Part shown: one piece after another, positions 1-48,875 of the stretch | How positions within the stretch are numbered: the stretch's first letter is position 1 | Layout of the letters: each line of letters opens with the position of its first letter | IMG/VR virus record: IMGVR_UViG_3300032240_000283 | Location: 1-48,875 of that record | Length of the DNA stretch: 48,875 nucleotides | Origin: a virus | Reading direction: 5' to 3' (one strand) | The notes under the pieces: model-generated | Database searches by the model: none | The model's input: the letters and a program-made list of their open reading frames with translations, nothing else | What the model was told of the DNA's origin: nothing | Program-made: the position numbers and the translations under genes

Positions 1-264
1 AAAGCCCTCTATCAGCACGATATAGAGATAGGTAAGGGTGCTAGTCAATGGGTAATTAATGCTCGCGCCATGGTCAGGCCAACAATAACCTATGGATTGT
101 TTTTCTTGTTGGTGGCTATTGATATTGCTGGCGTTTGGTATGCATGGACACAGAATGTCCCATTTAAAACAATGATTGATGAAGTATGGGATTCAGATAC
201 TCAATTGATCTGGGCTAGTGTTATTGCTTTTTGGTTTGGTACTCAGGCATTTAGCAAAAAATGA
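1..264 (+). CDS. Putative holin, 3' part (gene cut by window edge)
   Basis: The reading frame is open from the first base, so the true start lies outside the window; the first internal Met codon is at 70. The visible 87 residues hold two hydrophobic segments (TYGLFFLLVAIDIAGVWYAW and LIWASVIAFWFGTQAF) separated by a short charged loop with W and D residues. This layout matches the C-terminal part of three-transmembrane phage holins, which form lethal holes in the inner membrane and release the endolysin. The stop overlaps the lysozyme start as ATGA, the usual coupling of a lysis cassette. Holin identity is inferred from topology and neighbour. Confidence 0.72.
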   Translation, partial: KALYQHDIEIGKGASQWVINARAMVRPTITYGLFFLLVAIDIAGVWYAWTQNVPFKTMIDEVWDSDTQLIWASVIAFWFGTQAFSKK

Positions 265-758
265 AAGTATCAGACAAAGGCAGAATTACCATCATGCACC
301 ATGAGGGGGTAAGGAAAAAGCCTTACCTAGATTCTGCACTTCTTTGGACTACTGGAGTAGGCCATTTAATAGCCCCTAAAGAGCACCTTAAAATGACTAT
401 GGACGAGCGCAAAGTCGCTAAAGCCAGTGGTTTATTAAATTGCCCTGAAGAATGGAATAGGAAGCTTTCTGACGATGAGGTGGATAGCATATTGCAGGCT
501 GATTTGCAGCGTTTTGAGCGAGGTGTTTTACGTTATTGCCCTTCTGGCATTACTCAAGGGCGGTTTGACGCTCTTGTCTCTTTTGCATTTAACGTGGGTT
601 TAGGGACATTACAGAGGTCAACTTTACGTCAAAAACATAATCGTGGTGATTATGAGGGTGCGGCAAACGAATTTTTGAAGTATTCCAAGGCTGGCGGCAA
701 AGAGCTTAAAGGTTTAATGAACCGACGCAAAGATGAACGCGCTCTTTATCTACTTTGA
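261..758 (+). CDS. Endolysin, T4-type lysozyme (glycoside hydrolase family 24)
   Basis: A 165-residue muramidase that hydrolyses the N-acetylmuramic acid to N-acetylglucosamine bond in peptidoglycan. The catalytic triad has T4 spacing: E15, D24 and T30, within HHEGVRKKPYLD and LLWTTGVGH. A later helix (GRFDALVSFAFNVGLGTLQ) and the ending RRKDERALYL are also typical of the family. Length fits (T4 lysozyme 164 residues). No signal peptide or signal-arrest segment is visible, so export should depend on the holin encoded immediately upstream with an ATGA overlap. Confidence 0.95.
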   Translation: MKVSDKGRITIMHHEGVRKKPYLDSALLWTTGVGHLIAPKEHLKMTMDERKVAKASGLLNCPEEWNRKLSDDEVDSILQADLQRFERGVLRYCPSGITQGRFDALVSFAFNVGLGTLQRSTLRQKHNRGDYEGAANEFLKYSKAGGKELKGLMNRRKDERALYLL

Positions 759-787
759 TATTCACAAAAATGTAATAGGAGCATAAA

Positions 788-955
788 ATGAAGGCTGTTT
801 GGAATAAACCACGCCCAAAGGATTTAGGCAAACCTGAGAAACTCAGTCCGAACCAAAAGAAAGCTGCGAAAAGCTTTGCCAAACGGACAGGAACCGCATA
901 CCCATCGTTAGTGGCTAATATGCACGGCGCTAAAGCAAAGAAAGGTAACTGGTAA
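788..955 (+). CDS. Small basic phage protein, function unknown
   Basis: A 55-residue, Lys-rich, Pro-containing protein with the core KLSPNQKKAAKSFAKRTG followed by YPSLVANM. Similar short basic proteins with a K-L-S-P-x-Q-K start and a Y-P-x-L-V-x-N-M end are common among phage structural genes, with no known role. The start has a good ribosome site (TAGGAG, 8 bases upstream), and the TAA stop overlaps the next ATG as TAATG, implying translational coupling to the adaptor. No transmembrane segment is present, so it is unlikely to be a spanin. Confidence 0.72.
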   Translation: MKAVWNKPRPKDLGKPEKLSPNQKKAAKSFAKRTGTAYPSLVANMHGAKAKKGNW

Positions 956-1584
956 TGGCAGCTGTAATGACATATACGTCTTTGGTAGCCGACATCGCCA
1001 GTTACTTGGAGCGCTCAGACGCCCAAACTCTCGCCAAAATACCAAGTTTTATTATGTTGGCTGAGCAGGTCATTGCCAGTGAGATTAAATTCCTTGGAAA
1101 CTTGACTGTAAACAACAGTACGATGGTTATAGGCCAAGCCATTGTTCCAAAACCAGCTCGTTGGCATAAAACTGTTTCTATGAATGTTACGGTTTCTGGT
1201 CAAAAACAGCCTGTTTTACTTCGTAAGTATGAATATCTGCGTGAATATTGGCCTGATGCTACGGCTACAGGCACTCCTGCTTACTATGCAGACTACGACT
1301 ATACGCACTGGTTAGTAGCTCCTACGCCTGCGGCTGCTTACACATTTGAAATCTTGTATTACGAGCGTGTACAGCCTTTAGATGAGTCAAATCAAAGCAA
1401 TTGGTTTACTGAGTATGCCCCACAGGCAATGTTGTATGGTTCTTTATTGCAGGCTATGCCGTACTTAAAGAACGATGATCGTATGCCTATGTGGCAGTCG
1501 CAATACGACAAGATTATTAGTACCCTAAAGACTGAAGATGTTCAGCGTATGGGTGACCGCCAAGCAGTTGCATTGGATAGCTAA
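955..1584 (+). CDS. Head-tail adaptor-like protein (SU10/P22-gp4 type)
   Basis: A 209-residue protein. The N-terminal helices (TSLVADIASYLERSDAQT, then FIMLAEQVIASE) and a C-terminal block (HWLVAPTPAAAYTFEILYYE, then NWFTEYAPQAMLYGSLLQA) match the pattern of podovirus adaptors, which form the ring joining the portal to the tail nozzle. Its C-terminal half resembles the end of the protein at 42930-44003, suggesting two members of one family. It sits just upstream of the nozzle-like gene, as expected. The call rests on pattern recognition, not alignment. Confidence 0.68.
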   Translation: MAAVMTYTSLVADIASYLERSDAQTLAKIPSFIMLAEQVIASEIKFLGNLTVNNSTMVIGQAIVPKPARWHKTVSMNVTVSGQKQPVLLRKYEYLREYWPDATATGTPAYYADYDYTHWLVAPTPAAAYTFEILYYERVQPLDESNQSNWFTEYAPQAMLYGSLLQAMPYLKNDDRMPMWQSQYDKIISTLKTEDVQRMGDRQAVALDS

Positions 1585-1586
1585 TC

Positions 1587-2828
1587 ATGACTACATACAC
1601 TTCGCCCTTTACAGGGGACGTCATTCAGCCCACAGACGTTAGTTACAGGGCTTTTTCTTTATCTGCAAACACAACTCTGTCGTGGCCTATCAATGGTAAT
1701 GCGACAGGAGACTATGCTGCGCGGATTATGGAAGTCACTCCAACGACTTCTGGTTTATCTCTTTTAATGCCGCCAGCAAATCAAGTATCTGTTGGTACAG
1801 ACTCTTTAATTCGTAACAAAGGTTCTGTTGCTTTTACTGTTAAAGCTAATGATGGCTCAACCATTATCTCTGTTCCTAATGGAGAGGCTAGATACGTTTA
1901 TGTAACTAATAACTCTACAGTAGCTGGCACATGGGGAATTATTAACTTTGGTTATGGTACGTCTGCTGCAGATGCTGCGACCCTAGCTGGTTACGGTATG
2001 TTAGCGATTACTTCAACGCTAAACCAAAGTCATCCAACATCGTCAATTGTTAATGGATATACCTTTGTCACTGGTGATCGGGCTCAAACAAAGATTTGGT
2101 CTGGTGGTAGTGGCACAGTTAATCTTCCCTCTGCTGTAAGTTTGGCTGATAACTGGTTTTTCTTATTGAAAAACAATGGCACTGGAAGCATAACTGTAGC
2201 CTGTAATGGTTCAGAAAAGATTGACCTTAGTACAACAAAGATTTTTGCTCCCAATGAGTCAGCTTTTATAGTTTGTACTGGCTCACAATTTGTGACTGTT
2301 GGTTATGGCCAAAGCTCAACCTTTGTGTTTAATGCTTTGGTTAAGCCTGTTACTACAGGAAGTGTTTACATCACGCCTAGTGAGGCTGCAAACACTATTC
2401 AAGAGTATGTAGGTAGTCTGTCAGGTAATGTCATTTCCTATTATCCACCTGCAGTTAACTTGTATGTTGTTAGTAACCAAACAACAGACAATGGTTATTC
2501 ATTGACATTATCTACGGGGGTTAGTGGTGGTGCGAATGCAATCATTCCTCCCGGCCAGCAGGCAACTTTAATCTGTGATGGCACTAACTTTTTAAATGCT
2601 AATACTGTTCAAGCTGGTGCAACTAGTTTAAGTCTAGTTAATGGTTCTGTTGGTACGCCTGCGTTGAACTTTGCTGCTGAGACAAGTTCTGGTCTTTATA
2701 GGCCCGGTGCTGGTCAGGTAGCTATTTCAATACTTGGCACACAGGTATTTGATGTTATCTCTACGGGAGTTAACATTACTGGTTCTGGAAACTTCACGAC
2801 AGGTATCTCTGGAGGGATATTCTCGTGA
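1587..2828 (+). CDS. Putative tail fibre or virion surface protein
   Basis: A 413-residue protein rich in Ser, Thr, Gly, Asn and Val with almost no charge, as in beta-structured phage fibres. Two similar beta modules of the type 'INLP...NWFFLLKNNGTGSITV' occur around residues 40-115 and 165-240, and a third around 290-340. The end (GLYRPGAGQVAISILGTQVF) is a fibre-tip signature often found before a chaperone or receptor domain. The start follows the adaptor stop by two bases; the stop overlaps the nozzle start. Whether it is a fibre or a nozzle-attached spike cannot be decided from sequence. Confidence 0.6.
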   Translation: MTTYTSPFTGDVIQPTDVSYRAFSLSANTTLSWPINGNATGDYAARIMEVTPTTSGLSLLMPPANQVSVGTDSLIRNKGSVAFTVKANDGSTIISVPNGEARYVYVTNNSTVAGTWGIINFGYGTSAADAATLAGYGMLAITSTLNQSHPTSSIVNGYTFVTGDRAQTKIWSGGSGTVNLPSAVSLADNWFFLLKNNGTGSITVACNGSEKIDLSTTKIFAPNESAFIVCTGSQFVTVGYGQSSTFVFNALVKPVTTGSVYITPSEAANTIQEYVGSLSGNVISYYPPAVNLYVVSNQTTDNGYSLTLSTGVSGGANAIIPPGQQATLICDGTNFLNANTVQAGATSLSLVNGSVGTPALNFAAETSSGLYRPGAGQVAISILGTQVFDVISTGVNITGSGNFTTGISGGIFS

Positions 2829-4639
2829 CAGCAAAAGTATTTGCCATTGATACTCAGCCCGGCATTCAACGGGATGGTACGGTCTTTGACAAGCAGTTTT
2901 ATAACGATGGACGATGGGTCAGGTTTCAGCGTGGCCGTCCTCGTAAAGTGCTTGGGTATCGGCAAATAACAGCTCAAATTGCAGGCCCTTCAAGGGGCCT
3001 GTATGTTAATCCTCAGCCCAACTTCAATTACGTCTACAACGGTTATTCTGGTGGCTTGCAGGTCATTCCTATTACGAATAATGGAATTGGTGCTGGTGTA
3101 TCTGATTTTACTTTGTCAAACTTTACGGCTGATGATGCTAATTTATGGCAGTTTGACTCATTTTTTGACACAACAGGCGCAGGTGTTGAGAGTTTAGTGG
3201 CTCATCCGGGTAAAAACCTGTCTGATATTGCGAATACTGCAAATACTCCTGTTTTGATGGGTAACATTACTGGCACCACCATGACAGCTATGATGGATGG
3301 GGCTACACCCATTTCTGTATCTGGTGGCGTAGTTGTTCTTCATCCGTATGTTTTTGTCTTTGGCAATAACGGCTTAATCAAGAATTGTTCTGCGGGTGAT
3401 CCTACAGATTGGACTGGCCCAACAGCTAACGAGACAAACGTCGCTAGCTCAAAGATTGTGCAAGGTCTACCAGTCCGTGGTGGCTCTAACTCGCCTTCTG
3501 GATTGTTTTGGTCGCTAGATTCATTGATCCGCGTATCTTATGCGCCGACCACAGTAACTAGTGGAGCTACTACAACGACTCTGTACTGGCGGTACGATAT
3601 TATTTCTAGCCAGTCTTCAATATTATCTAGCCAGTCAGTAATTGAATACGACGGTATTTATTACTGGTGTGGAGTTGACCGCTTCCTGATGTATAACGGT
3701 GTGGTCAAAGAGATCCCAAACAATATGAACCAGAACTGGTTCTTTGACAATCTGAACTATGCTCAGCGTCAGAAGGTCTATGTCACTAAAGTTCCTCGCT
3801 ATGGTGAGATTTGGTGGTTCTATCCTCGCGGAGACTCTACAGAGTGCAATGACGCGATTATCTATAACGTCCGTGAACAGACTTGGTATGACGCTGGATC
3901 AGCTCTAGGGGCTCGTAGATCAGCTGGCTACTTCTCTCAAGTGTTCCATTACCCTATTAACGTAGGCTGGGAGATTATGGCTACAGGTGGAGTTAACGCC
4001 AATACCATTACAAACCAAGGCTCTGGTTATACCAACGGAACGTATACAAATAAACTCCTCACAGGAGGCTCAGGAACGGGCGCTACGGCCACGATTGTTG
4101 TTAGTGGGGGTAAGGTAACCACAGTAACAATAACGTCTCATGGGACTGGATATAAGACTACAGACATCCTTAGTGCAAGCCTGCCTGTTGGCTCTGGATT
4201 TCAATTATCTGTCACTAGCCTAATGAGTTTCGTATCTTTGTGGCAACATGAAATTGGCACTGACGAGATTATGAATGCTGAGGTTAATGCGATTGAAAGT
4301 TACTTTGAGACTAGTGATTTAGGATTAGTTTCTGGTGGCCCATCTCAGCCAAGCCCAGTTGGCGAAAACCGTTGGTTACATATAGAACGTGTTGAACCTG
4401 ACTTTGTTCAGTCTGGTGATATGGAGATGTACATTACTGGACGCCCTTTTGCTCAAGAGTCTGATGCAACGACAGGGCCATATGTATTTTCCCCAAACAC
4501 TGGAAAGATTGATGTTCGTGAGCAACGTCGTGAACTAAGATTGAAGTTTGTATCAAATACTTTTGGCGGTAATTATCAGTTAGGTCGTCTCTTGTTGAAC
4601 GCAAATGTTGGCGACGTCAGGGGCTATTCAAATGGCTAA
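2825..4639 (+). CDS. Tail nozzle / packaged-DNA stabilisation-like protein with inserted beta domain
   Basis: A 604-residue protein. The N-terminus (FYNDGRWVRFQRGRPRKVLG), the repeated hydrophobic strands ending in W or Y (WSLDSLIRVSY, IYYWCGVDRFLMYNGVVKEI, GEIWWFYPRGDS, TWYDAGSALGARRSAGYF) and the size fit the beta-propeller tail-needle/nozzle family that includes P22 gp10 and the SU10 nozzle. Residues about 389-464 break the pattern: they are a Gly-rich module (NQGSGYTNGTYT, GGSGTGATATIVVSGG, SHGTGYKTTD) of the kind repeated in phage fibres and bacterial adhesins. The gene lies directly after an adaptor and a fibre-like gene. Confidence 0.68.
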   Translation: MTAKVFAIDTQPGIQRDGTVFDKQFYNDGRWVRFQRGRPRKVLGYRQITAQIAGPSRGLYVNPQPNFNYVYNGYSGGLQVIPITNNGIGAGVSDFTLSNFTADDANLWQFDSFFDTTGAGVESLVAHPGKNLSDIANTANTPVLMGNITGTTMTAMMDGATPISVSGGVVVLHPYVFVFGNNGLIKNCSAGDPTDWTGPTANETNVASSKIVQGLPVRGGSNSPSGLFWSLDSLIRVSYAPTTVTSGATTTTLYWRYDIISSQSSILSSQSVIEYDGIYYWCGVDRFLMYNGVVKEIPNNMNQNWFFDNLNYAQRQKVYVTKVPRYGEIWWFYPRGDSTECNDAIIYNVREQTWYDAGSALGARRSAGYFSQVFHYPINVGWEIMATGGVNANTITNQGSGYTNGTYTNKLLTGGSGTGATATIVVSGGKVTTVTITSHGTGYKTTDILSASLPVGSGFQLSVTSLMSFVSLWQHEIGTDEIMNAEVNAIESYFETSDLGLVSGGPSQPSPVGENRWLHIERVEPDFVQSGDMEMYITGRPFAQESDATTGPYVFSPNTGKIDVREQRRELRLKFVSNTFGGNYQLGRLLLNANVGDVRGYSNG

Positions 4640-4880
4640 TGTATCGCTTATCTATGATCCTCGTGGCCATACGTTTGACAGCTGGGCTTCACTAATGTGT
4701 GAGCTCTATGCTGCTAACCAATTAGAGATTCCTGACCCTAAGACAGATTGGAAAACTTGGGGTGAGAGTCTTAAAGCTATTGACGTATTTACGAATGAAG
4801 CGATTCCCGGAACTATCCCATTTAATAATTGGATGGATTGGGCTCAGGCTGTTGTTGGTGCTGTTCAGCCTAAGGATTAA
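4632..4880 (+). CDS. Small conserved-looking virion-region protein
   Basis: An 82-residue protein beginning MANVSLIYDPRGHTFDSWAS and ending with a Trp-rich helix (PFNNWMDWAQAVVG). I chose the ATG at 4632, preceded by AGGGG, over the in-frame ATG at 4605, which has no ribosome site. It overlaps the end of the nozzle gene by eight bases. It lies between the nozzle-like and putative ejection protein genes, so a minor tail role is plausible, but I do not recognise a family with known function. Confidence 0.65.
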   Translation: MANVSLIYDPRGHTFDSWASLMCELYAANQLEIPDPKTDWKTWGESLKAIDVFTNEAIPGTIPFNNWMDWAQAVVGAVQPKD

Positions 4881-4882
4881 TT

Positions 4883-7666
4883 ATGGCGAGCATACAAGAA
4901 CTACAAAGTTTAAAAAATGGATATGAAAGTGATTTAGGTGAACTAAATCCGGGGACAGATCGCGCTGAAATGGAACGTCTGCGCGGGATAATTGACGACC
5001 TAAGCAATCAAATTAACGATGCGTATGCTAGTCAAGGTCAAGAGGCTCCAAAGCCCTACCAAGACCCAGAAACTGCTAATGAACCACCCCCTGCTCCAGC
5101 GCAAAAGATAGACATACCTCAAGCATTGGCTGGCACATCGCTGACTAACTATGGTGAATACGACAAGGGGATATTAGATCGAATTGGGTTTTTGCAGGAA
5201 CAATTAAGAGATTTAAATCCCAATGAAAAGTCAACAATTAGTGACTTACAGAATCAGATTGCTGCGCTAAACAACCAGTTATCTTATTCTGATTCTTTTG
5301 CTTTGCCTAAAAACTTTGCACTTCAAAATGCAAATGCAGCTATTTTTAATAAAATTGATCCCAACACGGGACTGCCAATATTAAAGCAGTCAGTCATTGA
5401 TGATCAGATAAAAAAATCAGGAAGCTATCTGACATCAAATAACTCAGACATCCGTGACAAAATCACAGGTGCGGGTTGGAATTCAAAGTCTGATGCTGTT
5501 CAGGTTTTAAATGGAGCGGCTATATTTGGATTGCTTCCACCATCAGGTGGTCAAGCCTATAGAAAAGTAGGCGGTGGCTCAGCCTCTAATGATGACTTTA
5601 TTAAAGTTGCTACCAATGTAGGTATAGATCCTGCAGCTTACTATTCAAATAAAAATGTCTTAGATCAAAAAGCCCTTTATAACGCAATTAATGATAAGAC
5701 TAAAGATTTATATTTTGTAGCCAATGTTATTGGTGGCCCGGGGACAAGAAACACAGAACAACCTCATGCTGCCATTATGTTTCACTCTGATGGGAGTGGA
5801 AATTTAGTTCCTATAGTTGATGATGCGGGTAAGCCAGCAGTAAACTATTTTGATGCCACACGCCTATCCATTGTTGACCAAGGGATGTGGGCACCTTTCC
5901 TGTCTGTATTGGGGGCAATATTTGCGCCTTCTTTAACAGGAATGTTGAGTGAAGCTCTGTCAGGAATGCAAGTTTCTGCAGCAGTTGCTCCTACAGCGTT
6001 TACAACAGGATTGCCTGCAGTAACTCTAGGTCAAACGCTTGGCATGACGGCAATTAACGCCATCTCTAATGCTGCTGTCAATGCTGGTATGTCGTTTATT
6101 ACTGGCCAAGACCCATTAAAGGGAATGTTGTCTGGTGCGGCTGGTGCTGTGGTTTCTACTAATGCATCAGAAATAATTAAAGGTTTGGGCATTAGCTCAG
6201 ACACAATTAACAAGCTTGCTGATGTTGCAAATTTATCTACGTCACAAGTAGAGAAAATCATTTCTAGTGGTGTACAGACTGGTCTTGTTTCAGCTGTTAC
6301 TGGTAGCCCTAACATTTTACAGAATGTTATTTCTAATGTTTCTGGTCAGTTTGTTGGTGCAGAGGCACAGAATCTTGCTGCTGATGCATTAAGGAACGCA
6401 GACCCTAAAGTTTTAGTTTCTGCTGCCAATGCTGCTGGCAATGTGGCTAACATCGCTACGCAAACAGCAATTAAAGGCGGTGATATAAATGCTGCTATTC
6501 AAAATGCAGCGCCTTCTATTATTGCTGGTGCAGCTCAAGCTGCAAGTAAAGCTCCAAGTACATCTGATGTAACTAAACCTGATGTAACTTCTGGCCTTAC
6601 TTCAGAGCAACTTTTACAATCTGGAGTTGGCGCAGACCCAGAACAAGTTTCTGGATTAAAACCTAGAACTGGAGAAACAGCTGGAACAATTTCATCTGAA
6701 AAATTACCAGATGGAACCACTGTTTATAATCGTGTAATAAGTGGCAAAACTTCTGATGGAACACCATATTCTTATACGGCCTATTGGGATCCAGCAGATC
6801 CAAGCAAGCCATACACGTATCAATTGTCAAGTGGTGTATCTAATGTTCCTAAAGAACTTGAGCAGGGTGTTGTTGTTCAGGCAAGTACGACAAGGCCAGT
6901 ATTTGATACTGAGGCTGCTGGCATTCAAGTTACTAAACCAACAGATACAACAGGGATTGGTCAACAAGACCAGATTCCTATTTTTCAACTTACTCCAGAA
7001 TTAAAAGTCTCGGCCCTTCAAAAACAAGCAGAATTAGCAAAATCAACAGTATTGAATGCGGCAAATAGTTATATTTTAAATCCAACGGTTGCTAATAAAG
7101 CCATAGTAGATAAAGCTGTATTAGATGCTGAACTTTTACAAAAAACGGCTGATTCCGCTAATGCTGATTTAACTAAATCTCAATCCACAGAACAACAATT
7201 ATTTCAACCTAGTTCTCAAGCTAATCAAGCTACTTCTACAACCACGGGGGCTGGCACCTCTAATGTTCCCGGAAGTAGTACAACTACCACTTCTGGCCTT
7301 GGCAGCATAGGAGGAGCTGGAACTTCAACTACAGGGACTGGGAAAGCCGGTGCTGGAACAGGAGTTGGTTCTGGGACAGGAACAGGTGCAGGAACAGGTA
7401 CAGGGGCTGGTACTGGAGCAGATATATTAGGAGCTTTAGGGGCACTTGCCAGTGGCCTTGGAGGTGTTAAAGTACCAACAGTGGCAAGTGGACTAAATCA
7501 AGTCCCTGCAGGTTACACGGCAGTAACAACGCCTTTAGCAAAACGTCCGATTGGGGACTTACATCCAATTTCAAATATTATGTTGACACCAGAAGAGCAG
7601 GCTTCACGCGCATCTCTTGAGAGAAGTCTTCCAATGCGGCGTGGTGGTTTAGCTTCTATAAGGTAA
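4883..7666 (+). CDS. Large putative internal virion / ejection protein
   Basis: A 927-residue protein with an AAGGA ribosome site. Residues 1-150 are coiled-coil-like and Gln/Asn-rich with two similar blocks (RLRGIIDDLSNQINDAYAS and RIGFLQEQLRDLNPNEKS). Residues about 335-570 are long Ala-rich hydrophobic or amphipathic helices (FLSVLGAIFAPSLTGMLSEA and several more) that could insert into membrane. Residues about 780-850 are a low-complexity Gly/Thr linker (GTGTGAGTGTGAGTGA). The C-terminus ends MRRGGLASIR, the GG motif seen in other virion proteins here. Size, amphipathic helices and position match DNA-ejection proteins of podoviruses; there is no direct family match. Confidence 0.6.
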   Translation: MASIQELQSLKNGYESDLGELNPGTDRAEMERLRGIIDDLSNQINDAYASQGQEAPKPYQDPETANEPPPAPAQKIDIPQALAGTSLTNYGEYDKGILDRIGFLQEQLRDLNPNEKSTISDLQNQIAALNNQLSYSDSFALPKNFALQNANAAIFNKIDPNTGLPILKQSVIDDQIKKSGSYLTSNNSDIRDKITGAGWNSKSDAVQVLNGAAIFGLLPPSGGQAYRKVGGGSASNDDFIKVATNVGIDPAAYYSNKNVLDQKALYNAINDKTKDLYFVANVIGGPGTRNTEQPHAAIMFHSDGSGNLVPIVDDAGKPAVNYFDATRLSIVDQGMWAPFLSVLGAIFAPSLTGMLSEALSGMQVSAAVAPTAFTTGLPAVTLGQTLGMTAINAISNAAVNAGMSFITGQDPLKGMLSGAAGAVVSTNASEIIKGLGISSDTINKLADVANLSTSQVEKIISSGVQTGLVSAVTGSPNILQNVISNVSGQFVGAEAQNLAADALRNADPKVLVSAANAAGNVANIATQTAIKGGDINAAIQNAAPSIIAGAAQAASKAPSTSDVTKPDVTSGLTSEQLLQSGVGADPEQVSGLKPRTGETAGTISSEKLPDGTTVYNRVISGKTSDGTPYSYTAYWDPADPSKPYTYQLSSGVSNVPKELEQGVVVQASTTRPVFDTEAAGIQVTKPTDTTGIGQQDQIPIFQLTPELKVSALQKQAELAKSTVLNAANSYILNPTVANKAIVDKAVLDAELLQKTADSANADLTKSQSTEQQLFQPSSQANQATSTTTGAGTSNVPGSSTTTTSGLGSIGGAGTSTTGTGKAGAGTGVGSGTGTGAGTGTGAGTGADILGALGALASGLGGVKVPTVASGLNQVPAGYTAVTTPLAKRPIGDLHPISNIMLTPEEQASRASLERSLPMRRGGLASIR

Positions 7667-7677
7667 AAGGAAAAGTC

Positions 7678-8802
7678 ATGGCAGATTTACTCAGCACATT
7701 ATCTGGTTTAATGGGCACAAATACAGCCAAAGGAGCTGCTTTAGGCGCTCTGATGAGCAAACTATTAAGCTCTATTGAACCGCCCGGCGGTGTTAATGTT
7801 GGCGTAGATATGTCTAAAGCTGGGAATATTCCCGGCAGACAGACGAATATTCCTGTGCCGCGGTATGTCCCCTACGCTGAATATGGCGCTAGAGATACGC
7901 AGCCAAACATTACGCCAGAATTAGCGAGGGCTTTAGGTATTCCTATGGGTATGGGAGCTCAGGCCCCTCTATCTCAGTACACTGCACGCCCACGGATGAC
8001 TACAGAAGCTCAGCCATCAACCATAAGCTCTGCTGGTACAGGCCGTAATGTGCAGTTAAACCCAACAATTACGCCTCGTGGGACAAACACTATTGATCCA
8101 TTAACTGGCGCTCTTTTAGGTGGTGCTCTTGGCTATTTAATGCCTGAAAGCCCAACATATACATCTGGAGCTGGAGCAGTTGGACAAAATGCTTTATCAA
8201 ATCTTGGTTCAAGCATTAGTGGTGTTTTAGGTGCTATTCCGGGATTTAAAAATTTTTCTGATTATCTAAATTCAAACAATTACAACTATCTAGGTAATTA
8301 CAATTCTACTTATAATCAACCTGCTGATCCTAATACAGGTATTTATAATTTTCCTGTTTACAAAGATGGCGGTATGGCAACGCCTTTGATGGCGGATGGC
8401 GGTGAAGTTCAATCCCCTAGTTACTATACTTTCGGTCAGGTAATTAACCCACAGGACGTCTTAAATCAGATGGCACAAGGTGGTCAGCCTAGACATGGTG
8501 GCTTGCATGTTCCTACTGTAGAAGGTCGTCACGACTACCGTGCTGGTGCTCGTGTTACTGGCCCCGGTGATGGCCAATCTGACGATATTCCTGCAATGCT
8601 TGCAGATGGTGAGTATGTATTCGATGCTGATACTGTAGCTCAACTAGGTAATGGTTCAACTAAAGCGGGGTCAGACCTGCTAGATAAGTTCCGTGAAGAA
8701 ATCCGTTCGCATAAGCGTTCGGCACCTGTAAACAAGATACCTCCACCAGCCAAGTCTCCTTTGGCATATATGGCGGCTGCACAAAAGAAAGTTAGGGGCT
8801 AA
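7678..8802 (+). CDS. Virion protein with GG motifs and 'IPAMLADGEYV' domain
   Basis: A 374-residue protein. Residues 1-60 contain small hydrophobic helices (ALGALMSKLLSSIEPP). Residues about 225-250 carry two GG motifs (YKDGGMATP, MADGGEVQ). Residues about 285-345 form the block GDGQSDDIPAMLADGEYVFD followed by VAQLGNGSTKAGSDLLDKF, which I know as a recurrent element of environmental phage structural proteins; its role is not established. The C-terminus is Lys/Pro-rich. Good ribosome site (AAAAGGAAAAG). The tight spacing to neighbours indicates one operon of virion components. Confidence 0.62.
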   Translation: MADLLSTLSGLMGTNTAKGAALGALMSKLLSSIEPPGGVNVGVDMSKAGNIPGRQTNIPVPRYVPYAEYGARDTQPNITPELARALGIPMGMGAQAPLSQYTARPRMTTEAQPSTISSAGTGRNVQLNPTITPRGTNTIDPLTGALLGGALGYLMPESPTYTSGAGAVGQNALSNLGSSISGVLGAIPGFKNFSDYLNSNNYNYLGNYNSTYNQPADPNTGIYNFPVYKDGGMATPLMADGGEVQSPSYYTFGQVINPQDVLNQMAQGGQPRHGGLHVPTVEGRHDYRAGARVTGPGDGQSDDIPAMLADGEYVFDADTVAQLGNGSTKAGSDLLDKFREEIRSHKRSAPVNKIPPPAKSPLAYMAAAQKKVRG

Positions 8803-8804
8803 AA

Positions 8805-9809
8805 ATGGCTGATATTTTTCAAGGTGATGTACTACCAGCAATCACCACTACTACCCAAGCTCAGACCACAGCGCCTGAGTTTTATACCAATTACCTTCAG
8901 GACATTGCTAACTTAGGTCAAGCAGGCGTTCAGATGGGTGGCGTAGCTGGTATGTCACCCCTACAGCAGCAGGCTATGTCTATGGCTCCTTCTGCAGCCT
9001 TTGCTGGCCTTGGAACGATGGGTACAGGTGCTGACTTAGCCGCGGCTTCTGGCACTACTGCAGCCCCTCAGATAGTTGGTGGCTACATGAACCCGTACAC
9101 CCAGAATGTAGTAGACGAGATGGCGCGTCTACAGGGTCGTCAGATTAAAGAAAACCTATTGCCTGCAATGCAAGGTGCTGCAGGTTCTATGGGTAGCTTT
9201 GGCTCTCAGCGTCAGTTCCAGTCTACTGGGAACATGCTGCGTGACATGCAGGCTAACTTGATGGGTCAGCAGTATGGTGCTCTGTCTTCTGGCTACCAGA
9301 ATGCTATGACAGCTGCTCAAGCTGATTTACAGCGTCAATTACAGTCTGGTCAGACTTTAGGTGGTTTAGGTGCTCAGCAACAGCAAGCAGCTACTACAGG
9401 CTTAGGTACACTATCAGGTTTAGGCGCTCAAGAGCAGGCATTAGCTCAAAAGCAGATTGATTATCCAATGACTGCAGCCCAGAACTATGCCAAGCTTCTG
9501 CAGGGCTATCAGATTCCAACTGGTGAGACTAAGCAGGTTACTGGCTCACAAGGTTATACAACTAGCCCATTGGCTCAGATTACTGGTTTGTTGGCTGCGT
9601 TGGGTTCATTTGCAAGCCCGGGGACTACAACTAGCATAAGTACAAATCCTTTGTCTGGATCAGTTAGTGGTGGCGGCTCTAGTGTAATAAAAGGAGCTGA
9701 TGGTGGCTTAATTCAAAATAGCCCTACTGATCAAAATGTCCCACCGGGTGCTATGTACCACGATGGTCAAGGCAATTTCTATGATGCACAAGGCAACTTA
9801 GTGAGGTAA
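8805..9809 (+). CDS. Putative internal virion / tail-associated protein, Gln/Ala/Gly-rich
   Basis: A 334-residue protein. The core (GGYMNPYTQNVVDEMARLQG then ENLLPAMQGAAGSMGSFGSQ) and repeated Gln/Ala helices are typical of a structural protein family frequent in freshwater and marine podoviruses. A hydrophobic helix (PLAQITGLLAALGSFASP) sits near residue 255, and the GG motif (GADGGLIQ) follows near residue 297. An ejection role is inferred from composition and position between two other candidate ejection proteins. Confidence 0.6.
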   Translation: MADIFQGDVLPAITTTTQAQTTAPEFYTNYLQDIANLGQAGVQMGGVAGMSPLQQQAMSMAPSAAFAGLGTMGTGADLAAASGTTAAPQIVGGYMNPYTQNVVDEMARLQGRQIKENLLPAMQGAAGSMGSFGSQRQFQSTGNMLRDMQANLMGQQYGALSSGYQNAMTAAQADLQRQLQSGQTLGGLGAQQQQAATTGLGTLSGLGAQEQALAQKQIDYPMTAAQNYAKLLQGYQIPTGETKQVTGSQGYTTSPLAQITGLLAALGSFASPGTTTSISTNPLSGSVSGGGSSVIKGADGGLIQNSPTDQNVPPGAMYHDGQGNFYDAQGNLVR

Positions 9810-9811
9810 TT

Positions 9812-11680
9812 ATGGCGGATGTAACTGGCCCACTTCAGGCTGCAGCTAAAGGTGCAGACGTACCTCAAGAAGCGCCTCAAAAAACACAATCAGAGGATGC
9901 TATTTCTAACATCTTAAAGATGTCGAAAGAGCAGTCTCTTATCGCACAAAGAGCATTAGACAATCGTAGGAATGAACTTCTTCAATTAACTCAACAAAGA
10001 TTGTTTGACCCACGGTTGATGAGGTTTGCTGGCGCAATGCTCTCACCTACAAAGACAGGATCTTTTGGTGAGTCTTTAGGCTATGGCACAACTGCTCTTG
10101 CTGAAGAACAAGAAAAGGAAATGGCACGTCAGCAGGCTTTAGGTAAGCTGCAATATGAAATTGAACTTGAGTCTGCAAAGCAAAGAAAGGCTGCAGCTAT
10201 TCCTCAGTTGCTAATGCAGATGCAACAAGAACGTAGTCAGCCTGTCATGCCTAAAGCTCCTACGGCTCAGCCTGTAGCTCAGCCCACAGCTCAAGCCGCT
10301 GCACAACCTACAGCTCAACCTACAAGGGCTCGTGGCACTGGCGGCTTATTGCCTAATGTAACTGATGAGCAGTTGACCATCATGTCAATGGATCCAGATC
10401 TAAAGCCATTGGCTGATGCTGAATTTAAGTTAAGAGAAGAGCGTCGTAAAGGTCGTGAAGAATTTGTTATCGCTGGTGAGAAGCGTTTCTTGTACCCAGA
10501 AGAAGTTCAGGAGATGCAAGACTTAGCTGGCAGTGGAAACATTGAAGGTTTGAAAGCTTTCTATCGTCGTATTAATGTTCCATTCAACTTTATTGAAGAT
10601 AAGAATGCCCCCGGTGGTATGCGTTTAGCTACAGCTGCAGAGCTTGAGGCATTGAAATCTAAAGGTGTTGAAGCTGAAAAAGCTAAGTACGGTGAACAGA
10701 AAGAGTACACAGTTACTTATGCTGGTGTCTCACGTAAGTTCCCATTTACCCCTGCTCAGTATCTTGAGTATATGGATGCTGACAGTAAAGGTCAGGGGGA
10801 TGCTTACATTAATAAGCTATTTAAGATTAAAGGCGCAGCGACTACAACTGCTGGTGGCACTACTGCTGAAGGTCAAATACCTAAATCTAAAGCCGAAGAA
10901 GCGATTGAGCAGGCACAAGAGACAGAGCGTGGTAAGAAGCGTGTTGAAGCTTCTGAGGCTACTCGTGAAGGTTTATTTAGTAGTGCTAGAGTTGCAAGAG
11001 GCACTATTGCAAATGCTGACCAAATTATTTCTCTTGCTTCAAACCCAAAAACTAACCAAGTATTTGGCGTATTTAAGAAGGGTGATATTTACAGTGCGCT
11101 TGGTACATTAGTTACTGAAGGTGCTAAAGCAGGCAACTATTCGATTAGCATTCCAGCTGTTGAAACTGCATTTAGAGAGGCTGGTGCTACTGAGCAAGAG
11201 ATTAAAGCATCTGCTGTTGCTGCCCAAGCTTTTGCTCAAAATGAATTGAATTTCCGTAGAATATTTTTATCTGGTCAAGGTTCTGTATCAAACATGGAGG
11301 GTGCAGTTATTCCTCGCATGAGTGGAAGTTTGTCTGATTCTCCGGGTGCGGCTATAGCTAAGTCTGAAGTTATTAAAGCTCGTGCAGAGTTAGATGCAGC
11401 TGCAGCTCGTGCATTGCGTGAGTGGGAACGTCGTCCTGAGAATGCTAAGAAAAACTTCTCAGACTTTGAAGATTCTAAAGATTACAACCGTTTGTTGGAT
11501 GGTTATGACGCTAAGCTCAAGAAAATTATGGCAGTCCACTTCCCCGGTGAAAAGGTTGATGCTAAGCCTAATCGCCCTGTTGGTGCTGCTGCCTCTAGCA
11601 AGCCTTCTGCACCTAGCGATGCATCTTTGCAACAGAATCAGCCACCCGGCGTAGATCGTAAAAACAAATGGCTTAGATAA
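9812..11680 (+). CDS. Large helical virion protein, putative ejection protein
   Basis: A 622-residue, mostly helical protein. The N-terminal 130 residues are charged coiled coil. Residues about 145-170 are a repeated Ala/Gln/Pro/Thr linker (QPVAQPTAQAAAQPTAQPT). Residues 380-560 form a long helical domain (SSARVARGTIANADQIISLA, then AGATEQEIKASAVAAQAFAQ and LNFRRIFLSGQGSVSN). The tail is disordered and Pro/Ser-rich. No enzyme motif was found. It sits within the run of large virion genes after the nozzle and probably forms part of the injected assembly. Confidence 0.6.
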   Translation: MADVTGPLQAAAKGADVPQEAPQKTQSEDAISNILKMSKEQSLIAQRALDNRRNELLQLTQQRLFDPRLMRFAGAMLSPTKTGSFGESLGYGTTALAEEQEKEMARQQALGKLQYEIELESAKQRKAAAIPQLLMQMQQERSQPVMPKAPTAQPVAQPTAQAAAQPTAQPTRARGTGGLLPNVTDEQLTIMSMDPDLKPLADAEFKLREERRKGREEFVIAGEKRFLYPEEVQEMQDLAGSGNIEGLKAFYRRINVPFNFIEDKNAPGGMRLATAAELEALKSKGVEAEKAKYGEQKEYTVTYAGVSRKFPFTPAQYLEYMDADSKGQGDAYINKLFKIKGAATTTAGGTTAEGQIPKSKAEEAIEQAQETERGKKRVEASEATREGLFSSARVARGTIANADQIISLASNPKTNQVFGVFKKGDIYSALGTLVTEGAKAGNYSISIPAVETAFREAGATEQEIKASAVAAQAFAQNELNFRRIFLSGQGSVSNMEGAVIPRMSGSLSDSPGAAIAKSEVIKARAELDAAAARALREWERRPENAKKNFSDFEDSKDYNRLLDGYDAKLKKIMAVHFPGEKVDAKPNRPVGAAASSKPSAPSDASLQQNQPPGVDRKNKWLR

Positions 11681-11689
11681 GGATTGGTC

Positions 11690-12550
11690 ATGGCAGATCC
11701 AGTAGAAATACTAAACAGCCCTGAGTATCAAGACGCCAATCTTGAGACTAAGAGGGCTATTTTTGTTAAGCATATAGCCAAGAGTCCTGACTTTGCCAAT
11801 GCTAATGCAGAAACTCAACACGCCATTATTGAGCGGTTTGGTTTGGCTGAGCCAGAGCCAAAAGCAGAAGCTGGTGAGCCAGATTTTTCTGACATTGCTC
11901 CTGCGCCTCCAACACCTGCAGCTTCGCAAACAAAACCTACGACTGAATCTACAACTCTTAGAGAATTAAAAAGTTTATCGCCTGTTCAACAAGCGGGTCT
12001 TATTGGTGGAGCTACAGTTGGTGCTGAGGCAGGCCGCAGAGAAGTCAAAGCTGCTAAAGCTGCTCCTGCGGTTGTAGAGTCTGGCTCACCCGGTCAGAAA
12101 TGGATGTCAAAAACAGGTTACGGCAAGGGTGAGGGCTATACAGTTCAAGAGGTTGCTGAGGCGTATGAACGTGCTAAGAATAAGGGTAAGATCAGCAGCA
12201 AGATTTCCCCCGGAAGAGCATTAGATATTGAAGGCTGGGCACAACAGAAGAAGCTAGCAGAAGAGTTGGCTTCTAAAGCTAAGATGGCTGAAGGTGCTCA
12301 GACTGCCACAAGGCTTTTAGGTAAGATACCCTTGGGTAGTACGTTAATGGGTGCTGGGGCTGGTTTAGAGGGCGCACAAGCCTATGAAGCTTATAAGCAG
12401 GGTGATTACCCCTTAGCTGCTATTCATGGCATTGGAGCGCTTGGATCTGCTGCTTCCTTAATACCTACGCCTATGACTAGATTGGGTGGTGGAGCGTTGT
12501 CTTTGTTATCTGTTCCTGCTGCAGAGCTGTATCACCGATTTAAGAAATAA
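11690..12550 (+). CDS. Putative internal virion protein with membrane-type C-terminus
   Basis: A 286-residue protein. ATG at 11690 is preceded by AAGGA six bases upstream; an in-frame TTG at 11684 lies too close to that site. The N-terminus carries two similar short units, PEYQDANLETKRAIFVKHI and PDFANANAETQHAIIERF, then a Pro/Ala linker. The C-terminal 90 residues are Gly/Ala-rich hydrophobic helices (GSTLMGAGAGLEGAQAYEAY, then IHGIGALGSAASLIP). This is the last gene of the rightward virion block and is followed by a strong terminator. The exact role is unknown; membrane interaction during ejection is a guess. Confidence 0.62.
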   Translation: MADPVEILNSPEYQDANLETKRAIFVKHIAKSPDFANANAETQHAIIERFGLAEPEPKAEAGEPDFSDIAPAPPTPAASQTKPTTESTTLRELKSLSPVQQAGLIGGATVGAEAGRREVKAAKAAPAVVESGSPGQKWMSKTGYGKGEGYTVQEVAEAYERAKNKGKISSKISPGRALDIEGWAQQKKLAEELASKAKMAEGAQTATRLLGKIPLGSTLMGAGAGLEGAQAYEAYKQGDYPLAAIHGIGALGSAASLIPTPMTRLGGGALSLLSVPAAELYHRFKK

Positions 12551-12555
12551 CGGTG

Positions 12556-12593
12556 CCACTGGACTCCTCGGGCGTGCTTGACGCCCCCAGTGG
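12556..12593 (+). other. Nested RNA hairpin just upstream of a terminator
   Basis: The outer stem CCACTGG (12556-12562) pairs perfectly with CCAGTGG (12587-12593). The inner stem GGGCGT (12570-12575) pairs with ACGCCC (12581-12586) around the loop GCTTG, with seven unpaired bases on the 5' side. It begins five bases after the stop codon of the last virion gene and is followed four bases later by the terminator hairpin. It could protect the 3' end of the transcript or be part of a small RNA. Confidence 0.6.
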
Positions 12594-12597
12594 ATTT

Positions 12598-12625
12598 CCC
12601 CCGGTTGATGCCGGGGGTTTTTTTT
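12598..12625 (+). terminator. Rho-independent terminator of the rightward virion block
   Basis: CCCCCGG (12598-12604) pairs perfectly with CCGGGGG (12611-12617) around TTGATG and is followed by eight T residues (12618-12625). The T tract runs only in the + direction, so this ends the rightward transcript. The leftward block finishes exactly at the T tract, where the two transcripts converge. Confidence 0.93.
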
Positions 12626-12873
12626 CATCCTCTGCGATCACGTATTACACGAGCAATCTCAGGGTTTAGGGCGTCTACAATCTTTAAGCACTCAGCACGC
12701 TCATCATCTGCAATAGACTTACCTACTACAGCAATTAGCTTTTCTGAGAACTCCATTAGGTCTGCATCACTTACATAAATACCGGCAGGGTTTTTATTGT
12801 CACAATAGAAAAAGACTTGTTTGATAGTCTCTTCAGTGATGTAAGTTTTTGCATCTTCAAGTAATTTATTCAT
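12625..12873 (-). CDS. Small acidic hypothetical protein
   Basis: An 82-residue protein, last gene of the leftward block. It is helical and charged (LLEDAKTYITEETIKQVFFY; LMEFSEKLIAVVGKSIADDE). Its start overlaps the stop region of the preceding gene by eight bases. I do not recognise a family; no Cys cluster, membrane segment or DNA-binding helix pair is obvious. Confidence 0.65.
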   Translation of the reverse strand: MNKLLEDAKTYITEETIKQVFFYCDNKNPAGIYVSDADLMEFSEKLIAVVGKSIADDERAECLKIVDALNPEIARVIRDRRG

Positions 12874-13036
12874 TGTTTTCCCTCACTTTCATCATTGCGT
12901 CTGCCCATGCGTAGGCATTAGCAGGCCACCGTTGCATATCACCTGTATTTCTTTGAATCATGGCTTGTAATGCTTGAGCTGCAAAGTAATCACGCAAGTC
13001 CATGCCTTCACTTCTGTTGTTTGGGAATGCTTTCAT
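12866..13036 (-). CDS. Small phage protein of the 'LRDYFAA...ADAMM' type
   Basis: A 56-residue protein. The core GMDLRDYFAAQALQAM, then AYAWADAMMKVRE, is a pattern I know from many small phage proteins of unknown function, usually near replication genes. It overlaps the preceding gene by four bases (ATGA) and the following gene by eight, which supports translation. A second protein with the same layout lies at 20649-20819 on the other strand. Confidence 0.72.
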   Translation of the reverse strand: MKAFPNNRSEGMDLRDYFAAQALQAMIQRNTGDMQRWPANAYAWADAMMKVRENNE

Positions 13037-13212
13037 GTTTTATCTGTCCTTTCTCTTTGTTTTAATATTCTTATATATTCTTCCTCAAGAATTCCTATAG
13101 CATCTTTTAATACATCTGCCTTTACAATCCATCCAGAGTTATTAAATTCATCCATATAAACCACTCTTGTTTTGTCTATTTTTGGGTTCCAATAAAAACT
13201 AAATGTTTTCAT
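13033..13212 (-). CDS. Small hypothetical protein
   Basis: A 59-residue protein starting MKTFSFYWNPKIDKTRVVYM, with a helical, charged C-terminus (DVLKDAIGILEEEYIRIL). The ribosome site reads AGGACTT just upstream of the ATG. It begins six bases after the RecB-like nuclease gene and overlaps the next gene as ATGA, so it belongs to the same transcript. Function unknown. Confidence 0.68.
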   Translation of the reverse strand: MKTFSFYWNPKIDKTRVVYMDEFNNSGWIVKADVLKDAIGILEEEYIRILKQRERTDKT

Positions 13213-13218
13213 AAGTCC

Positions 13219-13983
13219 TCATTCGTGGTTGTTTTTAAGTTGCCAATAGTTGAGTAAATTCTGGAACATTTTCCAGCCCTTTTTAATGTCTTCTTCTGCC
13301 CATTCATGCACATACGCCAAGTCTGGGTTAGTCCGAGAGACAAACACATTTGCACATTTAGCACTTGGTAAGCCTAGACCTGCTCGGTAGGCTGCAAGCT
13401 GAAGCATGTGCTCGTCATACGCCAACGGCTTAGATAAATCTTTAAAGTCTTTGGTCTTGATGTCGATAACAATACCTTCGCCCTCAGTGGTGTACATGTC
13501 GCATTTCCCACCAAACCCTAGCTTATGGGCAAAAGACTGCTCACAAACCCATATACGAGCCCCGTAGAGCGTCTGTATGGCGTTTTTACAGCTCTCGACA
13601 TGGTGCGGGTACTTCGATGATGTTTTGCCCTCATAGAAGCCCTGTATTGCAGCGTGAATCTCTGTTCCCAAATCAGCTGCATCCTTGCCCTGCTGTTTAG
13701 AATCTGACAATACTCTCTTTAACCAAGCCTCCTCAGTCTCATCATCACCTCTTGGTAATGTCAAAGCAGCAAGAATTGCCTGTTCTTGCAACCACGCAGT
13801 TAGCGCTGGCTTGGCTGCCACGTTCAGAATGGTGGTTACTGAGGGGATAAGGTTTAGTTCTCTAGCATCCCGCAGGGTAGTATTACGCGGTTTGCCTGTG
13901 GTTTTGCCCATAACTGTGTACATCGGATCCCCAGTACGGGTATACCAATGACCAGACTCTGCTGCGTGTTCTTTAGCAATCAT
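13219..13983 (-). CDS. PD-(D/E)XK exonuclease, RecB/Cas4-like
   Basis: A 254-residue nuclease. The RecB-family motifs appear in order: GTEIHAAI with H110, GGKCDMY with D162, VIDIKTKD with D174 and K176, and HMLQLAAYRAG with Q195 and Y199. These residues bind metal and catalyse DNA hydrolysis in the family. A 5'-3' or single-strand exonuclease acting in recombination with the SSB-like protein encoded upstream (15998-16642) is likely. No annealing protein of the RecT or Erf type was recognised nearby. Its start overlaps the second nuclease gene by four bases. Confidence 0.85.
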   Translation of the reverse strand: MIAKEHAAESGHWYTRTGDPMYTVMGKTTGKPRNTTLRDARELNLIPSVTTILNVAAKPALTAWLQEQAILAALTLPRGDDETEEAWLKRVLSDSKQQGKDAADLGTEIHAAIQGFYEGKTSSKYPHHVESCKNAIQTLYGARIWVCEQSFAHKLGFGGKCDMYTTEGEGIVIDIKTKDFKDLSKPLAYDEHMLQLAAYRAGLGLPSAKCANVFVSRTNPDLAYVHEWAEEDIKKGWKMFQNLLNYWQLKNNHE

Positions 13984-14399
13984 AAAATCCTCTTAAATTT
14001 ATCTACTGGGATAAAAACCATTGGCTCTTGGTCTTGATCATCGTTTCTGTCTTTTCTTCCACCAAAACCATAAATCACTGGTGAATCACCTGCAGCGTGA
14101 CAAAAAACCCCATCATCCCATTTAATGATTACAACAAAGTCAACATTCATTTCTTTTGACATTTGCTTACCATTCATCCATTTATGTAAAGACAACATAA
14201 GAGTTGGATACTGGTCTTTTACATTAAACCTGCGTTTAATTTCTGCCACGTATTTAGGTTTATTTTCTTGCATAACAAGCCAATCTACGTGGTAAGCAAT
14301 TTTCAATTTATGAAATACATATCCAGTTTTTTTAGATAATGCTTCAGCTACTTCATTTTCCGTAGCTAAATCTTTGCTGCTTTCATAAAATGGGCGCAT
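13980..14399 (-). CDS. Second PD-(D/E)XK-type nuclease-like protein
   Basis: A 139-residue protein. A minimal nuclease signature is visible: a conserved-type Glu in the first helix (ENEVAEALSKKTGY), then Asp in YHVDWLVM and the pair E-x-K in YVAEIKRRF. This order (E...D...ExK) matches small restriction-fold nucleases such as VRR-NUC or resolvase-like proteins. It overlaps the RecB-like gene by four bases, implying joint function. Fold assignment is inferred from three motifs only. Confidence 0.6.
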   Translation of the reverse strand: MRPFYESSKDLATENEVAEALSKKTGYVFHKLKIAYHVDWLVMQENKPKYVAEIKRRFNVKDQYPTLMLSLHKWMNGKQMSKEMNVDFVVIIKWDDGVFCHAAGDSPVIYGFGGRKDRNDDQDQEPMVFIPVDKFKRIL

Positions 14400-14401
14400 G
14401 G

Positions 14402-14980
14402 TTATTTACCTCGACGTTCTTGAATCTTGCGTTCAATCTCGTCATACGCCTCATCAGATCTAACCCTAGAGTTAGCAGCATCATCCTGACGTATCTGATC
14501 AACCACTATCCTATTCATGTCACCTAATGGATACTTCAGAAGAACATAGGCAACATACTTATCACCATCCTGATATACCTGAGTCTTTTCTTCTTGAACT
14601 CCATTTAGTCTCATCTTTAAAGCTTCTTGAACAGTAGTAACAGAGACATTGTTAGATACTTGAGCACCATTTATAGGCCCATTTTCATCCATAAACATTT
14701 TCATAATGGAATTAACTTCGCCTTGAATAGTTATGGCCAGCTGAGCTCTAGCAAGCATAGTGGCTTTATTGACTGCCATTTGTAGATCACGAGACTTAGC
14801 TGCAGCCTTTTCATACAAAGCATCAGCATCTTTGGGGGGCTTTAAATACCAATCAGGTATTTGATCTATTTGTTTGGCGACTTCTTTTTTTATTTCTTCT
14901 TTAGCACTTTGAGCTTCAGTCTTAAATACACTGCAGCCAACTAAAGTAATAAGGCAAATCCACGCTAATAATTTTTTCAT
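14402..14980 (-). CDS. LPP20-like lipoprotein
   Basis: A 192-residue exported lipoprotein. The signal peptide MKKLLAWICLITLVGC has a lipobox ending in C16; the next residue is Ser rather than Asp, which by the enterobacterial rule favours transfer to the outer membrane. The mature part contains IPDWYLKPP followed by a helix (KAAAKSRDLQMAVNKATMLA) and RAQLAITIQGEVN, the layout of LPP20/FlgP-type lipoproteins. Such proteins are bacterial envelope components and unusual in phage. It lies 11 bases after the gene for an exported partner. No spanin-like coiled coil pairing with an inner-membrane protein was seen. Confidence 0.75.
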   Translation of the reverse strand: MKKLLAWICLITLVGCSVFKTEAQSAKEEIKKEVAKQIDQIPDWYLKPPKDADALYEKAAAKSRDLQMAVNKATMLARAQLAITIQGEVNSIMKMFMDENGPINGAQVSNNVSVTTVQEALKMRLNGVQEEKTQVYQDGDKYVAYVLLKYPLGDMNRIVVDQIRQDDAANSRVRSDEAYDEIERKIQERRGK

Positions 14981-14991
14981 GATAATTCTCT

Positions 14992-15780
14992 CTATTGAAA
15001 TTTCAGATTTTTGTCTTTAGCCCACACAAGGTAAGGCATTCTGACGACTCTTCTTTCGCTTTTCGGTATCTCTTGTATTCTCTGGTTAAACTCTGCTAAA
15101 GAGAATGTCTTCCTAAATGAGATTGGCCGCTTTGTTGCCACTGCAATCATTACTTCACCTGCAATGCCACCATTAACAGTCGCCTTTGGGAAATTAGCCC
15201 AAAGAACTAACGGACTTTCAGGTAACTCTACTTTGCTAGTAATAATTTCTTCAGTTTGATACAAGAATTGCACTTGCTCATGTTTCTCAAGATACGGAGA
15301 AAAATAAAACAAGTTTATAAACATCGGCTGAGTTGGATTAACTATTACTTTAAATAGCTCACCTTCTCTTAACTGAGTTTTTGATACGCGTATCTCTGGG
15401 TCAAAACTAATGTCGTGCTTACCGCTGTCTTTGGTAATAGCAACTTCAACAGCAACTTTGCAAGACCGAATGCCTGATCCTGATACCTCAGTGCTTAACT
15501 TCTTTAAACCAGTCACCATACCTTCTGTGTATGACGTAGACGACATAAGCATTTGGCATACTTCGTCGCTTGTTTCATTACATAGCTGGTACTGTGACGT
15601 TGATACTGATTCACCTGCTACTTGTCTTACTACGCTAAAGATCGCTTTATTCTCTGCCGCCATACATGCAGCTCGTTCTGACACTTCAGGGCCAAACTGT
15701 TCTGTTGCTTCCCCTCTATGCCATTCTGGCTGTGTTGATGTAATTAGGCTAAACAGAAGTGAGAGTATTTGTTTTTCCAT
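14992..15780 (-). CDS. Exported protein with FlgT-like N-part and DUF4384-like domain
   Basis: A 262-residue protein. A short hydrophobic N-terminus (ILSLLFSLITSTQ) looks like a signal peptide. Residues 32-65 (SERAACMAAENKAIFSVVRQ, then VAGESVSTS) resemble the N-domain of FlgT-type periplasmic proteins. Residues about 130-210 (TQLREGELFKVIVNP, then MFINLFYFSPYLEKHEQVQF) follow the DUF4384 pattern found in bacterial envelope proteins. The gene precedes the LPP20-like lipoprotein, so the two may form an envelope complex. The start overlaps the Cro-like gene by 32 bases. Functional role in a phage is unknown; superinfection exclusion or host modification are possibilities. Confidence 0.65.
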   Translation of the reverse strand: MEKQILSLLFSLITSTQPEWHRGEATEQFGPEVSERAACMAAENKAIFSVVRQVAGESVSTSQYQLCNETSDEVCQMLMSSTSYTEGMVTGLKKLSTEVSGSGIRSCKVAVEVAITKDSGKHDISFDPEIRVSKTQLREGELFKVIVNPTQPMFINLFYFSPYLEKHEQVQFLYQTEEIITSKVELPESPLVLWANFPKATVNGGIAGEVMIAVATKRPISFRKTFSLAEFNQRIQEIPKSERRVVRMPYLVWAKDKNLKFQ

Positions 15781-15988
15781 TTTCGCTAATGAGTTCTTTA
15801 ATATCCGCTATAGACATCCCAGTTTTTTCATGAATAACAATCATGATGTCGGCACTTATTCCAATAACGCCATGCCTGATCTTACTTAGCACTGGGGGCT
15901 TTATACCCAGAGCAGCACACAGTTGCCTGTCAGAAGCAAGTTCATATTCAGTCTTCAGAAAATCAAACAACGTATGTGCTGGGGCCAT
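15749..15988 (-). CDS. Cro/CI-like helix-turn-helix regulator
   Basis: A 79-residue DNA-binding protein. The helix-turn-helix SDRQLCAALGIKPPVLSKIR occupies residues 19-38 and is followed by HGVIGISADIMIVIHEKTGM, the usual Cro/XRE extension. A strong ribosome site (TAGGAG) lies eight bases upstream. It probably controls the divergent promoters at 17220-17330 together with the protein at 17331-17534. No cleavable CI-type C-terminal domain is present. Confidence 0.78.
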   Translation of the reverse strand: MAPAHTLFDFLKTEYELASDRQLCAALGIKPPVLSKIRHGVIGISADIMIVIHEKTGMSIADIKELISENGKTNTLTSV

Positions 15989-15997
15989 TACTATCTC

Positions 15998-16642
15998 CTA
16001 GAAATCAATGTCATCTGGCATGTCACCAAACGGATCATCTGAAGAATCAACTTTTGTTTTGCGACCCTTAGACTGCCATTCAGGACTGTTGCCAATCTTC
16101 TCTTTTAACTTAGCGCCAAACGTCTCAAACATTTGCATGTCTGGGTCATCAATGCTAAAGAGCTTTGCATCATTATGAGGATCAGGTAATCCTGCCTTTT
16201 TGATATTGGCAGGCACTGGGTTGATGTTAGAAATATTTGTGTATTCCTTGTTGTCATGCCCAATAGACTTCGTTACTGAGATCATTGCCCATACACCTAA
16301 AAGCTTCTTTAACTCAAAGCCTTTGCGCTCATCAGCTGTAAAAGCTGCACCTCTCCATGATTCAAGATCAAGAGATAAGTTAGCCTTTTCATTAAGAGAT
16401 AAGGTGTAATTCTTAGAGATGGATAGAGGCTCACCCTTATCAGTCAACAATGGGTTGCCATCGTCATCAATAGAGTGAACTTCAAATTGAATCATGATCT
16501 TGCGCTGGTGCTTCTCTTGGCCCATGTACGTAGACTTCTGAGTACCTAGGTCAATAACTCGATAGCACCGAGCTAAATGTAAGCCGGGAGGTACTGGAGT
16601 GAATGAACCGCCGCTAGATTCTGCTTTCGCTATAAGACTCAT
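15998..16642 (-). CDS. Single-stranded DNA-binding-like protein (phage family)
   Basis: A 214-residue protein of a common phage family. The N-terminal motif FTPVPPGLHLARCYRVIDLG, the block QRKIMIQFEVHSID and SISKNYTLSLNEKANLSLDL followed by WRGAAF fit an OB-fold ssDNA-binding protein. The acidic C-terminal tail ending DDPFGDMPDDIDF matches the protein-recruiting tail of SSB proteins. It probably coats single strands during replication and recombination and interacts with the nucleases encoded downstream. The assignment to OB fold is from family knowledge. Confidence 0.78.
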   Translation of the reverse strand: MSLIAKAESSGGSFTPVPPGLHLARCYRVIDLGTQKSTYMGQEKHQRKIMIQFEVHSIDDDGNPLLTDKGEPLSISKNYTLSLNEKANLSLDLESWRGAAFTADERKGFELKKLLGVWAMISVTKSIGHDNKEYTNISNINPVPANIKKAGLPDPHNDAKLFSIDDPDMQMFETFGAKLKEKIGNSPEWQSKGRKTKVDSSDDPFGDMPDDIDF

Positions 16643-16790
16643 TTATTTTCCTTTGTAGGGCTTTCAGACCACATTCGTAATAGATGACGGCCCAATCGTC
16701 ATCCGTGGCACAATGATTCACTGCACGCCGTAGCGCCTCTTCTAGTTGCTGCTGTCGCTCTAAATTCGCTTGATGGTATTCGCTGTCCAT
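16614..16790 (-). CDS. Small helical hypothetical protein
   Basis: A 58-residue protein (MDSEYHQANLERQQQLEEAL, then RRAVNHCATDDDWAVIYYEC). It has a good ribosome site (AAGGGAG), a TAATG overlap with the gene before it and a 29-base overlap with the SSB-like gene. Largely helical and Gln/Glu-rich; no known family recognised. Confidence 0.62.
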   Translation of the reverse strand: MDSEYHQANLERQQQLEEALRRAVNHCATDDDWAVIYYECGLKALQRKINESYSESRI

Positions 16791-16984
16791 TATTCTCCCT
16801 TCGGTTTTTTCGCTTTCTTAGGTTTAGTTTCATCTTCTTCTACTTCTGGCACGTTCACTATTTCAACCGTGCTTACTTCTACAACAGTGATAGATTTTTG
16901 ACCGCAAGCATTAGGCCATTTGCACTGGTCTATGCAGGCGTTGGCTGGGCTGTGTTTTGCTGCTAAACAATTTTCAATAGTCAT
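16790..16984 (-). CDS. Small Cys-containing protein with Lys/Glu-rich tail
   Basis: A 64-residue protein. The N-terminal part has four cysteines (C6, C17, C21, C27) in the order NCLAAKHSPANACIDQCKWP then NACGQK, possibly a zinc site. The C-terminal part is VPEVEEDETKPKKAKKPKGE, a charged disordered tail. I chose the internal ATG at 16984 because it follows TGAGGA; the upstream extension to 17038 would overlap the neighbouring gene. Function unknown. Confidence 0.6.
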   Translation of the reverse strand: MTIENCLAAKHSPANACIDQCKWPNACGQKSITVVEVSTVEIVNVPEVEEDETKPKKAKKPKGE

Positions 16985-16991
16985 GATGTCC

Positions 16992-17219
16992 TCAGTTTTT
17001 AGTAAATAACATAAGTGCAATAAGAAACCCACAAACACTTAGCATGATGCCAATGCTTTTAAGCCTCTCACGGCGAATGTAACCTTGATCGTTCAATATG
17101 GCTAGTTGGATGAGCTCCATGTCATAGCCAAGATTAACGGGCGGCTTTCTTTCGTAGAACTCTCCTATCTTGATACCCGCCTTAGTTACGTAATACTTAA
17201 CCTCGTCTTTTCTATCCAT
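16992..17219 (-). CDS. Small membrane protein with C-terminal anchor
   Basis: A 75-residue protein starting MDRKDEVKYYVTKAGIKIGE. The last 20 residues (IGIMLSVCGFLIALMLFTKN) form one transmembrane helix, with the N-terminus probably in the cytoplasm. The ATG at 17219 has a near-perfect ribosome site (AAGGAGGAG), which decides against the longer frame to 17267. It is the first gene of the leftward transcript, so it should be expressed early. Confidence 0.75.
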   Translation of the reverse strand: MDRKDEVKYYVTKAGIKIGEFYERKPPVNLGYDMELIQLAILNDQGYIRRERLKSIGIMLSVCGFLIALMLFTKN

Positions 17220-17247
17220 GATGTAACTCCTCCTTAATTTTTTGCAT

Positions 17248-17274
17248 CTTATACCATTTAATTCCAACTTACAA
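17248..17274 (-). promoter_or_regulatory. Candidate leftward promoter
   Basis: Read on the minus strand, TTGTAA (17274-17269) and TATAAG (17253-17248) are separated by 15 bases, slightly shorter than ideal. It lies about 30 bases upstream of the first leftward gene. The position is right, but the match is moderate. Confidence 0.42.
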
Positions 17275-17278
17275 TACC

Positions 17279-17307
17279 TTGCTTAAAAAATGCTGTCATG
17301 GTTTAAT
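17279..17307 (+). promoter_or_regulatory. Candidate rightward early promoter
   Basis: TTGCTT (17279-17284) and TTTAAT (17302-17307) are separated by 17 bases, upstream of the Cro/YdaS-like gene. It is back to back with the leftward candidate promoter, so the 111-base region 17220-17330 looks like the genetic switch. I found no clear repeated operator inside it. Confidence 0.45.
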
Positions 17308-17330
17308 ATGGCATTACAGAAAGGTTTACT

Positions 17331-17534
17331 ATGAAGCTAAACGATTTTTTTACTGATCAACCTCATGGGTCGAAAGCAGCGATGGCCAAAGCCTTGGGGA
17401 TAAGTAAGACTTGGCTTAGCCTTCTTATTGCTGAAAAAGAAATGCCTTCACCAGCATTGGCTGTAGCTATTAGTAATTACACAAAGAACAAAGTCAAGAG
17501 GCAGGTATTGCGTCCTGACATATTTGGTGTATGA
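17331..17534 (+). CDS. Cro/YdaS-like DNA-binding regulator
   Basis: A 67-residue protein. The segment GSKAAMAKALGISKTWLSLL (residues 13-32) is a helix-turn-helix of the YdaS/Cro superfamily, followed by MPSPALAVAISNYTKNKV, the typical third and fourth helices. It is the first rightward gene opposite the leftward block, the place of cro in lambda-like phages. It probably represses the leftward or its own promoter. Ribosome site AAAGG. Confidence 0.8.
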   Translation: MKLNDFFTDQPHGSKAAMAKALGISKTWLSLLIAEKEMPSPALAVAISNYTKNKVKRQVLRPDIFGV

Positions 17535-17538
17535 TCAA

Positions 17539-17598
17539 TGGGACAAGCTAGGGAGTGCAACCCGAAGAGCCGATTCGTCACCGGCCTGCTCCGTCCCA
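17539..17598 (+). ncRNA. Candidate structured RNA between the regulator and replication genes
   Basis: Three nested helices can form: TGGGAC (17539-17544) with GTCCCA (17593-17598), GGAG (17552-17555) with CTCC (17589-17592), and GCCG (17569-17572) with CGGC (17582-17585). The first two closing helices share the 3' strand without a gap (17589-17598). The element starts five bases after a stop codon and no T tract follows, so it is not a standard terminator. It could be an antitermination or leader element, or a small RNA. I do not recognise a known family. Confidence 0.45.
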
Positions 17599-17635
17599 CC
17601 CTATTTAAGTGACGAGAACCTTTGACGAGGGTCAT

Positions 17636-18298
17636 ATGCATTATTACCAACACCATATCGGTGACTTTCAGCGGGATACCGCCTCCCTTTCTGACTCAGA
17701 CACACTCGCATATTTGCGTTTGCTGTGGATGTATTACGACACAGAGCAGCCATTACCTAACGATCCCAAGAAGCTTGCTTTCCGTATTGGATCTGATTCG
17801 GATGCTGTTCAGATGCTTTTGGAGGCATTCTTTGTGCTTGAGAATGGCGTCTGGAATCAGAAGAGATGTGATGCCGAAATTGCAAACTATCGTGCAAAAT
17901 CAGATCGTGCACGTAATGCAAATGAAATCCGTTGGCAATCCAAACGGGATCTTAAATCAGATCCAAATAAGATCGCAACCAAGAACCAAGAACCAATAAT
18001 AAAAACTAAAGCCATCGCTGTCGCTCGGCCTGATGATGTTGACCAAAAGGTATGGGATGACTTCTTACAAATTAGGAAAGCTAAGCGTTCACCCATTACG
18101 GAAACTGCTTTAACGGCAATTCGTAAGCAAGCTGACAAAGCTGGTTTAACGGTTGATCAAGCCTTACGAATCTGTTGTGCTAGAGGTTGGCAAGGTTTTG
18201 AGGCTGAATGGGTTAAGCCTGATGACCGTAAATCTATCGAGGTAGATAAGCCCGGTTTCTTTATGGGACGAAAGTTAGCAGGGGGTGGCAATGGATAA
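17636..18298 (+). CDS. DUF1376 (YdaU-like) replication initiation/loader protein
   Basis: A 220-residue protein. The N-terminal 60 residues (HYYQHHIGDFQRDTASLSDS, then YLRLLWMYYDTEQPLPND) are the DUF1376 domain of phage replication proteins. The C-terminal 80 residues (FLQIRKAKRSPITETALTAI, then ARGWQGFEAEW) resemble the end domain of helicase loaders or primosomal proteins. I chose the ATG at 17636, with GAGG five bases upstream, over an upstream GTG. It precedes a primase zinc finger and helicase, so a role in starting replication and loading the helicase is likely. Confidence 0.78.
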   Translation: MHYYQHHIGDFQRDTASLSDSDTLAYLRLLWMYYDTEQPLPNDPKKLAFRIGSDSDAVQMLLEAFFVLENGVWNQKRCDAEIANYRAKSDRARNANEIRWQSKRDLKSDPNKIATKNQEPIIKTKAIAVARPDDVDQKVWDDFLQIRKAKRSPITETALTAIRKQADKAGLTVDQALRICCARGWQGFEAEWVKPDDRKSIEVDKPGFFMGRKLAGGGNG

Positions 18299-18722
18299 TC
18301 TTGATACCCTTTTGTCACGTTTGACTAAGGTTAAAGGTAAAAATGGCGCATGGACTGCCTGCTGTCCTGCTCACGAAGACCGCAGTCCAAGCCTTTCGGT
18401 TCGTCAGGTTGATGACGGTCGAATCTTAATGCACTGCTTTGCTAATTGTTCAATTCAGTCAATTGTGGATGCGGTAGGGATGGAGCTTAGTGATTTGTTT
18501 CCTCCTGACGAAAAGAGGATGAATTACCACGACCCGGCTAAACCAGTTAAAGCAGCTTTTTATGCAACAGATCTTATGAGGATCATTCATTTCGAGTCTA
18601 CGATTGTTCAAATCGTTGCATTTGATATGTCTGAAGGAAAGTCAATAAGCGAAACAGACCGCCAACGAGTACGGTTGGCTTATGAACGAATAACAGAAGC
18701 GATGAGGTATGCAAATGTCTAA
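18291..18722 (+). CDS. Primase zinc-finger protein (CHC2-like), no catalytic domain
   Basis: A 143-residue protein. The zinc-binding motif is C25-x2-H28 ... C49-x3-C53 within TACCPAHEDRSPSLSV and ILMHCFANCS, as in CHC2 primase fingers that read template DNA. No TOPRIM or other primer-synthesis domain follows; the C-terminal 60 residues are a plain helical region. The start overlaps the previous gene by eight bases and the helicase start lies inside its end. Together with the helicase it looks like a split and reduced T7 gp4-type primase-helicase. Confidence 0.82.
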   Translation: MDNLDTLLSRLTKVKGKNGAWTACCPAHEDRSPSLSVRQVDDGRILMHCFANCSIQSIVDAVGMELSDLFPPDEKRMNYHDPAKPVKAAFYATDLMRIIHFESTIVQIVAFDMSEGKSISETDRQRVRLAYERITEAMRYANV

Positions 18723-19725
18723 TGTAACCATGATTGAAGAAAGAGCTAAAGCTCTTGATGAAGCACGCAGGCTTAGAATTATTAAAGCTGAAGAAATTGA
18801 CGTTGATAAATATTTAAAATCTAACGACATCACCCATCAAGTTCATGAGCCTATTACGTGGCTCAATGACATGGTTGAGCAATATGGAACGCCAGCTCGA
18901 ACCGATTCTTTGTCTTATTTATGCTGGCCTTCGTCTACCGGCAGCTTTCAGTTTAGACCCGGCGAGGTAACGATCTATGCCGGAACCAATGGTGGAGGTA
19001 AGTCTTTGGTGACAGGTCAAATTGCTCTTGGATTGATACAACAATCACGCAAGGTATGCATAGCCAGTTTTGAGATGAAACCAACGCAGACTTTGTACAG
19101 GATGTTGCGCCAGTTTTCTGGAAGAAACTTTGAGAATCCTATGTTCCCAATTCCAAAGTCAGAATTTAAAAATATTGTTGACAGGTTTCATCAGTTCTCA
19201 GATAAGAAGATGTGGCTGTATGACCAACAGGGAACTACAAATGCACAGCAAGTTATAGCGATGGCAAGATACTGTGCAATGGAACTAGGTATTACTCATG
19301 TAGTGATTGATAGCTTAATGAAATGTGTAGCTGCAGAGGATGCGTATAACGAACAGAAATACTTTATTGATGAGTTGTGTGCATTGGCTCGTGATCATCA
19401 GATACATATTCATTTAGTGCATCACATACGTAAGCTTGCCAACGAAGAAAACATGCCAAGCAAGACAGACATTAAAGGAACTGGTGCTATCTCTGATCAA
19501 GTAGACAACGTGTTTTTAGTTTATAGAAACAAAAAGAAAGAACACGACATTCAATCTGGTAAAGAAGTTGATCCAAGCTTACCTGACGTTATTCTAATGT
19601 GCGAGAAACAACGTAACGGTGAATTTGAGGGATGGTTTCCTATGTGGTATCACAGAGATAGTCAGCAGTTTATTGATCGCTTTGGTGGTATGCCAATGGC
19701 TTTTGATCAGAGGGGGGAATTTTGA
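18715..19725 (+). CDS. Replicative helicase, DnaB/T7 gp4-like RecA-fold ATPase
   Basis: A 336-residue DNA helicase domain. The Walker A motif GTNGGGKS lies near residue 90 in FRPGEVTIYAGTNGGGKS. The Walker B-like strand THVVIDSLMKC, the following helix and the VHHIRKLA motif (DnaB motif 3) follow. KGTGAISDQVDNVFLVYRNK is the motif-4 region. The protein lacks the N-terminal domain of DnaB; the zinc finger encoded just upstream may supply a primase-side partner. The ATG at 18715 is preferred because GAGG lies seven bases upstream, too close for the ATG at 18709. Confidence 0.9.
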   Translation: MSNVTMIEERAKALDEARRLRIIKAEEIDVDKYLKSNDITHQVHEPITWLNDMVEQYGTPARTDSLSYLCWPSSTGSFQFRPGEVTIYAGTNGGGKSLVTGQIALGLIQQSRKVCIASFEMKPTQTLYRMLRQFSGRNFENPMFPIPKSEFKNIVDRFHQFSDKKMWLYDQQGTTNAQQVIAMARYCAMELGITHVVIDSLMKCVAAEDAYNEQKYFIDELCALARDHQIHIHLVHHIRKLANEENMPSKTDIKGTGAISDQVDNVFLVYRNKKKEHDIQSGKEVDPSLPDVILMCEKQRNGEFEGWFPMWYHRDSQQFIDRFGGMPMAFDQRGEF

Positions 19726-19946
19726 ATGACGTTGAACAACACAAATACAGATGCCTTGTCAGAAATGTCATCAAGATGCGAATCAGAGATAGGGATGAGG
19801 CATATAAGTTTTTGGCTGGTTGGGTTCGACCTAATGGAGGTTGGCAAAAGGGTTGGAACGAGCTGCATCCGGGAAGTACGCTCGAGTCCGACGTTAAACA
19901 ACAATGGAAGCTGGGTAACCGCGGCGAAGATGGAGATTGGAAATGA
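19722..19946 (+). CDS. Small phage protein, TTG start
   Basis: A 74-residue protein that starts at TTG, overlapping the helicase stop, with AGGGGGG just upstream. The sequence (YRCLVRNVIKMRIRDRDEAY, then GNRGEDGDW) resembles a family of small phage proteins of unknown function seen near replication genes. A second frame with an ATG at 19726 is also open for 74 codons, but its composition is not protein-like. Coding frame choice is therefore by composition. Confidence 0.62.
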   Translation: MNDVEQHKYRCLVRNVIKMRIRDRDEAYKFLAGWVRPNGGWQKGWNELHPGSTLESDVKQQWKLGNRGEDGDWK

Positions 19947-20188
19947 GTGAACTAAGTAACTTTCAAAAGAATTTTTTAGCAGGCAGTGGCCATGTAGAGG
20001 TGTTCACTCAAAAAGAATTTGATGATGCTTTGACGTTAGCTAGAGCTGAGATTATGGCTGTGGCGATAGACACCACAAAGCAGGCAATCTTCATTGAGCG
20101 TGAAGAGTGTGCAAAGCTTGCAGAGGAAGATGGTGAGATGACTCTTGCTGAGAAGATTCGCAACCGCATACCGACACAGAGACAATAA
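19943..20188 (+). CDS. Small phage protein with 'EREECAKLAEE' helix
   Basis: An 81-residue protein. The C-terminal part FIEREECAKLAEEDGEMTLA then EKIRNRIP is a pattern common to small phage proteins of unknown role; related ends are seen at 23961-24155 and 27434-27751. ATG at 19943 has GGAG seven bases upstream and overlaps the preceding stop. The stop overlaps the RuvC start as TAATG. Confidence 0.72.
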   Translation: MSELSNFQKNFLAGSGHVEVFTQKEFDDALTLARAEIMAVAIDTTKQAIFIEREECAKLAEEDGEMTLAEKIRNRIPTQRQ

Positions 20189-20649
20189 TGCCGGTGTGGA
20201 TAGGTATTGATCCGGGTCTTCGTTCTGGGGCTATTGCATCAATAGACCATGACGGTGGATTTATTGCGGCTGATGACATTAAAGCTGATGGCGATAAGAT
20301 AGATGTAAAAGCGTTGAAGGAGCAGATTTATCGCATGACATTGCCGGGCGATACATATTTGATTTGCATTGAACACGTAGGTGTTAGGCCCGGCCAAGGA
20401 ATATCTAGCTCAGGGAAGTTCATGAGGGCTTTTGGTGCCATTGAAGCTGTGGCTGCATTAACGTCAGACAGAGTTGAAATGGTATTACCGCAGGCATGGA
20501 AGAAAGCAATAGGTGTTACAGCCGAAAAAGAAAAATCTTTAGTTATGGCTAGAAATTTATTTCCGAATGCAATGTTAAAGTTAAAGAAGCATCATGGCAG
20601 AGCTGAGGCTTTATTAATCGCAGAATATGCGAGAAGGATGTTTTCATAA
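20188..20649 (+). CDS. RuvC-like Holliday junction resolvase
   Basis: A 153-residue endonuclease of the RNase H fold. The first acidic residue is D8 in WIGIDPGLRSG, the second E62 in LICIEHVG, and the C-terminal motif HHGRAEALLIAEYARR supplies H136 and E140 where other family members mostly have two Asp residues. It cuts branched DNA during recombination or before packaging. It sits in the replication and recombination group. The His/Glu ending occurs in some phage relatives but should be noted. Confidence 0.88.
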   Translation: MPVWIGIDPGLRSGAIASIDHDGGFIAADDIKADGDKIDVKALKEQIYRMTLPGDTYLICIEHVGVRPGQGISSSGKFMRAFGAIEAVAALTSDRVEMVLPQAWKKAIGVTAEKEKSLVMARNLFPNAMLKLKKHHGRAEALLIAEYARRMFS

Positions 20650-20819
20650 TGGATGATGAAATGAGATGTATGTTTGCTGCGTTTGCTCTTCATGGCTTGA
20701 TGGCTAATGTTGACCCTGAGGTTCTTGATAGCGAACATAATAGACGTTTTATCGCTGAGACTGCATTTGATATGGCTGATGCGATGATGGGAGTCAAGAA
20801 TGAAACAACCAGACACTAG
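20649..20819 (+). CDS. Small phage protein of the 'FAA...ADAMM' type
   Basis: A 56-residue protein (MRCMFAAFALHGLMAN, then FIAETAFDMADAMMG). It shares the layout of the protein at 12866-13036: a short helix with FAA near the start and A-x-x-x-ADAMM near the end. It overlaps RuvC by one base and the next gene by 20 bases. Function unknown. Confidence 0.66.
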   Translation: MDDEMRCMFAAFALHGLMANVDPEVLDSEHNRRFIAETAFDMADAMMGVKNETTRH

Positions 20820-20997
20820 TATTTACGAAGCCTTTATGAGGGGTGACTCGGTTGGTTCTTTGGCTAAGCGTTTTAAGTTAGATAAGTCACAAATTAGGAA
20901 GGTAATTAATCGTGTCGGTAACGAAAGAGGGATCACAAAATCCGAGGTTTTGTACGAATTGCATGATGACGAAGCCCATACAGGGCGGCACATATAG
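20800..20997 (+). CDS. Small helix-turn-helix protein
   Basis: A 65-residue protein. The segment DSVGSLAKRFKLDKSQIRKV (residues 16-35) fits a helix-turn-helix of the resolvase/sigma-like type, followed by a short basic helix. It has GGAG six bases upstream of the start. It may be a small transcription factor or a DNA-binding cofactor. No similar protein with known function is recognised. Confidence 0.68.
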   Translation: MKQPDTSIYEAFMRGDSVGSLAKRFKLDKSQIRKVINRVGNERGITKSEVLYELHDDEAHTGRHI

Positions 20998-21091
20998 GAT
21001 ATTTAGCGATGGAAAAAGACAACGATGGGTTTGCGAGGGATGCACGATTAGAAAAAGCAAAGCCGACTCCGCTAGAAGACAGGGAGTTTAA
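20963..21091 (+). CDS. Possible small C-x2-C protein
   Basis: A 42-residue open frame (GGTYRIFSDGKRQRWVCEGC) with a C-x2-C pair and an Arg/Lys-rich C-terminus, which looks protein-like. There is no clear ribosome site, and it overlaps both neighbours (35 and 83 bases). It may be a half zinc-ribbon protein translated by coupling, or a chance frame. Confidence 0.36.
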   Translation: MMTKPIQGGTYRIFSDGKRQRWVCEGCTIRKSKADSARRQGV

Positions 21092-21185
21092 AGGTTTAAT
21101 TACTATGATGGCAATTGTTATGGTTTGTGTCTTTGGTATGGGCGTTGTTGGTATAGCGATGATGTTTTGGCGAATATGGGGGTAA
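21009..21185 (+). CDS. Small single-helix membrane protein
   Basis: A 58-residue protein with a charged N-terminus (MEKDNDGFARDARLEKAKPT) and a C-terminal transmembrane helix (MAIVMVCVFGMGVVGIAMMF). AGGA lies nine bases before the ATG. The next gene starts two bases after its stop. Function unknown; the topology is the same as that of the protein at 16992-17219. Confidence 0.6.
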   Translation: MEKDNDGFARDARLEKAKPTPLEDREFKGLITMMAIVMVCVFGMGVVGIAMMFWRIWG

Positions 21186-21187
21186 CT

Positions 21188-21523
21188 ATGAGCGAACGAG
21201 AGATTGATCCACAGAAGGCAGTTGATTTCATAAGAGATCATGGAGCTAAGCTGGCTTATGCCAAAGCTACGCGAATTTATCTTGAGGAATTCCGTAAATC
21301 TAAGAAAGCGTTGCTAATGAAGCAATCCTTAGAGACTGCGGTCAATGCCCAAGAACGGGAAGCTTACAGCCACCCAGAATATCTTCAGCTTTTAAGCGAC
21401 CTTAGGGGCGCTGTAGAGGCCGAGGAAGCGCTTAAATGGCATATGGTGGCAGCTGAGGCTAGGATTGAGGTTTGGAGGTCACAGGAAGCCTCTAATCGCG
21501 CCGAATACAGGGCTACAATTTGA
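21188..21523 (+). CDS. Conserved-type phage helical protein
   Basis: A 111-residue, highly charged helical protein (AYAKATRIYLEEFRKSKKAL, then YSHPEYLQLLSDLRGAVEAE and IEVWRSQEASNR). I know this pattern from many phages where it precedes an HNH-like nuclease, as here. It likely binds DNA or a partner protein, but the role is unknown. ATG at 21188 has GGGGG upstream and is preferred to the longer frame from 21125. Confidence 0.76.
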   Translation: MSEREIDPQKAVDFIRDHGAKLAYAKATRIYLEEFRKSKKALLMKQSLETAVNAQEREAYSHPEYLQLLSDLRGAVEAEEALKWHMVAAEARIEVWRSQEASNRAEYRATI

Positions 21524-21813
21524 ACAACAAACTTACAGCAGCTGAGCGCAAGCATTTGGCTAGGGTCAAGAGCTTGCCCTGCAGCGTCTGTAACGCCCCG
21601 CCTCCAAGCTCAGCCCATCATGTCAAACAGCACCAGCAATATACGGCTGTAGCTCTATGCTATGACTGCCATCAGGGGTCTATGATGGGTTGGCACGGCA
21701 ACCGTAGGGCATGGGCTATTCGTAAGATGGATGAACTTGACGCTTTAAATGTCACTATCCAACGATTATTGACTGATGGCTTGGTAGCAGAGGATAAAGA
21801 AAATTTATTTTAA
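21520..21813 (+). CDS. HNH-like nuclease, DUF968/Ref type, TTG start
   Basis: A 97-residue protein. Cysteine pairs CSVC and CYDC with an HH dipeptide between (SSAHHVKQH) and LCYDCHQG downstream follow the zinc-bound HNH-like core of RecA-dependent Ref nucleases and DUF968 proteins. The end (RRAWAIRKMDELDALNVTIQ) is also typical. It starts at TTG, overlapping the preceding stop as TTGA; no in-frame ATG exists before the first cysteine pair. It may cut D-loops or branched DNA in recombination. Confidence 0.8.
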   Translation: MNNKLTAAERKHLARVKSLPCSVCNAPPPSSAHHVKQHQQYTAVALCYDCHQGSMMGWHGNRRAWAIRKMDELDALNVTIQRLLTDGLVAEDKENLF

Positions 21814-21821
21814 ATCATACG

Positions 21822-21839
21822 TTTAACACAGATTTAACA
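21822..21839 (+). repeat. Two TTTAACA direct repeats upstream of the phosphoesterase gene
   Basis: TTTAACA occurs at 21822-21828 and 21833-21839, 11 bases apart, i.e. one helical turn, in the 70-base gap before the next gene. The spacing suggests a protein-binding site on one DNA face. A weak promoter with TTAACA (21834-21839) and GCTAAT (21858-21863) overlaps the second copy. Confidence 0.35.
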
Positions 21840-21883
21840 ATTTAATGTTAGGTTTTCGCTAATTTCACTAACTAGAGGCAAAA

Positions 21884-22846
21884 ATGCCTAACATGAAAAT
21901 TAGCGATGATGAATTTGTTGCTTTATGGCGCAAACTAGGAAGTGCTGCTGAAATATCAAAAATTACTGGGATTGGTGTTCGTTCCGTACATTCTAGGCGA
22001 AGAACACTTGAGGCAAAGCTTGGTGAAAAACTTATAGCAATTGCCTCACATAGTCCAGACTTTCAAATAACCATTCCTGAGAATGGCGTTAGAACAAAAA
22101 TAGATTTAAAAGACGGTGTAATTTTAGTAGCTAGTGACTGTCATTATTGGCCGGGAGTTATATCAACAGGGCACAAATCTTTTGTCAAATTAATTAAAGA
22201 CATCAAGCCAAAAATAGTTGTACTCAATGGTGATGTTTTTGATGGTGCTGCAATTAGCAGATTCCCTGCAGGCGATTGGCAAACACTACCAAGCGTAAAA
22301 CAAGAATTAGAAGCTTGCCAAGAACGAATAAATGAAATTGAAGAAGTAGCTGGCAATGCTAAATTGCTATGGGCATGGGGGAACCATGATCTCCGCTTTA
22401 ATTCCAAACTCGCTCAGCAAGTCGGTGACGGTTTCAAAGGTCTTCAAGGTTTTAATCTCAAAGATTACTTCCCTCGTTGGAAATTCCAAACATCAATTAT
22501 GGTTAACGGTAGCTTGATGATTAAGCATCGTTGGCATAATGGAATACACGCTGTTTACAATAATATAACAAAATCAGGTGTTAGCTTTTGTACTGGGCAC
22601 CTTCATTCCTTAAAAATTACCCCCTTCTCAGATTACCATGGCGCTCGATATGGCATCGATTGCGGGACATTAGCGCCTATTTATGATGAAGGCTTTGGGT
22701 ACATGGAAGATTCTCCCCGCAACTGGCGCAGTGGCGGCGCTGTACTCACGTTTTACGATAGTAAGTTGATGCCACCTGAGCTGTTTGAGGTAATCGATGA
22801 GGATGGTGGTATGACGTATTTTAGAGGTGAAGTTTTTAAGGTTTAA
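21884..22846 (+). CDS. Calcineurin-like metallophosphoesterase with N-terminal HTH
   Basis: A 320-residue enzyme. Metal-binding motifs follow the family order: D85 and H87 in VASDCHYW, D117 in LNGDVFDG, N167-H168 in WAWGNHDLR, H215/H218 in IKHRWHNG and H239/H241 in CTGHLHSL. The first 50 residues contain a helix-turn-helix (AAEISKITGIGVRSVHSRRR), which suggests DNA binding. The substrate could be nucleic acid or a nucleotide; phage homologues are not well characterised. Ribosome site AGAGG. Confidence 0.85.
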   Translation: MPNMKISDDEFVALWRKLGSAAEISKITGIGVRSVHSRRRTLEAKLGEKLIAIASHSPDFQITIPENGVRTKIDLKDGVILVASDCHYWPGVISTGHKSFVKLIKDIKPKIVVLNGDVFDGAAISRFPAGDWQTLPSVKQELEACQERINEIEEVAGNAKLLWAWGNHDLRFNSKLAQQVGDGFKGLQGFNLKDYFPRWKFQTSIMVNGSLMIKHRWHNGIHAVYNNITKSGVSFCTGHLHSLKITPFSDYHGARYGIDCGTLAPIYDEGFGYMEDSPRNWRSGGAVLTFYDSKLMPPELFEVIDEDGGMTYFRGEVFKV

Positions 22847-22853
22847 AACTATT

Positions 22854-22869
22854 TTTACTGTGCAGTAAA
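22854..22869 (+). promoter_or_regulatory. Operator-like inverted repeat
   Basis: TTTACTG (22854-22860) and CAGTAAA (22863-22869) are perfect 7-base arms around TG. It starts eight bases after the phosphoesterase stop and lies 55 bases before the next gene. A dimeric repressor site is the simplest reading; the arms would also make a weak hairpin. Confidence 0.45.
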
Positions 22870-22880
22870 TTTCATTATTG

Positions 22881-22910
22881 TTTTTATGCAGCCAACATAA
22901 TTTTTATGCA
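22881..22910 (+). repeat. Exact TTTTTATGCA direct repeat
   Basis: TTTTTATGCA occurs at 22881-22890 and 22901-22910, exactly 20 bases apart (two helical turns), between the inverted repeat and the coiled-coil gene. The repeats could be cooperative binding sites or a small part of an origin. Only two copies exist, so an iteron array is not supported. Confidence 0.5.
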
Positions 22911-22923
22911 AAGGTAGGTAGTT

Positions 22924-23127
22924 ATGGACAATTTTATACAAAAACAAATCGAACTTTCGGAGCGTTTATATAAAATAATGCTTGCCGATCATAAAACACG
23001 GTTTGAAAAAATTGCAGAAGCTTACGCCTTGAGTGAAAGCCTGCAAAAAAAACTAGATGAACGTGATGAAGAAATAAAAAAACTTAAACGAGAAATTCAG
23101 GCATATGAAGCATTTGCCCGTATGTAA
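22924..23127 (+). CDS. Small coiled-coil protein
   Basis: A 67-residue, almost entirely helical protein with heptad-like spacing (LSESLQKKLDERDEEIKKLK, then REIQAYEAF). AGGTAGG lies just before the ATG. Function unknown; it may dimerise or act as an adaptor for a host protein. Confidence 0.68.
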   Translation: MDNFIQKQIELSERLYKIMLADHKTRFEKIAEAYALSESLQKKLDERDEEIKKLKREIQAYEAFARM

Positions 23128-23135
23128 TCCTGTTT

Positions 23136-23163
23136 TTGATTTGTCATAATCGTCATGTAGGAT
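23136..23163 (+). promoter_or_regulatory. Candidate promoter of the acidic-protein gene
   Basis: TTGATT (23136-23141) and TAGGAT (23158-23163) are separated by 16 bases, directly after the coiled-coil gene. The predicted start would be near 23170, where the leader stem begins. Confidence 0.45.
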
Positions 23164-23169
23164 GATTTT

Positions 23170-23188
23170 GCAGCCTGCGGGGGCTTGC
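23170..23188 (+). other. Leader stem-loop before the acidic-protein gene
   Basis: GCAGCC (23170-23175) pairs with GGCTTGC (23182-23188), with one bulged T and loop TGCGGG. It would sit at the 5' end of the transcript and may stabilise the message. It ends 12 bases before the ribosome site. Confidence 0.4.
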
Positions 23189-23210
23189 TAATTTGACTAT
23201 GGAGATTATC

Positions 23211-23456
23211 ATGAATGTAACATTTACAATTACCGGCAATCTTGATGAGTTGTTTGAATTGTTAGACCTTGAGATTGTTGATGTAGAAGAAATTGAGTTT
23301 GATGATGATGAGATCATCGAAGATGAAGATGGCATTGAGTACGACGAAGACGGTACAGCTTGGTGGTATGACGAAGAGACTGATGTGTACTACTACTTTG
23401 ATGAAGAAGCTGATGATTGGGTAGAGTACGACGAAGAAGACGTAGCATCTTGGTAA
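23211..23456 (+). CDS. Extremely acidic protein, candidate DNA mimic
   Basis: An 81-residue protein with 35 Asp/Glu and no Lys, Arg or His, so its net charge is about -35. After a short hydrophobic strand region (MNVTFTITGNLDELFELLDL) come runs such as IEFDDDEIIEDEDGIEYDED and aromatic acidic repeats (WWYDEETDVYYYFDEEADDW). ATG at 23211 has GGAG 6-7 bases upstream and is preferred to ATG 23199. The gene has its own promoter, leader stem and strong terminator. Composition resembles DNA-mimic inhibitors such as Ocr, but no sequence match to a known inhibitor is claimed. Confidence 0.85.
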   Translation: MNVTFTITGNLDELFELLDLEIVDVEEIEFDDDEIIEDEDGIEYDEDGTAWWYDEETDVYYYFDEEADDWVEYDEEDVASW

Positions 23457-23463
23457 TACAAAG

Positions 23464-23499
23464 GGCTGGTATATATTCAGGTATATACCGGCCTTTTTT
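23464..23499 (+). terminator. Strong rho-independent terminator
   Basis: GGCTGGTATATA (23464-23475) pairs with TATATACCGGCC (23482-23493), 12 pairs with one G-T, around TTCAGG, then six T residues (23494-23499). It ends the acidic-protein transcript eight bases after its stop codon. Confidence 0.92.
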
Positions 23500-23552
23500 C
23501 AGTTACAGGGATGCCATTAATAGGCGTTCCCTATCAGAAACACAATCCCCAT

Positions 23553-23566
23553 AAAAATATATTTTT
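23553..23566 (+). repeat. AT-rich 14-base palindrome upstream of a promoter
   Basis: AAAAATATATTTTT is a perfect palindrome 22 bases before the -35 box of the next candidate promoter, followed by an A tract. It may act as an upstream promoter element or a bending-protein site. The gap 23500-23660 otherwise holds an imperfect hairpin near 23507-23532 (AGGGATGCC with GGCGTTCCCT) and the promoter described below. Confidence 0.4.
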
Positions 23567-23587
23567 AAAAAAATTATGCTTAGGTGC

Positions 23588-23616
23588 TTGTGCATCGTTT
23601 AAGTTTAAATTACATT
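23588..23616 (+). promoter_or_regulatory. Candidate promoter of the accessory operon
   Basis: TTGTGC (23588-23593) and TACATT (23611-23616) are separated by 17 bases. An inverted repeat CTGAC (23624-23628) with GTCAG (23635-23639) lies at the expected transcription start and could be an operator. Position just after a terminator and before a run of genes supports it. Confidence 0.5.
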
Positions 23617-23660
23617 ACGAGGACTGACACGTTGGTCAGGATAGCGAACAGGAGCGAAAC

Positions 23661-23948
23661 ATGAATAACGATCTCAACACAGTAGACACACTCGGCGCAC
23701 TCTTGGCACAGATTGCTGACTTAACTAAGCAAGCCGACGCCATCAAAGATGGTTTCAAAGATTCAGCCACAGCACCCAACGGCAGCAAAGTATTTGAGGG
23801 CGACATGTTTAAAGCAACAGTTATCGAATCAAACCGCGCCACAGTCAACTACAAAAAGCTTTTAGCAGACCTCGGCGTTACTGAAGACACAGTAGCCAAG
23901 TACACCAGCACGTCAGCTGTCTTCTCAGTCAAAGTTACTTCACGTTAA
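23661..23948 (+). CDS. Small conserved-type phage protein
   Basis: A 95-residue protein with an N-terminal helix (TLGALLAQIADLTKQADAIK), a beta region (VFEGDMFKATVIESNRATVN) and C-terminal strand (AVFSVKVTSR). I know this arrangement from many phages where it occurs near replication genes; function is unknown. Ribosome site CAGGAG. First gene after the candidate promoter. Confidence 0.76.
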   Translation: MNNDLNTVDTLGALLAQIADLTKQADAIKDGFKDSATAPNGSKVFEGDMFKATVIESNRATVNYKKLLADLGVTEDTVAKYTSTSAVFSVKVTSR

Positions 23949-23960
23949 TAGGAGGCAAAG

Positions 23961-24155
23961 ATGAAAGAATATACAGAAGCAGAGGTGCGTTTATTTATTG
24001 AAAGCGCTAAACGAGAAGAGCGCGAAGCTTGTATCAAACTATTGGAAGACTTTTCACAGACTACGATGGTTCCTGTTGTAGATACGTGGCGTATGGGATT
24101 GATTGCAGGAGCTAATGCTATTCGTGGTGCAAGAGGTAGAGATGACACCAACTAA
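23961..24155 (+). CDS. Small phage protein with 'REEREAC...AIRGA' pattern
   Basis: A 64-residue protein. The segment ESAKREEREACIKLLEDFSQ and the ending MGLIAGANAIRGARGRD match the common small-phage-protein pattern seen also at 19943-20188 and 27434-27751. Strong ribosome site (TAGGAGG). Function unknown. Confidence 0.74.
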   Translation: MKEYTEAEVRLFIESAKREEREACIKLLEDFSQTTMVPVVDTWRMGLIAGANAIRGARGRDDTN

Positions 24156-24336
24156 CAAACTACGGTTCGTTAAACGATTTGTGCCCATACACGGCGAACC
24201 ACATGGCCCCAATGGTGCAGTAGGCGTGTCAAAAATGATTCTTCAGCAGTGGTGGAATAAAGTTCAACTGACCGAAAGCGGATGGCTACCTGTTGAGGGT
24301 GGTGAATGGCGTGACGTACCTACGGAGGAAGTATGA
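24142..24336 (+). CDS. Small phage protein ending 'GEWRDVPTEEV'
   Basis: A 64-residue protein (MTPTNKLRFVKRFVPIHG, then ILQQWWNKVQLTESGWLPVE). The W-x-D-V-P ending is widespread in small phage proteins, sometimes as a tail of larger ones. ATG at 24142 has GAGG six bases upstream and overlaps the preceding stop; the longer frame to 24103 lacks a ribosome site. Function unknown. Confidence 0.66.
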   Translation: MTPTNKLRFVKRFVPIHGEPHGPNGAVGVSKMILQQWWNKVQLTESGWLPVEGGEWRDVPTEEV

Positions 24337-24980
24337 GTGACTACGACATACACAGTTGCGGGTATTACTGCGACCGATCTGCCTGCATTGAAAGGCAGCG
24401 TAATGAACTAAGAGATAAGCTGTTTGAAGAAATCCGCACGTCCGAAAGGAATATACAAACTTCGGACAAAGAAACACTAGAATCCTTACAGCCGTGGGTA
24501 AAGACGTATTCAGGTGGCAAGCCAAACTACACGCAGCCTGAACAAGTAGCTCAATTTAATTTCCAAGAGTATGGCCCTGACAATTGGGGCGACTCTCAAG
24601 TAACAAAGCCTGAGTTTGTTGCTGAACAAAAAGCTATGACTGAAGCGTTGAGAAGTATGGTGCAGCCTGAACTGGAACCAGTAGCGTACATCAACGTCGA
24701 AGAACGTAAACTTGAATGGGCAACGCCTATTAAATGGGAAACGCCAACGGTAGTGAAGATGGATAAGATTCCGCTGTACACCGCCTCACCACAGCACGAA
24801 TCAGCACCTACAAAGCTTATGATAGTTCCCGCATTGCTTGAACATGCTGGATATGTAAAAAAGAAAGAATGGGTAGGGCTGGCGGATGAGGAAATATCAG
24901 AATTAATTAGAGCTTCACACAACACAGGAAGTTTTGTTCGTGTCATAGAAGCCAAGCTAAAGGAGAAGAACAATGTTTGA
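24333..24980 (+). CDS. Mosaic phage accessory protein
   Basis: A 215-residue protein. It joins pieces common in small phage proteins: an N-terminal Cys segment (SCGYYCDRSACIERQRNELR), a central PVAYINVEERKLEWATPI region, the IPLYTASPQ motif and a C-terminal EWVGLADEEISELIR with FVRVIEAKLKEKN. Two of these motifs are often found together as linkers around host-encounter genes; no enzyme motif is visible. The start overlaps the previous gene by four bases. Confidence 0.72.
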   Translation: MSDYDIHSCGYYCDRSACIERQRNELRDKLFEEIRTSERNIQTSDKETLESLQPWVKTYSGGKPNYTQPEQVAQFNFQEYGPDNWGDSQVTKPEFVAEQKAMTEALRSMVQPELEPVAYINVEERKLEWATPIKWETPTVVKMDKIPLYTASPQHESAPTKLMIVPALLEHAGYVKKKEWVGLADEEISELIRASHNTGSFVRVIEAKLKEKNNV

Positions 24981-25059
24981 TCCTGATGAAATAGTTATGT
25001 GGTTTTGTGTAGCGATGTCAGTATTAGTCGCATGGATGGTGGTATGGGGGAATTTTTAA
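24973..25059 (+). CDS. Membrane microprotein
   Basis: A 28-residue frame (MFDPDEIVMWFCVAMSVLVA, then WMVVWGNF) that is one transmembrane helix. AGGAG lies eight bases upstream. It overlaps both neighbours (ATG inside the previous stop region; TAATG with the next). Its size makes it uncertain, but the coupling is neat. Confidence 0.58.
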   Translation: MFDPDEIVMWFCVAMSVLVAWMVVWGNF

Positions 25060-25265
25060 TGTTGCCAGAAAATTGTATTTCTTTGTTGAAGGCTGCTGCT
25101 TTATCAAAAGACATCAACAGAATTCAACGCGCTATAGATGTGGTTAAACTTTTATCTCCAGAAAGCTTCTTGCAAAATGAGCAAGAAATGAGGAAAAGAG
25201 TGTTTTATCACAGGCCATTTAGCGTTCATTGGTCTGGTGTTTATAAAGTAGATACAATTATTTAA
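25059..25265 (+). CDS. Small hypothetical protein
   Basis: A 68-residue protein (MLPENCISLLKAAALSKDIN, then RIQRAIDVVKLLSPESF). It starts at the TAATG junction with the membrane microprotein, with GGGGG upstream. A longer frame from 24999 is open but lies inside that gene. Function unknown. Confidence 0.6.
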   Translation: MLPENCISLLKAAALSKDINRIQRAIDVVKLLSPESFLQNEQEMRKRVFYHRPFSVHWSGVYKVDTII

Positions 25266-25285
25266 CTTAATAGAAAAAATACATC

Positions 25286-25483
25286 ATGTTATTAGCTTAC
25301 TGCGACTATATATCTCACGTTATACGTGACTCTCTTATTAAAGACCCAGACTGGCAGCTTGCCCACGTAGGCAATGTACAGTGGGATTTAGATAAAAATG
25401 GTGCGTTTAATAGCACAACAAAGGTATTGATTGTTGAAGACAACAACGGTAAAAAGTACAAGATAACTGTAGAAGAAGCTTGA
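25286..25483 (+). CDS. Small hypothetical protein
   Basis: A 65-residue protein (MLLAYCDYISHVIRDSLIKD, then KVLIVEDNNGKKYKITVEEA). Its C-terminal half has beta-strand character. There is no clear ribosome site. It is the last gene before the 500-base gene-free region. Confidence 0.52.
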   Translation: MLLAYCDYISHVIRDSLIKDPDWQLAHVGNVQWDLDKNGAFNSTTKVLIVEDNNGKKYKITVEEA

Positions 25484-25501
25484 AGGATAAGTTAAAATAA
25501 A

Positions 25502-25970
25502 GGCGTTGGGAAAGCTAGATATGGTGGAACGCGGAGATACGTTTTGCCCAGTGTGGTGAGTACCAACACCAAGACGCATGAAGATTGGGAATAAGGCAGA
25601 GACTGGCGTATATCGCTTGGTTGTCTAGGCCCCTCACCAGAGGGAGGTTTGCCGAGTATTCTGGTCATGCAATCTTCAGCCGTGTTGGTGAATGCGTAGG
25701 CTGATACGCTGTCGAAGGCTGGTGCGTGGATCGGGAAACCGTTAGCGAAAACCACACGCATGTCGGAGATCAGTACCGACCACTAACAACCTAGTCGGCA
25801 TGGGCCAATGTAGCATCGACACATGCGCTGGATAATCGTAACCAGCTGGGAAAGCGGATACTGATTGCGATACGTAAAGGCTAAGCCTAAGGCAAACGTC
25901 CGAAACAAACTCAGGCGCAGCGAGTACCAACTTTAAGTTTATAGTGACGCTGCTTTAAGTTTACAGTCAG
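25502..25970 (+). ncRNA. Candidate large structured non-coding RNA
   Basis: The 516 bases from 25484 to 25999 carry no credible gene but many helices. The long-range core is ACCAACAC (25562-25569) with GTGTTGGT (25682-25689), stacked on TGAAGATTG (25579-25587) with CAATCTTCA (25670-25678). Inside it lie GGCAG (25595-25599)/TTGCC (25649-25653), AGAC (25600-25603)/GTCT (25623-25626) and CCCTC-ACCA-GAGGG (25631-25644). Downstream are GTGCGTGG (25722-25729)/CCACACGC (25752-25759), a GAAA tetraloop hairpin (25732-25741), GTCGG/CCGAC (25762-25780), GCTGG/CCAGC (25827-25846) and GCAGCG (25917-25922)/CGCTGC (25948-25953). TGGG (25507-25510)/CCCA (25547-25550) encloses AACG/CGTT. The strand is presumed from gene direction. 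Size and phage setting recall GOLLD or ROOL RNAs, but I cannot match it to either. Confidence 0.68.
25931..25967 (+). repeat. Near-exact 15-base direct repeat at the 3' end of the structured region
   Basis: CTTTAAGTTTATAGT (25931-25945) and CTTTAAGTTTACAGT (25953-25967) differ at one base and lie 22 bases apart. The GCAGCG/CGCTGC helix encloses the first copy. A 10-base word, GAGTACCAAC, is also shared by 25558-25567 and 25922-25931. The repeats may be structural elements of the RNA or marks of recombination. Confidence 0.6.
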
Positions 25971-25999
25971 TTAAATCAATTACCTGTAAGGAGGGAAAG

Positions 26000-26233
26000 A
26001 TGAACGAAAATCAATACGAAGTTGCAAAGCTTCAACAAGAGCTCGACCGAATGGACACCCTAGGTTACGATCTGTACTGCAACCTAGAGGTTACAATTGA
26101 CGCACTAAATCAAATCCTTGAGGTTCCATATAATGCTGCGTCAGATGGCCGAGCCGTTAAAGAAATGGTAAGGATAGCCAAATGGGCGTTAGAAACCATT
26201 CTTGACGACAAGATTGCAGAACCTTCAAGTTGA
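26000..26233 (+). CDS. Small acidic helical protein
   Basis: A 77-residue protein (YEVAKLQQELDRMDTLGYDL, then AVKEMVRIAKWALETILDDK). A near-perfect ribosome site (AAGGAGGG) follows the structured region. Function unknown. The downstream promoter overlaps its stop codon. Confidence 0.72.
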   Translation: MNENQYEVAKLQQELDRMDTLGYDLYCNLEVTIDALNQILEVPYNAASDGRAVKEMVRIAKWALETILDDKIAEPSS

Positions 26234-26257
26234 CATTACACTATCAGCATCTAATTA
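26230..26257 (+). promoter_or_regulatory. Candidate promoter for the GIY-YIG/terminase operon
   Basis: TTGACA (26230-26235), a consensus -35 box, and TAATTA (26252-26257) are separated by 16 bases. It precedes the GIY-YIG gene by 18 bases and would drive packaging and head genes. It is one of the best host-type promoter matches I saw in the window. Confidence 0.6.
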
Positions 26258-26275
26258 CGCTGAAGGACTGAGAAG

Positions 26276-26803
26276 ATGTCTGAGCTAAATCAAAAACGGG
26301 CAAAGATTTATGGAATCCTAGACCCCGATACGAATTCCGTAGTTTATATTGGCAAAGCAAATAATGTTAATGCCAGATGGAAATCTCATTTAAGAGACTC
26401 AAAAAGAAAAAAAAGTCGCTTATACAATTGGCTAAATCAACAGCTTGCCGAAAACAAAACTATTAGAGTTGTTGAATTAGCATCATCTATACTTGATGAT
26501 TGGCAGACTCTTGAGAAAGATGTAATCGCCCAATACAGGGCTGATGGAGATCTTTTAAATATGTCAAATGGTGGAAATCAACCTTACGTCAACGTGGAAT
26601 CTTGTAGAAAAAATGCAATAAAAATAAATGAGCGTAGGAAAAATGATCCGTTATTTCGTCGCATTTGGGAAATGAAAAGGTCAATGGCGAGTTACCTCAA
26701 ACATGCAAAAAAAGATTCTGAGCATTATCGGCAGTTGACCGCCAAATTAAGATACGCAGCCAACAAAAGACCTGATTTATTTGGATGCTGGAGTGCTATA
26801 TGA
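26276..26803 (+). CDS. GIY-YIG endonuclease, probable free-standing homing enzyme
   Basis: A 175-residue nuclease. The signature is IYG (11-13) and YIG (24-26) in AKIYGILDPDTNSVVYIGKA, with R34 in VNARWKSHL and the catalytic Glu near E80 in WQTLEKDVIAQY. NMSNGGNQP follows as in many phage members. The C-terminal 70 residues are basic helices that probably bind DNA. It lies between the structured region and the small terminase gene, a frequent site for homing nucleases. No intron is evident in flanking genes. Confidence 0.86.
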   Translation: MSELNQKRAKIYGILDPDTNSVVYIGKANNVNARWKSHLRDSKRKKSRLYNWLNQQLAENKTIRVVELASSILDDWQTLEKDVIAQYRADGDLLNMSNGGNQPYVNVESCRKNAIKINERRKNDPLFRRIWEMKRSMASYLKHAKKDSEHYRQLTAKLRYAANKRPDLFGCWSAI

Positions 26804-27282
26804 CTAGCAAAAAAATAGGCAGGCCATCATCTTATAAAAAAGATATTGCCGCAGAAATTTGTGCAAGATTAGTTGAAGGCGAATCATTAAAGTCTATTTG
26901 CCGAGATCCTTTAATGCCAGATATAAAGACTGTATATCTGTGGATGGCACAAAATGAAGAATTTCTCCACCAATACGCGAGAGCAAAAGAAGATCAAGCG
27001 GATACGATGCAAGAGGAAATCCTCGACATTGCTGACACAGAGCCTGTTCAGGTGGTGGATGACAAAGGGATCGCTAGGATTGATTCAGGCCATGTGAACT
27101 GGATGCGCCTGCGTATTGATAGCCGTAAATGGATTGCTGCGAAGCTAAAGCCTAAGAAGTATGGCGACCGTCAGATCTTGGCTGGTGATTCTGACAACCC
27201 AGTTGAGATCAAGGCTGACCTAGCTGTGTTTGACACTATGCTGCAGACAGTAGAGCTCGGCAGGCAGGCCAAGGGCAAATGA
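26800..27282 (+). CDS. terS: Terminase small subunit
   Basis: A 160-residue protein that recognises phage DNA and recruits the large subunit. The N-terminal helix-turn-helix (EICARLVEGESLKSICRDPL, then DIKTVYLWMAQNEEF) and the downstream coiled-coil region (ARAKEDQADTMQEEILDIAD) with MRLRIDSRKWIAAKLKPKKY are typical. ATG at 26800 has GGAG six bases upstream and overlaps the GIY-YIG stop; the ATG at 26785 does not. Large terminase follows after two small genes. Confidence 0.87.
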   Translation: MTSKKIGRPSSYKKDIAAEICARLVEGESLKSICRDPLMPDIKTVYLWMAQNEEFLHQYARAKEDQADTMQEEILDIADTEPVQVVDDKGIARIDSGHVNWMRLRIDSRKWIAAKLKPKKYGDRQILAGDSDNPVEIKADLAVFDTMLQTVELGRQAKGK

Positions 27283-27437
27283 GCGAGTTCATTACGCCTG
27301 CTGAAGTCAACGCACTGAGGGCTGAGCTGGCTGCTTTAAAGCGCGAGAACGAGGTGTTACATAAATGGCTAGATGAGCAGAAGCGCCACGCTGCTGAACT
27401 ACGCCAAATCTTATTTGCCCGTGGAGACGCCAAATGA
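27279..27437 (+). CDS. Small coiled-coil protein
   Basis: A 52-residue helical protein (PAEVNALRAELAALKRENEV, then HKWLDEQKRHAAELRQIL). Starts in an ATGA overlap with terS and ends in an ATGA overlap with the next gene. Probably a small adaptor or regulator of packaging; function unknown. Confidence 0.66.
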   Translation: MSEFITPAEVNALRAELAALKRENEVLHKWLDEQKRHAAELRQILFARGDAK

Positions 27438-27751
27438 CTAATGATGACATCATCCGCATGGCTAGGGAGGCTGGATTTGATCCACATGACATGAGTGACG
27501 ATTTCACTTGCAATTTGATGGACATTGAACGCTTTGCCAACTTAGTCGCAACAGAAGAGCGCGATAAATGCGCCGATGAACTTTTTAATGATGGTTGGGG
27601 ATACGCTGCTAAAACTATCCGAGCAAGGGGGCAGGAGCGCCAAGAAAGAATCAACGAAGCCCTTGATGAGCTGCAGGCTGACGGCACACTATCCCCAGCT
27701 GAGCACCGCCGCCTGATCAATCGCCCGTGGCATGACAAGGCAAGCTACTGA
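27434..27751 (+). CDS. Small phage protein with 'IERFANLVATEERDKCA' pattern
   Basis: A 105-residue protein. MTNDDIIRMAREAGFDPHD, then MDIERFANLVATEERDKCAD and AAKTIRARGQE form a common phage small-protein family. The ER-x-x-CA and IRAR parts recall the proteins at 19943-20188 and 23961-24155. It overlaps both neighbours (ATGA; a one-base TGATG junction with the large terminase). Function unknown. Confidence 0.76.
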   Translation: MTNDDIIRMAREAGFDPHDMSDDFTCNLMDIERFANLVATEERDKCADELFNDGWGYAAKTIRARGQERQERINEALDELQADGTLSPAEHRRLINRPWHDKASY

Positions 27752-29190
27752 TGACTGACGTCGCTGAGCTCATGCGCGACCCTGAGATACACAAGAAGTA
27801 TCTCACCCTCCCCGACACTTACCGAGCCGCTTTCGAGTGGCGTGCAAACTGGTTAGCTAAAGCCCATGACCATCAGATAGTCCCAGCTGGGGACTGGTGG
27901 GACATCTGGCTTATGCTTGCTGGACGTGGTGCAGGCAAGACCCGAACTGCAGCTGAGCAGATTGGCTGGTGGGCGTGGAGCAACCCAAATACTCGGTGGC
28001 TAGTGGCTGCCCCAACCTCAGCAGACGTGCGTGGGACGTGCTTTGAGGGCGATAGCGGCCTTCTTAACGTCATCCCCAACATTCTTATCAAGGACTACAA
28101 CAAGAGCCTGCATGAGCTCTTGCTGGTCAATGGTTCCCTGATTAAAGGCATCCCGGCCAGTGAGCCCGAGCGCTTCCGTGGTGCTCAGTTTCACGGTGGC
28201 TGGTGTGATGAGTTGGCTGCATGGGACTACATCCAAGATGCGTGGGACATGATGATGTTCGGCATGCGTTTGGGTAAGAAGGTGCGGCTGATCTGCACTA
28301 CCACGCCTAGACCTAAAGATCTGATCGTTGAGCTGGTTGGTCGCAGTGGAGATGATGTGGTTCTGACAAGGGCTTCGACTTACGCCAACATTAGCAACTT
28401 GGCAGACAACTTCAAGAAGCAGATCTTGCAGTACGAGGGTACACGGCTAGGCAGGCAGGAGATTGAGGCTGAGCTGATAGACCCTGAAGAGTCTGGCATT
28501 GTTAAGCGCGACATGTTCAGGCTGTGGCCATGTAACAAACCCTTCCCTAAATTTGAATATGTGATCCAAAGCTATGACTGTGCATATACAGAAAAAACTG
28601 TTAATGATCCGACAGCAGCAACTACATGGGGCGTATTTAAGCCTCTCGATGGCCCAATGGCAGTCATGCTTATTGATGCATGGCAGGATCGGCTTCAATA
28701 TCCGGATCTCCGTCCGAAGGTTATTGAGGAGTTCAAAGTATCGTATGGCGCTGACCCCGAGGAAGAGGGCAGAGGAAACTTTGTCGGAGGTAAGAAGGTT
28801 GACCTTGTACTCATTGAAGACAAGGCTGCGGGAATATCACTCATACAAGACTTACAAAGAGCTCATCTCCCAGTTAGAGCATACAACCCCGGCAGAGCCG
28901 ACAAGATTCAGCGCCTGTCTATCGTGGCTAACATCATCGCTCACAAGCGCGTATGGATACCTGAAAGCACGCAGCGCAAAGGTTATGTGAGGGATTGGGC
29001 TGAAGGTTTCGTCAGTCAGATATGCAGTTTCCCTGATTCAACCCATGATGATTTCGTGGACAGTTGTACACAGGCTCTGAGATACTTGCGGGATGCGGGA
29101 TTTCTTGATATAGACCCTGCGCTGCCTGATGATGATGACGACGATTACGTCTACTCAGGTAAGAAGCGCACAAACCCTTACGCGGTGTAA
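27751..29190 (+). CDS. terL: Terminase large subunit
   Basis: A 479-residue packaging motor. The ATPase has Walker A LAGRGAGKTRT (residues about 56-66), followed by WLVAAPTSADVRGTCFEGDS and the Walker B region GGWCDELAAWD (about 148-158), then RLICTTTPRPK. The nuclease domain shows acidic strands SYDCAYTEK and VLIEDKAAGIS and the C-terminal DDFVDSCTQALRYL. It powers DNA translocation into the procapsid and cuts it. Length and order are normal. Head genes follow three bases downstream. Confidence 0.95.
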   Translation: MTDVAELMRDPEIHKKYLTLPDTYRAAFEWRANWLAKAHDHQIVPAGDWWDIWLMLAGRGAGKTRTAAEQIGWWAWSNPNTRWLVAAPTSADVRGTCFEGDSGLLNVIPNILIKDYNKSLHELLLVNGSLIKGIPASEPERFRGAQFHGGWCDELAAWDYIQDAWDMMMFGMRLGKKVRLICTTTPRPKDLIVELVGRSGDDVVLTRASTYANISNLADNFKKQILQYEGTRLGRQEIEAELIDPEESGIVKRDMFRLWPCNKPFPKFEYVIQSYDCAYTEKTVNDPTAATTWGVFKPLDGPMAVMLIDAWQDRLQYPDLRPKVIEEFKVSYGADPEEEGRGNFVGGKKVDLVLIEDKAAGISLIQDLQRAHLPVRAYNPGRADKIQRLSIVANIIAHKRVWIPESTQRKGYVRDWAEGFVSQICSFPDSTHDDFVDSCTQALRYLRDAGFLDIDPALPDDDDDDYVYSGKKRTNPYAV

Positions 29191-29192
29191 AG

Positions 29193-32100
29193 ATGCCAAA
29201 TTATTCAAAGATTGCTGGCTCATTGAGTGAGCTACTTGCAAAACTGCCAAAGGGTTCTGCCGCGGCGCAAGAAGCTATCAGGCTTGAGATGGAGCTTGAA
29301 GCGGCTAAGCAAGCTGCGCTATACGCACCACATACACTACCCACAGAATCAGGCGCTGCTGCGTTAGAGCAGGCCAAGAAGACACTAGGCAAGGCTGCAG
29401 GCGGCGTTGTTAACTTAGATGAGATAGTACAGAGGGCATTACAAAAGAAAGCCAAGGGCGGCATAGTCAAAATGGCAAGGGCTGGCTTGGTTGGCGAAGG
29501 CGTTGAATGGCTTACTAAATCCTTACGTGCTGCTAAAGCTGCGGAAGCTGGTGAAGAGTTGGCAAAGCTACGCCCACGAGATATTGCTGACATCACGCTA
29601 AAGAAAGAAAAGCCAGTGCCTGCTCCCGTACCAAGAGCTAAGGCAAAGTCAAAAGAAGAGATACATCAAATTGCTGAACGTGTTGCGCCTCAGATAACTG
29701 GCGAGTTCGTTCGTAAGGTAGGCAAGACAGAGAACGTAGCAGGCAAGAGCCGCAAGCAATGGGATCTGGAGAAAGAGCTGCAGCATGACATCACGCGCAG
29801 CCGAGAAGTTCCTGAAGCTAAGACAGTTAGCCTAGAGCCACATAAGGGAAGCGTGATGCTTTCCTTACCCGGCGATACATCAATCTCTGACTTTGATATT
29901 CACAGCATTGGTGGCGTTGGCTTGCGTGAGCCGTCTCGTCAATATGGTGGCCCACGCTTTGGCCTTGGCCATCCTGAAGAAGCAGGCTGGGCTTCTGGCT
30001 TGGTGCCTGCTGGTGGCTTTCAACGTAGGGTTACACAAGCGTCTAAGCAGTATGGAGATGTACCAGTCCTAGCCAATTACATGGCAATGGGGCCTGAAGG
30101 CATGAACTATGCGCTTCATTACTCTGACGCTTTGTTGAAGTCTATCGACCCAGCAAAGATGACGGCTAGAGATATTGACCACACCAATCGAATCATTCGC
30201 GCTGGCAACCCAGCAGCTAAGATCCCAGAAGCGCCAGACTTCCCCGGCATAGAACATCCAGATGCCGCTTATCTATACCTCGCAGATAATCCTGCGACTC
30301 GTAAGCATTTCAATTCAGTAATGCAGCTTACCAATACGACTGAAGCACTTGGCTTGCCATCAGGATTGAATGTAAGGCACGCTATCACTGAACCTGATTT
30401 ACGGGATCTTGAGCGCGGCATGACTGGCTACAGCCTATTGCAGATGGAGCCCGGTGTTACTACATTAAAGCCATCAGCTCACCCAACGTATTCGCATGAC
30501 ATCCCCGGTAAGTTCCTTGGACGTACTGAGGTGCAGACACCGTATGAACTGACCTTCCCTGACACTGTGGCTCAGATCAGGGCTAACCCTAAACAAGCAG
30601 GTAGTGAGTTTGGCACACTGCAGATGGGCGGTGGCCGTCAGATCATTGACCAGCAGTTGCTTGATGAGATAGCTCAATACCGCGAAAGAATTAAGCAGCT
30701 GACTGGCAAGAAGGAAGGCGGCATGGCTGTTGGCGGCGTACCTGAGAAGCGTGATGTATCTCAGCTATTCCCATTGAAAGTGCCTGCAGATAACGCTGAG
30801 TTGAAGCCTGAGCCCAAGTATCCTTTGCTGGAGAAGGCTTCGCAGGGTGTACAGTCATTGCATGACTTTGTGTCAGCCCCGTTTGGCTACGAGAACCCAG
30901 TTGGTGAGATGGCATCTAGCTTTCTTGGTGTGCCTGCCGTAGCTAAAACATTGGGTAATATTGCTTACGATATGCCGTTGACTAGCGGATCAGGCATGAC
31001 TACCAACTTACGCCCAGAGACGGCTGAGGCTGTTATGGCTGTTGCTCCGCTCGTTGGCCCGGTAGTTAAAACTGGTGCTAAGGTAGGTAAGGCGATTGCT
31101 CCGACCGCGGCTGAGATGGCGCTAGATATTGCCGAGAAGGCTGGTACACCTGTGCGTCAGTTTGTTGTGCCGCCATCAGATGTTAAACCCGGCAAGGTCA
31201 AAGCTCCAGCAGATAAGCTTGGCTTCTATTCCAACGTAGAGAAGGCCGCGCTAAACCTGCAGCGTAAGTCTGGCACTGGCGACGTCATGCTAGCCGACAT
31301 GATGAAGAATCCCGGTGTTAGTGAAGCTCGTTTAGAAGATATGGGGATGACTTCATTACGTGGCAAGAAGAATGTAACGGCTGATGAAGTACGTGAGTTG
31401 GCAGCCGAAAACAGAATACCGTTAGAGGAAAGCGTGCGCGTTGAAGCTCGCTATTCTAAGATCGATGAGCTTGAATCTGAATACGAGGATTTAGTGCGCG
31501 AGCTGCACGATCTACAAGGTAGCGGTAACTCACGAGCTATTTCTAGGGTTGAGGCTGAGCTTGAGAAAAACGTGCTCGAGCAGAAATATTTAAAAACTGA
31601 AAACCATGCTGAGTTTGGGCCAGAGACAAGACCTGAATACAATACGCCCGGTGGCAAGAATTATCGTGAGATAAGAATCAAACTGCCTGAAACTGAGGGT
31701 AGCCCAGCGTTTACGGAATCACTGCATCATGGCGATGAAAAAAATGTCTTATTGCATTTACGTTTGGCTGACCACGTTGACACTGAAGGTAAGAAAGGTT
31801 TGTTAATTGACGAGCTGCAGTCTGATTGGCATCAACAAGGTAGAGAAAAAGGATACAAGGGCAATGCTGGCAAAGAATGGGATGAATATTTTGGTGGGTT
31901 ACAAAACAGATTTATTGACGCTGTAAAAAAAGACTTTATTGAATCTGGCGTTAATCCTGACAGAGCTCAGGTTTTGGCTATGAATATGTATGCTAGAACT
32001 TTTGATAAAGAAGGTTCGCGGGGTATTGCTAAATATCTTGGGGAAGAAGACAGATCTCTTGAGATGACAAACAAATATAAGCAAGAGATGAATGCATTGC

Positions 32101-32813
32101 CTGATGCTCCATTCAAAGACAATTGGTATCAGCTTGGGTTGAAGCGTGCTATCAAAGAAGCCGCAGACACTGGAAAGGATCGCGTTTACTTGACTACAGG
32201 TGCAACGCAGGCCGATAGATATGATTTGAGCAAGCAAGTTAAGTATGTAGAAATAGCGCCTCAGTCTAATGGTCGATATTCAATCAATGCTTTAGATAAA
32301 AGCAGCGAACCAATTCGTGACATGTCGAATAAAACTTATACAGCTGAAGAATTACCAAGTGTTATTGGTAAAGAACTTTCTGAAAAAGCTTTAAACAACA
32401 TTAAAGATACTGGCAAAGCTGCAGAGTTTAGAGGTTTAGATCTAAAAATAGGCGGCGAAGGCATGAAGCAGTATTACGACAAGACGTATATTAACTGGCT
32501 GAAGAAGTATGCTAAGGAGCATAACTCTGAAGTTGGCATGACTAAACTTGCAGGCTCTGATGATCCAGTCTATTACCTTGACTTGAATCCTAAGCTTAAA
32601 GAAACAGCTAAGAAGGGACAGTCGTATGCTGAAGGTGGGGCTGTCAACCTTGATGACATAGTTGCTAAAGCATTCATGAGAAGCCAGCCTACTAATCTTG
32701 ATGAGATAGTTAGCCAAGCATTCACTAAGAAGTTTGCTGAAGGCGGCGCGGCTTACAACACAACACCTGACATGGCTGACGGTGGTCAGTTTATTCAGGG
32801 CGAAGCTTTTTAA
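29193..32813 (+). CDS. Giant virion-region protein with polyvalent-type domain and GG motifs
   Basis: A 1206-residue protein between terminase and portal. Residues about 850-1120 contain LHLRLADHVDTEGKKGLLID, LQSDWHQQG, NWYQLGLKRAIKEAADTG, TTGATQADRYDLSKQV and GGEGMKQYYDK, a conserved domain I know from large phage and mobile-element polyvalent proteins; its activity is unknown. The short repeat NLD(E/D)IV is found near residues 74, 1152 and 1167. GG motifs occur as KAKGGIV, KKEGGMA, YAEGGAV, FAEGGAA and MADGGQF. Residues about 760-800 are coiled coil. It may be injected with DNA or assist portal assembly. Confidence 0.66.
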   Translation: MPNYSKIAGSLSELLAKLPKGSAAAQEAIRLEMELEAAKQAALYAPHTLPTESGAAALEQAKKTLGKAAGGVVNLDEIVQRALQKKAKGGIVKMARAGLVGEGVEWLTKSLRAAKAAEAGEELAKLRPRDIADITLKKEKPVPAPVPRAKAKSKEEIHQIAERVAPQITGEFVRKVGKTENVAGKSRKQWDLEKELQHDITRSREVPEAKTVSLEPHKGSVMLSLPGDTSISDFDIHSIGGVGLREPSRQYGGPRFGLGHPEEAGWASGLVPAGGFQRRVTQASKQYGDVPVLANYMAMGPEGMNYALHYSDALLKSIDPAKMTARDIDHTNRIIRAGNPAAKIPEAPDFPGIEHPDAAYLYLADNPATRKHFNSVMQLTNTTEALGLPSGLNVRHAITEPDLRDLERGMTGYSLLQMEPGVTTLKPSAHPTYSHDIPGKFLGRTEVQTPYELTFPDTVAQIRANPKQAGSEFGTLQMGGGRQIIDQQLLDEIAQYRERIKQLTGKKEGGMAVGGVPEKRDVSQLFPLKVPADNAELKPEPKYPLLEKASQGVQSLHDFVSAPFGYENPVGEMASSFLGVPAVAKTLGNIAYDMPLTSGSGMTTNLRPETAEAVMAVAPLVGPVVKTGAKVGKAIAPTAAEMALDIAEKAGTPVRQFVVPPSDVKPGKVKAPADKLGFYSNVEKAALNLQRKSGTGDVMLADMMKNPGVSEARLEDMGMTSLRGKKNVTADEVRELAAENRIPLEESVRVEARYSKIDELESEYEDLVRELHDLQGSGNSRAISRVEAELEKNVLEQKYLKTENHAEFGPETRPEYNTPGGKNYREIRIKLPETEGSPAFTESLHHGDEKNVLLHLRLADHVDTEGKKGLLIDELQSDWHQQGREKGYKGNAGKEWDEYFGGLQNRFIDAVKKDFIESGVNPDRAQVLAMNMYARTFDKEGSRGIAKYLGEEDRSLEMTNKYKQEMNALPDAPFKDNWYQLGLKRAIKEAADTGKDRVYLTTGATQADRYDLSKQVKYVEIAPQSNGRYSINALDKSSEPIRDMSNKTYTAEELPSVIGKELSEKALNNIKDTGKAAEFRGLDLKIGGEGMKQYYDKTYINWLKKYAKEHNSEVGMTKLAGSDDPVYYLDLNPKLKETAKKGQSYAEGGAVNLDDIVAKAFMRSQPTNLDEIVSQAFTKKFAEGGAAYNTTPDMADGGQFIQGEAF

Positions 32814-32825
32814 AAAGGAAGAATC

Positions 32826-35318
32826 ATGCCTGAGATGCCAGTAGACCCAGAGTACGGGCGCTTTATAGATGGGATAACGCAGACATCTGACGGTGGTGCG
32901 ATTGTCGATATGGACGAAGAAGAGAATGAAGTCGAAGAGATGGATGATGGCTCGGTCGTTGTCCATATGAATGGCTTCAAAGGCCCGTCAGATGATGAAG
33001 ACTTCTATGCCAACCTGTCTGAAGAGTTCAGCCCATTAGACCTAAGCAGCCTTGCCCTTGAGTACATTGAGTACATCGAGAAGGATAAGGAAGACCGTAA
33101 AGGCCGTGACAAGCAGTATGAAGATGGCCTGCGCCGTACTGGTATGGGTAACGATGCCCCCGGCGGTGCCAACTTCAATGGAGCGTCGAAGGTTGTGCAC
33201 CCAATCATGGCTGAAGGATGTATTGACTTCGCTTCTCGTGCAATTAAAGAGCTGTTCCCACCTGACGGCCCTGTTAGATCACAGGTTTTGGGTGAGGTTA
33301 CGCCTGAAAAGCAAGAGGTGGCTGACCGCAAGCGCGACTACATGAACTGGCAGTTGACAGAGCAGATTGAAGAGTACCGTGACGAAGAAGAGCAAATGCT
33401 CACACAGCTGCCTTTGGGTGGCTCACAGTACATGAAGATGTGGTACGACGAGCAGAAGAAGCGTCCTTGTGCTGAGTTTGTGCCTATTGATAACGTCTAC
33501 CTGCCCTTTGCGGCTGCAAACTTCTACACAGCCCAGCGCGTAACGGAAGTTCACGAGATTACAGAGTTTGAATTCAAGCGCCGTGTAGCTCGTGGCTTGT
33601 ACCGTGACATCACTTTGGTGCGTGCATCGCTCGATCCTGAGCAAAACTCCGTAGAAAAGGCCAACGACAAGATCGAAGGCAAGAACATGTCTGACAATGT
33701 GGACGGTATTCGTACTGTTTACCACATCTATACATGGCTGGAGATGGATGATGATGAGCGCAGCAAGGGTGAACTAGCGCCTTACATCTTGATGATTGAC
33801 GATTTGACATCTGAAGTCATTGGTTTGTACAGAAACTGGGAAGAAGGCGACGAAACAATGACCAAGTTGGACTGGCTCATTGAGTTTAAGTTCATTCCTT
33901 GGCGTGGTGCTTACGCTATTGGCCTGCCACACCTGATTGGCGGCATGTCTGCAGCTCTAACAGGCGCTTTGCGTGCTTTGTTGGACACTGCACACATCAA
34001 CAACAGCGCCACAATGATGAAATTAAAGGGCGGCAAGATCTCTGGCCAGTCTGATCAGATCGATGTGACGCAGGTTATTGAGATTGAAGGCGCTCCGGGC
34101 GTGGATGACGTTCGTAAGATCGCCATGCCTATGCCATTTAACCCACCCTCTCCGGTGCTTTTAGAGCTCCTTGGCTGGCTTACGACTGCAGCTAAGGGGG
34201 TAGTGACCACCGCAGAGGAAAAAATCGCTGACATCACGTCTAATGCGCCCGTAGGCACTACTCAGGCGTTAATTGAACAGGGAGCAGCGGTATTTTCTGC
34301 GATTCACGCCCGTTTGCATGACTCTCAGGCTCGTGTACTGCGTGTTTTAGGCCGTATTAATCGTTGGTATTTGGATGATCAGCGCCGCGGTGACATGGTT
34401 GCTGACTTGCCAATCACTCGTGAAGACTTTAAGCGCAACTCTGACGTGGTTCCTGTGTCAGATCCGCACATCTTCTCTGAAACCCAGCGTATGGCGCAGA
34501 CCCAAGCGGTTATTGCGTTTGCTAAAGAAGCGCCTGACCTGTTTGACCGTAGGGCGGTGTATGCACGAGCCCTAAAGCAGATGAAGATACCTAATCCTAG
34601 TGAGCTAATGCCTACTGCAGTCAAGCCAACAGAGATGAATGCGATTGATGAGAATGCTGCTATGGCTTTAGGACGCCCTGCCTTTGCTTATCCTCACCAA
34701 GATCATCTAGCGCACATCCAGACTCACCTAAAGTTTGCCTTAGATCCTATCTTTGGCAGCAACCAGATGATTGCAATGAAGTGTCTGCCTCAAGAGATTG
34801 AGCACATCAAGCAACATATGCTTCTCTGGTACACACAGCAGGCCACTGCTTACGTTACTCAAGGCACAGGCGTTGATTTGCGTAAGTACGCTGAGAGCAA
34901 GATGCAGAAGAACATTGACCAGACGATTGCCGCGGCCTCAGCTCACGTTGAGATGGATGCTCAGCAGGTATTCGCGCAGGTCATGCCTAGCCTGCAACAG
35001 CTAAGCCAGACAATTGCTCAGATGGTTCAGCAGCAGGCAGAACAGCAGAAGCAGATGATTCAAGACCCAGATGCTAATGCTGTATTGCAGGCGTCAATGG
35101 CTGAGACACAGCGTCGTGCAATGAGAGATCAATCAGACATCAAGATGCAGCAAGACAAATTACAGGTTGACGTGGCTATGAACGCCGAGAACAACCTCAC
35201 GAAAGAACGCATGAAGGAAGCCGAGTTGACGGTAGACGAGGTGAAACTGCGTCAGGAACAGCAGGACACTGCTGTAGCGCTGCAAAACGCGGCACAACGT
35301 AACTTAGGGAGAACGTAA
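32826..35318 (+). CDS. Portal protein (podovirus SU10/P22-like)
   Basis: An 830-residue protein. After an acidic N-terminus come the conserved portal region EVTPEKQEVADRKRDYMNWQ, EEEQMLTQLPLGGSQYMKMW, PIDNVYLPF and later the long helical stem and crown (GALRALLDTAHINNSATMM). The C-terminal 250 residues are Gln-rich coiled coil (LQQLSQTIAQMVQQQAEQQK), which could form the barrel or interact with ejected proteins. It forms the dodecameric ring for DNA entry and exit. A GG motif (TSDGGAIVD) occurs near residue 21. Confidence 0.9.
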   Translation: MPEMPVDPEYGRFIDGITQTSDGGAIVDMDEEENEVEEMDDGSVVVHMNGFKGPSDDEDFYANLSEEFSPLDLSSLALEYIEYIEKDKEDRKGRDKQYEDGLRRTGMGNDAPGGANFNGASKVVHPIMAEGCIDFASRAIKELFPPDGPVRSQVLGEVTPEKQEVADRKRDYMNWQLTEQIEEYRDEEEQMLTQLPLGGSQYMKMWYDEQKKRPCAEFVPIDNVYLPFAAANFYTAQRVTEVHEITEFEFKRRVARGLYRDITLVRASLDPEQNSVEKANDKIEGKNMSDNVDGIRTVYHIYTWLEMDDDERSKGELAPYILMIDDLTSEVIGLYRNWEEGDETMTKLDWLIEFKFIPWRGAYAIGLPHLIGGMSAALTGALRALLDTAHINNSATMMKLKGGKISGQSDQIDVTQVIEIEGAPGVDDVRKIAMPMPFNPPSPVLLELLGWLTTAAKGVVTTAEEKIADITSNAPVGTTQALIEQGAAVFSAIHARLHDSQARVLRVLGRINRWYLDDQRRGDMVADLPITREDFKRNSDVVPVSDPHIFSETQRMAQTQAVIAFAKEAPDLFDRRAVYARALKQMKIPNPSELMPTAVKPTEMNAIDENAAMALGRPAFAYPHQDHLAHIQTHLKFALDPIFGSNQMIAMKCLPQEIEHIKQHMLLWYTQQATAYVTQGTGVDLRKYAESKMQKNIDQTIAAASAHVEMDAQQVFAQVMPSLQQLSQTIAQMVQQQAEQQKQMIQDPDANAVLQASMAETQRRAMRDQSDIKMQQDKLQVDVAMNAENNLTKERMKEAELTVDEVKLRQEQQDTAVALQNAAQRNLGRT

Positions 35319-35497
35319 TGGCTATCACATTAAAGGACGAACAGTCTGAAGCAGTTAAGCAGCACCACCGCAACGCAGCTGGTGCATGGATCAACGGCCA
35401 GCAGTTGAAGGAAGAAGGCAAAGCTACTCAGCCTTTGGCCAACAGCGACCACGGTAATTTTGAAAGCGGCAAAGGCGTAGATAAGCGTAACGCATGA
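35318..35497 (+). CDS. Small hypothetical protein
   Basis: A 59-residue protein (MAITLKDEQSEAVKQHHRNA, then GKGVDKRNA). Its start overlaps the portal stop (TAATG) and its stop overlaps the next gene (ATGA). Hydrophilic; function unknown, perhaps linked to head assembly. Confidence 0.7.
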   Translation: MAITLKDEQSEAVKQHHRNAAGAWINGQQLKEEGKATQPLANSDHGNFESGKGVDKRNA

Positions 35498-35679
35498 GAT
35501 ACGAAAGCGACTTTATTAGTGCTGTAAAAGCGCGGCAGAACGAGATAGCTCAATCCTTGGCTGCAGGCAACTGCGTCAACTTTGAGTCGTATCAACGGCT
35601 GGTAGGTCAGTATCAGGGGCTGGAATATGCCCTTGATGTACTTAATAATCTTTTAAAGGAAGAAGATGAACATGAATGA
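35494..35679 (+). CDS. Small helical phage protein
   Basis: A 61-residue protein (AGNCVNFESYQRLVGQYQGL, then EYALDVLNNLLKEED). Similar short proteins (LVGQxQGL pattern) lie near head genes of many podoviruses, with no known role. It overlaps both neighbours in the operon. Confidence 0.72.
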   Translation: MRYESDFISAVKARQNEIAQSLAAGNCVNFESYQRLVGQYQGLEYALDVLNNLLKEEDEHE

Positions 35680-36100
35680 GCCGGTAGCTTCTAACGAAGC
35701 TGACATAGCGTGGGCTTTTCCCACTGTAGACCCCGGTAATGAACCCCTCGGAGCACGCATACTTGTACAACTTCGCCGCACTAAGAAGAAGACAACTAGC
35801 GCAGGAATTATCCTTGTGGAAGAAACTCGGGAGACGGAAAAATGGAATGGTCAAGTAGCGAAGGTTATCGCTATAGGCCCTCTGGCGTTTAAGAAGCGCG
35901 ACACGATGGAAGACTGGCCTGAAGGGGCATGGGCTCGTGTAGGTGACTTTATTCGCGTTCCAAAATGGGGCGGTGATCGTTGGGAGGTGCCTGTACCGGG
36001 CCAAGACGACGAAGATCCAGCTCTGTTCATGGTGCTAAATGACCATGAAATTATCACCCGAGTAACGGGCAATCCGTTAGAAATGCGAGCATTTGTATGA
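35666..36100 (+). CDS. GroES-like co-chaperonin
   Basis: A 144-residue protein with the Cpn10 fold pattern: PLGARILVQL at the first strand, KKTTSAGIILVEETRETEKW in the mobile-loop region, then NGQVAKVIAIGPLAF, ARVGDFIRVPKWGGDR and LFMVLNDHEIITRV. Longer than host GroES (about 97 residues) because of N-terminal and mid insertions. Phage co-chaperonins such as T4 gp31 adapt host GroEL to fold the capsid protein, and this gene lies in the head operon upstream of scaffold and capsid. Confidence 0.85.
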   Translation: MNMNEPVASNEADIAWAFPTVDPGNEPLGARILVQLRRTKKKTTSAGIILVEETRETEKWNGQVAKVIAIGPLAFKKRDTMEDWPEGAWARVGDFIRVPKWGGDRWEVPVPGQDDEDPALFMVLNDHEIITRVTGNPLEMRAFV

Positions 36101-37101
36101 GTACAGATATTGCTGACAACAAGACGCCAGACTTGTTTGTCAAGGAGGGCGTTGACGGTACAGCTACCGTTGATTTGCCTGATGATCTGGCATTGCATGA
36201 TGAGGGCGAAGAAGCTCCTCAACAGGCAGCTACCCCAGAGGACGAGGATGCCGCTGATGCTGCTGCCGAAGCTGCTGAGATTGCCGCCACAGGCGATGTA
36301 GACCCAGACGCTGAAGCTATGCGTGCTGCTAAGCGTGCTAAGCGTAAGGCTCGTAAGGAATATCACCGCCAAGTACAAACTGAGAAAGACGTTCGCTTGC
36401 AGAATTTGCAACGTCAGAATCAAGAATTACTTGAGCGTCTATCAGTTGTTGAAAGAAAAACAGCTGGTGCTGATCTAGCCCGTATGGATAAGGCTATTGA
36501 AGATCAGCAACTTCGTATTGAATTTGCAAAACGTAAGATGAAGGAAGCTACTGAGTCAATGGATGGTGATCTATTGGCAAGTGCACAAGAGATGTGGTAC
36601 GAGGCGCGTCAGCAGTCTGAGAACCTTGAAAACATGAAGAAGCGCATGGTTCAGCCTGACAAAGCCCAGACCATTGAGCAAGATCCTATGCTGCAGCGTT
36701 ACGCCGCACGTTGGATGGAAGCCAATCCTTGGTATAACCCACAGGCTAAAGACATGGACTCACGTATTGCCATGACTGTAGACCAAGCCCTTGCTGATGA
36801 GGGTTGGGATCCTAAATCACCAGAATATTGGGAAGAACTTGACAATCGCTTGTCAAAAGTATTACCTAACCGCTATACTGATCTCAGTAATGAGAAACCA
36901 GTAAACCGCCGTCCGAAAAGCGTTGTAACCAGTTCGGGGCGCGAGGCATCGAGTAGAGCAGGGGGTGGAAATTCATTCACCCTATCTCGTGAGCAGGTAA
37001 CTGCTATGAAAGATGCTGGCATGTGGGATGATCCGGAAAAACGGAACCGCATGATAAAGCGCTACGCAATGGAAGCACGTCAACGTAATCAAAGGGGTTA
37101 A
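36097..37101 (+). CDS. Scaffold-like protein
   Basis: A 334-residue protein. The first 80 residues are very acidic and disordered, followed by a long coiled coil (EKDVRLQNLQRQNQELLERL, then LRIEFAKRKMKEATESMDGD). The C-terminal 60 residues are basic (RQRNQRG end) with a helix DAGMWDDPEKRNRMIKRY. Acidic N-terminus, coiled coil and basic C-terminus are the usual features of P22-type scaffolds. Its position before the capsid genes agrees. Confidence 0.77.
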   Translation: MSTDIADNKTPDLFVKEGVDGTATVDLPDDLALHDEGEEAPQQAATPEDEDAADAAAEAAEIAATGDVDPDAEAMRAAKRAKRKARKEYHRQVQTEKDVRLQNLQRQNQELLERLSVVERKTAGADLARMDKAIEDQQLRIEFAKRKMKEATESMDGDLLASAQEMWYEARQQSENLENMKKRMVQPDKAQTIEQDPMLQRYAARWMEANPWYNPQAKDMDSRIAMTVDQALADEGWDPKSPEYWEELDNRLSKVLPNRYTDLSNEKPVNRRPKSVVTSSGREASSRAGGGNSFTLSREQVTAMKDAGMWDDPEKRNRMIKRYAMEARQRNQRG

Positions 37102-37103
37102 TC

Positions 37104-37646
37104 ATGGATTCTCGTTTAAAGAAATCTCTCTCTGCAGGTGGACGCGAGCAATCTCGCGTGAGTCACGATCCAGTTCGTGAGGCACCGGAAGAAACTTTTG
37201 TGTCGTCTGAAGAACGTCGAAAGATGTGGAAGGATGAGTGGACACAAAGCGCATTGCCTAATGCTCCCGATATACCCGGCTGGCATGTTTGCTGGTTATC
37301 GACCACCAATAGTTACGACAGCATCGACAAGCGGATTCGCCTCGGTTACGTCCCAGTAAAAGCTGAAGACGTCAAAGGATTTGAGAATTACCGTGTAAAG
37401 GCTGGAGAACATACTGGTTATATTGCGTGTAACGAAATGCTTCTGTTTAAGATCCCTATGGATATGTATCAGGAGATTATGGCGCACTTCCACCACGAAG
37501 CACCGTTGGAAGAGGCGAATAAGATCAAGATGCAAGCAGAGCAGTCCGTTGGACGTGATAGCCGAGGCAGAGCTCTCGGACAGGTCGAAGGTGAGGGCAT
37601 TGAGCAATTGGACAAACCGTTGCCTGCGCCATCATTTGCTGGCTAG
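37104..37646 (+). CDS. Head-operon hypothetical protein
   Basis: A 180-residue protein. A central conserved-looking block (GWHVCWLSTTNSYDSIDKRI, then RLGYVPVKAEDVKGFENYRV, AGEHTGYIACNEMLLFKIPM) is known to me from relatives in environmental podoviruses that place it beside scaffold. N- and C-termini are disordered. It could be a minor head component; function unknown. Confidence 0.76.
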   Translation: MDSRLKKSLSAGGREQSRVSHDPVREAPEETFVSSEERRKMWKDEWTQSALPNAPDIPGWHVCWLSTTNSYDSIDKRIRLGYVPVKAEDVKGFENYRVKAGEHTGYIACNEMLLFKIPMDMYQEIMAHFHHEAPLEEANKIKMQAEQSVGRDSRGRALGQVEGEGIEQLDKPLPAPSFAG

Positions 37647-37676
37647 GCATTGTTTATAACTGATTGGAGTTAAATT

Positions 37677-38249
37677 ATGTCTTCGACATCCGCTCCGTTC
37701 GGCCTGCGCCCTGCGTTTCATCCTTCGGGTCTTGATCGCGCTGTGGCTCTTGCTGGCGGCATTGTTTCTGGTTATGGTTCTGATATTTTGAAGGGCCAAC
37801 CTGTTCTGTTGACCACTGCTGGTCAATTAAATCCTGCAACTACTGGTGATGCATTCCAAGGCGCTTTTGCTGGCGTCGAGTGGACTGACACTACTGGTCG
37901 TCGTCGTGTTTCTAACTACTGGCCTGCATCGACTGCATACACTGCAGGTTCTTGCGTTGCTTACTACTACTCAGATCCCAACATCGTGTATGAGATCCAA
38001 GTAGACGGTTCGCTGAGCCAATCTTCTGTTGGTGATCAGTACGACCTAACCAACACAACTGCTGGTTCTAATGTGACTGGTCTATCGCAGTGCACGCTCG
38101 GTACTTCCGCTGCTGGCACCTCTGCTACTAAGCAGATGCGTGTGATCAATTTGGCCCCCTACGCAGATAATGCATGGGGTGATACGTATGTAATCGTTCA
38201 GGCGCAGATTTCTAAGCACCAGTACGTTGCAACGATTAACGCTATCTAA
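37677..38249 (+). CDS. Putative capsid decoration protein
   Basis: A 190-residue beta-type protein (STSAPFGLRPAFHPSGLDRA). It contains alternating hydrophobic strands and few charges, typical of head decoration or cement proteins encoded next to the capsid gene. The 'FGLRPAFHPSG' start is recurrent among phage proteins at this position. Ribosome site TTGGAG. Confidence 0.68.
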   Translation: MSSTSAPFGLRPAFHPSGLDRAVALAGGIVSGYGSDILKGQPVLLTTAGQLNPATTGDAFQGAFAGVEWTDTTGRRRVSNYWPASTAYTAGSCVAYYYSDPNIVYEIQVDGSLSQSSVGDQYDLTNTTAGSNVTGLSQCTLGTSAAGTSATKQMRVINLAPYADNAWGDTYVIVQAQISKHQYVATINAI

Positions 38250-38262
38250 GGAGGGCTAAATC

Positions 38263-39177
38263 ATGGCAGCCCCAATGAGAAGTACCGACTTTCGTAGCAT
38301 TGTCGAACCTATCCTGAACGAATGTTTCGATGGTGTCTACGATCAGCGTACCGACGAATGGTCACGCGTTTTCCGTGAGCAAGAAGGTATCCCACGTAAC
38401 TACCACGAAGAGCCAGTGCTGTACGGCTTTGGCGCAGCTCCACAACTGCCTGACGGTACTCCAGTATCGTATCAACAGGGTGGTGTTCTGTTCCTGCAGC
38501 GCTATGTTTACCAAGTGTTTGGTTTGGCCTTCGCGCTGACCAAAGTGTTGGTTGAAGATGGCGACCACATCCGTATCGGTCAAGTTTATGCCCGTCACCT
38601 TGCTCAGTCATTGATTGAGACTAAGGAAACTCTGTCGGCTAACGTATTGAACCGTGCGTTCAACTCTTCGTATCCCGGCGGTGACGGTGTTCAGCTGAAC
38701 TCAGCTTCGCACCCAATCGTTAACGGTACTGCGTCTAACTTGCTGACAACTGCAGCTAACTTGTCCCAAACTTCTTTGGAACAAATGCTGATTCAGATTC
38801 GTCAAGCTGTAGACAACAACGGCAAGAAAATCCGTTTGGTTCCACGTCAGCTGGTTGTAGCTCCCGGCAACGTGTTCCAAGCTGAAGTTCTCCTGAAGTC
38901 TGTTCTGCGTAGCGGCAACGCTAACAACGACATCAACCCAATCAAGTCGATTGGTCTGCTGGATGAAGGCGCTGCAGTATTGTCGCGTCTGACTTCTTCC
39001 ACCGCATGGTGGGTGCAGACTGATGCACCAGAGGGCATGAAGCTCCTGATGCGTCGTCGCCTTGAGAAGACGATGGAAGGTGACTTTGAGACTGACTCGA
39101 TGCGCTACAAGGCAACCGAGCGTTATCAAGTCGGCTTCACTGACTGGCGTGCTATGTACGGCACACCCGGCGTCTAA
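38263..39177 (+). CDS. Major capsid protein
   Basis: A 304-residue protein that forms the head shell. Characteristic segments are SIVEPILNECFDGVYDQRTD, YGFGAAPQLPDGTPVSYQQG, QVFGLAFALTKVLVEDGDHI, TLSANVLNRAFN and the C-terminal YQVGFTDWRAMYGTPGV, which fit an HK97-fold capsid protein of the environmental podovirus type. Strong codon bias toward frequent codons and the AAGGAGG ribosome site suggest high expression. It follows scaffold and decoration genes. Confidence 0.9.
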   Translation: MAAPMRSTDFRSIVEPILNECFDGVYDQRTDEWSRVFREQEGIPRNYHEEPVLYGFGAAPQLPDGTPVSYQQGGVLFLQRYVYQVFGLAFALTKVLVEDGDHIRIGQVYARHLAQSLIETKETLSANVLNRAFNSSYPGGDGVQLNSASHPIVNGTASNLLTTAANLSQTSLEQMLIQIRQAVDNNGKKIRLVPRQLVVAPGNVFQAEVLLKSVLRSGNANNDINPIKSIGLLDEGAAVLSRLTSSTAWWVQTDAPEGMKLLMRRRLEKTMEGDFETDSMRYKATERYQVGFTDWRAMYGTPGV

Positions 39178-39184
39178 ACCAGTT

Positions 39185-39214
39185 GGGGAGCTTCGGCTCC
39201 CCTCCTAACAGGAG
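39185..39214 (+). promoter_or_regulatory. UUCG hairpin and possible ribosome-site switch after the capsid gene
   Basis: GGGGAGC (39185-39191) and GCTCCCC (39196-39202) form a perfect stem with a TTCG tetraloop and no T tract, so it is probably an mRNA-stability or pausing element. CTCCT (39202-39206) can pair with AGGAG (39210-39214), the ribosome site of the next gene, and shares one base with the first stem. The two structures therefore compete weakly. Confidence 0.7.
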
Positions 39215-39221
39215 AAATGAA

Positions 39222-39668
39222 ATGCAAACCTATTTTGGTTCGACACTCCGTTCTGGTTCTGGCACGCTGACTGACACGACTGATGGTGGTTATGTAGTTC
39301 TGGCTCAAACCGTAACGGTTACGACTGTTGCAGCAGGTACTGCTGTTAACGCAACTATTACATTGCCTGCTGGCTCTCAGATCATTGAGATGTTTGCAGA
39401 CAAGATTGTTGCGCCTGTCGTTGGTGGTGGTTCAGCCACTACTTTTAACGCTGCGGTTGGTTCTACTTCTAGTGGTGTTGAGTATATGCCTGCAACAAAC
39501 ATGGCATCTACTGTACGCACTAGCGGTACTTTGGTAGTTGCTGATGTCTTGGCTATGGCCAACATCGGTACTAACACGACTGTGTACTGCTCGATTACTC
39601 CGAACGGTACTATTTCGACTACTCAAGGTCAGTTCCAATTCACCATCGTGTACGCTCAAAAAGTCTAA
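39222..39668 (+). CDS. Small beta-rich structural protein
   Basis: A 148-residue Ser/Thr/Gly/Val-rich protein (MQTYFGSTLRSGSGTLTDTT). Nearly no charges in the C-terminal 120 residues. ATG at 39222 is seven bases after AGGAG; the longer frame from 39183 would start inside the hairpin. It likely decorates the capsid or caps a fibre. Confidence 0.7.
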   Translation: MQTYFGSTLRSGSGTLTDTTDGGYVVLAQTVTVTTVAAGTAVNATITLPAGSQIIEMFADKIVAPVVGGGSATTFNAAVGSTSSGVEYMPATNMASTVRTSGTLVVADVLAMANIGTNTTVYCSITPNGTISTTQGQFQFTIVYAQKV

Positions 39669-39679
39669 GGAGCTAGATC

Positions 39680-40915
39680 ATGGGTCAATTTAAGCCAATG
39701 GTCAAAATGATGACTACGGAGCCTACCGTTGAGTTAAAGCTCAAAAAAGGCGGTGCTGTAGCGATGAAGAAGGGTGGATCAACTACCAAGGCTAAGAAGA
39801 TGGCTGATGGTGGTGATTCAAGCATGGCTGGTGCAATGATGGGTGCTCCCCGAATTGCTGCTGGCCCTGTTGGTGGTTCTGCTGCTCCGGTAGTAGGCCC
39901 ACGCCGTCCTTCAATGGCTATGCGTCGTAAAGCAATGCGTCCACCTATGGCTGCTCCTATGCCTGCTACCCCTATGATGAAGAAGGGTGGTAAAGCTCAT
40001 GAGGATGCAGCAGAAGACCGTGCGATGATCAAGAAGGCAATGGCTGGTAAGAAGTTCGCTACTGGCGGTCAAGTGTCTGTTGAAGAATCGTGGGGTAGTT
40101 ATCCAACCACTAAAGTTCATCAAGCAAAATCTGATAATGCTCCAGCTAAAACTGGTGGCGTTAAAGAAGGTAATGCCGGTGGATATAAGCGTGGTGGCAA
40201 AGTAATGAAGAAGGCAACCGGCGGCGCTATTCCTTCAGAAACATCTTCAGGTGATTATCAAAAGACCAAGGTATATCAGGCTAAACCTGATAGTGCTAAC
40301 GGTACTGGTGGTGTTAAAAAAGGTAATGCTGGTGGTTATGCAACTGGTGGTGTGGCTAAATCTAATGCGGGTGGCTATAAGAAGGGCGGCTCCGCAAAAA
40401 AGTTTGCTGACGGCGGTTCAGTTCAGGCTGATGGACGCGCCGTCAAGATGCCACAAGGAGAGAAATCTCCTTCTCAGCCAGTGAGCATTACTCGGTTATC
40501 AGGCACCTTTAAAACAGGTGGCAAAGTAACTGCAGCAGAAGGTAAGTTGCGTGCAGCCCACAAAGCAGAGAATGCGAAAGCATTTAAAGCTGCCAAGACT
40601 GTTGAGTTAGACAGATACTCCAAGTATCAGAAGACTGGCAAGAAGATGGCAAGTGGTGGTGACGTTGATCATGCTTCAGCAGCGGAAAGTGAAGGCTACA
40701 AGCGTTTCTACGAGAATGAAAAGGCTGAAAATGAAGCCACTCGTAAAGAAGCTATGGATGCCATCATGCACCCTATTGAAACCATGAAAAGCTTACCGGG
40801 CAAGCTTATGAAGGGCTTTGATGCCATTCGTGGAGCTGGTTCGGTCACCCGTGGTGAGCGTGAAAAGTTTACTACTGTTTCTCCGGGCAAGAAGCGGGGC
40901 GGTAGGGCTTGTTGA
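39680..40915 (+). CDS. Very basic GG-repeat virion-region protein
   Basis: A 411-residue protein rich in Lys, Ala and Gly with about thirteen GG motifs of the form (aromatic or Met)-(Ala/Lys)-x-GG, e.g. LKKGGAV, MADGGDS, FATGGQV, YKRGGKV, FADGGSV and MASGGDV. A 36-residue unit occurs twice (SYPTTKVHQAKSDN...GNAGGYKRGG and DYQKTKVYQAKPDS...GNAGGYATGG, around residues 137-225). The C-terminal 100 residues are charged helices ending KKRGGRAC. It could bind DNA or the capsid interior; no known fold is recognised. Confidence 0.68.
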   Translation: MGQFKPMVKMMTTEPTVELKLKKGGAVAMKKGGSTTKAKKMADGGDSSMAGAMMGAPRIAAGPVGGSAAPVVGPRRPSMAMRRKAMRPPMAAPMPATPMMKKGGKAHEDAAEDRAMIKKAMAGKKFATGGQVSVEESWGSYPTTKVHQAKSDNAPAKTGGVKEGNAGGYKRGGKVMKKATGGAIPSETSSGDYQKTKVYQAKPDSANGTGGVKKGNAGGYATGGVAKSNAGGYKKGGSAKKFADGGSVQADGRAVKMPQGEKSPSQPVSITRLSGTFKTGGKVTAAEGKLRAAHKAENAKAFKAAKTVELDRYSKYQKTGKKMASGGDVDHASAAESEGYKRFYENEKAENEATRKEAMDAIMHPIETMKSLPGKLMKGFDAIRGAGSVTRGEREKFTTVSPGKKRGGRAC

Positions 40916-40921
40916 GTTAGG

Positions 40922-40940
40922 CAGGGGGCTAGTCCCCCTG
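40922..40940 (+). other. Intergenic hairpin
   Basis: CAGGGGG (40922-40928) pairs perfectly with CCCCCTG (40934-40940) around CTAGT. No T tract follows and the next gene's ribosome site (GGAG) starts 10 bases on. It likely stabilises the mRNA segment rather than ending transcription. Confidence 0.6.
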
Positions 40941-40959
40941 TCGCTTATTGGAGTTCAAG

Positions 40960-41382
40960 ATGGCTTATACAGCTACATCGCAAACGCTTTTTGATGGTGA
41001 GCGTGTTGTCATCATGAAGTTTGACTTTATCACCAATGATTCATCTGGTGAGACTAATGCTGTTAAAGTTGATCCTGCTTTGTTAAAGCCTTCTGGTTCT
41101 GGTGGTGGCGCTTGTACAGCAGTATCTATTCTAAAAATTTCAGGCTTAACTCATGGCATGAGTGTTCGTATGCTGTGGGATGCCACATCTCCTGTTGCTA
41201 TTGAAACTATTCCTGCAGACACTCAATATGTTCAGGACTATTCTAACTTTGGTGGCCTGACAAACAATGCAGGCACTGGTAAGAACGGGAAAATTTTGTT
41301 TACTACGTATGAAACAGCTGCTGGTGATACGTATACTGTAATACTAGAGATGCAAAAGTATTACACCAATCCTAATTCGTAA
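40960..41382 (+). CDS. Beta-rich structural protein
   Basis: A 140-residue protein (MAYTATSQTLFDGERVVIMK, then SILKISGLTHGMSVRMLWDA). Alternating strands, balanced charge. Position after the GG-repeat protein suggests a head-tail or fibre component. GGAG six bases upstream supports ATG 40960. Confidence 0.68.
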   Translation: MAYTATSQTLFDGERVVIMKFDFITNDSSGETNAVKVDPALLKPSGSGGGACTAVSILKISGLTHGMSVRMLWDATSPVAIETIPADTQYVQDYSNFGGLTNNAGTGKNGKILFTTYETAAGDTYTVILEMQKYYTNPNS

Positions 41383-41391
41383 GGATTTGCT

Positions 41392-41694
41392 ATGAAAGTT
41401 CAAACGGTTTCAAAGACAGGCACTGGTTCTAGTTCTGCTTTGGTTATGAATACAAACGTCAGCCCATTTAACGTGGGGTTTGGTGTTGTTGTAACTGGCA
41501 CAGTTAACTACACAGTTCAGCATACGTTTGATGACCCTGCTGTCGGTTTTACGACATGGTTTAGTCATCCTACAATTGCTTCACAGGCAGCAAATGCAGA
41601 TGGTAACTATGCTTTTCCTGTTACTGGCATCAAAGTTCTTGTGAACTCTGGTTCTGGTACTGCAACAATGAATTTGCTACAAGCAGGTATCTAA
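41392..41694 (+). CDS. Small beta-rich virion-type protein
   Basis: A 100-residue protein (MKVQTVSKTGTGSSSALVMN, then NYTVQHTFDDPAVGFTTWF). The 'VTVQHTFDD' pattern is common to small phage structural proteins. It follows the previous gene by nine bases, with AAGGA at the ribosome site. Function unknown. Confidence 0.7.
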   Translation: MKVQTVSKTGTGSSSALVMNTNVSPFNVGFGVVVTGTVNYTVQHTFDDPAVGFTTWFSHPTIASQAANADGNYAFPVTGIKVLVNSGSGTATMNLLQAGI

Positions 41695-41695
41695 T

Positions 41696-41938
41696 ATGCC
41701 TTACGTTGGTTACACAGGAGTAGCCAATCAAGCAAATACCAGTGATGGTTTTGCTAGTGAAGTTAATGCACAAAACCCACCTACGTTAACAAATCAGTGG
41801 GGATTGTATGTTGGTGATACTGGAGTAGTTGATCTTTATCATAATGCTGTAGCGCCAACAACGTATTACATTTTGATGGAGTCCAGTGGTTATGTACTCC
41901 AAGAAGACTCTTCTAAAATTATATTGGAGCAATCATAA
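41696..41938 (+). CDS. Small protein with 'ILMESSGYVLQEDSSKIILE' end
   Basis: An 80-residue protein. The N-terminal half is Asn/Thr/Ala-rich; the end repeats the theme of a hydrophobic strand and E-(D/S)-S (YILMESSGYVLQEDSSKIIL), which I know from environmental phage genes in fibre regions. The stop overlaps the next start by one base (TAATG). Function unknown. Confidence 0.66.
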   Translation: MPYVGYTGVANQANTSDGFASEVNAQNPPTLTNQWGLYVGDTGVVDLYHNAVAPTTYYILMESSGYVLQEDSSKIILEQS

Positions 41939-42525
41939 TGGCTGATCAGAAAATCTCAGCAATGCCCTCAGCGGCAACGCTAACTGGTGCCGAACTTGTT
42001 CCTCTTGTGCAGTCTGGTGCGAATGTAAAATCAACATTATCAAACTTGACTACGTTTACTCGTGGTAATGCTGGTGCATTTCAAAGCAATGTTACTCAAA
42101 CTGGATCAACCACGGTAGGTACTGTTTTTACATTTAATAGTGTAGATTATGCAGATGGTGTGACTTTAGTAAGTGGAAGCCAATTAACTGTTCCTGTTGC
42201 TGGTACATACAATCTTCAGTTTAGCGCTCAATTCCAAACTACAGACACTCAGCCACAAGACATTAATGTTTGGTTACGTTTGAATGGAACTGACATTGCT
42301 GGGTCTAATGGTTTGATTGGTATGCCTGCGCGAAAAAACCCATCTGATCCGTTTCACGGTATTTATGGTTGGAACTACTTTGTAACCATGACAGCTGGTC
42401 AATATTTGCAGCTAGTTTGGTTGCCAACAGCGACAACTGTAACTTGCCCAGCTTATGCTTCATCAGCCAGTCCAGCATATCCTTCAACAGCGTCAATCAT
42501 TGCAACAGTCCAACAGGTGGCATGA
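41938..42525 (+). CDS. Receptor-binding type fibre with C1q/TNF-like domain
   Basis: A 195-residue protein. Residues 1-38 (KISAMPSAATLTGAELVPLV) are an anchor that is similar to the start of the protein at 44344-46767. Residues about 60-195 (AGTYNLQFSAQFQTTDTQPQ, then DINVWLRLNGTDIAGSNGL, GWNYFVTMTAGQYLQLVW) match the jelly-roll C1q/TNF-like pattern often found at fibre tips. It would bind the host surface. Confidence 0.7.
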   Translation: MADQKISAMPSAATLTGAELVPLVQSGANVKSTLSNLTTFTRGNAGAFQSNVTQTGSTTVGTVFTFNSVDYADGVTLVSGSQLTVPVAGTYNLQFSAQFQTTDTQPQDINVWLRLNGTDIAGSNGLIGMPARKNPSDPFHGIYGWNYFVTMTAGQYLQLVWLPTATTVTCPAYASSASPAYPSTASIIATVQQVA

Positions 42526-42929
42526 TGCCAGCAAAATCTAAAGCACAGTTCAAGTTGATGAAGGCTGTAGAGCACAACCCTGCTGTTGCTAAGCGGGTTG
42601 GTATGTCTTCATCTGCGGCTAAAGAATACACAGAATCTAACGTAGGAAAAAAAGCCTTCGGGAAGCTCCCATCGAAGTTGAAAGACGGAGGCCCTTCTCT
42701 TTCCGTAGGTCGAGGCGAGAAGTTACCGGCTGAGCAAGGGGCTGGTTTGACGGCTAAAGGTCGCGCTAAGTACAACCGCGAGACTGGTAGTGATCTGAAG
42801 GCTCCACAGCCTCAAGGCGGCCCTCGTAGAGATTCCTTCTGTGCTCGTATGGAGCCAGTAGCAAAGAGCTCTGAGCGCGGTTCTCGCGCACGGGCATCCA
42901 TGAAACGCTGGAATTGTCCGGGGTGGTAG
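42522..42929 (+). CDS. Conserved-type basic phage protein (DUF6321-like end)
   Basis: A 135-residue basic protein. The N-terminus (MPAKSKAQFKLMKAVEHNPA) and the end (LTAKGRAKYNRETGSDLKAP, SFCARMEPVAKSSERGSRAR, MKRWNCPGW) are conserved in many environmental phages. A GG motif (LKDGGPS) occurs near residue 57. Two cysteines near the C-terminus may bind metal. Role unknown. The start at 42522 overlaps the preceding stop as ATGA. Confidence 0.78.
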   Translation: MMPAKSKAQFKLMKAVEHNPAVAKRVGMSSSAAKEYTESNVGKKAFGKLPSKLKDGGPSLSVGRGEKLPAEQGAGLTAKGRAKYNRETGSDLKAPQPQGGPRRDSFCARMEPVAKSSERGSRARASMKRWNCPGW

Positions 42930-44003
42930 ATGGCTTATTCAGGCACAGTTAGTACGACAGTAATCAATGTTCAGCAGCTGATCGACCACGGCGCTCGTCG
43001 TTGCGGTAAGTTAGCTGAAGAGCTGACATCTGAGCAGCAGGTAGCGTCACGTCAGTCTTTGTATTTCTTGCTGTCGCATCTGATTAACCGCGGCATTCAA
43101 TACTGGGCGATTGAGAAAGAGGTTATTGGGCTCTCGCCTGACAAGTACATCTATGCTCTTCCTAATGGCGCTGTAGACGTTCTAAACGCCCTGTATCGCA
43201 CGATGAACCGTCCTACTGGTGACTACACATCATCTGCAGGCGGCGTGGTTGCTAATGTATACGATGGCAATACAAGTACATACTGCCAACAAGCTTCACC
43301 AAACGGCAACATTCAAGTTTTTTATGGCACAAATAATCCTGTTTACGCTGGCAGTATTGGTATTCTGCCTTACGTGTCTGGCGGCGGCTCTGCCACTTGG
43401 TCAGTCACTTTCGAGTATTCGACTAACGGAAGTACGTGGTCAACACTCGACGACCTCGGCTCGGTAGTTGTCACTGACAATCAATGGATATGGACGGATA
43501 TTGACCCCGGCAAATCTGTAACGTATTACCGCGTGCGCGTGTACAACGGCACAACTCTGGCATTGCGTGAGTTCTACATAGGTAACAACAGCCAAGAAAT
43601 ACCGATGGCTCGTCTCAACCGCGATGACTACACAAGTCTGCCAAACAAGAACTTCCCAGCTAACCAGCCGTTCCAATACTGGTTTAACCGCACTATCCCC
43701 GTACCTGAGATTTATCTGTGGCCTGTACCTAACGACCCGTTTGTGCAGATGACTGTCTGGTATTCGCGTCAGATTATGGATGTAGGCTCATTGACTGATG
43801 AGCTCGAGATTCCACAGCGCTGGTACGAGGCTACAGTAATGATGCTGGCTCACCGGATGAGCCTAGAGTTACCCGGTATTCAGATGGACAGAATTGGCTA
43901 TTTGGAAAAGATGGCCGCGCAGTATTTGATGGAAGCTGAACAAGAAGAACGTGATCGTTCACCGATTTATTTTGCTCCCAACATTTCTGTGTATACGCGA
44001 TAA
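42930..44003 (+). CDS. Second adaptor-like protein with inserted discoidin-like domain
   Basis: A 357-residue protein. The first 92 residues are helical (VASRQSLYFLLSHLINRGIQ, then YWAIEKEVIGLSPDKYIYAL), and the last 130 (PVPEIYLWPVPNDPFVQMTV, YSRQIMDVGSLTDELEIPQR) match phage adaptor proteins. Residues about 93-217 form an insertion: VYDGNTSTYCQQASPNGNIQ, then SATWSVTFEYSTNGSTWSTL and VTYYRVRVYNGTT, the pattern of F5/8-type C (discoidin-like) sugar-binding modules. The adaptor may therefore display a binding domain near the tail base. Confidence 0.7.
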   Translation: MAYSGTVSTTVINVQQLIDHGARRCGKLAEELTSEQQVASRQSLYFLLSHLINRGIQYWAIEKEVIGLSPDKYIYALPNGAVDVLNALYRTMNRPTGDYTSSAGGVVANVYDGNTSTYCQQASPNGNIQVFYGTNNPVYAGSIGILPYVSGGGSATWSVTFEYSTNGSTWSTLDDLGSVVVTDNQWIWTDIDPGKSVTYYRVRVYNGTTLALREFYIGNNSQEIPMARLNRDDYTSLPNKNFPANQPFQYWFNRTIPVPEIYLWPVPNDPFVQMTVWYSRQIMDVGSLTDELEIPQRWYEATVMMLAHRMSLELPGIQMDRIGYLEKMAAQYLMEAEQEERDRSPIYFAPNISVYTR

Positions 44004-44344
44004 TGCCAGTATTTCTTGACACTAGAGGTTACTCAGACATCGCAATTGCGGTGTGTGATCGCTGTAAAATGAAGCGGCCTCATGCTGAGTTATCGAAAGA
44101 CCCGAACTTTCCGGGTCTGATGGTGTGTGAGCAGGGATGTAAGGATCAATTTGACCCGTATAGACTTCCAGCGAGGAAGACAGAACGGATTATGTTGCGA
44201 TACCCGCGCCCTGATTTAAGTGTTGCTGATGATCCGACAGGGATTACGACAAATGCTCCTAATGAATTTGTCATTTCGCCTGAGCAAAATACAGCTACAC
44301 CAGAACAGAATGGCAATCTTGACAATTTGAGTCCGAGTCCATAA
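44003..44344 (+). CDS. Zinc-ribbon virion-region protein
   Basis: A 113-residue protein. C18-x2-C21 and C42-x3-C46 (AVCDRCKMKRPHAELSKD, then LMVCEQGCKDQFDPYRLPAR) resemble a zinc ribbon known in phage proteins beside adaptor genes. The C-terminal 35 residues are disordered and Asn/Pro/Glu-rich. Probably a small head-tail joining component. Confidence 0.78.
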   Translation: MPVFLDTRGYSDIAIAVCDRCKMKRPHAELSKDPNFPGLMVCEQGCKDQFDPYRLPARKTERIMLRYPRPDLSVADDPTGITTNAPNEFVISPEQNTATPEQNGNLDNLSPSP

Positions 44345-46767
44345 TGGCAAACGTACAGATTACCCAATTACCAGCCGGTGGCCCGATTACCGGAACAGAG
44401 CAGGTACCAGTTGTCCAGAATGGAGTGACTGTACGTGTCTCTACCGCAGCTATTGCGGCTTCTCCAGCTCAAACCCAGACGTTTTTAACGGTAAATCAAG
44501 AGCTGACATTACCAAATAGTCGGTATTTATCGACGTCTACAGGTCTTTTATTGACTGATGGTGGCCCAGATTCTTACTACAGACTGACTTTAAACGGTAC
44601 TTCTGGCAGTCTTGAGACAGCTGGCGGCGGCATTATTGTCAAAAACAGTGGTAGTACCGTCGTTTCTCGCTCAATTGCTGTCTCTGGTAGCGGTTTATCC
44701 GTATCTAATGCTGATGGTACGGGTGGAAACCCCACTTTATCGTTAGCTGGAGCTCCAGCAAGCTTAGCTGGCCTGTCTGGCACGGGTGTTTTGGGTTTGG
44801 TTGGTGGTACTTCGGTCACTACTTTCAATATTCTTGGTACAACTAACCAAATTGGCGTTGCAAATGGCGGCGGCCCCGGCAATCCGACGATTAGCTTAGC
44901 CACAGACCCAACAATTCCGGGTACTGGCGGCATGGTTATACCAAAAGGTACATCAGCTCAACAACCAGTCGGTATTTCTGGCCAAATTCGTTATAACACA
45001 GACACAAATACCTTCGATGGCTTTGCTGCTGGGTCTTGGAACTCGTTTTCCTTGGCTGGTGGTGTTCTTACTTTTAGTGGTGGCACGACTGGCTTAACGC
45101 CAAGCACTCCACAGTCTGGCGCTATCGTCTTAGGCGGTACATTAGCGGTTGCAAACGGTGGTACTGGGGCAAATTCTTTAACTGGCTACGTCAAAGGCAA
45201 CGGCACGTCAGCAATGACTGCTAATCCTACGATACCTAACACTGATATTACTGGTTTGGGCACGATGTCCACCCAGAATGCAAGTGCAGTAGCGATTACT
45301 GGCGGCACAATTACTGGTACGGCGGTAAGCGGTAGCACCATAAATAGTTCAGTAATCGGTGGAAGTGCTCCAGCAGCTGGTACGTTTACTAATGTAGCTA
45401 TGACTACGGGTACGATTACTACTACCCCAACGTCTGGCACTGACATAGTTAACAAAGACTATGCAGACTCAATTGCTTCAGGTATTAACTTTCACCAAGC
45501 TTGTAACTATGCGACAACAGCTGATTTAGGCTCTGTAACGTATAACAATGGCTCATCAGGTGTGGGCGCGACTCTGACTAAGACATCGCCCTTCTCTACT
45601 TTAGCGATTGATGGCCATACCTTTACAACCCCTGACATTGGTCAACGGATATTAGTAAAGAATGAGTCAAACGGCGCATATAACGGCATCTATACAGTTA
45701 CTGCAGTAGGTTCTGGCTCTGTTGCATGGGTTTTGACCCGCGCTACTGACTACGACACTAGTGGTTCAGGTTATAACGAGATTGATCAGGGTGACCTGAT
45801 GTTGGTCTTGTCTGGATCAACTAACGCAAATACATCGTGGGTTCAGCAGACTCCACTGCCCATTGTTGTTGGTACGACTGCATTGTCGTTCTCTCAGTTT
45901 GCAGCCCCATTGGTCTATAGCGCAGGCACAGGCTTAAATCTCTCACCTGCATACACGTTCAATATATCTAATACTGGTGTTTCTGCGGCTACTTACGGCA
46001 CAGCCTCAACAGTTCCAGTGTTGGCAGTCAATGCTCAAGGTCAGCTGACATCTGCATCGACTACACCTATCGCTATTTCGTATACCGCGGTATCTGGTCT
46101 AGCTGCTTCTGCGACTACAGACACTACAAACGCATCGAATATCACTTCAGGTACTTTGCCAACGGGCAGGATTTCTGGCTCATACACTGGCATTACAGGT
46201 GTTGGTACGATAGCTGCGGGTACGTGGAACGGCACTACGATTGGTATTGGTTACGGCGGTACGGGCGTTACGACTACCCCATCTAATGGCCAGTTGCTGA
46301 TTGGTAATGGTACAGGTTACTCATTAGCTAACATCACGGCTGGTACTAACGTCACAGTAACGAATACAGCTGGTGGCATTACGATTAGTGCTACACCAAG
46401 CTATGGCGGCACAGTAACTTCTGTCAGTGGATCAGGTGGTACGACAGGTTTGACGTTATCTGGCGGCCCGATTACTACATCTGGTACGTTGACTTTGGGT
46501 GGCACGTTAGTAGTGGCTAACGGCGGTACTGGCGCGACTACCTTGACTGGTTATGTCAAAGGTAGTGGTACGTCGGCTTTGACTGCATCTACGACTATCC
46601 CGAGCTCAGACATCACTGGTTTAGGAACGATGGCTACACAAAATGCTAGCAGTGTAGCAATTACTGGTGGGACAATAGATGGTGCGACAATAGGTGCAAC
46701 AACTGCATCTACTGGTAAATTTACAACGGTTACTGCTACTTCAGGTATTGCAGGAGGGACATTCTAA
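44344..46767 (+). CDS. Large tail fibre
   Basis: An 807-residue fibre with about thirty Gly/Thr/Ser strands. Residues 1-40 are an anchor (VQITQLPAGGPITGTEQVPV) similar to that of the protein at 41938-42525. A 60-residue unit occurs twice, around residues 266-330 and 721-785: ANGGTGANSLTGYVKGNGTS...ITGLGTMSTQNASAVAITGG and ANGGTGATTLTGYVKGSGTS...ITGLGTMATQNASSVAITGG. The central part (NFHQACNYATTADLGSVTYN, then HTFTTPDIGQRILVKNESNG) is a known fibre module. It likely makes first contact with the host. Confidence 0.86.
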   Translation: MANVQITQLPAGGPITGTEQVPVVQNGVTVRVSTAAIAASPAQTQTFLTVNQELTLPNSRYLSTSTGLLLTDGGPDSYYRLTLNGTSGSLETAGGGIIVKNSGSTVVSRSIAVSGSGLSVSNADGTGGNPTLSLAGAPASLAGLSGTGVLGLVGGTSVTTFNILGTTNQIGVANGGGPGNPTISLATDPTIPGTGGMVIPKGTSAQQPVGISGQIRYNTDTNTFDGFAAGSWNSFSLAGGVLTFSGGTTGLTPSTPQSGAIVLGGTLAVANGGTGANSLTGYVKGNGTSAMTANPTIPNTDITGLGTMSTQNASAVAITGGTITGTAVSGSTINSSVIGGSAPAAGTFTNVAMTTGTITTTPTSGTDIVNKDYADSIASGINFHQACNYATTADLGSVTYNNGSSGVGATLTKTSPFSTLAIDGHTFTTPDIGQRILVKNESNGAYNGIYTVTAVGSGSVAWVLTRATDYDTSGSGYNEIDQGDLMLVLSGSTNANTSWVQQTPLPIVVGTTALSFSQFAAPLVYSAGTGLNLSPAYTFNISNTGVSAATYGTASTVPVLAVNAQGQLTSASTTPIAISYTAVSGLAASATTDTTNASNITSGTLPTGRISGSYTGITGVGTIAAGTWNGTTIGIGYGGTGVTTTPSNGQLLIGNGTGYSLANITAGTNVTVTNTAGGITISATPSYGGTVTSVSGSGGTTGLTLSGGPITTSGTLTLGGTLVVANGGTGATTLTGYVKGSGTSALTASTTIPSSDITGLGTMATQNASSVAITGGTIDGATIGATTASTGKFTTVTATSGIAGGTF

Positions 46768-47591
46768 TGGCACAAATAGGATATACACCAATTAAGCTGT
46801 ATGCGAGCACTACGGCTTCAGCGGTTCCATTGGCAGCAAACTTAGATAATACCAATGGTGCAGAACTTGCCATTAACATTACTGACGGTAAGCTGTACTA
46901 TAAAGACAATTCTGGTGTAGTTCAGACGATTGCTACTAAGGCGGCTGTTACCAACGTCTCATCTATTACGTTTGGCTCGACTGGCCTTACTCCAAGTACG
47001 GCCACTACAGGGGCTGTAACGGTCGCTGGGACATTAAATATAGCCAACGGTGGTACAGGTATCTCCTCGTTTGGAACAGGCGTACAGACGGCTCTAGGAC
47101 AGGCTGTAACGGGTTCTGGCGGTATTGTATTATCTACTAGCCCTACTCTGACTACACCTGCTTTAGGAACGCCTAGTGCAGTAGTGTTAACAAACGGTAC
47201 TGGTTTGCCAATCTCTACTGGTGTAAGTGGTTTGGGAACTAGCGTTGCGACTGCTTTAGGGGTTAATGTAGGCTCTGCTGGTGCTGTGGTGGTTAATGGT
47301 GGCGCATTAGGTACTCCATCGTCTGGAACACTGACTAATGCTACTGGCCTGCCTTTGACTACGGGTGTGACTGGTACGTTGCCGATAGCTAATGGTGGAA
47401 CTAACGCTACTGCTACTCCCACAGCGGGTGGTGTGAGCTACGGTACAGGTACTGCGTATGCGTTTACTGCGGCTGGTACTGCAGGTCAGGTGTTAACAAG
47501 TAACGGCTCAAGCGCTCCTACATGGTCTGCAGCGTCAGGCGGTATATCAACAGGTAAGGCCATTGCGATGGCTATGATCTTCGGATTTTAA
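46767..47591 (+). CDS. Tail fibre
   Basis: A 274-residue fibre (MAQIGYTPIKLYASTTASAV, then AELAINITDGKLYYKDNSG). It repeats the modules ANGGTG, TPALGTPSAVVLTNGTGLPI, LGTPSSGTLTNATGLPLTTG and ends AGTAGQVLTSNGSSAPTWSA then AIAMAMIFGF. These are standard fibre building blocks. It starts with a TAATG overlap after the larger fibre. Confidence 0.85.
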   Translation: MAQIGYTPIKLYASTTASAVPLAANLDNTNGAELAINITDGKLYYKDNSGVVQTIATKAAVTNVSSITFGSTGLTPSTATTGAVTVAGTLNIANGGTGISSFGTGVQTALGQAVTGSGGIVLSTSPTLTTPALGTPSAVVLTNGTGLPISTGVSGLGTSVATALGVNVGSAGAVVVNGGALGTPSSGTLTNATGLPLTTGVTGTLPIANGGTNATATPTAGGVSYGTGTAYAFTAAGTAGQVLTSNGSSAPTWSAASGGISTGKAIAMAMIFGF

Positions 47592-47603
47592 GGAGTTATT
47601 TAA

Positions 47604-48011
47604 ATGGCTAACCCAAATATCGTCAACGTAACAAGTATCTACGGCAACGTCGGTTACGTTATTCCTTCGTCGGCAGCTACTGCCACGACTTCATGGACGT
47701 ACAACGGTACGACTTCGCTAACGGGCTTAACCCCTGCGGCAAGCACTGTGAACCGTATTACGTCTATCACCGCGTCAAATACGACTTCAAGTGCTGTGAC
47801 TGCAACGATTGCGATTGGTAACAATGCGACGTTCGGTTCAGCTACTGTAATTACGTATCCTGCGTATCAGATTTCAGTGCCGCCAAATGCGACTCTGATC
47901 ATCATCGACAAGACTAACTCTGTGTACATCACTGAGAATCAGTCTGTTGCTGCTTATTCTGGTACTGCTAGTGCGCTGACATTTACAGCGACCTTTGAGC
48001 AAATCACTTAA
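47604..48011 (+). CDS. Small fibre-associated beta protein
   Basis: A 135-residue protein (MANPNIVNVTSIYGNVGYVI). Thr/Ala/Ser-rich with repeated strands and almost no charge. It probably packs on the fibre or is a fibre tip. Ribosome site AAGGAG. Confidence 0.7.
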   Translation: MANPNIVNVTSIYGNVGYVIPSSAATATTSWTYNGTTSLTGLTPAASTVNRITSITASNTTSSAVTATIAIGNNATFGSATVITYPAYQISVPPNATLIIIDKTNSVYITENQSVAAYSGTASALTFTATFEQIT

Positions 48012-48022
48012 TCGGGGCTGAC

Positions 48023-48875
48023 ATGGGACTTCGTTATCCCGGTGGTTATGTCACGGCGACGTACAACCCGCTTGCCTACACTATTGCTGCTGCTAACCTG
48101 CTAGTTGTTGCTGGCGGGGGTGCTGGTGGATATGACCAAGGTGGCGGCGGCGGCGCAGGCGGCTTTCAGCTTATGTCATTTGGTTTTGTAACTGGTACTA
48201 CGTATAGCATCACCGTTGGTGCTGGCGGCACGGGCGTTTCTTCAAACAGCGTAGATGGCGGAAGCGGATCAAATTCTGTTTTTACTGGTGTTACAGCTAC
48301 GGGCGGTGGTGGTGGAGCTTCACTGTTTAGAGCTGGTATAAATGGCGGTTCAGGCGGCGGCGCTGGTGGGCGAGATGTTTCTGGTTCTGGTTCAATTGGC
48401 GGTACTGGTGTCGCTACGCAAGGAAACGCTGGTGGGTTTGTAAGCTCAGCGTCAACTTATTCTGGTGCTGGCGGTGGTGGTGCTGGTTCATCTGGAACTC
48501 CAGCCCTTACTACAGTTAAGGCTGGGAATGGCGGTTCTGGCGCGTCAACCACGATTACTGGGCCTCAAACGTATTACGCTGGAGGAGGCGGCGGCTGTGT
48601 AATATCAACTGACCTTACCCTTCGAGGTTTTGGCGGTGTGGGCGGTGGCGGCAATGGAACGGGCGTTAATAGCAGCGCTGGTTATCCAAATGGTTCGGCT
48701 GGAACTGCAAACACGGGAGGCGGAGGAGGTGGAACGCATACCTCAACTACTTCCTATGCGGGTGGCTCAGGTGTGGTCATTGTAAGAAACGGTAAAGCCG
48801 CTGCATCCTACACAGGTTCCCCTACAATTACTAACGTCGGTAGTGACTACGTATATACATTCACTGGCAACGGAT
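48023..48875 (+). CDS. Glycine-rich tail adhesin (3' end cut by window edge)
   Basis: The frame stays open for 284 codons to the window end, so the gene is partial. The N-terminus MGLRYPGGYVTATYN leads to a long region of Gly runs (YDQGGGGGAGGFQL, TATGGGGGASL, YYAGGGGGCVIS, GGVGGGGNGTGV, TANTGGGGGGTHTS). It ends VVIVRNGKAAASYTGSPTIT and a YVYTFTGNG segment, the typical closing of glycine-rich fibre domains that pack as poly-Gly-II helices in phage adhesins. The true stop should be only a few codons beyond the edge. Confidence 0.82.
   Translation, partial: MGLRYPGGYVTATYNPLAYTIAAANLLVVAGGGAGGYDQGGGGGAGGFQLMSFGFVTGTTYSITVGAGGTGVSSNSVDGGSGSNSVFTGVTATGGGGGASLFRAGINGGSGGGAGGRDVSGSGSIGGTGVATQGNAGGFVSSASTYSGAGGGGAGSSGTPALTTVKAGNGGSGASTTITGPQTYYAGGGGGCVISTDLTLRGFGGVGGGGNGTGVNSSAGYPNGSAGTANTGGGGGGTHTSTTSYAGGSGVVIVRNGKAAASYTGSPTITNVGSDYVYTFTGNG

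Follow-up and report, generated by a model that had tools for sequence, protein, structure and literature searches.

The question raised by this locus is what is encoded in the segment 25484-25999 of the window (the whole stretch of viral DNA that was analyzed, 48,875 nt), which a preliminary description had presented as a gene-free gap folding into a large, many-stemmed RNA, possibly of a new family. In agreement with that description, no ORF of at least 60 aa was found there on the sense strand, and three short antisense ORFs overlap the segment. No coding signal was detected: core lengths are spread evenly modulo 3 (59/58/54 among 171 elements) and stops are present in nearly all sense frames of the elements, so the element is not coding.

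The strands ACCAACAC (25562-25569), TGAAGATTG (25579-25587), CAATCTTCA (25670-25678) and GTGTTGGT (25682-25689) were located as described, together with CCCTC-ACCA-GAGGG (25631-25644) and a GAAA loop (CGG-GAAA-CCG). The folding energy (-155 kcal/mol; z = -1.05, 14 of 100 shuffled sequences being as stable) resembles that of shuffled DNA. On this measure alone, which the preliminary description had listed among its refuting conditions, the case for an RNA would be dropped; the comparative evidence presented below overturns that verdict, and we discarded folding energy as uninformative.

At gathering scores, Rfam 15 matched nothing anywhere in the window; at E<=1 it gave no match in 25200-26300, where GOLLD, ROOL, intron and ribozyme families were all absent; the earlier remark that the RNA could be assigned to neither GOLLD nor ROOL was therefore correct. 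No tRNA was found in the window by the Rfam tRNA model or by ARAGORN.

Relatives of the window RNA

When the gap was compared with phage and plasmid sequences by sensitive blastn, 13 weak matches were obtained, all to the same 23-32 nt around 25679-25715. No gene is annotated over any of them (two records lack annotation altogether), and many are near phage tRNAs. The loci share a common plan, in which a hairpin is followed by the P1 5′ strand, GGTGAATGCGYAGGCTGATRCGC ... GCCGGAGATCAGYACCGGC and the P1 3′ strand.

An IMG/VR scan that placed few constraints on the hairpin A stem gave at least 120 matches. Among GTDB species genomes, 81 stretches fitted a stricter pattern, and most of these belong to Gamma- and Betaproteobacteria. 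The core was also probed with a 30-nt sequence, which matched 228 phage records (including P1, CUS-3, HK633, PAJU2, PY54, EcP1 and Magnus) and approximately a quarter of the complete E. coli genomes (1,328 of 5,426), though megablast of one element of the Salmonella locus L009 against E. coli gave no match.

Judged from these matches, the core is common to hundreds of unrelated phages and prophages across the Gamma- and Betaproteobacteria, including E. coli phage P1, yet it has no Rfam entry, because the arms vary and only a scaffold of approx. 60 nt is conserved. The open-licence papers that we found deal only with STnc100 and PasD (see below), and none of them describes the branch to which the window RNA belongs.

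Anatomy and covariation of the RNA

We propose that the gap encodes a non-coding RNA built as the unit U-P0-X-core-D (all parts on the + strand), in which a hairpin, P0, stands upstream of a junction closed by P1 and holding two 5-bp hairpins with mutually pairing loops. Strand U (25562-25569) precedes P0, whose 5′ arm (25579-25587) keeps its position in the relatives L118, L062, L055 and L044. P0 with a score of at least 12 was found in 143 of 173 elements; between its 5′ arm and its 3′ arm (25670-25678) lies a variable apical region (25588-25669), which in the window includes the CCCTC-ACCA-GAGGG hairpin.

The whole conserved core (25682-25789) begins with strand X (GTGTTGGTG; 25682-25690), the 5′ strand of P1. 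This is followed by hairpin A (GCGTA-GGCTGA-TACGC; 25694-25709), an arm whose length and sequence vary among relatives (25710-25761), and hairpin B (GTCGG-AGATCAGTA-CCGAC; 25762-25780), and the core ends with strand D (CACTAACAA; 25781-25789), the 3′ strand of P1. The kissing-loop strand of hairpin A (GCTGA; 25700-25704) has its partner in hairpin B (TCAGT; 25770-25774). The covariance model R1 recognized one copy of the core in the window (77.9 bits, with a rough E value of 4e-17), the window sequence being itself one of the 52 sequences on which R1 was trained.

The compensatory changes that the preliminary description had proposed to seek in homologues were observed in every core helix, in the loop-loop pairing and in the ACCAACAC/GTGTTGGT pairing. 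In a set of 56 distinct cores, whose rows were chosen by loop motifs only and from which the variable insert was cut out, 96.1% of cells were paired (84.9% after shuffling) and 94 cells carried two-sided changes (23 after shuffling); none of 500 shuffles reached the observed pairing or two-sided-change count. The corresponding values for alignment A4 (52 sequences, insert kept) were 95.3% versus 87.2% of cells paired, and 82 versus 20.9 cells with two-sided changes (0 of 500 shuffles as high), the changes affecting 14 of 24 pairs and lending support to all four helices. Since the A4 rows were picked partly by pairing (P1 of at least 7/9), the 56-core set is the cleaner test of the stems. For both alignments, the shuffles leave sequence relatedness in, and slid-register controls likewise failed to match the observed values.

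Compensatory changes were found at four to five pairs of P1 and at four of the five pairs of hairpin B, as well as in hairpin A, which is 99.6-100% paired. The kissing loop was noticed first as a complementarity (GGCUGA/UCAGC) and then tested by scans for loops with other letters. Because sequence patterns were used to gather the elements, the consensus of loops and stems leans towards those patterns; in the loop-pairing tests, the patterns shut out the common loop letters. Natural variants keep the pairing (GCUGA/UCAGC, GUCGA/UCGAC, GCCGA/UCGGC and GUUGA/UCAAC), and 99.6% of loop-loop cells in A4 are paired, with two-sided changes at two pairs. This covariation shows the predicted core to be a junction closed by P1, in which hairpin A, the variable arm and hairpin B follow one another and the loops of A and B form a co-varying 5-bp kissing interaction.

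The long-range ACCAACAC/GTGTTGGT pairing emphasized in the preliminary description co-varies as well, but it has to be redefined as one of two mutually exclusive pairings, since X, which is complementary to U, also closes the core with D. U is located just 5′ of P0, and its pairing with X prolongs this hairpin. Among 60 elements with non-GTTGT stems, the mean U:X complementarity score was 5.30, compared with 3.69 (sd 0.12) after permutation. When only the five variable nucleotides were considered, at least four of them were paired in 46 of the 60 elements for U:X (permuted mean 15.4) and in 33 of the 60 for D:X (permuted mean 7.4), and each of these values lies above all 1,000 permutations. 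The permutations thus show that X is conserved for predicted pairing with either U or D, so that two exclusive folds are kept.

Constrained folds of a unit from phage P1 and of the window favored U:X by 7-8 kcal/mol, without counting the kissing loop that belongs to the D state; modeled in this way, a U:X / X:D switch is plausible. For a partner strand upstream of U, which would form a second closed module, there was no overall signal (5.15 versus 5.08 permuted); real arrays are nonetheless present in some phages.

The large, many-stemmed RNA of the preliminary description is thus upheld by covariation, but not over all 516 bases: the conserved RNA occupies mainly 25562-25789, and the flanks (25484-25561 and 25790-25999) are common to relatives only in part. 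In the downstream flank, the motif TGGGAAAGCGGATACTG (25847-25863) is also present at L062 1578-1594, and 25907-25931 is 92% identical to L062 1612-1636. This second motif, of the form GGGAAAGCGGATGCTGTG...CACAGACGCAGC, spans 25847-25863 plus 25907-25931 in the window and 1578-1636 in L062, and it was also seen at approx. 2650-2700 in L003 and around 650 in L056. It possibly belongs to a further kind of module in these RNA arrays, on the same transcript as the core.

Kinship with STnc100 and resemblance to tRNA

R1, which was built from A4, also matched STnc100-type copies in loci L009, L111, L165, L167 and L188, with E values (1e-6 to 5e-4) that are rough owing to a shortened calibration. Conversely, the STnc100 model (RF02076) found no match in window 25200-26300 at E<=1, let alone at its gathering threshold of 47 bits, and none on the element core in the other loci to which it was applied.

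The Rfam consensus of STnc100 nevertheless follows the same junction plan: a closing stem ending GGUG/CACC, the sequence GGUGAAU, directly after it a 5-bp hairpin with a 6-nt loop, central arms, and a 5-bp hairpin abutting the 3′ strand. Both RNAs are located in phages and occur in tandem; in phage P1, the element is directly followed by an STnc100-like unit. They differ in their central arms and in their loops (uGuGCG and AGGCA in STnc100, GGCUGA and AGAUCAGCA in the window element), and because of these loop sequences a 5-bp kissing loop is not evident in STnc100.

STnc100 is a small RNA encoded by prophages, and one copy of it has been confirmed by Northern blot (PMC5331693). The sRNA PasD (PasD1/PasD2), from prophages of pathogenic E. 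coli, has been reported to be located near antiterminator Q and to have structure in common with STnc100 (PMC13192938).

Since the Rfam STnc100 model misses the window, the window RNA was filed as a sister branch and not as a member. In our best reading it appears to be an unannotated branch of an STnc100-like superfamily, which would include PasD by the published comparison. What was suspected to be a new family is accordingly retained as an unrecognized branch, but of a superfamily in which the core model finds STnc100 and the junction plan is alike. The anatomy (four co-varying helices, a kissing loop and two alternative partners of one strand) provides a model for annotation, and it ties the window RNA to the puzzling STnc100 and PasD, with a function that is testable in P1, CUS-3 and HK633.

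In tRNA, a closing stem, arms and a variable arm follow one another in a comparable order, and the two flanking loops touch. The core has a closing stem, a 5-bp arm, a variable arm and a 5-bp arm abutting the closing stem, again with touching flanking loops; it differs from tRNA in its longer closing stem, the lack of T-loop or D-loop signatures, and the absence of a visible CCA end.

About a dozen elements carry T-arm-like hairpins at the apex of P0; a scan of all regions gave 49 matches, many of which are neighboring tRNAs, compared with 4 in antisense. The variable arm of one element (L092:3972-4028) holds a truncated tRNA without anticodon arm (34 bits with the tRNA model), and a hairpin resembling a tRNA anticodon arm is present further upstream (approx. 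3785-3810).

Genomic setting and proposed role

In phages of Gamma- and Betaproteobacteria, the family occupies the gaps between genes, with recurrent settings in tRNA clusters, between Q and holin genes, in repressor neighborhoods and near terminase genes (the window, L118 and L004). A tRNA was present within 1 kb of 20 of 104 elements, compared with approx. 10% for positions drawn at random from these loci, which is a tendency only, and a general tRNA association was rejected as a rule. The next gene downstream (orientations being assigned by an ORF heuristic) is on the same strand in 69 of 98 elements and on the opposite strand in 29. With regard to the intrinsic terminator that follows the STnc100 closing stem at a short distance, a sense terminator was found within 200 nt of 42 of 152 elements (14 and 19 in two controls); none was recognized 3′ of the window core. 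No neighboring protein family was common: the best downstream family reached 7 of 92 (at most 8%) and the best upstream family 10 of 62 (at most 16%), and a partner protein was rejected on these figures.

The explanation that we prefer, with a probability of roughly 0.58 for the whole of it (the U-P0-X-core-D unit included), is an accessory, probably trans-acting phage RNA with variable arms, which would form a branch of the STnc100 superfamily and carry a U/D switch; its function we infer. During transcription, U and X would pair first and extend P0. Once D has been made, X could shift to D, upon which the junction would close and be locked by the kissing loop. The RNA would be a product in its own right, co-transcribed with phage tRNAs or with the surrounding operon and often provided with its own terminator, and it may act in trans through the displayed variable arms, as a decoy for, or regulator of, host factors in RNA handling or defense. 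The tRNA pieces in the variable regions suggest a decoy role; this step is weak because such pieces occur in a minority of elements and in none of the window's arms.

An extended form of this explanation is tentative and rather improbable: a phage-wide scaffold with strand exchange from U:X to X:D, a kissing-loop lock and interchangeable arms, including tRNA fragments that would serve as decoys against host RNA-targeting defenses, with several copies in tandem with tRNAs in some phages.

Equally unlikely, in our estimation, is a cis-acting leader, in which the U:X versus X:D choice would be a co-transcriptional switch for attenuation, or for a modification of RNA polymerase like that by HK022 put RNA, allowing long phage operons and tRNA clusters to be transcribed past terminators. 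The position of the element just past Q/pR′ and ahead of the holin gene in HK633 and CUS-3, ahead of lysis genes in PAJU2 or beside repressor genes elsewhere would suit a leader, as would the terminators enriched just downstream and the conservation of two exclusive folds; the likeness to put is one of placement in phage leaders, which applies to some members, and many members are located outside leaders. The opposite-strand genes downstream, the Klebsiella phage RCIP0108 (where element and terminator lie between opposite-strand genes), the several tandem units and the lack of a common downstream gene family speak against it. The varied contexts, opposite-strand next genes, downstream terminators and missing partner protein thus favor an RNA that functions by itself rather than purely as a leader, with the same-strand majority of downstream genes leaving room for a cis role.

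Less probable still is an assembly of the GOLLD/ROOL kind, in which the A/B loops or the U/X/D strands would pair between molecules and the variable arm would lie either within the assembly or outside it. GOLLD and ROOL are found near phage tRNA islands, form multimers using kissing loops and have no known function, and ROOL has a variable disordered region (PMC12286853). The window family resembles them in its tRNA-island locations, its conserved kissing loop and its three mutually complementary strands, but it matches neither in sequence nor in covariance models, its core is far smaller (approx. 110 nt versus approx. 660 nt for ROOL), and the pairing results fit within-molecule and between-molecule pairing alike. 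We consider it similarly doubtful that the RNA acts by ordinary base pairing, as an sRNA or the precursor of one, with variable arms that would serve as seeds for mRNAs of the host or the phage; this has been proposed for STnc100 and PasD. Such a role would fit the relatedness to STnc100 and the RIL-seq targets and proposed seed of PasD (PMC13192938); against it, the arms differ widely among relatives and no single-stranded seed was seen to be conserved. That the RNA is mobile or catalytic (a group I/II intron or ribozyme) is barely credible. It would be linked to the GIY-YIG nuclease gene (PF01541, E 3e-7; 26276-26803) approx. 500 nt downstream of the core, which had lent the locus a mobile-element flavor in the preliminary description. 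That impression found no support, as intron and ribozyme families gave no match at E<=1 and the relatives are intergenic and adjoin many different genes. The GIY-YIG gene itself is flanked by the RNA and by the terminase small subunit gene, with no sign of an intron.

In phage P1, the ORFs annotated as the genes plp and upl lie antisense to RNA units (L130:2655-3224, corresponding to P1 69472-70041) and may be spurious; some other annotated hypothetical proteins may likewise be ORFs antisense to RNA of the window type. CRISPRi classed the P1 genes trnT, plp and upl, which lie over or beside the RNA units, as non-essential (PMC10695390); this speaks against a packaging role that is essential in laboratory conditions.

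In the phage contig L118, an abiF RNA (RF03085, 55 bits; 1269-1305) forms a terminator-like hairpin directly past the element. No AbiF-sized gene is obvious next to it in the 4 kb of sequence covered, and it is possibly an orphan antitoxin mimic.

Tandem units with STnc100 copies and tRNAs were found in phage P1 and in the Salmonella locus L009. In the latter, a prophage on a 473-kb record, at least six elements of both branches are present among tRNAs (L009:1370-4540).
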